Virus record (IMG/VR): IMGVR_UViG_3300025127_000279 | Span: 1 to 23,841 of that record | Length of the DNA stretch: 23,841 nucleotides | Strand: one strand, 5' to 3' | From: a virus | Shown: positions 1-23,841 of the stretch, piece by piece | Layout: every line of letters starts with the position of its first letter | Numbering within the stretch: position 1 is the stretch's first letter | Made by a program: the position numbers and the translations under genes | The notes under the pieces: generated by a model | What the model was told of the DNA's origin: nothing | The model's database searches: none | The model's input: only the letters and a program-made list of their open reading frames with translations

Positions 1-975
1 ACAGGATCGGCTATTTCCAACAGAGAGGACTTGTTAGATGTCCTAACTATTCTTGCTCCAGAGGAAACACCTGTCCTTTCATCCGCCAACAAACAAAAAG
101 CATCAAGCACATTTGTTGAGTGGACAGTTGATAGTTTGGCTGCACCAAGTACCACAGGAGTTGCAGAAGGAGCTGACGTAACTAGCTTCACTGACAAATT
201 CTCAGGTCGTGCACGCCTTGGTAACTACGTACAAAAATTCCGTCGTGATTATATGGTTTCTGACCTACAAGAAGCAGTCGATTCTGTCGGCCCTGCTAAG
301 GTAGCTCAAGCAGAAGCTAAAGCAATCCGCGAACTAAAACGTGACGTAGAGGCAACATTAATTTCTACAAACGACCGCTCTGTTGAAAACGGTTCAAGTA
401 CATCTTACGGACTTCGTGGATTAGGCGATTGGCTTGATTCAGCTGGCCCATCAGATGTTCCTTCTGATTTCCGTACACCAGCAGACAGCATCTACACAAC
501 TTCAGAAGCTAATTCCACTGCGTTTACAGAATCAGCCCTTAATGACATTATTACAAGCATCTACAAAGTAACTGGTGCTACTAATAATCTTACATTAGTT
601 GCTGACACTGGTTTACGTCGTGTCATCAGTGACTTCGCTCGTTTACAAAGTGCTGATGGTACTTCAATCCGTGACGTTAACTATGATGGAGGTTCTTCTT
701 CAATCAAGTTATCTGTTGAGCTTTATCAATCAGATCACGGTGTTATCTCAATCGTAAACGCTAACCCTGATTGTACACCTAACTTCGGTGGTAATACTAC
801 TGATAGCTCAGGATTCATCGTTAACCCAGAATACTTTGGTATTGCTGAGTTAATACCTATGGGTTCAACTCGTCTACCTAACTTAGGTGGCGGTGAGCGT
901 GGATTTGTTGATTGTGCTCTTACATCCCTAATGTACCACCCTGGTGCACACGGATTAATCCAAGACGTTACTTAA
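1..975 (+). CDS. Major capsid protein, DUF5309/SU10-like (5' partial)
   Basis: This is the subunit of the phage head shell. The reading frame is open from the first base, so the gene starts outside the window. The TTG at position 31 is an internal codon, not a start. The visible 324 residues carry the pattern I know from DUF5309 (SU10-type) capsid proteins: REDLLDVLTILAPEETPVLS near the start, then the motifs WTVDSLAAP, EGADVTSFTDKF, RLGNYVQKFRRDY and ELKRDVEATLI, and a C-terminal part rich in short beta-like stretches. Family members are usually only slightly longer, so probably just a short N-terminal piece is missing. It is followed 20 bases later by a small protein with a strong ribosome site, and then by a terminator, a common way to give capsid genes their own abundant transcript. 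Family assignment is from remembered motifs. Confidence 0.85.
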   Translation, partial: TGSAISNREDLLDVLTILAPEETPVLSSANKQKASSTFVEWTVDSLAAPSTTGVAEGADVTSFTDKFSGRARLGNYVQKFRRDYMVSDLQEAVDSVGPAKVAQAEAKAIRELKRDVEATLISTNDRSVENGSSTSYGLRGLGDWLDSAGPSDVPSDFRTPADSIYTTSEANSTAFTESALNDIITSIYKVTGATNNLTLVADTGLRRVISDFARLQSADGTSIRDVNYDGGSSSIKLSVELYQSDHGVISIVNANPDCTPNFGGNTTDSSGFIVNPEYFGIAELIPMGSTRLPNLGGGERGFVDCALTSLMYHPGAHGLIQDVT

Positions 976-995
976 TAACTAGGAGGTAAAATATT

Positions 996-1442
996 ATGAC
1001 AAGATTAACAATAAATGAAGCTGGAACTTCTGGCTATACAGATGAATTAATTCTTACTCCAAGTGACTTCACTACTGCTGCTGGAAATACTACAACTGTA
1101 GTAAACTTTCCTGTTAAAGCTGGTGACCTTATTGATGCGTGTGCATTGATAGTAACTGAAGCATTTAGCACAAGTTCTAATATTACCATTGGCCCAGATG
1201 CTAACGCTGTTGATGGCGGAAGCACTGCTGACGCAGATGGTTTTATTGAAGCTGATAATGCTAATGCAACAGGAACTTCTGTCAATACTGGTGATTTACT
1301 AGATGATGGAGGAGGTGCAGGTGAAAACCGCTTTAAGGTTCACACTGATGGAAACATTACTATTACAGCTGCTAGTGCATTAAACGATGACACAAGCGGA
1401 CGTATGAGAGTATTGTTCAGTGTCAAAAGAACAAACTTCTAA
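996..1442 (+). CDS. Small beta-rich virion protein, possibly capsid decoration
   Basis: This 148-residue protein starts at an ATG preceded by a textbook Shine-Dalgarno site (AGGAGG at 981-986). It is rich in Thr, Ala, Asp, Gly and Asn, with almost no charge clusters and alternating beta-like segments (for example TTTVVNFPVKAGDLIDACAL, and the end RMRVLFSVKRTNF). The middle holds a flexible Asp/Gly-rich stretch (DLLDDGGGAGEN). It shares a transcript with the capsid gene and is closed off by the terminator just after it, so both are probably made in large amounts. In many phages the gene next to the capsid gene encodes a head decoration or stabilising protein. That role is an inference from position and composition; I do not recognise the family. 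A minus-strand reading frame over the same bases is a shadow. Confidence 0.7.
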   Translation: MTRLTINEAGTSGYTDELILTPSDFTTAAGNTTTVVNFPVKAGDLIDACALIVTEAFSTSSNITIGPDANAVDGGSTADADGFIEADNANATGTSVNTGDLLDDGGGAGENRFKVHTDGNITITAASALNDDTSGRMRVLFSVKRTNF

Positions 1443-1451
1443 ATAATTCTC

Positions 1452-1484
1452 GGTATGGGGGCGAAAGCCCCCTACCTTTTATTT
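1452..1484 (+). terminator. Rho-independent terminator after the capsid genes
   Basis: A GC-rich hairpin has a six-pair stem GGGGGC/GCCCCC closed by a GAAA tetraloop (a very stable GNRA loop). Four more pairs (GGTA/TACC) extend it past one bulged T. It is followed at once by TTTTATTT. It lies 9 bases after the stop of the 148-residue gene and 1 base before the next start codon, so it should cut most capsid transcripts and let only a fraction through to the tail genes. No separate promoter is obvious downstream, which fits partial read-through. Confidence 0.9.
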
Positions 1485-1796
1485 ATGACTAACATTATTA
1501 CAAATGTACCTCGTAGCTTTACGGATGGTGAAGTTGATGCAGCCTTTATGAAAGAGATCATAAATGGTTTTAAGCTAGAAGCAGCCACTGAGGCAGATCG
1601 AGTAAATATTGCGAGAAAAGAAGCTCGCCAAGAACAAGGCAAGACACATCCAGTGCTAGGTAAATGTGTTGCTACAATGCCTGCCCGTGAGTTTTTTAGG
1701 CTCACAAATAAGTATGGACACCATCACGTTCATTCTAAAGAATTTTTAAAATATTATAATAAAAAGTTTTCGGACTTATCGCCAAATAAAATATAA
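1485..1796 (+). CDS. Conserved-looking small phage protein, unknown function
   Basis: This is a 103-residue protein. The ATG at 1455 in the same frame lies inside the terminator hairpin stem, so the start at 1485 (MTNIITNVPRSF) is chosen instead. It is mostly helical and charged in the middle (residues about 15-50), then has a short region THPVLGKCVATMPAREFF and a His-rich motif KYGHHHVHSKEF near the C-terminus. Its stop overlaps the start of the next gene by one base (TAATG), so the two are probably translated together. It sits between capsid and head-tail adaptor genes, which suggests a head-completion or assembly role, but nothing in the sequence proves this. The cluster of five histidines within about ten residues could bind metal; that is speculation. 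Confidence 0.65.
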   Translation: MTNIITNVPRSFTDGEVDAAFMKEIINGFKLEAATEADRVNIARKEARQEQGKTHPVLGKCVATMPAREFFRLTNKYGHHHVHSKEFLKYYNKKFSDLSPNKI

Positions 1797-2878
1797 TGCA
1801 AACAAGAACCTACGGAGACTTATTTAAGTTAGTACAATCATTTGCAGGTGTAACAGCTTTTTCGGATAATGAGCAAGACGACATTGCTAATTTAATAAAT
1901 CGTAGGTATCAATCCGCATATAATACAAGTCAAATTTGGCCAAGATATTTAGTAATAGGTGAAAAAAGAAATATTAATTCATTTGTAATTTTACCAGGTT
2001 TAGGCGTAAATACTTATAATAATCTTTTATTTTATAAAGTAGGGAAAGACGGTTCAAGTCCATTTAGTGATGTATATATTCCTTCTAATATTACTGTTGG
2101 TACCAATGATACTTTAAATGTAAGAAAAACTTTTGATAGTGGTACTACTAATAGTCGCTGGAGAGTATTTCAAAATACTTGGTCATTAGGATCACAAGTT
2201 GGTAGTGGAGCAGGTGTTACTTTTAATTTAGTAGATAAGGTATGGAATGCTACTAATACAGGAATAACTTTTTTCCTCCAATCAGACCTTGAAAGTAATT
2301 TAACCACTCCTATTTCATATGATAACCCAGCAGATGTTGAACAATACTTAGAGGGGCAAAATTTTGGAGTAGCTCAAGTAGGAGGACAATTGCTTTTAAA
2401 AAAAGTATGTTGTATAGGGTTTGATGAAAAATATGAAGCTGACTCAAATACAGGTTTTGTTACTAGCAAGCCTACTATAGGCGAATTTATTAGAATACAT
2501 AAACAAAAACCATTTTTAAATAATTCATCCTTGGAGTACGATTTTTTTGTAGATGACTTAGGAGCACATATTTTAAATAAAATAAGTTCAGAAGATAGTT
2601 ATGTTTATGTAACTTATAAAAAACCATTTACTGCATTTACTACATCATCTAATTTTACAACTTCAACAGAAGAAGTACCAGGAGAGTTCTTTCAATACAT
2701 AGCATATGGAAGTTATGCTGATTTTTTACGTATGGATGGTCAGCATAATAAAGCACAACTTGAAGACCAAAATGCAGAATTTGCATTAGCACAACAATTA
2801 GAGAGAGTTGATGCTATAATGAATAACAACACAATTAACAAAAAATTCTCTACTTACGTAAATAGACAATCACGATGA
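1796..2878 (+). CDS. Head-tail adaptor (tail tubular protein A-like) with inserted domain
   Basis: This is probably the ring protein that joins the portal to the tail, like T7 gp11. The N-terminal part (residues 1-56: MQTRTYGDLFKLVQSFAGV, then INRRYQSAYN, then WPRYLVIGE) and the C-terminal part (about 228-360, including EFIRIHKQKPF, YVTYKKPF, and VPGEFFQYIAYGSYADFLRM followed by a helical tail) match a family of about 200-230 residues that I recall from short-tailed phages. Here the two halves are separated by roughly 150 extra residues (about 66-225) that are rich in aromatic and beta-forming residues (SRWRVFQNTWSLGS, VTFNLVDKVWNATNTGITFF). This looks like an inserted beta-sandwich domain. 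The start overlaps the previous stop, and the stop overlaps the next start (ATGA). The function is inferred from motifs and gene order. The identity of the inserted domain is unknown. Confidence 0.6.
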   Translation: MQTRTYGDLFKLVQSFAGVTAFSDNEQDDIANLINRRYQSAYNTSQIWPRYLVIGEKRNINSFVILPGLGVNTYNNLLFYKVGKDGSSPFSDVYIPSNITVGTNDTLNVRKTFDSGTTNSRWRVFQNTWSLGSQVGSGAGVTFNLVDKVWNATNTGITFFLQSDLESNLTTPISYDNPADVEQYLEGQNFGVAQVGGQLLLKKVCCIGFDEKYEADSNTGFVTSKPTIGEFIRIHKQKPFLNNSSLEYDFFVDDLGAHILNKISSEDSYVYVTYKKPFTAFTTSSNFTTSTEEVPGEFFQYIAYGSYADFLRMDGQHNKAQLEDQNAEFALAQQLERVDAIMNNNTINKKFSTYVNRQSR

Positions 2879-3192
2879 ACTCAAGAACAACTAATTTATA
2901 TCCAAAACCTACACCTGGCGTAACAGCTATGGAAATGCTTTCTGTAGATAGTACATCGGTACAGCATACTTTTGCCACAACATATAATCGCCTTACTAGA
3001 TACGTGGTATTAGATGTACAAGATGCAGATGCATATGTAACATACACAGGTGAAAACGCTAGTGATACAGTAGGTCATAGATTATTTGCTGGCCGAAGTT
3101 ATACTTGGGCAGTAGAAACTGCACAGCAAGCTAAGTTTGTAGCAACTGGAAGTACAACATCTGTTATAGCAGCATCAGAATTTACTGACTAA
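2875..3192 (+). CDS. Small virion-associated protein, unknown function
   Basis: This is a 105-residue protein whose ATG overlaps the stop of the adaptor gene by four bases (ATGA) and whose stop overlaps the next gene by one base, so it is tied into the structural operon by translational coupling. The sequence is neutral and beta-rich, with segments such as RLTRYVVLDVQDADAYVTYT and RSYTWAVETAQQAKFVATGS. It has no signal peptide, no membrane segment and no cysteines. Proteins of this kind, a small beta fold between adaptor and fibre genes, are often minor head or tail parts, but I do not recognise a named family. The call rests on position and composition only. Confidence 0.6.
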   Translation: MNSRTTNLYPKPTPGVTAMEMLSVDSTSVQHTFATTYNRLTRYVVLDVQDADAYVTYTGENASDTVGHRLFAGRSYTWAVETAQQAKFVATGSTTSVIAASEFTD

Positions 3193-4562
3193 TGCCTTAC
3201 GAAAAACTAGCTTCTGCTGAGAATATTCTCAAGGGTAATCTAGCATCAGCTTGGAATATTCTTGAAGGTACCTCTGGCGATTATACTGATTTAGGTATTG
3301 CTCGTAGATTCGGTGGTGCTACAGCTGCTTACTCATTGCGAGATATTGGTGCAATGAATGGTAGAGTAGTAAAGGTTCGTAGAAATAACGATAGTCAAGA
3401 AGAAGATTTTTCAGCAAATCAAATAGAAGCTGGAGTCCTAGAAAATTTTTGCAATAATGTACTAACAGTAGGTACAGCAGTAAATGGTACGGGTTCATTT
3501 CCTTATGGTTCATTTACAGCAAATGGTAACACTGGTTTTAGTGCAGACAATTCTGGTGGTTCTACCGCATCAGCTGGATTTCCTTACACTTTTAAAACTG
3601 GTGATATAATGACTGTTACATATACTGTGAGTAATTTTACTAGTGATTCTGGTTTAAGTCCAGCAATCAGAGGAACAACTGGAACTGGTAGTACTACTCA
3701 AGTAGCTGGTGGCGGTACTACATTTACGGCTAATGGAACATATACAGATACACTTACAGCCACCGCTGATGGAACACATTTAATGTATGCTGATGGTAAT
3801 ACTGGTTCTTATACTATAAGCAATTTTGCAGTAACATCTCATAAGACAGATGGCTTTGTTACTAAATGGTATGATCAAAGTGGTAATGGTAGAGATGCTA
3901 GTCAAACAACTCCAGCAAGCCAACCGTTCATAGTGCAAAATGGGGCACAGGTAAAACTGCAAAGTCTTCCTAGTGTAAACTTTGCTGGAAGAGGTTCTTC
4001 TAGTGCAAGAGGTCTTGTAACAAATTACGATATATCATCTGAGGGCAACTTAACTGAGTATAGCATTTATGCTGCATTTGATAACAATAGTCTTACTCCT
4101 CGGGCTTCACTTTTTACTGCTGGTGACCCTATTAATGGTTCTACTTCTTATGGTGGATTTGATATATTTGTGAACAGTAGCGGAGGCAGATTAGAGATTA
4201 ACCATCAAGAACACGGTACTAGCACTATAACAACAGTTCGTCCAGTAGATGATTTTAATAGTGGAGATACTTACAGAATATTAACAGTAAATTATAATTC
4301 ATCAAGCTTACTTTCAAAATTAATAAATGTTACAAGTGATAGTAATGCGGAAAACACAAGTCCACAAAAACCAGTAGCAAGAGATGGTAATGCAACAGCA
4401 CAGTATTTAAAAATTGGTGCAGCGTATACATTTCAATACACAGATTCTTGGCAAGGATTTATATCAGAAATAATAATGTTTGAAAAAGACATTAGGTCAG
4501 ACAATGATGACATTGTTAGTGATTTAACGAGTTTTTATGGACAACCATCATCTACACCATAA
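3192..4562 (+). CDS. Tail fibre/receptor-binding protein with concanavalin-like fold
   Basis: This is probably a tail fibre or adhesin that touches the host surface. It reads like a fold found in arabinofuranosidase-B/LamG-like phage proteins, split in two. The first half has AAYSLRDIG followed by VVKVRRNNDSQEEDF (about residues 45-73). The second half has FVTKWYDQSGNGRDASQ (from about 222), followed by QPFIVQNGA and SLPSVNFAGRGSS. Between them, residues about 88-220 form an extra Thr/Gly/Asn-rich module (for example DIMTVTYTVSN, TYTDTLTATADG, GSYTISNFAVTS) that looks like an inserted carbohydrate-binding type beta-sandwich. The C-terminus (about 265-456) continues the lectin-like fold and includes WQGFISEIIMF, which is typical for LamG-type domains. 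No catalytic residues could be confirmed, so binding rather than cleavage is the safer reading. The start overlaps the previous stop (TAATG). Confidence 0.65.
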   Translation: MPYEKLASAENILKGNLASAWNILEGTSGDYTDLGIARRFGGATAAYSLRDIGAMNGRVVKVRRNNDSQEEDFSANQIEAGVLENFCNNVLTVGTAVNGTGSFPYGSFTANGNTGFSADNSGGSTASAGFPYTFKTGDIMTVTYTVSNFTSDSGLSPAIRGTTGTGSTTQVAGGGTTFTANGTYTDTLTATADGTHLMYADGNTGSYTISNFAVTSHKTDGFVTKWYDQSGNGRDASQTTPASQPFIVQNGAQVKLQSLPSVNFAGRGSSSARGLVTNYDISSEGNLTEYSIYAAFDNNSLTPRASLFTAGDPINGSTSYGGFDIFVNSSGGRLEINHQEHGTSTITTVRPVDDFNSGDTYRILTVNYNSSSLLSKLINVTSDSNAENTSPQKPVARDGNATAQYLKIGAAYTFQYTDSWQGFISEIIMFEKDIRSDNDDIVSDLTSFYGQPSSTP

Positions 4563-4576
4563 CCAATAATTTAATT

Positions 4577-4819
4577 ATGAGCGAAGAAACAATAAATTAT
4601 TTAGTATACGACACAGAAGTTGATGCAATTGCGAGAGCAGACATAGAGGGTGCTAGAAGAGGTTACGCTTACCATAATACACCAGATGGAGTAAGTAGAT
4701 ACCATACTTATCCTCAAATAACTGCTGATGCAAAGTATGCACTAGTTGTAAACGAATACGAACTAACAGACGATGAAACAGCAGCTATAGTAACTGATGT
4801 CAAATTTCTAGAATTATAG
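4577..4819 (+). CDS. Small acidic protein, unknown function
   Basis: This 80-residue acidic protein begins MSEETINYLVYDTEVDAIAR and contains a Tyr/His-rich middle (RGYAYHNTPDGVSRYHTYP) and a helical acidic end (ELTDDETAAIVTDVKFLEL). It has no membrane segment or signal peptide. It lies 14 bases after the lectin-like fibre gene and just before the putative lysis genes. Small proteins of this size next to fibre genes are sometimes fibre-assembly helpers, but there is no direct evidence here, and no known family is claimed. The start has only a weak A-rich leader (CAATAATTTAATT) and no clear Shine-Dalgarno site. Confidence 0.6.
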   Translation: MSEETINYLVYDTEVDAIARADIEGARRGYAYHNTPDGVSRYHTYPQITADAKYALVVNEYELTDDETAAIVTDVKFLEL

Positions 4820-4829
4820 GGAAAATAAA

Positions 4830-4988
4830 ATGGAAGCAATGACTAGTAGAGTAGCAATGGGTTCAGCAGGGTTTTTCGCTTGCTTAGGATTGCAAGAGAT
4901 TAACCAAGTAGTTAGTCTAATTGTTGGTTGTGCTACACTTATATTTTTAGGACTTTCTATATATAAATTAATCAAGGAGATGAAATGA
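4830..4988 (+). CDS. Small two-helix membrane protein, holin or lysis-accessory candidate
   Basis: A 52-residue gene begins 10 bases after the previous stop, with an A/G-rich leader (GGGAAAATAAA). The protein has two hydrophobic stretches, residues about 11-21 (GSAGFFACLG) and about 27-46 (NQVVSLIVGCATLIFLGLSI), then ends in a basic tail (YKLIKEMK). Its stop overlaps the start of the 3TM holin gene by four bases (ATGA), so the two should be translated together. Small hydrophobic proteins with a charged C-terminus beside a holin are commonly second holins or antiholins. That role is inferred from topology and neighbour only. The first hydrophobic stretch is short for a full membrane span, so a single-span protein is also possible. 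Confidence 0.6.
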   Translation: MEAMTSRVAMGSAGFFACLGLQEINQVVSLIVGCATLIFLGLSIYKLIKEMK

Positions 4989-5392
4989 GTACAGAATTAT
5001 TAGCAATGCTAGGTGGTGGAGCAAGTGGATTTTTGTTCAAACTTATCGGCACATTAGTACAGAATCAAGCAGCAGTTACTGAAGGCTTGATCAAAAAACA
5101 ACAAGCATCAGACGCAAGTGCAGATGCAGCAGCAGCTAGGGTAGATACCTTTGGTGCTTGGACACGTAGAATTATCGTGTTAACAGTATTGTTTGGTGTA
5201 ATTATTGCACCATTTATATTAGCACACAGTGAAGAGGGTGTTACTGTAGCAAGTGAATATAGTAAATGGTTTGGATTTGCTAAAGGCACAGTTTACCAAA
5301 CTCTTCACGGATACATAATTTTACCAGAAATAAAAACAGCGGTTATTAGTATTATTTCCTTTTACTTTGGAAGTGCCGCAGTAAGTAAATAA
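4985..5392 (+). CDS. Holin, 3TM type (GTA_holin_3TM-like)
   Basis: This is likely the holin that permeabilises the inner membrane to start lysis. The 135-residue protein has a hydrophobic N-terminal segment (residues about 4-24, LLAMLGGGASGFLFKLIGTL), a polar Ala/Asp/Gln-rich linker (about 25-58), a clear membrane span (about 62-81, RRIIVLTVLFGVIIAPFIL), and a C-terminal span (about 111-130) preceded by GYIILPEIKTAV and followed by FYFGSAAVSK. This order matches what I remember of the 3TM holin family first described in gene transfer agents and common in marine phages. A good Shine-Dalgarno site (AAGGAG, 4975-4980) precedes the ATG, which overlaps the previous stop. No endolysin is recognisable next to it, which is unusual for a lysis cassette. 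Confidence 0.65.
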   Translation: MSTELLAMLGGGASGFLFKLIGTLVQNQAAVTEGLIKKQQASDASADAAAARVDTFGAWTRRIIVLTVLFGVIIAPFILAHSEEGVTVASEYSKWFGFAKGTVYQTLHGYIILPEIKTAVISIISFYFGSAAVSK

Positions 5393-5414
5393 TTATGAAA
5401 TGTAAATTATGTAA

Positions 5415-6254
5415 ATGGATAAGCAAACTGCCAAAAATAAACTCAAAGAATTGCGAGATTCTCTGTCCGAAGTTTTGGATGGAAAGAATCACCAAAGTTC
5501 TGAAGAGATTAAAGAGCAGTCTGCTGAAGCTATCCAGCAAGCCCGTTCAGCTAGTAAGCAGCTTAAAAAGTCGCTTCTTGAAAAAATAAAAGATCTACCT
5601 GTTGTACAGAAGGTTAGTGAGCTAGGTACCGCTGGTAGTGTTGCTGTAAGTACAGCCGCAGTTACTCAAACAAATGTCGCAATAGATCAGACAGAAGTCT
5701 TCGTGGCAAGTGTCGCAAACGATATTGTGGAGGAGCGTATCGAGGCCCCAATGTTTATTGATACCTTTGTTGACTTCCACGCTTTGAATGATTGGGGTCA
5801 AGTTGTGCTTATAGAAAAGGTTTCCGAGGCTCAGGCTTTCGTTGCTGAGGCTTCCGAACAACTACAGACTTCCACTCAATCTGCCCCTTCTCAGGATTCC
5901 ACACCTGAACCCGCTGCTTCTTCCAATAGTTCTTCCTCTGAAAAATCCGCTCAAAGCGGTCAGCCACAACAAACTGATAAATCACAAGGGACACAAAACA
6001 AAGGGCAAGAATCAAAAGGAGAAAATTCATCTAAAAATAACGATTCAAAAGAAGATAACAAAGGTAAACAAGAATCAGCCCAAGAATCCAAAACTGAAGA
6101 ACAGAAAGAATCTCAAGAAAATAAATCATCCTCTAATGCTGATACAAAGTCAGAGGCTGTCAAGAATAATATACCTGTAGTTAACACACCTATTGATATA
6201 ATAGACGAAGTTAAACCTCACTCTAGTATAATACCAGTATCATCTACTAACTAA
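5415..6254 (+). CDS. Low-complexity 279-residue protein, unknown function
   Basis: I do not recognise this protein. Residues about 1-75 form a charged, heptad-like helical region (MDKQTAKNKLKELRDSLSEV and so on) typical of a coiled coil. Residues about 55-140 are less charged and beta/alpha mixed. From about 145 to 250 the sequence is extremely polar and repetitive, dominated by Ser, Gln, Lys, Glu and Asn (for example SKNNDSKEDNKGKQESAQES), so it is probably disordered. It ends with IPVVNTPIDIIDEVKPHSSI. The ATG has a TAA directly upstream in frame and no clear Shine-Dalgarno site. A short different-frame reading frame (5395-5589, starting 3 bases after the holin stop) overlaps its start, so initiation here may depend on coupling. 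The stop overlaps the next gene's start by one base. Its place among membrane and lysis genes hints at an envelope-related or assembly role, but this is not shown. Confidence 0.65.
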   Translation: MDKQTAKNKLKELRDSLSEVLDGKNHQSSEEIKEQSAEAIQQARSASKQLKKSLLEKIKDLPVVQKVSELGTAGSVAVSTAAVTQTNVAIDQTEVFVASVANDIVEERIEAPMFIDTFVDFHALNDWGQVVLIEKVSEAQAFVAEASEQLQTSTQSAPSQDSTPEPAASSNSSSSEKSAQSGQPQQTDKSQGTQNKGQESKGENSSKNNDSKEDNKGKQESAQESKTEEQKESQENKSSSNADTKSEAVKNNIPVVNTPIDIIDEVKPHSSIIPVSSTN

Positions 6255-6424
6255 TGGAATTTTTTAAATACATATTTGAAAATTATAAAGATAACATCTT
6301 AGGTATGACCTTTGCTTATATTGGCATCATATCGATTTTCATTATGTTTTTACCTAAAGACAATATCATCAGTAAGCTCTTTAAAGAGTTTGCTTCAATC
6401 CTTACTTCACTATTCAAAAAATGA
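6254..6424 (+). CDS. Small single-span membrane protein
   Basis: This is a 56-residue protein. It has a short amphipathic N-terminus (MEFFKYIFENYKDN), one membrane-spanning segment at about residues 15-33 (ILGMTFAYIGIISIFIMF), then a Pro-Lys-Asp turn and an amphipathic, basic C-terminal helix (about 39-56, ending LTSLFKK). The start overlaps the previous stop by one base (TAATG), and its stop overlaps the next gene's start by four bases (ATGA). It is therefore locked between the low-complexity protein and the PEP-CTERM-like protein. A spanin or antiholin role is possible, but there is no lipobox or coiled coil to support a spanin. Function unknown. Confidence 0.6.
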   Translation: MEFFKYIFENYKDNILGMTFAYIGIISIFIMFLPKDNIISKLFKEFASILTSLFKK

Positions 6425-6690
6425 GCCACGAAATACAATACCTAAACAACGACTCCGATTACGATTGGGGCGAAAGCATATCACTATCTAACTATAATTA
6501 CTTCTTTGTACCATCAATACCCGAATGGGCATATGGAGAATTTGATGGACTTCTTTACGAAGGAGTTCAATATAACTGGGATGAAGTTGATTACCGATTA
6601 TCTGTTGAATACAACAGTGTACCTGAACCAGCGAGTGTAGGTGTTATAATGGGATTAGCGCTAATTTGTATAGTATTATTTAAAAAATGA
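6421..6690 (+). CDS. Small acidic protein with a PEP-CTERM-like C-terminal sorting signal
   Basis: This 89-residue protein ends with the three-part pattern of PEP-CTERM exosortase signals: the motif VPEPAS (residues 67-72), a hydrophobic span (about 73-87, VGVIMGLALICIVLF), and a basic tip (KK at 88-89). The rest (1-66) is acidic and unusually rich in Tyr and Trp (for example NYNYFFVPSIPEWAYGEF). Known PEP-CTERM proteins are exported surface proteins cleaved by an exosortase/EpsH-type enzyme in Gram-negative bacteria with extracellular polysaccharide. They normally have an N-terminal signal peptide, and none is visible here. The gene is coupled to both neighbours by ATGA overlaps, so it belongs to the phage operon. 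Either it mimics or engages the host sorting system, or it is simply a small C-tail-anchored protein with a chance PEP motif. Confidence 0.65.
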   Translation: MSHEIQYLNNDSDYDWGESISLSNYNYFFVPSIPEWAYGEFDGLLYEGVQYNWDEVDYRLSVEYNSVPEPASVGVIMGLALICIVLFKK

Positions 6691-6797
6691 AACCTAACAA
6701 AAAACTTACAGCAAAACAAAAAAAAATAGCAAGTGCCGCTGCTCCAAAAGATAAAATTACTGGAGCTGATTTCAGAGCACTTAGGAGAAAAATATAA
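6687..6797 (+). CDS. Tiny basic protein, 36 residues
   Basis: The first of eight short basic genes. Its ATG overlaps the previous stop by four bases (ATGA). The sequence starts MKPNKKLTAKQKKIASAA and continues with PKDKITGADFRALRRKI. The block LTAKQKKIA...PKDKITGADF..LR looks like a conserved short phage protein that I associate with marine phages, but I cannot name a family. There is no cysteine or membrane segment, and about a third of the residues are Lys or Arg. It probably binds nucleic acid or an acidic virion protein; that is inferred from charge alone. Confidence 0.5.
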   Translation: MKPNKKLTAKQKKIASAAAPKDKITGADFRALRRKI

Positions 6798-6818
6798 CAA
6801 TTAACAAAAGGATATATT

Positions 6819-6908
6819 ATGCCAATGGGAAAAGGAACATACGGTAGCAAACGAGGAAGACCACCAATGAAAAATGGTATGAAAAAAAGAGGAATGCGAA
6901 AAAGATAA
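6819..6908 (+). CDS. Tiny basic protein, 29 residues (MPMGKGTYGSKRGRPP type)
   Basis: This is a very short gene with its own ribosome site (AAAAGGA at 6807-6813). The start MPMGKGTYGSKRGRPPMK is a pattern I recall seeing as a recurring mini-protein in aquatic phages. The second half is almost entirely Lys, Arg, Gly and Met (MKKRGMRKR). GRPP resembles the core of an AT-hook (normally RGRP with flanking basic residues), so binding to the minor groove of AT-rich DNA is conceivable. The length is near the limit for confident gene calling; support comes from the ribosome site, the tight packing and the family-like start. Confidence 0.5.
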   Translation: MPMGKGTYGSKRGRPPMKNGMKKRGMRKR

Positions 6909-6910
6909 TT

Positions 6911-7027
6911 ATGCAAAGAAAAATATTATCAGTTGCTCGCAAATTAGAAAAAGCGAGTAAAGCTCACGCTGGTCAAGCCAAACTATTGAAATCACTAGCT
7001 AAGAATGGCAAGAAAAAAAATAGGTAA
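6911..7027 (+). CDS. Tiny basic helical protein, 38 residues
   Basis: The gene starts two bases after the previous stop. The sequence reads MQRKILSVARKLEKASKAHA followed by GQAKLLKSLAKNGKKKNR, a continuous amphipathic helix with basic and Ala/Leu faces and a Lys/Arg tail. The core KLEKASKAHAGQAKLLKSL resembles short proteins found beside similar genes in marine phages, from memory. Its last 23 bases overlap the next gene in another frame, which is common in this tightly packed region. The role is unknown; binding to nucleic acid or membranes is plausible from charge and helix shape. Confidence 0.45.
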   Translation: MQRKILSVARKLEKASKAHAGQAKLLKSLAKNGKKKNR

Positions 7028-7190
7028 AAAAGGTAAATCAGGAGGTAAAATATGTCCTGAAGGTAAAGCTTGGGCTCGACGTACATTTGATACATACCCA
7101 TCTGCGTATGCAAACTTAGCCGCAAGTAAATATTGTAAGGATCCTAACTATGCCAAAAAAGCAAAAGGTGGCAAAAGAAAGGGTAGATAA
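7005..7190 (+). CDS. Short conserved basic phage protein with two cysteines
   Basis: This is a 61-residue protein. After a Lys/Gly-rich start (MARKKIGKKGKSGG) comes the block KICPEGKAWARRTFDTYPSA, then YANLAASKYCKDPNYAKK, then a Lys/Arg-rich end. This block (two cysteines, and aromatic residues at regular places) is one I recall as strongly conserved among short aquatic-phage proteins, so I am confident that it is a real gene even though its function is unknown. The start overlaps the previous gene by 23 bases. The two cysteines could form a disulfide or help bind metal, but only two ligands are visible. It probably acts in the virion or on nucleic acid. Confidence 0.65.
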   Translation: MARKKIGKKGKSGGKICPEGKAWARRTFDTYPSAYANLAASKYCKDPNYAKKAKGGKRKGR

Positions 7191-7194
7191 CATT

Positions 7195-7533
7195 ATGAGT
7201 AACGAATATATAATCAGTTTCAGATCAACTATAACAGATCAATATGGCAACAAAACACGAGGCCCTGGATTTGGTTCTACACTTAAGGTAAAAGCCGATA
7301 ATAAAAAAGACGCTTTGTCTAAAGCAAAGGAACTTGATAAATATAAGGCAAATCAAAAAGACTATAAAGCTAGAGTAAATAGGGAATTAAGCACTGGCGA
7401 AAGAATGAGAGTATCAACAAATGTGTTAGAGGTTCCTAAATCAAGTGGGGGTAAAAACCTTAGAAGCGTAGGTGGCGGAGGCGGTGGAGGTCGATTACCT
7501 TCATTTATAGGAAATAGAAAATTAATACCTTAA
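7195..7533 (+). CDS. Basic protein with Gly-rich tail, unknown function
   Basis: With the start at 7195 this is a 112-residue protein (MSNEYIISFRSTITDQYGNK). An in-frame ATG at 7150 would add 15 residues but overlap the previous gene by 41 bases; the later start has a purine-rich site (AGAAAGGG at 7177-7184) upstream and gives a natural beta-strand beginning. The N-terminal half looks like a small beta/alpha unit (FRSTITDQYGNKTRGPGFGS, VKADNKKDALSKAKELDKYK). The C-terminus has SSGGKNLRSVGGGGGGGRLP, a flexible Gly-rich linker followed by a short end. The function is unknown. It sits in the middle of the basic mini-gene cluster, just upstream of the tail nozzle, so it may be a minor virion part. 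Confidence 0.6.
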   Translation: MSNEYIISFRSTITDQYGNKTRGPGFGSTLKVKADNKKDALSKAKELDKYKANQKDYKARVNRELSTGERMRVSTNVLEVPKSSGGKNLRSVGGGGGGGRLPSFIGNRKLIP

Positions 7534-7535
7534 TT

Positions 7536-7781
7536 ATGGGACAACTTAAGAATTGGCTAAAACAAGATTGGGTAAGGATAGGTACAGATGGTTCAATCAA
7601 AGGAAAGTGCGGAACATCTAAAAACAAAAAAAGACCCGACAGATGCTTACCAAGAGCAAAGGCACAATCTTTGTCAAAAACTGAGCGAGCTGCAACAGCA
7701 AGAAAGAAAAAGTCAGGGCAAAGAAGGGGCAAGACGGTTGTTGCGAATACTCCTAGGGCTAAAGTAAGAACTAAAAAATAA
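7536..7781 (+). CDS. Conserved basic phage protein (WVRIGTDG...CGTSKNKK...RCLP type)
   Basis: This is an 81-residue protein with the ordered motifs WVRIGTDGSIKGKCGTSKNK, RPDRCLPRAKAQSLSKTERA and a basic end (TARKKKSGQRRGKTVVANTP, then KVRTKK). I remember this as a recurring small family in environmental phages. Two cysteines lie 19 residues apart. The whole chain is strongly basic. It starts two bases after the previous stop, and its stop overlaps the next start by one base (TAATG). A DNA- or RNA-binding role is suggested by charge, but no structure or function is known to me. High confidence as a gene, low for function. Confidence 0.65.
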   Translation: MGQLKNWLKQDWVRIGTDGSIKGKCGTSKNKKRPDRCLPRAKAQSLSKTERAATARKKKSGQRRGKTVVANTPRAKVRTKK

Positions 7782-7933
7782 TGAAGAAAGGAATGCCAAT
7801 AGAAACCGCAAGGGATAAAAAAGGTAAAAACCCCGTGACTGGACGAATGGGTTATAAAGCAAGCGAATACAAACCAGTCGGTAGAATTTTAAAGGATTAT
7901 AATCCAGATGAATTTAAAAGAAAACTTATATGA
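7781..7933 (+). CDS. Small basic protein, 50 residues
   Basis: A short gene linked on both sides by stop/start overlaps (TAATG before, ATGA after). The sequence begins MKKGMPIETARDKKGKNPVT and ends GRILKDYNPDEFKRKLI. It is basic and polar, with no cysteine, membrane segment or known motif. The overlaps and its position in an unbroken series of basic mini-genes are the main evidence that it is real. The C-terminal part (KDYNPDEFKRKL) looks helical. No function can be assigned. Confidence 0.5.
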   Translation: MKKGMPIETARDKKGKNPVTGRMGYKASEYKPVGRILKDYNPDEFKRKLI

Positions 7934-8163
7934 GAAAGGAGCACAAAAGCAAAAAAGGCGGACTTACTGCAAAGGGACGTGCGTACTTTAAAAGAAAGAC
8001 TGGTGCTAATCTCAAACCACCTGCACCAAATCCAAAAACTAAAAAAGATAAAGCTCGAAAAAAATCTTTTTGTGCTAGAATGGCTGGAGTAAAAGGGCCA
8101 ATGAAAGATAAAAAAGGAAGACCAACTCGTAAAGCACTTGCACTGCGTAGATGGAAATGTTAA
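7930..8163 (+). CDS. Conserved basic phage protein (GGLTAKGR...SFCARM...RRWKC type)
   Basis: This is a 77-residue protein with ordered conserved blocks: HKSKKGGLTAKGRAYFKRKT, then GANLKPPAPNP, then KKSFCARMAGVKGPMKDKKG and the end ALALRRWKC. I recall this small family from many aquatic phages; it may be the family labelled DUF6321, but I cannot verify that. It has two cysteines, one at the very C-terminus, and is highly basic. The start overlaps the previous stop (ATGA). It is the last of the mini-genes, three bases before the large tail nozzle gene. The function is unknown; nucleic acid binding or packing inside the virion is possible. Confidence 0.65.
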   Translation: MRKEHKSKKGGLTAKGRAYFKRKTGANLKPPAPNPKTKKDKARKKSFCARMAGVKGPMKDKKGRPTRKALALRRWKC

Positions 8164-8166
8164 TTT

Positions 8167-10593
8167 ATGCCAAGATATTCTGCATATGGATCTTTAGATG
8201 ACCGCGTTCAACAAGAAGGCGATCGTGGTTTTATTGGGTTTAATAATAGATTACGTCCTGATCAGTTACAACCAGGATTATTAGCTGATTCACAAAATGC
8301 TCGGTTAGGAACTAACGGAGAATGGCAAGTACGTAAAGGTATAGATAAGCTTACTTCTCCTGTTACTGTCGGAGCTAATTCTTTAACACTACCATTTTTT
8401 CTTAAAGATACACCAGAGGATACGACTCTTGAAGCAATATCTAGTGGTAACTTGGTGCTTACATTTAGTGATCACGGATTAGGTTCTTCTGGGAGTGGTA
8501 AGGTAAAACTTAGTGGATTTAGCGGAGTATCAGTTGTTCCTTCTACAGCAGATGGAATGCACGCTGTTACTATAACTGACGCAAATACTTTAACTCTATC
8601 TGATAAAACATACACTAGCGTAACCGCAGGTAGCGGAGCTATAACCTTAGGGCAACCTACATTAACCGACGGATTGATTGATCAACTATATGGTTCTTGC
8701 CCATTCACAAATCCAAACGTAAGTGCATCCGAAGTACAGAACTATATTATTATTGCAACTAACGCTCAAGCGTTTGCGGTAAATGTAAACACAGAAAAAT
8801 CATATAGTATAGGTTACGAAAGTTCGCAAACTATATCTAGTGATGTTAGTATGCTTCAAGCTTTTAACAAGGTCTTTATATTCAGAGGTACGGATGTTAC
8901 ACTAGAAAACTCTTTGAAAGTTGGCCCAATCACTTCTGTATCTAAGGGTGGTAGTAATAATACTACAATTACAGTAAATACTGAGCACAATCATTTTCTA
9001 ACAACTAGTGACAAAGTTACTATTACAGGATTAACTAGTAGTGCTGGCGTTACAATGACAGGAACTTTTGACGTAGCCTCAGTTACTGATCCTGATACAT
9101 TTACATATAGTGTAGGCGGAACTACAGATCCAGGAACTATTACCGTTACAGATGCAGGATTTGCGACACCATTTACAAAAGTAGCTAGTGGAACTTTTTC
9201 GCAACCAACAGTATTAGATGCTTCTGGATTTGCTATAACAAATGGAGTTGCTACGGTTACAGTAAGTAATTCTCTTAGTGAAGGAAATACAGTAGAGTGC
9301 ATTACACCTGGTGCGGGTAGTGGTATTACACAAGGCACACGATTTGAAGTAGCAACAGCATCGAGTTCAGAGTTTACGTTTAAAATAGATAGTGCAAATG
9401 TAACAAATCAAACCGATACAGAATTTATGGCACCGCAATCAGTATCGGGAGGGTTCTCACATATGCCTGCTGCCGAATTTGGACATTATCACGAAAGGCG
9501 TTTAGTCCTACCATTTAAGAATTCAGTTGACGCAAGCACTGATTCATATACATATAGGCAAATTCAAGACGAACTTATATTTTCAGATATTCTTGATAGC
9601 GATACTTATGATCCTATTTTTAATCAATTTAGATTTAACGCTGGGAGAGCTGATAGAATTATAGGTCTTCATTCTTTTAGTGAAGATATATTGATGGTAT
9701 TTAACAGAAATAGTATACACTTAGTTGGAAACACTACAGATCTAAGAAATGCAACAAATAAATTACTCACTGATGAAATTGGATTAGTGGCTAAAGACAG
9801 TATACAACAAATAGGGAATCAAATATTATTTCTTTCAGATAATGGTGTATATGGAGTAGGATTTATAGAGGACTATAAATTACGCGGAACTGAATTGCCA
9901 CTTAGTGAATCTATACAAGGAACTATTAATAGAATAAATACAATTTATGCCGATAAAGCACAATCAGTATACTTTGATAATAGATATTATCTAGCGGTGC
10001 CCTTAGATCAATCTAATCGAAATAATGCTATTATAATATATAATTTTTTAAACAAACAATGGGAATCAATAGATAGTGTAAATGATCCAGATTTTCATAT
10101 TACCAATATGTTTGTAGTAGGAGAATCAGACAAACGAGGCGTTTACATTACTAATGATATAGGCGGTATTAATCGCTTAGAAACTAATGATAGTGGTACC
10201 GATCAAGTAATATTAACAACTGGAGGTGCGGATGAAAATATATCTATCTTAGCAGTAGGGACGACACGTCAATTTACACTAGGTAAATTAGATAGAAAAA
10301 AATGGAAATCATTTGAAATGCACGTAGAATCATCTACGGATAATGTATCTGATTTTGACATTTCTGTTGAATGCGAAAATATAGATAGAACTATTAGCCT
10401 TGGTTCTTTATCATCATTTCATAATAATACACTATTAGAAGCAGGAGAAGATATTTCAATAAGAGGTAGAATAGGTAATCCACGAGCATATGGTGTACAA
10501 TTTACAATAAATAATACCACAGGTCGGCCTAGATTAAGAGCCATCAAAGCAGATGGTATTGAATCATTTAGAACAGTAGAAAAAGCAGTATAA
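8167..10593 (+). CDS. Tail nozzle protein (tail tubular protein B-like)
   Basis: This is probably the nozzle at the tip of the short tail, the counterpart of T7 gp12. The N-terminal block (residues about 18-60: DRGFIGFNNRLRPDQLQPGL, then LADSQNARLGTNGEWQVRKG) and the later block (about 493-630: DRIIGLHSFSEDILMVFNRN, SIHLVGNTTDLR, IGLVAKDSIQQIGNQILFLS, YYLAVPLD, IIIYNFLNKQWESID) fit beta-propeller-type nozzle proteins of podoviruses, from memory. Between them are three related-looking beta segments (about 83-170, 260-330 and 355-420), each with a pattern like ANTLTLS or PDTFTYS before a turn. They look like inserted Ig-like or repeat modules. At 808 residues it is of a usual size for such proteins. 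The next gene (fibre) follows one base later. Function from motifs and position. Confidence 0.65.
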   Translation: MPRYSAYGSLDDRVQQEGDRGFIGFNNRLRPDQLQPGLLADSQNARLGTNGEWQVRKGIDKLTSPVTVGANSLTLPFFLKDTPEDTTLEAISSGNLVLTFSDHGLGSSGSGKVKLSGFSGVSVVPSTADGMHAVTITDANTLTLSDKTYTSVTAGSGAITLGQPTLTDGLIDQLYGSCPFTNPNVSASEVQNYIIIATNAQAFAVNVNTEKSYSIGYESSQTISSDVSMLQAFNKVFIFRGTDVTLENSLKVGPITSVSKGGSNNTTITVNTEHNHFLTTSDKVTITGLTSSAGVTMTGTFDVASVTDPDTFTYSVGGTTDPGTITVTDAGFATPFTKVASGTFSQPTVLDASGFAITNGVATVTVSNSLSEGNTVECITPGAGSGITQGTRFEVATASSSEFTFKIDSANVTNQTDTEFMAPQSVSGGFSHMPAAEFGHYHERRLVLPFKNSVDASTDSYTYRQIQDELIFSDILDSDTYDPIFNQFRFNAGRADRIIGLHSFSEDILMVFNRNSIHLVGNTTDLRNATNKLLTDEIGLVAKDSIQQIGNQILFLSDNGVYGVGFIEDYKLRGTELPLSESIQGTINRINTIYADKAQSVYFDNRYYLAVPLDQSNRNNAIIIYNFLNKQWESIDSVNDPDFHITNMFVVGESDKRGVYITNDIGGINRLETNDSGTDQVILTTGGADENISILAVGTTRQFTLGKLDRKKWKSFEMHVESSTDNVSDFDISVECENIDRTISLGSLSSFHNNTLLEAGEDISIRGRIGNPRAYGVQFTINNTTGRPRLRAIKADGIESFRTVEKAV

Positions 10594-10594
10594 T

Positions 10595-11248
10595 ATGTCA
10601 GCCCCTTCAGCATCAGGAACAGGAGTATTAAATAAACCTACAGCATTTGGGGCAACCAGTGCAGTAACATCAACTAATTTAAATGCTCACGTAGACAATG
10701 CAGTCTTCAACGATAATGCAATAGATGATTCTACTATTAGCATAAATGATTCAGGTAAATTATTTGTTAAAGATTTAGGGATTGGATCATCACAATTAGG
10801 CACTGATTCAGTGATTACAGCTAAAATAGCTGATGATGCGATTACATCAGCTTTAATAGCAGATAATGTAGCTTTAGGTGGTGTTCCAACTGCTGCAACT
10901 GCAAGTGCTAGTACAAATACTACACAGATAGCTACTACCGAATATGTTAGAACTGAAATACCTAATATGTTTACTCCTTCTACATATGGGGGGGAAGAAA
11001 GTATTACATTGCCAAATGGATTAATAATTAAAACAGGGACTAAAGACGTAACAGCTGAGTCAAGCCCTTATACTTTAGCATTCGGTTCAGCATTTACTAA
11101 TGCTTTGGTTAGTGCACAGGTAACACAATTACTAGATAGCAACACATTGCAAAGTCCCTGTCACTTAAAAAGTATTTCAGCTGCTAATATAGTGGTAGCT
11201 TTTGATACTGATGTTACTCATTTACATTATTTAGTAATAGGAAGATAA
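10595..11248 (+). CDS. Second tail fibre protein
   Basis: This 217-residue protein has three parts. The N-terminal region (about 1-95) carries loose repeats (SGKLFVKDLGIGSSQLGTDS, AKIADDAITSALIADNVALG) typical of phage fibre shafts. A linker holds the motif NTTQIATTEYVRTE, which is frequent in phage tail fibres. The C-terminal half (about 125-217; PNGLIIKTGTKDV, YTLAFGSAFTNALVSAQVTQ, NIVVAFDTDVTHLHYLVIGR) looks like the small beta-sandwich seen at the end of many fibres (gp53-like C-terminal type). It probably forms a trimeric fibre that helps bind the host. The start is two bases after the nozzle stop. The fibre family is fairly clear; the receptor is unknown. Confidence 0.7.
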   Translation: MSAPSASGTGVLNKPTAFGATSAVTSTNLNAHVDNAVFNDNAIDDSTISINDSGKLFVKDLGIGSSQLGTDSVITAKIADDAITSALIADNVALGGVPTAATASASTNTTQIATTEYVRTEIPNMFTPSTYGGEESITLPNGLIIKTGTKDVTAESSPYTLAFGSAFTNALVSAQVTQLLDSNTLQSPCHLKSISAANIVVAFDTDVTHLHYLVIGR

Positions 11249-11249
11249 T

Positions 11250-14200
11250 ATGGCAGAACAAGTAGAAGTAGAACCAGTTAATGTATTAGAATCACAACGT
11301 GAGTATTTAGAAGCAATCACAGATCCTACGTTGCTAATGCAACAACTAGATGCTGAAAGTATTTACGGCCCTCAATTTGATGCTATATCTTTAGCTAGAA
11401 CTCAAACTCTTTTAGAGGGATTCAACCCACAAGAAAGTGCGGCTTACGCGTCAGCGATGGCAAAGAAAGCATCGCTACAAGCACGTCAACAATCAGGCAC
11501 AGTTTTTACTGACGCCCAAAAAACTCAACAAGTAGATACATTACTTGGCACATTATATGGTGATACATATCAAGATAGAGATGGAAACATTGTTGCTCCT
11601 GTAGCTTTAAAAGCTGATACAAGCAAAAAGTTGACAGGAAGTGCTGAGGTTAGAAGTCCAGCAGGTAAATATTTCAATAAAGCTATTGACCGCTATAATC
11701 AAGGACTAGGATTTGAAGAAAATGATGTATATAACTCACGAGAACCATCAAGAACTTTTGAAGAACTAGAAGATTATTTGCGAGGACGAGGGGTAATAAT
11801 AGATAATCCTGCAAGGCTAGAATACGATACACGGAGAGCTGCTATACAAGGTCAGTTTGATGCCACAGGCGGAATATCTGATGCACAAATTGCTGATGAA
11901 TTACAAGATGTAGAAGCTGAAATTACTAGAATTGAAGCACTCCCTACTACTAAGGGATTAGTTCAAATGGCTGACGAATCAGCTAGAGCAGCTGCCCAAA
12001 CACAGAATGCAGTCAATGATGCACTAAGACAAGGAGATATAGAAAGTCTTGAACGGTTAGGGGAACAAGCAACAGAGGCATTACGTAACGCTGATCCTCA
12101 AACAAAAGCAATTGTTGAAGAATCGGTTAAATTAGCAGAAAGAGCTACAGCGGCTGCAGAGGTTGGTGTCCAAGCTGATCAAGAAAGAAATAATTTACAA
12201 GCAGTTGCTAATAGACAACAAGCTCGTATTTCTGAATTGGAACAAATTCCCGTAACTAGTTTAAGTGATGCTCAACAGACAGAATTAAATGAGTTAAAAT
12301 TTCAACGACAACAAACACTTGGTAGAGCTTCTCAATTAGCAGAACTTTCTACAAACGCTAGAACTGGTGTTCCAGGCGTAGAGGGTTTAAAGACTTTACA
12401 AGCAGCTCGTGAAGATATAGCTGCTGGAAGAGAAACTGCGGCTACTGCACGAATGGGTCAAGCTGTTGGTGGAGCAGGTACTGATATTGCTGCTATGCAA
12501 TCGCTTTTAGGGGCACAACAAGCTAGACAGGCAGGATTGGAAACTGCTGCGGGGGCTGATTTATTAGCGCAAAACACACCATTTGATATAGCTCGTGATA
12601 GATCTAGAGATTTAGGAACTTCGGCAGCAAGATTGGCTCAAGAGGCTAGAGGATTAGGCGGATTTACAGCAGACAGAGAAGTTTATGGTAAATATGTTAC
12701 TCCAGAGCAACAAGCTTTAACAGCGTTAGCACAAGAAGCGGGTACAAGAACTACACCTGAAGAATTATTAGCGTTAAGAGATTTAGCAGGAACTGCTGAC
12801 TTAACTCAAAGAGCAGCTGACATTGGAACTCAGGCGGCAGCTACAGGAGGTCAAGCAGGAGTAAGCACAGCTTTAAGTGATTTAGCTACAGCAGGTGCTG
12901 GGTTAGCTGATACAGGTGCTATGTCTGCAGGTCAGAGAGATGTTAAAACACGTTTTGGGCTAAATCAAAACCGAGCAACTGCCTTTGGAGACGCGACAGC
13001 AGCCACAGGAGCACAACAAGAACTTAGGGGTGGATTAGATGCAGCAGATACAAGGGCTGTTGCTCTAGGAAATCTTGGGGCAACGACTGCAGCTCAACAA
13101 GCTCAACTAGATAGGTTAACTGCCGATCAAGGTATTGGTGATACTTTAGGTGGAGGACTAGCGGCACAAGCTCGTCAAGATGCACTAGCTACGATTCAAG
13201 GAAGAGGATCTGAATTATATGGAGCAGATAGTTCTGGTCGCCTTAAATCTCTTAGAGGCGAACCAGATTTAGCTAGAACATATGCTGAAACACAAATGGG
13301 ACGTGGTGATACTCTTTTTGACCAAGCGGCTCAACGAGGCTTTGATCCAACAGGTACTCTTTTCAGGGGACGTGCTGAGGCAGATTTAATTACGAATCAA
13401 GCTAGACAATTAGCACAAGATGCTACGGGGCCATTATCTGCAGAACGTAGACGTATGGCAGAACAAGCTGCGAGACAAAGAGCTGCAAGAACTGGAAGAT
13501 TAGGGGATCAGGCTACATTAGCAGCTGAATTGTTAGGACGTGAAGAATCAAGAGCGGCACTTCGAGCAGAGGCTAGAGAAGCGGCTAGATTAGCTACAGA
13601 CTTGCAAGGTGTATTTTCTGATAGAGCTTTACGAGCTCAAGAGCAAGCAAGAGCTGATGCCCTAGCATTGGGTGAAGCAGGTCTAGGAGCACAACAACAA
13701 GCATTTTCACAACAAGCTGCATTAGAGCAAGCTATCTTGGAAGAAAACAGATTGCGTAGAGGTGAAGCAACCGAGATGGAAATGGATGCTTTAGCCGCAC
13801 AAGCTGAGCAAGCTCAAGCAAGAGAAACACAAACTTTACAAAGACAAGTTGCTGCAGCAAACGAAAGAGCACAACGTGAAGCTCAAATCCAATCTTTAAC
13901 ATCTCAATTAGTCCAACAAGGACTTGATGCGGCAACAGCTTCAGCACAAGCTGAGGCTACTGTTAATCAGCAAAGACTTGCTTTAGAAAGCGACATTGCC
14001 CAACAAGGTATTACTCGCGGACAAACTGCCTTAGATGCACTTAATCAAATTGCACAACAACGATCTGAGTTTGAGGCACAATTAGTTGCCCAAGGAATGA
14101 GTGCTGCTGAAGCCGCACAACAAGCACAACAAGCAGCCTTATCTACTCAAGCTGATTTAGAAACTAATATAGCTCAACAAGGATTAGCTGCACAGCAAAT

Positions 14201-15362
14201 GGGAATTGATGCAGAATTAGCATCTAGACAACTTGGATTCCAGCAAGCACGAGCTGCTGAACAAGCAATTGCTGATGAAGCTAGAGCTCTTCGAGAAGAA
14301 GAAGTTGGATTAGTTCAAAGTAATTTAGCTAGAATTGACGATCTAAGAAGATCAGCCGTTGAAGCTGGTGCGTTAGCATCTCAGACACAAGCTAATATTG
14401 CCCAAATGGAATTTGATGAAGCATCTAGAAGACGGGCAGAAGCTACTCAAGCTGCTGATACTGCATTTGCACAACAACAAGCTATCTCAGAACAAAGACA
14501 AGCCGAGGAGGCTAGACGTTTTGAGGAAGCCGCACGATTAAGAGAAGAAGGTATGGCTGAAGCTCAAATGGCAGCTAATCAACAGCAAGCTATAATTGAT
14601 GCTCAAATAGAACAGCGTAGAATAGAAGATGCTCGACAAGAGTCATTAAGAGCTGATGAATTAGCAGGTAGAACATTAGGTGCACAGATTACTGGTATGC
14701 AATTAGATGCTGCTACAACTGCTGCAGAATTTGACACAGAAGAAGCTAGGAGACGTAGAGCAGAATTAGCTGCTGCTGAACAAACCGCATTTAGTACACA
14801 AGCTCAACTTGCAAATATGGATGCAGCTGAAGAGCAAAATCTATTTAATCAAGCAGTTACTGGTCAACAATTAGCTTTTGGTCAAAGTGCACAAACTGGT
14901 GGCGATGTATCTAACGTAATCCTAGGCAGAAGCTCAGGAGCGGGTGGAACGGGAACTGGTTTAGCACTAGGAGCTGGAGCTGCAGGACAACAATTCGCTC
15001 CATTATTTGATGCTTCTGCGGGTACAAACTTAGCAATGGCACAGCAAGCAAATCAAGCTGGATTAGATATAGCTAATTTACAAGCTGACGCATCTGCAAC
15101 ACCTACTTCTAGTAATAAACCTAGCAGTTTAAGTAAGATTGCAAGTGTAATTGGTACATTTTCAAAGATATGCTGGGTAGCTCGCGAGGTATATGGAGAG
15201 GCTAATCCTAAATGGGTAAGATTCCGCGAATGGATGCTTACTAAAGGCCCAAGATGGTTCTTAAATCTTTACATTAAATATGGCGAAAGGTTTGCTAAAT
15301 TTATTTCAAACAAGCCTATGTTAAAATTAATAATCAGAAAATGGATGGATACTAAAATATGA
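11250..15362 (+). CDS. Giant Ala/Gln-rich coiled-coil internal virion protein
   Basis: This is a 1370-residue protein dominated by Ala, Gln, Glu, Arg and Leu in long helical stretches, with many repeated patterns such as QARQLAQDATGPLSAERRRM and LEQAILEENRLRRGEATEME. Residues about 650-1170 are nearly unbroken predicted coiled coil. A Gly-rich link (about 1225-1260, SSGAGGTGTGLALGAGAAGQ) joins it to a compact C-terminal domain (about 1304-1370) rich in aromatic and basic residues: ICWVAREVYGEANPKWVRFR, EWMLTKGPRWFLNLYIKYGE, then FAKFISNKPML...KWMD. I remember this last domain at the end of large structural proteins of aquatic phages. Position before an LPD38-like protein and after tail genes points to an internal core or ejection protein. 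A tape-measure role is unlikely for a short-tailed phage. The stop overlaps the next start (ATGA). Confidence 0.6.
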   Translation: MAEQVEVEPVNVLESQREYLEAITDPTLLMQQLDAESIYGPQFDAISLARTQTLLEGFNPQESAAYASAMAKKASLQARQQSGTVFTDAQKTQQVDTLLGTLYGDTYQDRDGNIVAPVALKADTSKKLTGSAEVRSPAGKYFNKAIDRYNQGLGFEENDVYNSREPSRTFEELEDYLRGRGVIIDNPARLEYDTRRAAIQGQFDATGGISDAQIADELQDVEAEITRIEALPTTKGLVQMADESARAAAQTQNAVNDALRQGDIESLERLGEQATEALRNADPQTKAIVEESVKLAERATAAAEVGVQADQERNNLQAVANRQQARISELEQIPVTSLSDAQQTELNELKFQRQQTLGRASQLAELSTNARTGVPGVEGLKTLQAAREDIAAGRETAATARMGQAVGGAGTDIAAMQSLLGAQQARQAGLETAAGADLLAQNTPFDIARDRSRDLGTSAARLAQEARGLGGFTADREVYGKYVTPEQQALTALAQEAGTRTTPEELLALRDLAGTADLTQRAADIGTQAAATGGQAGVSTALSDLATAGAGLADTGAMSAGQRDVKTRFGLNQNRATAFGDATAATGAQQELRGGLDAADTRAVALGNLGATTAAQQAQLDRLTADQGIGDTLGGGLAAQARQDALATIQGRGSELYGADSSGRLKSLRGEPDLARTYAETQMGRGDTLFDQAAQRGFDPTGTLFRGRAEADLITNQARQLAQDATGPLSAERRRMAEQAARQRAARTGRLGDQATLAAELLGREESRAALRAEAREAARLATDLQGVFSDRALRAQEQARADALALGEAGLGAQQQAFSQQAALEQAILEENRLRRGEATEMEMDALAAQAEQAQARETQTLQRQVAAANERAQREAQIQSLTSQLVQQGLDAATASAQAEATVNQQRLALESDIAQQGITRGQTALDALNQIAQQRSEFEAQLVAQGMSAAEAAQQAQQAALSTQADLETNIAQQGLAAQQMGIDAELASRQLGFQQARAAEQAIADEARALREEEVGLVQSNLARIDDLRRSAVEAGALASQTQANIAQMEFDEASRRRAEATQAADTAFAQQQAISEQRQAEEARRFEEAARLREEGMAEAQMAANQQQAIIDAQIEQRRIEDARQESLRADELAGRTLGAQITGMQLDAATTAAEFDTEEARRRRAELAAAEQTAFSTQAQLANMDAAEEQNLFNQAVTGQQLAFGQSAQTGGDVSNVILGRSSGAGGTGTGLALGAGAAGQQFAPLFDASAGTNLAMAQQANQAGLDIANLQADASATPTSSNKPSSLSKIASVIGTFSKICWVAREVYGEANPKWVRFREWMLTKGPRWFLNLYIKYGERFAKFISNKPMLKLIIRKWMDTKI

Positions 15363-16066
15363 GAGCAAGATTTGGAGGAGGGATAGATCCCCGTTTAGGG
15401 TTAATTGATTACAGTGGTATTGCACGAGCCGCTGAAATACGAGCTCGTAATAATCGTATGCGCGAGGAAGATGAAGAGCGTAAACGCCAAGAAAAGATGA
15501 AGGCTGTTGGTAGTATTCTTCAAACACTCAAACAGAAAAGTGATGAAAATAAAAAGATAGATCTTTTTTCAGAAAATGCGTACAGAAAACTTGGAAGTGA
15601 AGATAAAGCAGATCAAAGGTTCTTAAACCTATTTGGCATAAATGAAGGTATGTTTGGGGATATGAATGAAAAAGAAAAAATGGAGGCTATTAGAAATACC
15701 TTTAGAACTTTAGGGATAGATCAAGTTGTTGATTTAAATAATGCTTATCAACTTTCTGAATTAAAACTCCAAGGAGATATAGAGTTACAGAAAGTTAAAA
15801 ATGAAGAGTTTGATATAAGTAAAATTACTGATAAAGATCCAAATACATTTGATAAAACACCTAGTCCAGAAAAACTTGAAGAGCTTTATAACCAAGGTGT
15901 ACGGCAAATAACTGTTGCGGGGCAAGTGGTTCCTATACTGCCTCCTGAAGAAGAAGATACAGTATCACCGTTTTCATCTGAAAGAAAAAAAAATATAATA
16001 CAGACGCCAAATTTGGGCGATGAATTAATGGACAAATTCTCTAATCCAAGAACAAGGTCTCGATAA
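15359..16066 (+). CDS. Charged protein between two ejection proteins, unknown
   Basis: This 235-residue protein has an ATG that overlaps the previous stop by four bases. The N-terminus (MRARFGGGIDPRLGLIDYSG) is followed by a highly charged helix (about 25-65; RARNNRMREEDEERKRQEKM), a mixed globular-looking middle (about 70-140; DQRFLNLFGINEGMFGDMNE), and a proline/acid-rich disordered C-terminus (about 165-235; VPILPPEEEDTVSPFSSERK). There are no cysteines, membrane spans or known motifs. It is sandwiched between the two largest genes of the window, which probably encode internal proteins, so a third core or ejection protein like T7 gp14 or gp15 is plausible. It lacks the hydrophobic segment expected of gp14. 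Function inferred from place only. Confidence 0.55.
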   Translation: MRARFGGGIDPRLGLIDYSGIARAAEIRARNNRMREEDEERKRQEKMKAVGSILQTLKQKSDENKKIDLFSENAYRKLGSEDKADQRFLNLFGINEGMFGDMNEKEKMEAIRNTFRTLGIDQVVDLNNAYQLSELKLQGDIELQKVKNEEFDISKITDKDPNTFDKTPSPEKLEELYNQGVRQITVAGQVVPILPPEEEDTVSPFSSERKKNIIQTPNLGDELMDKFSNPRTRSR

Positions 16067-16071
16067 ATGTT

Positions 16072-19000
16072 ATGTCTACATTTAGAATAGGTGAACCTAT
16101 TGAAGCAAAATCTAAATTTCGTATCGGTGAATCAATAGATGATGCAGAAGAAAAAGCTAGAAGAGGCTATCTCAAAGAAGGAGTTAGCTTTCTTACTGAT
16201 ATAGCTATTGCAGAAGGTGGACGTATTGGCGCTACAGCTGGTGGTGCTGCTATAGGTACTGCTATCTTACCAGGATTTGGTACTTTGATTGGAGGTACAA
16301 TTGGTTATATTGCGGGTGGACTAGGTGCTGGTGCAGCAGGTTCTATTGCTCGTCAAAAAATGTTTGATAAAGATGCTGAAGTAAGTGAAGGGCAAGTCGT
16401 AGCTGATGCTTTGTTGAATTTAGTTCCTGGTTCAGGTATTGGGAAAACAGTTATGCGTAAAGCCGCGGCTCAAGCTGGTATTGGTGCCAGTATGTCTGTT
16501 GGCGGGCAACTGATAGAAAGAGCTATTGAAGAAGGTAGGTTACCAACTAAAGAAGAATTAAGTGTAGCAGGTCTTACAGGTGCCGCACTTGGTGGCGCAC
16601 TAGGATTATCGGGATCAGCTTCAGAAAAAGCTTTTGGTAAATTTTTAGGTAAACCTATAGATAATTTAAATGCAGCACTAAAGGCAGGAGATCCTGATGC
16701 TAAAGCACTTATTGGGCAAACCAATATGACTGCTCGCGAATATGCTGATGCAACAACAAAACGATACGAAGAGTTCTATCTTAGAAATCGCGAAAAGTAT
16801 GATGATGAATTTATTCGTGCTAAAGTATTACAAAATAATGTTGCTGGTGGATTCCTAAAGCAAAAGGGTAAACTTAAAGTTGAAGATGATTCTATGGACT
16901 ATGCGATGCAAAGAGCATTAGCAGAAGGTAGAATTGATGCTAAGATAAACCAAGTAGAAGCTGACATTGCTTTAGAAAATGGATTTCTTTTAGATGTGTC
17001 TCAAAGACTTGGTACTTCAACATCACAAATTTCTAAAGAAGTTAATGACTATTTATATGCTAAACACGCTTTAGCTTATAACAAAAATAATTTTGGTAAA
17101 TTTGGCGAAGATGGAGCGGCAGGTATTAGTACAGAAAAAGCTCAAAAGATAGTAAGTAATTTTGAAGCCGCAGGTAAAGATAAGACATATGACTTTAGTA
17201 TAAAGGTACGTAAGGATTTATCTAAACAGATATTAGATACCTTAGAGGATGGACAACTAATATCAAAAGCTGAAGCTACAAAACTTAGAAAAGACGCACC
17301 TGACTATGTACCACTTAATCGTATAATGCGTGAAGATCCATTAGATGATGTAGGTGAATTTATCCAAGGGTCATTTGCCTCTAAGTATGAAACTACATCT
17401 ACAGGAATACGCAGAGCACGTGGATCTAATCGAGATGTAGCTGATATAAATCAAAATATTGTTAATAGTTTATCAGGTGCAATTAGAAGAGCTGAAGTTA
17501 ATAAAGCAAACCTAGCATTTAAAAAATTAATTGATGCTAACCCAGAAGCATCAAAAGGTATTGCAAAAGTTAGACCCGTACAAAAAACATACCAAGAAGG
17601 TCTTGATCCTAAAACTGGAAAGAAAAAAAAGTTTCTTGTTGACGAAAAACCTGGTGAAGGTGTTTTAAGCGTTTTCGTAGAGGGTAAAAAAATGCTTGTA
17701 GACTTTGATGACAACTTTAAGGGAGTTGCAGCTGCAATGAAAGGCTTAAACAGAAAGCAAGTCAGCGATGTTATGAAATGGTCAATGGTTGCTAATAGAT
17801 ATTTGGGTGGATTATACACTAGATACAATCCTGAGTTTATGATTCCTAATTTAACTCGTGACCGCTCTGAAGCATTTGTAAATGCTATGGCAAAGATGGG
17901 GCCAACGAAAGTATTTGATTTAATCAATCCCGCGAAAATTACAGAGGATATGAATGTAATTCGTAGGAACTTGATGAACGCAGAAAAGTTTAGAGCAAAC
18001 CCTAATTTGATGAACGAAAATGATTTGCTATACAAGCGATTTAAAGAAGCTGGAGGTAGCACAGGTGGATTGTCTATGACAACTATTGATGATCTTGAAG
18101 ATAATATTGCAAAACTTGGGGCAAAGCTTACCGATGCACCTAAAGCTAAAGCCAAGAAATTAAATGATTTTATTAATGGTGTTAATGAAATATTTGAGGA
18201 TTCGACTCGTTTTAGTACATTTAAAACAGCTATAAAAAATGGTGCAACAGATGAACAAGCAGCATATGCAGCACGAAAGAGTTCATTTGATCCAAGAGAA
18301 CGTGGCTCTGAAACAGATAATTTAAAAGCTTTATATTTGTTTGTAAACCCAGCTATCCAAGGTGGTAAAAACTTTTTACGTAGTATGGATTTTAGAAAGC
18401 CTGGTGGGAGAAAAACATTTGCTGCAGTAATGGGTGGACTAGGAGCTACAGCTACGACACTTGATATACATAACTCAAGCATTGATCCTGAGTACAGAGA
18501 AAAAATTCCTCAGTGGAAACTAGATAAGCACCTTACACTTGTTACAGGAAAGAATGAAGATGGGACTTTAAAATATGTATCAGTGCCTATTGGATATTCT
18601 ATGGTGCCATTTAAGATGGCTGCTGATATGGCAGTACAAATGTTTAAAGGTGGAGATGAAGTAAAAGATCTTGATAAACTTACCGAAAGATTTGCGAATA
18701 GTGTTATGGATTCATATAACCCAATAGGTGGTTCTCCAATACCTACACAACTTCGTCCTATCGTAGACTTACTTTCCAATCAAGATGGGCTAGGCAGAGA
18801 CATTCGCCCTGAGTGGATGGAGACAATTAATATGGATCCGACAGAGAGATACTATGATTTTACGGCTGAAACATATGGAGGCGAACTTGCACTTGGATTA
18901 GCTGACTCATTGAAAGATATGGGATATGCAACTTCTCCAGAAAACATTAGATATTTATTCAATAACTATCTAGGTGGGCCAGGCAAGTTCTTTGATAGAC

Positions 19001-19509
19001 TTGGGACAGTTACATCTAAATTATATAATGGAGAAAAAATAAATCTTCTTACCGAAGCTCCTATAGCACGAAGATTTTTTGGTCAAACATTTGTAGATGT
19101 ATTTGAAAAACGCACAGGACGTATGGCTGACATTGACACATTAGACAAGCAAGCTAATACCAACTCTGTAAAAGCAGGTAGAATTGCACGTAAAGCGTTG
19201 AGAGAGATGAGAGATAATCCTAGTAGACTTGATTCAATATTGCAGACAACTTTGAGAAATAATCCTGATATGCAAGAATCTTTGTTGAGACGTATACAAA
19301 AAGGACTCAAGGATGAAGCTCGTGGACTAACCTATGTGGATCGTGCAGCTAAGAGATTGCCAGTAGAGCAAAGAGCTCAATATATTTTTGGGCAACTTCA
19401 AGAACAACCTGATGATCTTGCTAGAAGAAAATTAATTCGTGAATTAATTGGTAAAGGTGTAGCAACAAAATCTGTGCTAAAAGAATTACTACAATTACAA
19501 GGTCAGTAG
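16072..19509 (+). CDS. Large ejection protein with LPD38-like domain and glycine-zipper segment
   Basis: This 1145-residue internal protein is likely injected with the DNA. The N-terminus carries two copies of FRIGE (FRIGEPIE at 4-11, FRIGESID at 16-23). Next is a Gly/Ala-rich hydrophobic stretch with regular small residues (about 49-95, GGRIGATAGGAAIGTAILPG and GGTIGYIAGGLGAGAAGS), like glycine-zipper segments that insert in membranes. A second small Gly/Ala stretch is at about 165-180. The central part (about 200-560) is helical and charged. Residues about 570-900 (RYNPEFMIPNLTRDRSEAFV, FEDSTRFSTFKTAIKNGATD, YLFVNPAIQGGKNFLRSMDF, VSVPIGYSMVPFKMAADMAV) strongly resemble LPD38, a domain of large polyvalent and podovirus internal proteins. 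The helical C-terminus ends at about 1145. It is the last plus-strand gene, and its end overlaps the converging minus-strand gene by seven bases. No peptidoglycan-cleaving domain could be recognised. Confidence 0.65.
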   Translation: MSTFRIGEPIEAKSKFRIGESIDDAEEKARRGYLKEGVSFLTDIAIAEGGRIGATAGGAAIGTAILPGFGTLIGGTIGYIAGGLGAGAAGSIARQKMFDKDAEVSEGQVVADALLNLVPGSGIGKTVMRKAAAQAGIGASMSVGGQLIERAIEEGRLPTKEELSVAGLTGAALGGALGLSGSASEKAFGKFLGKPIDNLNAALKAGDPDAKALIGQTNMTAREYADATTKRYEEFYLRNREKYDDEFIRAKVLQNNVAGGFLKQKGKLKVEDDSMDYAMQRALAEGRIDAKINQVEADIALENGFLLDVSQRLGTSTSQISKEVNDYLYAKHALAYNKNNFGKFGEDGAAGISTEKAQKIVSNFEAAGKDKTYDFSIKVRKDLSKQILDTLEDGQLISKAEATKLRKDAPDYVPLNRIMREDPLDDVGEFIQGSFASKYETTSTGIRRARGSNRDVADINQNIVNSLSGAIRRAEVNKANLAFKKLIDANPEASKGIAKVRPVQKTYQEGLDPKTGKKKKFLVDEKPGEGVLSVFVEGKKMLVDFDDNFKGVAAAMKGLNRKQVSDVMKWSMVANRYLGGLYTRYNPEFMIPNLTRDRSEAFVNAMAKMGPTKVFDLINPAKITEDMNVIRRNLMNAEKFRANPNLMNENDLLYKRFKEAGGSTGGLSMTTIDDLEDNIAKLGAKLTDAPKAKAKKLNDFINGVNEIFEDSTRFSTFKTAIKNGATDEQAAYAARKSSFDPRERGSETDNLKALYLFVNPAIQGGKNFLRSMDFRKPGGRKTFAAVMGGLGATATTLDIHNSSIDPEYREKIPQWKLDKHLTLVTGKNEDGTLKYVSVPIGYSMVPFKMAADMAVQMFKGGDEVKDLDKLTERFANSVMDSYNPIGGSPIPTQLRPIVDLLSNQDGLGRDIRPEWMETINMDPTERYYDFTAETYGGELALGLADSLKDMGYATSPENIRYLFNNYLGGPGKFFDRLGTVTSKLYNGEKINLLTEAPIARRFFGQTFVDVFEKRTGRMADIDTLDKQANTNSVKAGRIARKALREMRDNPSRLDSILQTTLRNNPDMQESLLRRIQKGLKDEARGLTYVDRAAKRLPVEQRAQYIFGQLQEQPDDLARRKLIRELIGKGVATKSVLKELLQLQGQ

Positions 19510-20135
19510 TCCCAATCTGAATCGCCAAACAATTCGTAAGGCTGCTCAAGCCATTCCTTGTCCCACGTAGTATTTGATGCTACTTTCCAATGAGGTGGTT
19601 TCTTTATTGCTTCGTTTGTAGATAATGATTCGGGTATCCATTTCAAACGATTATTTGGATAAATAGCGATCTGACCATTCTTCAAACGAACTACATTCAT
19701 TTCTTTGTGTTCATCTAGTAAGTCAGAGTCCCCTACATCTAAATATCCTAGACTTTGTTTCTCTGGCAAGCAGTCAATAGTAAACCAATAATTACCTTCA
19801 ACGTGCTCTCCTTCGCCAAGGTATACCAACATAGGCACGTCTGCTAGTTGAGCCTTGTGAAATAATTCTATGTCGCTAGAAAGGCATTCCCACATCTGTA
19901 TTTCTGTCAGTGGCAAGGGATCATTCTCCTCAGGTAGCTTCCAATAAATACAATCAGGTTTTACTTTGTCGTAACAAGCGCAGAACTCATCTACCCATAC
20001 TTGAAAACAAAAGGGTCTGCCGCGTAATGCTCTTACTGATACTAACCAAGCTTCTTGAAACTCATTAGGCGATCCACCCCAGGCATCTTTACGTACGTGG
20101 ATTCGGGCTTTTGGTAAATTTATGTTACGTGGCAT
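19503..20135 (-). CDS. Conserved phage protein, unknown function
   Basis: This 210-residue protein is rich in Trp and acidic residues. Conserved-looking blocks are RIHVRKDAWGG, EAWLVSVRALRGRPFCFQVW, VDEFCACYDKVKPDCIYWKL, YWFTIDCLPE, and VVRLKNGQIAIYPNNRLKWI. I recall homologues in other tailed phages, always of unknown function. It is the most downstream minus-strand gene and collides with the ejection protein gene, with a 7-base overlap and no terminator between. A hairpin with a T-tract lies directly before its start and holds its only good Shine-Dalgarno match (GGAGG, 12 bases before the ATG), so expression may be controlled by that structure. A TATAAT-like box 67 bases upstream could give it its own promoter. 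Not a membrane protein; no catalytic motif is visible. Confidence 0.7.
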   Translation of the reverse strand: MPRNINLPKARIHVRKDAWGGSPNEFQEAWLVSVRALRGRPFCFQVWVDEFCACYDKVKPDCIYWKLPEENDPLPLTEIQMWECLSSDIELFHKAQLADVPMLVYLGEGEHVEGNYWFTIDCLPEKQSLGYLDVGDSDLLDEHKEMNVVRLKNGQIAIYPNNRLKWIPESLSTNEAIKKPPHWKVASNTTWDKEWLEQPYELFGDSDWDY

Positions 20136-20137
20136 TT

Positions 20138-20178
20138 AAAAAAAATGCCTCCGCTGGTGTAGATAGAACCAGCAGAGG
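20138..20178 (-). terminator. Hairpin plus T-tract before the 210-residue gene (terminator or attenuator)
   Basis: On the minus strand the arms CCTCTGCTGGT and ACCAGCGGAGG (20178-20168 and 20158-20148) pair over ten positions with one mismatch and a nine-base loop. CA and then eight T residues (20145-20138) follow, the form of a Rho-independent terminator that would end the replication-gene transcript. The 3' arm also contains GGAGG, a strong ribosome-binding sequence, and the ATG of the 210-residue gene comes 12 bases later. So the same element could stop transcription and, when formed, hide the ribosome site of the next gene. On the plus strand the hairpin is followed by no clear T-tract, so it should act mainly on minus-strand transcripts. 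Confidence 0.75.
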
Positions 20179-20201
20179 ACTTGCTTGCATTTAACCAAGG
20201 A

Positions 20202-20207
20202 ATTATA
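20202..20207 (-). promoter_or_regulatory. Possible -10 box (TATAAT) for the 210-residue gene
   Basis: The minus strand reads TATAAT here, a perfect match to the bacterial sigma-70 -10 hexamer, about 30 bases upstream of the hairpin and 67 bases before the start codon of the 210-residue gene. No good -35 box is seen 16-18 bases further upstream (the region reads GCAGCG), so the call is weak. In AT-rich phage DNA such hexamers also arise by chance. If real, it would start transcription inside this otherwise gene-free stretch of 123 bases and place the hairpin in the leader RNA. Confidence 0.25.
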
Positions 20208-20258
20208 TAGGCCGAAATAAAGCCCGCTGCAGATTACTCATACCGCTCACCTTGAAAG

Positions 20259-20669
20259 TCATACTATTATTGTAACACTATCGCTTGTATCCAAATATCC
20301 TACTTGTTTTAAAGTCATCTCTCCGTTTTTTTTGTTAGGTAATTCACTGGATATTGGAGCATCAATCATTTCAAAATTAAAGTTATAATTAGAGCGTATA
20401 AGTTTAGAAACATTCCAAATATATATAACGCCTAAAGCCTCTGTAACATATACAAAATCTTTATTTACACTATCTGCAAGCTTTTTGTTTCTGTCAAGTT
20501 TTTTGTACTCAATAATCCAATTAGGATAGTTAGTTTTTCTACTTTTGAACTCAAGTAAATACTTATCATTCTCGTAATCAAAATAAGAAAACTCGTCAGT
20601 TGCTTTACGTAACTTACTCATCTTGGGATAATGATTCATTATTACACTAGCTATCTCTTGTTCTGTCAT
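20259..20669 (-). CDS. PD-(D/E)XK nuclease-like protein
   Basis: This 136-residue protein shows the arrangement YFDYENDKYLLEFKSRKTNY (residues 29-48), in which an acidic residue (D31 or D35) is followed after a strand by E40-F41-K42. This resembles the D...ExK metal-binding core of the PD-(D/E)XK nuclease fold. A following helix-strand (YPNWIIEYKKLDRNKKLAD, about 48-66) fits the same fold, as do the later beta strands (FVYVTEALGVIYIWNVSKLI). The start overlaps the helicase stop (ATGA), so it is translated with the helicase. In phages such small proteins often act as recombination or resolving nucleases, but some have lost activity. The proline of the PD motif is absent, and the assignment is a fold guess from motifs. 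It could also be an unknown small replication protein. Confidence 0.5.
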   Translation of the reverse strand: MTEQEIASVIMNHYPKMSKLRKATDEFSYFDYENDKYLLEFKSRKTNYPNWIIEYKKLDRNKKLADSVNKDFVYVTEALGVIYIWNVSKLIRSNYNFNFEMIDAPISSELPNKKNGEMTLKQVGYLDTSDSVTIIV

Positions 20670-21985
20670 TTAAATCGTCCTATGCAATGGTAAAATTGTA
20701 AGTATCCGCCAATGCCGCGTTCTCCTTCGCGATTCTTGGCTATGTTATATTGAAGTTCAGTGTAAGGCCCTTTCTCATCGTGGCTCTTAGCTCTTTCTAT
20801 ATCGCCATTCTTTGGCCATAAAAGCAAGACTATATCTGCATCATTTTCAATATCGCCTGAATCTTTTAAGTCATAGATACTTAAACCAGTTTCGCGTTTA
20901 GCTCCATCTCGATTTACTTGTGATAATAAAAGTATAGCTACATTTAATTCCAATGCTAGTTGTTTTATCTGATGAGATATATCTGCAATACCCTCAGTCT
21001 TACTAGATGCTTTGGATGACCAAGGTATCAATTGTAGATAATCAATTACAATAAGTTTGATACCGTGCTTGCGAACTAAATGTCTAGCCTTTGATGCTAA
21101 ATCTTTTGGCCCCTTGACAGTGTGTATTGTATATAAAGGCACTTCAGATAACTCATCTAAAGCTTGGTTCACTCTTGCGAGTTTATCTTCAGCCATTACT
21201 TGCTCTTGAATTTGCTTCAAATTTGCCCCTGCAAGGGCTTGTGTCATCCTCTTGAGTATTTGCTTACGTGGCATCTCCAAAGAGAACACAAGGGTAGGTA
21301 TCGCAGCGTTATTGACTGTTTTCAAAGCAATGAATAACGCAAGTGCTGACTTGCCGCAAGATGTGGGCGCAGACATTGTAAAAACTTCTCCTAATCCTAT
21401 GCCACCATTGCCAAGCATTGAATCAAGTTGTGGCAAATGTGTACTCACAACATCAGTTGTGTACTCCCCAGCCATCATCTTTTTAAAGTCATTTTTTAAT
21501 TCACTTGCTGTATTCTTGACTGATAGATCTTCTGTCTCTGGTACTATTGTTGTCAAGGCTGAGTCCACCCTGGCTTTGAGTACGTCGGAGCTTACAGTCT
21601 CGTTTGAGGCATCTTCCGCAGCAGTGTAAAATGTTCGTCGTAGTTTTCGTAAGTTAGATTTTTCTCTGACAATGTTCGCGTAGTAGTTGGCTTGTGCGGA
21701 GGTTTCTGATTTGCTTAATATCTCACAGATCCCAACAGCCCCATCAACTTCATCAAGGCAATCTATGGACTTAACGTATTCCATTATGGAAACGTTGTCG
21801 ATTGGGGTAGAGCCTTGGCTTAAATTACTTATAGCTTGGAAAAGCAGCTTGTGTTTGTAGAAATAGAAATCGTCCTCTGTAATATTTTTAAGGGAATCGT
21901 AGACTTTTGACGTTCCATCTACACAACAACAAGCAATTAACTTTTCTTCTGCTTCTTTACTTACTGGTTCGACTGAGTCTATCAT
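20666..21985 (-). CDS. dnaB: Replicative DNA helicase, DnaB family
   Basis: This enzyme unwinds the DNA ahead of the replication fork as a hexameric ring. The 439 residues follow DnaB order: a helical N-terminal domain (about 8-110; EEKLIACCCVD, NITEDDFYFYKHKLLFQAI), a linker, and a RecA-like C-terminal ATPase (about 180-439). Walker A is APTSCGKS (206-213). Walker B is LIVIDYLQL (311-319). The DNA-contact motif is LLLSQVNRD (352-360), followed by DLKDSGDIENDADIVLLL (372-389), and a basic motif IAKNREGERG (415-424) contains the likely arginine finger. Length is typical for phage DnaB proteins. A purine-rich AAAAAAGAGA lies before the ATG. The 58-residue gene upstream overlaps it by 29 bases, and the nuclease-like gene downstream overlaps its stop. 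No primase or polymerase gene is in the window. Confidence 0.92.
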   Translation of the reverse strand: MIDSVEPVSKEAEEKLIACCCVDGTSKVYDSLKNITEDDFYFYKHKLLFQAISNLSQGSTPIDNVSIMEYVKSIDCLDEVDGAVGICEILSKSETSAQANYYANIVREKSNLRKLRRTFYTAAEDASNETVSSDVLKARVDSALTTIVPETEDLSVKNTASELKNDFKKMMAGEYTTDVVSTHLPQLDSMLGNGGIGLGEVFTMSAPTSCGKSALALFIALKTVNNAAIPTLVFSLEMPRKQILKRMTQALAGANLKQIQEQVMAEDKLARVNQALDELSEVPLYTIHTVKGPKDLASKARHLVRKHGIKLIVIDYLQLIPWSSKASSKTEGIADISHQIKQLALELNVAILLLSQVNRDGAKRETGLSIYDLKDSGDIENDADIVLLLWPKNGDIERAKSHDEKGPYTELQYNIAKNREGERGIGGYLQFYHCIGRFK

Positions 21986-22133
21986 TCTCTTTTTTGAGCT
22001 GATCAGTCAAAACATTCAAGCACTGTCCTAGAAATCTAAAACGATCTCTGTTATCTTTACCTATTTCTTTCATATTTATTTGATTATATGCGTTTAGTGA
22101 TACTTCTGTGGCTTCTTGAATTGTATTGTACAT
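21957..22133 (-). CDS. Small helical protein upstream of the helicase
   Basis: This 58-residue gene has a good Shine-Dalgarno sequence (TAGGAGT, + strand 22143-22149) nine bases before its ATG. The sequence is mostly helical and mixed in charge (MYNTIQEATEVSLNAYNQIN, then RDRFRFLGQCLNVLTDQLKK, then ENDRLSRTSK). It overlaps the helicase start by 29 bases in another frame, which suggests coupling with the helicase. Small proteins in this place can be helicase loaders or regulators, but this one is too short for a known loader and I do not recognise a family. The reading frame and ribosome site make it a likely real gene; the function is unknown. Confidence 0.6.
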   Translation of the reverse strand: MYNTIQEATEVSLNAYNQINMKEIGKDNRDRFRFLGQCLNVLTDQLKKENDRLSRTSK

Positions 22134-22166
22134 ATTATGTTTACTCCTAAGTTATTGTTGATAGAC

Positions 22167-22188
22167 CTCCCCTTCCTGGGAAGAGGAG
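22167..22188 (-). other. Hairpin in the leader of the 58-residue gene, without T-tract
   Basis: The stretch CTCCCCTTC/CTGG/GAAGAGGAG folds into a stem of four plus four pairs around one C-A mismatch with a four-base loop. On the minus strand it lies 34 bases before the start of the 58-residue gene, inside the 78-base gap between two genes. No run of T follows it on either strand, so it is not a normal terminator. It could protect the RNA from decay, be a processing site or be a protein-binding site. The rest of the gap shows only the ribosome site. Confidence 0.4.
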
Positions 22189-22211
22189 AATCATACCATA
22201 CAATACCTGTT

Positions 22212-22565
22212 TCACTTGTCTCTTTCGAGCATCCCTATGGCTATCAATGAGTAACCAACGAGATCCCGAAAAATATCACGAGCGGTATCTCCGTGATCAT
22301 TCACGGAAAGTTTACCGTCTCTACAAAATGCTTTCAATCTTTGAAACTTATCTGCCATCCGAACACTGAGTCCAACCAAAGGTTGTACCCCAAATTCTTC
22401 AGAACCGTCAAAGTTCGCAAATGGATTGTCACATTCGTTTCCCCCTGTATAATCAGAGTTCTTGTTGCCAGTTAATTCCAAAATGATTTCAACTTCTTCG
22501 CGGCGAAACGCATCCCACCAATCTTTGTTGTAGCCATTTGAGAATATCTCTTCGTCTATTTTCAT
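22212..22565 (-). CDS. Nmad1/DUF1599-like protein (nucleotide-modification associated)
   Basis: This 117-residue, all-helical protein has the pattern of a family I recall as Nmad1 (DUF1599): NKNSDYTGGNECDNPFANF (35-53), FGVQPLVGLSVRMADKFQRL (58-77), then DTARDIFRDLVGYSLIAIGM (93-112). Conserved-looking residues are K35, D38, Y39, R69, D72, K73, R76 and D93-D97-D101. These fit a MazG-like helical bundle that may bind metal and nucleotides. Members are found in phages, sometimes with base-modification genes, but a biochemical role is not firmly established in my knowledge. The start directly follows the stop of the 78-residue gene (TAAATG), so the two are in one operon. No other base-modification enzyme is recognisable nearby. 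Confidence 0.6.
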   Translation of the reverse strand: MKIDEEIFSNGYNKDWWDAFRREEVEIILELTGNKNSDYTGGNECDNPFANFDGSEEFGVQPLVGLSVRMADKFQRLKAFCRDGKLSVNDHGDTARDIFRDLVGYSLIAIGMLERDK

Positions 22566-22802
22566 TTAAAACGGATCCGAGTCGTTAGCAACAACTTGTG
22601 AGGGAGCTTTGGGTGCAGCTGCCACTTTAGGATCAACTGCCAAAGAGAGGAATGCAGTGCCTTTTTTAGACTGCTTCTTCCATCCCTTGATGTAGTACTC
22701 TTTACCGTCGACTTCAATGTTTCCACGATAGTCAGGGTGCGAGTCTTTTTCTTTGCGGTCATTCTTAAATAGAACTCCGCTGTTATTGTTATCGTATTCC
22801 AT
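22566..22802 (-). CDS. Small putative ssDNA-associated protein with SSB-like acidic tip
   Basis: This 78-residue protein has a conserved-looking core NNSGVLFKNDRKEKDSHPDY (6-25), then RGNIEVDGKEYYIKGWKKQS (26-45) and FLSLAVDPK (51-59). This reads as a short beta barrel-like unit with many Lys and aromatic residues, a composition seen in single-strand DNA-binding proteins. It ends with a Pro/Ala linker and the tip ANDSDPF (72-78), which resembles the acidic, Phe-ending tail by which bacterial SSB recruits partners. It is encoded between ERF-side genes and the helicase. I recall similar small phage proteins of unknown function. An SSB-like role is an inference; no OB-fold proof is available here, and the chain is short for a classical SSB. 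Confidence 0.6.
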   Translation of the reverse strand: MEYDNNNSGVLFKNDRKEKDSHPDYRGNIEVDGKEYYIKGWKKQSKKGTAFLSLAVDPKVAAAPKAPSQVVANDSDPF

Positions 22803-22803
22803 A

Positions 22804-23052
22804 CTAAATTTTAAATCTACTTGGTGCTATATATGCTGTGCCTTTTCGTGTAATAGATAAAGGCGGCAACATAACTTCTTCGTACGTTTCTTTTGGATCG
22901 TGCATTTTTATAAACTCATCTGAGTAAACAATTGCCTCAGCTTCAGCGTAATCACAAGCGATGACATTGTAGACTGACTGATGTGGATCAATTACAACCT
23001 CAAATACATCATAGTGACTATGCTCTAAAAAATCGTCAATAGCTTTACTCAT
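22804..23052 (-). CDS. Small acidic protein in the recombination cluster, unknown
   Basis: This is an 82-residue protein. Its ATG overlaps the ERF stop by one base (TAATG), and its stop lies one base before the next start, so it is tightly linked to the ERF-type gene. The sequence starts MSKAIDDFLEHSHYDVFEVV and includes IDPHQSVYNVIACDYAEAEA, then a beta-like end (LPPLSITRKGTAYIAPSRFK). It is acidic with no membrane segment and one cysteine. The central strand-helix (VYNVIACDYAEAEAIVYSDE) resembles a short alpha/beta unit seen in many small phage proteins. I cannot assign a family or role. Confidence 0.55.
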   Translation of the reverse strand: MSKAIDDFLEHSHYDVFEVVIDPHQSVYNVIACDYAEAEAIVYSDEFIKMHDPKETYEEVMLPPLSITRKGTAYIAPSRFKI

Positions 23053-23477
23053 TAGAAATCTAAGTCTTGTGATTTACTTTTACCGTGATCGTTTGTTGCA
23101 TCGGGATCTTTTGTATCATCAATGCAGAACAAACCATTCAACGCATACTTGCGAGCATATGAACTAGCGGCACCCGTTATTTGTGCATCGTCCATACCTT
23201 TTTTGTTCTCAGCTTCACGAGCGAAACCTTGAACACCAGCGATAGCCTCACCAGTCTCTGCGTCCCACAAACTTGCGATTGCTTTAACATATACACGTCC
23301 ACCAATCTCTTCAATCTCGTCAGAGATTGTGAGAACAGCTCCGTACTTTTTCAAAAGAGGTTTAACTGCCTCTTGTATTCCTTCTGCGGATCTGTAAGAG
23401 TATCCCCCGAATTTGTTTGTCAGACTTTTTGGAGCTCTTAGCTCCGCCTGAATTTGTAGTAGTATTGTCTTGTTCAT
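23052..23477 (-). CDS. erf: ERF-family single-strand annealing protein
   Basis: This protein probably pairs single-stranded DNA for phage recombination, like P22 Erf. The conserved ERF core is clear: LQIQAELRAPKS then KFGGYSYRSAEGIQEAVKPL (residues 22-41), TISDEIEEIGGRVYVKAIAS (50-69), GFAREAENKKGMDDAQITGA (84-103), then SSYARKYALNGLFCIDDTKD (105-124), the typical block near the end. It ends with a short polar tail and QDLDF, an acidic Phe-ending tip. At 141 residues it is a short member, lacking the long C-terminal extension of P22 Erf. No strong ribosome site precedes the ATG, and the upstream nuclease gene overlaps it by 116 bases, so it may depend on coupling. It lies upstream of the small ssDNA-associated and helicase genes. 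Confidence 0.85.
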   Translation of the reverse strand: MNKTILLQIQAELRAPKSLTNKFGGYSYRSAEGIQEAVKPLLKKYGAVLTISDEIEEIGGRVYVKAIASLWDAETGEAIAGVQGFAREAENKKGMDDAQITGAASSYARKYALNGLFCIDDTKDPDATNDHGKSKSQDLDF

Positions 23478-23841
23478 AAAATTCTTTTAATAACTTTTTA
23501 AATGCCTTAACTCGTTTACTAATGTTGTTATAACTATCTATCTCTGAGTGACTTGCACCTAGTAAATGTAATAAGAAACATTGGTCATCTTTGAGTAAAT
23601 TGTTTTTGAAGCGACTTGTCAACTGATTTAATCCAACTGGGTGTAATATTTTTGAATCATCTTTTCTAAGATAAGCGGCAATGTTTTCTAATACATTGGG
23701 AAGTTCATAGGGATCGCCTTTACACATTGATGTATGTATGTTTTCTATTTTGCCTATCAAGGTATTAGCTTGCCGACTTATGACTCCGCGAACTTCTCCA
23801 CTTAAATGATCGTGATCAACAACCCAATCATTTGTTTTTGT
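23362..23841 (-). CDS. Endonuclease VII-like HNH nuclease (5' partial)
   Basis: The frame is open to the right edge, so the gene starts outside the window; the TTG at 23760 is not its start. The first visible residues read TKTNDWVVDHDHLSGEVRGV then ISRQANTLIGKIENIH. This is the catalytic HNH region of recombination endonuclease VII (usual pattern VDHDH.TG.VRG.LC..CN...G), a nuclease that cuts branched DNA such as Holliday junctions. In place of the usual CxxC after VRG it has SRQA, so one zinc-ligand pair is missing. The remaining part (about 40-125) is helical and resembles the tail of phage enzymes of this type. The last 38 residues overlap the ERF gene in another frame and look disordered (NTTTNSGGAKSSKKSDKQIR). 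It probably works with ERF and the helicase in recombination. Confidence 0.7.
   Translation of the reverse strand, partial: TKTNDWVVDHDHLSGEVRGVISRQANTLIGKIENIHTSMCKGDPYELPNVLENIAAYLRKDDSKILHPVGLNQLTSRFKNNLLKDDQCFLLHLLGASHSEIDSYNNISKRVKAFKKLLKEFYEQDNTTTNSGGAKSSKKSDKQIRGILLQIRRRNTRGS

What the first reader, a model, noticed from the sequence alone, without database searches (positions are those of the whole stretch)
6421..6690. Phage-encoded protein with a PEP-CTERM-like sorting signal but no signal peptide
Seen: VPEPAS, a hydrophobic span of about 15 residues and a KK end in an 89-residue protein, coupled by ATGA overlaps to neighbouring phage genes. Known: such tails are exosortase substrates in Gram-negative bacteria that make extracellular polysaccharide. 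Inferred: the phage may use or jam host surface sorting, for instance to block superinfection or change the envelope, and its host may carry an exosortase. The missing N-terminal export signal is odd and needs explaining.
Basis: partly seen in the sequence, partly recalled or inferred. Interest (0 to 1): 0.7.

Follow-up and report, generated by a model that had tools for sequence, protein, structure and literature searches.

The report
Phage module with exosortase-type sorting tails
A family of marine phages carries a small late-region gene whose protein ends in the tag that bacteria use to send proteins through their exosortase sorting machine, and unrelated phages carry the same gene module with other proteins bearing the same tag, which suggests that these phages feed their own proteins into the host's surface-sorting pathway.

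Summary
Window 6421-6690 encodes an 89-aa protein ending VPEP-(17 hydrophobic)-KK, with no signal peptide and ATGA overlaps on both sides. Alone it scores just below the PEP-CTERM cut-off, but several relatives pass. In 31 distinct homologues PEP is the most constrained element (one amino-acid change in 93 positions), while the membrane span beside it changes freely.

The gene sits in a fixed module: holin-like protein, long acidic protein, 56-aa one-TM protein, PEP gene. I searched IMG/VR with the 56-aa protein alone, which is blind to the tail: all but one of the loci read (a truncated frame) are followed by a protein ending (V/I)PE-x-TM-basic; about 70% of distinct tails are exact PEP. Some have unrelated ectodomains with signal peptides, and the module recurs in T4-like phages.

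The missing signal peptide fits N-tail translocation: the N-domain is acidic with 1-4 K/R, and the basic residues follow the span. The host link is suggestive only: a sister phage contig is binned with an exosortase-bearing Opitutae MAG.

Best reading: a phage-encoded, exosortase-directed envelope protein. Its purpose (surface masking, exosortase decoy or lysis aid) is undetermined.

The parts
6421..6690 (+). PEP-CTERM-tailed protein (type A), 89 aa, no signal peptide
6619..6630 (+). VPEP motif (residues 67-70); PEP codons are the most constrained of the gene
   Evidence: pN 0.010 against 0.26 (N-domain) and 0.39 (TM and tail)
6631..6687 (+). C-terminal membrane span (residues 71-87) and KK end
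   Evidence: hydropathy; predicted helix 70-88, pLDDT about 85
6254..6424 (+). TM56: 56-aa single-TM protein, ATGA overlap with the PEP gene; the module's marker gene
5415..6254 (+). long279: acidic, low-complexity protein with a conserved LGxAGxVAxSxAAxxQ-like stretch; module member
4985..5392 (+). hol135: multi-TM, holin-like protein (no family hit; 'holin' is inferred from hydropathy and context); a 67-98% identical form goes with the module, a 45-59% form is found without it
4830..4988 (+). TM52: small single-TM protein upstream of hol135; also present in phages without the module
5395..5589 (+). ORF starting just after hol135, overlapping long279 in another frame; Cys-motif start (such as MxCxxCKWI) conserved in module-bearing phages

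Best explanation
This is a phage-encoded substrate for a host exosortase, lying among the structural (late) genes as part of an exchangeable envelope module. SHOWN: the C-terminus has the three-part PEP-CTERM layout, PEP is under the strongest purifying selection in the gene, and proteins with other ectodomains in the same slot and in the same module of unrelated phages, many with signal peptides by inspection, keep the same kind of tail. INFERRED: the acidic N-domain crosses the inner membrane as an N-tail without a signal peptide, leaving PEP at the periplasmic face of the span and KK in the cytoplasm; a host exosortase recognises and probably cuts at PEP; the freed domain acts at the outer envelope of the infected cell, for instance to mask the receptor or alter the surface late in infection.
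For: Tail model hits. PEP pN 0.010 while the same codons vary synonymously (pS 0.53); TM and tail pN/pS 0.69. Search with TM56 alone: every locus listed except L286, whose frame is truncated, is followed by a (V/I)PE-x-TM-basic protein; distinct tails by my scan are 56 PEP, 10 PEM, 8 PEL, 3 PES, 1 PEV, 1 PEQ, plus L001 (PEP, missed by the pattern). Proteins with a signal-like N-terminus occupy the same slot, including L065 beside type A-bearing L037 on the head-protein tree. The same three-gene module lies in otherwise unrelated phages with T4-like genes (PhoH, exonuclease, sigma-like). N-domain K+R 1-4 and D+E 10-19 in 53-81 residues, basic residues after the span. The type A profile finds C-termini of cellular PEP-CTERM proteins in 15 of 346 genomes of the Opitutae MAG's order and in 0 of 32 of another order. 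Sister phage contig L049 is in an Opitutae MAG with 2 exosortases.
Against: The window's own protein is below all curated PEP-CTERM cut-offs and lacks the N-terminal signal of known substrates. In roughly 30% of distinct module tails the last P of PEP is replaced (PEM, PEL, PES, PEV, PEQ), so strict PEP is not needed everywhere. Host identity rests on one short binned contig that ends before the module. No processing, expression or location has been measured.
Confidence: 0.6

Rival explanations
1. Lysis or envelope-bridging module: holin-like protein, long charged protein, TM56 and the PEP protein act together to breach the envelope, and the tail is mainly an inner-membrane anchor.
For: The module follows a holin-like gene (hol135) and co-occurs with a specific form of it; long279 has a weak hydrophobic stretch (0.97) followed by a long charged region; TM56 and the PEP protein are single-span proteins.
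Against: An anchor alone does not explain strict PEP beside a freely drifting span, nor PE-x kept across different ectodomains; no spanin or holin family hit.
Confidence: 0.2
3. The tail is an ordinary C-terminal membrane anchor, descended from or similar to a host PEP-CTERM tail, but not used by any exosortase.
For: Below-cut-off score of the window copy; third P lost in some lineages; host not established.
Against: PEP almost invariant at a divergence where silent sites differ widely.
Confidence: 0.12
4. Tail-anchored protein with its acidic domain in the cytoplasm, for example an acidic binder or DNA mimic.
For: Acidic domain and no signal peptide.
Against: KK/KRK end and near absence of K/R before the span predict N-out; proteins with a signal-like N-terminus share the slot and the tail type.
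Confidence: 0.06

Closest known systems
PEP-CTERM proteins / exosortase (EpsH) system (TIGR02595, PF07589, PF09721)
   Same: C-terminal PEP, membrane span, basic end; the phage profile finds cellular PEP-CTERM tails in the order of the Opitutae MAG
   Different: Phage-encoded; the window's type has no signal peptide; its ectodomain matches no model; it is part of a conserved phage module
Signal-less N-tail inner-membrane proteins such as Pf3 coat protein and ProW (own knowledge)
   Same: No signal peptide, N-tail poor in positive charge, basic C-terminal side of the span
   Different: No PEP motif and not sorting substrates
Bacterial tail-anchored membrane proteins (PMC3087755, abstract only)
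   Same: C-terminal span, no N-terminal signal
   Different: Usually N-in (own knowledge), whereas charge here predicts N-out; PEP before the span
Phage u-spanin (T1 gp11; own knowledge)
   Same: Small phage envelope protein with C-terminal span, here near a holin-like gene
   Different: No lipoprotein signal; PEP tail; other ectodomain

Membership tests
PEP-CTERM protein family | C-terminal tripartite tail: PEP, hydrophobic span, basic cluster | tested here: met
   Present in the window and homologues; TIGR02595 matches 8 of 10 homologues, 5 of 14 records over cut-off
PEP-CTERM protein family | Curated model cut-off passed by the window's own protein | tested here: not met
   PF07589 18.7 bits against 20.7; no TIGR02595 row for the window
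PEP-CTERM protein family | N-terminal Sec signal peptide (stated for exosortase substrates in PMC12188702) | tested here: not met
   No hydrophobic N-terminus in type A. Present by hydropathy or inspection in proteins that fill the same slot in related phages and in the T4-like module; no signal-peptide predictor was available
PEP-CTERM protein family | The cell has an exosortase | tested here: inconclusive
   Host unknown; the Opitutae MAG holding a sister phage contig has 2 exosortases; 92 of 132 genomes of its order have one
PEP-CTERM protein family | Exosortase-dependent cleavage and surface delivery | not testable with these tools
   Needs experiment
Signal-less N-out/C-in membrane protein | Few positive charges before the span, positive charges after it, no signal peptide | tested here: met
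   (sequence criterion only; topology itself not measured)
Spanin | Lipoprotein signal or spanin family match | tested here: not met
   No N-terminal lipobox in the sequence; no family match

The most novel reading that the evidence does not exclude
Unrelated phages share a dedicated, exchangeable module that delivers phage proteins to the surface of the infected cell through the host's exosortase, with interchangeable ectodomains on a common type of sorting tail, in one lineage without any signal peptide.
Probability: 0.5. Interest if true: 0.82.

Novelty: new variant of a known kind. Interest (0 to 1): 0.7.

Why it matters
My paper searches found no report of phages carrying PEP-CTERM substrates; the library is partial. 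If true, phages exploit the exosortase pathway, whose role in the envelope is still poorly understood. The module gives a sequence mark for phages of exosortase-bearing hosts, and the small signal-less protein would make it testable whether exosortases need a Sec signal peptide on their cargo.

Tried and rejected
Programmed frameshift joining TM56 to the PEP protein: rejected, because the A-rich run is not conserved (AAGAAATGA, AAACGATGA) while the ATGA overlap is kept in all type A copies. Upstream in-frame start giving a signal peptide: none seen. AlphaFold of type A (pLDDT 58) and type B (pLDDT 55) gave only the spans and a weak beta fold; the PDB fold search had no match at E<=0.001. Type A in GTDB genome contigs by peptide patterns: none. 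Type B profile in 346 genomes of the MAG's order: none. tRNA genes for host prediction: none. Type A in the named phage collection: none. Papers naming phage C75C1 or C48C1: none.

Full report
What is there. The window is a 23.8-kb IMG/VR record of a tailed phage: it has a major head protein (phrog_1328), a DnaB-like helicase and an Erf-like annealing protein, and its head protein is 66% identical to that of phage C75C1. I call it podovirus-like from gene content and relatives; this is an inference. ORF 6421-6690 encodes the 89-aa protein described. VPEP (residues 67-70), a 17-residue span and KK are present, both ATGA overlaps are real, and no N-terminal hydrophobic segment exists.

Is it more than chance? 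The window copy alone is marginal: PF07589 E=0.0019 but below cut-off. Two searches gave homologues in many viral contigs. In 31 distinct sequences PEP is intact in 30 and PEQ in one. Codon analysis gives pN 0.010 for PEP against 0.26 for the N-domain and 0.39 for the span and end, with pN/pS 0.02, 0.38 and 0.69. The P, E and P codons themselves vary silently. TIGR02595 matches 8 of 10 homologues in A1 and passes its cut-off in 5 of 14 records, with at most one hit per record. Some members have textbook tails, such as VPEPSTYALLAGFAVLIFTMIKRRNK in L044.

A module. Wherever the upstream DNA is held, the PEP gene follows TM56, long279 and a close form of hol135. Relatives that lack it, such as C75C1, have a more distant hol135 and neither long279 nor TM56. 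On the head-protein tree both states are scattered, which suggests exchange of the module. In L065 and L108 the slot after TM56 holds a larger, unrelated protein with a signal-like N-terminus, a predicted beta domain and a tail of the same kind; L065 sits beside type A-bearing L037 on the tree.

Tail-blind test. I searched IMG/VR with TM56 profiles, which contain no part of the tail, and read the next gene. All loci except L286, whose frame is truncated, end (V/I)PE-x plus a span plus basic residues. By a simple scan of all TM56-bearing loci the distinct tails are 56 PEP, 10 PEM, 8 PEL, 3 PES, 1 PEV and 1 PEQ; the scan missed L001, which has PEP with a long extension. Limits: that scan covers all loci held, including those first found through the PEP protein; the sequences are related and partly from overlapping contigs, so the counts are not independent events; and TM56 loci were kept best-first (80 of 123 for A6).

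Other phages. A DNA pattern for [VI]PEPSTYAL in IMG/VR hit 27 contigs, and nearly all hits are C-terminal tails. Some are in phages otherwise unlike the window that carry T4-like or general phage genes, with the same order: long protein, TM56-like protein, signal-peptide PEP-CTERM protein. A profile built only from window-type TM56 found L212 (1e-10), L214 (1e-8), L217 (1e-5) and L206 (3e-4) in its first round; the long-protein profile found L205 (2e-6) in its first round and L214 and L220 later. E-values are for a small local set. Some of the 27 contigs may be bacterial or prophage sequence; I did not check each.

The missing signal peptide. Type A N-domains have 1-4 K+R and 10-19 D+E, with the basic residues after the span. 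By the positive-inside rule this predicts N-out, C-in, which puts PEP where an exosortase would meet it. Signal-less N-tail translocation is known for Pf3 coat and ProW (own knowledge). This is a prediction, not a result.

Host. Head-protein relatives occur in two GTDB MAGs. L049, sister to type A-bearing phages, is in an Opitutae MAG with 14 PEP-CTERM hits and 2 exosortases. L048, whose hol135 is of the module-lacking form, is in a Rickettsiales MAG with neither. Exosortase is found in 92 of 132 genomes of the first order and 0 of 32 of the second. Neither contig reaches the PEP slot, and the Opitutae bin holds three head-protein hits on different contigs, so binning error is possible. This is suggestive only.

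How it most likely works. An envelope protein from the structural-gene region is inserted N-out, recognised by the host exosortase through PEP, and delivered to or held at the envelope. What it does there is open: masking the surface, decoying the exosortase or helping lysis. The neighbouring holin-like gene keeps the lysis reading alive.

Membership. It has the family's tail but fails the signal-peptide criterion and, for the window copy, the curated cut-off. I therefore call it a variant that works like a PEP-CTERM substrate rather than a full member.

Noticed in passing
window 5395-5589: An ORF of 57-72 aa with a Cys-motif start (such as MxCxxCKWI) directly after hol135 stays open across module-bearing phages while overlapping long279 in another frame; a candidate overlapping gene.
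   Followed up: partly
L214:4693-5847, L217:809-1972: A signal-peptide protein of about 385 aa, outer-membrane-barrel-like by eye, follows the PEP-CTERM gene in these phages; no Pfam or NCBIfam hit, and none in PHROGs for L214.
   Followed up: partly
L194, L195, L201, L203, L218: Another viral-contig family: 115-aa acidic protein with signal-like N-terminus and VPEPSTYALFAGMIGLGYAVYRRKFLTK tail.
   Followed up: no
window 6687-8163: String of very small, highly basic proteins between the module and the tail gene, several conserved also in phages without the module.
   Followed up: no
L073:6090-6245, L072, L086: In some module-lacking relatives a 51-aa one-TM protein (MNEILQII or similar) follows hol135 instead.
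   Followed up: no
L001:4151-4519, L020:2204-2551: Two homologues extend about 25-35 residues past the usual end with more basic sequence, unlike standard PEP-CTERM ends.
   Followed up: no
L049:5299-6042: Lysozyme-like ORF (GIGFNL motif by eye) upstream of the head gene in the Opitutae-binned relative; likely endolysin, not tested.
   Followed up: no
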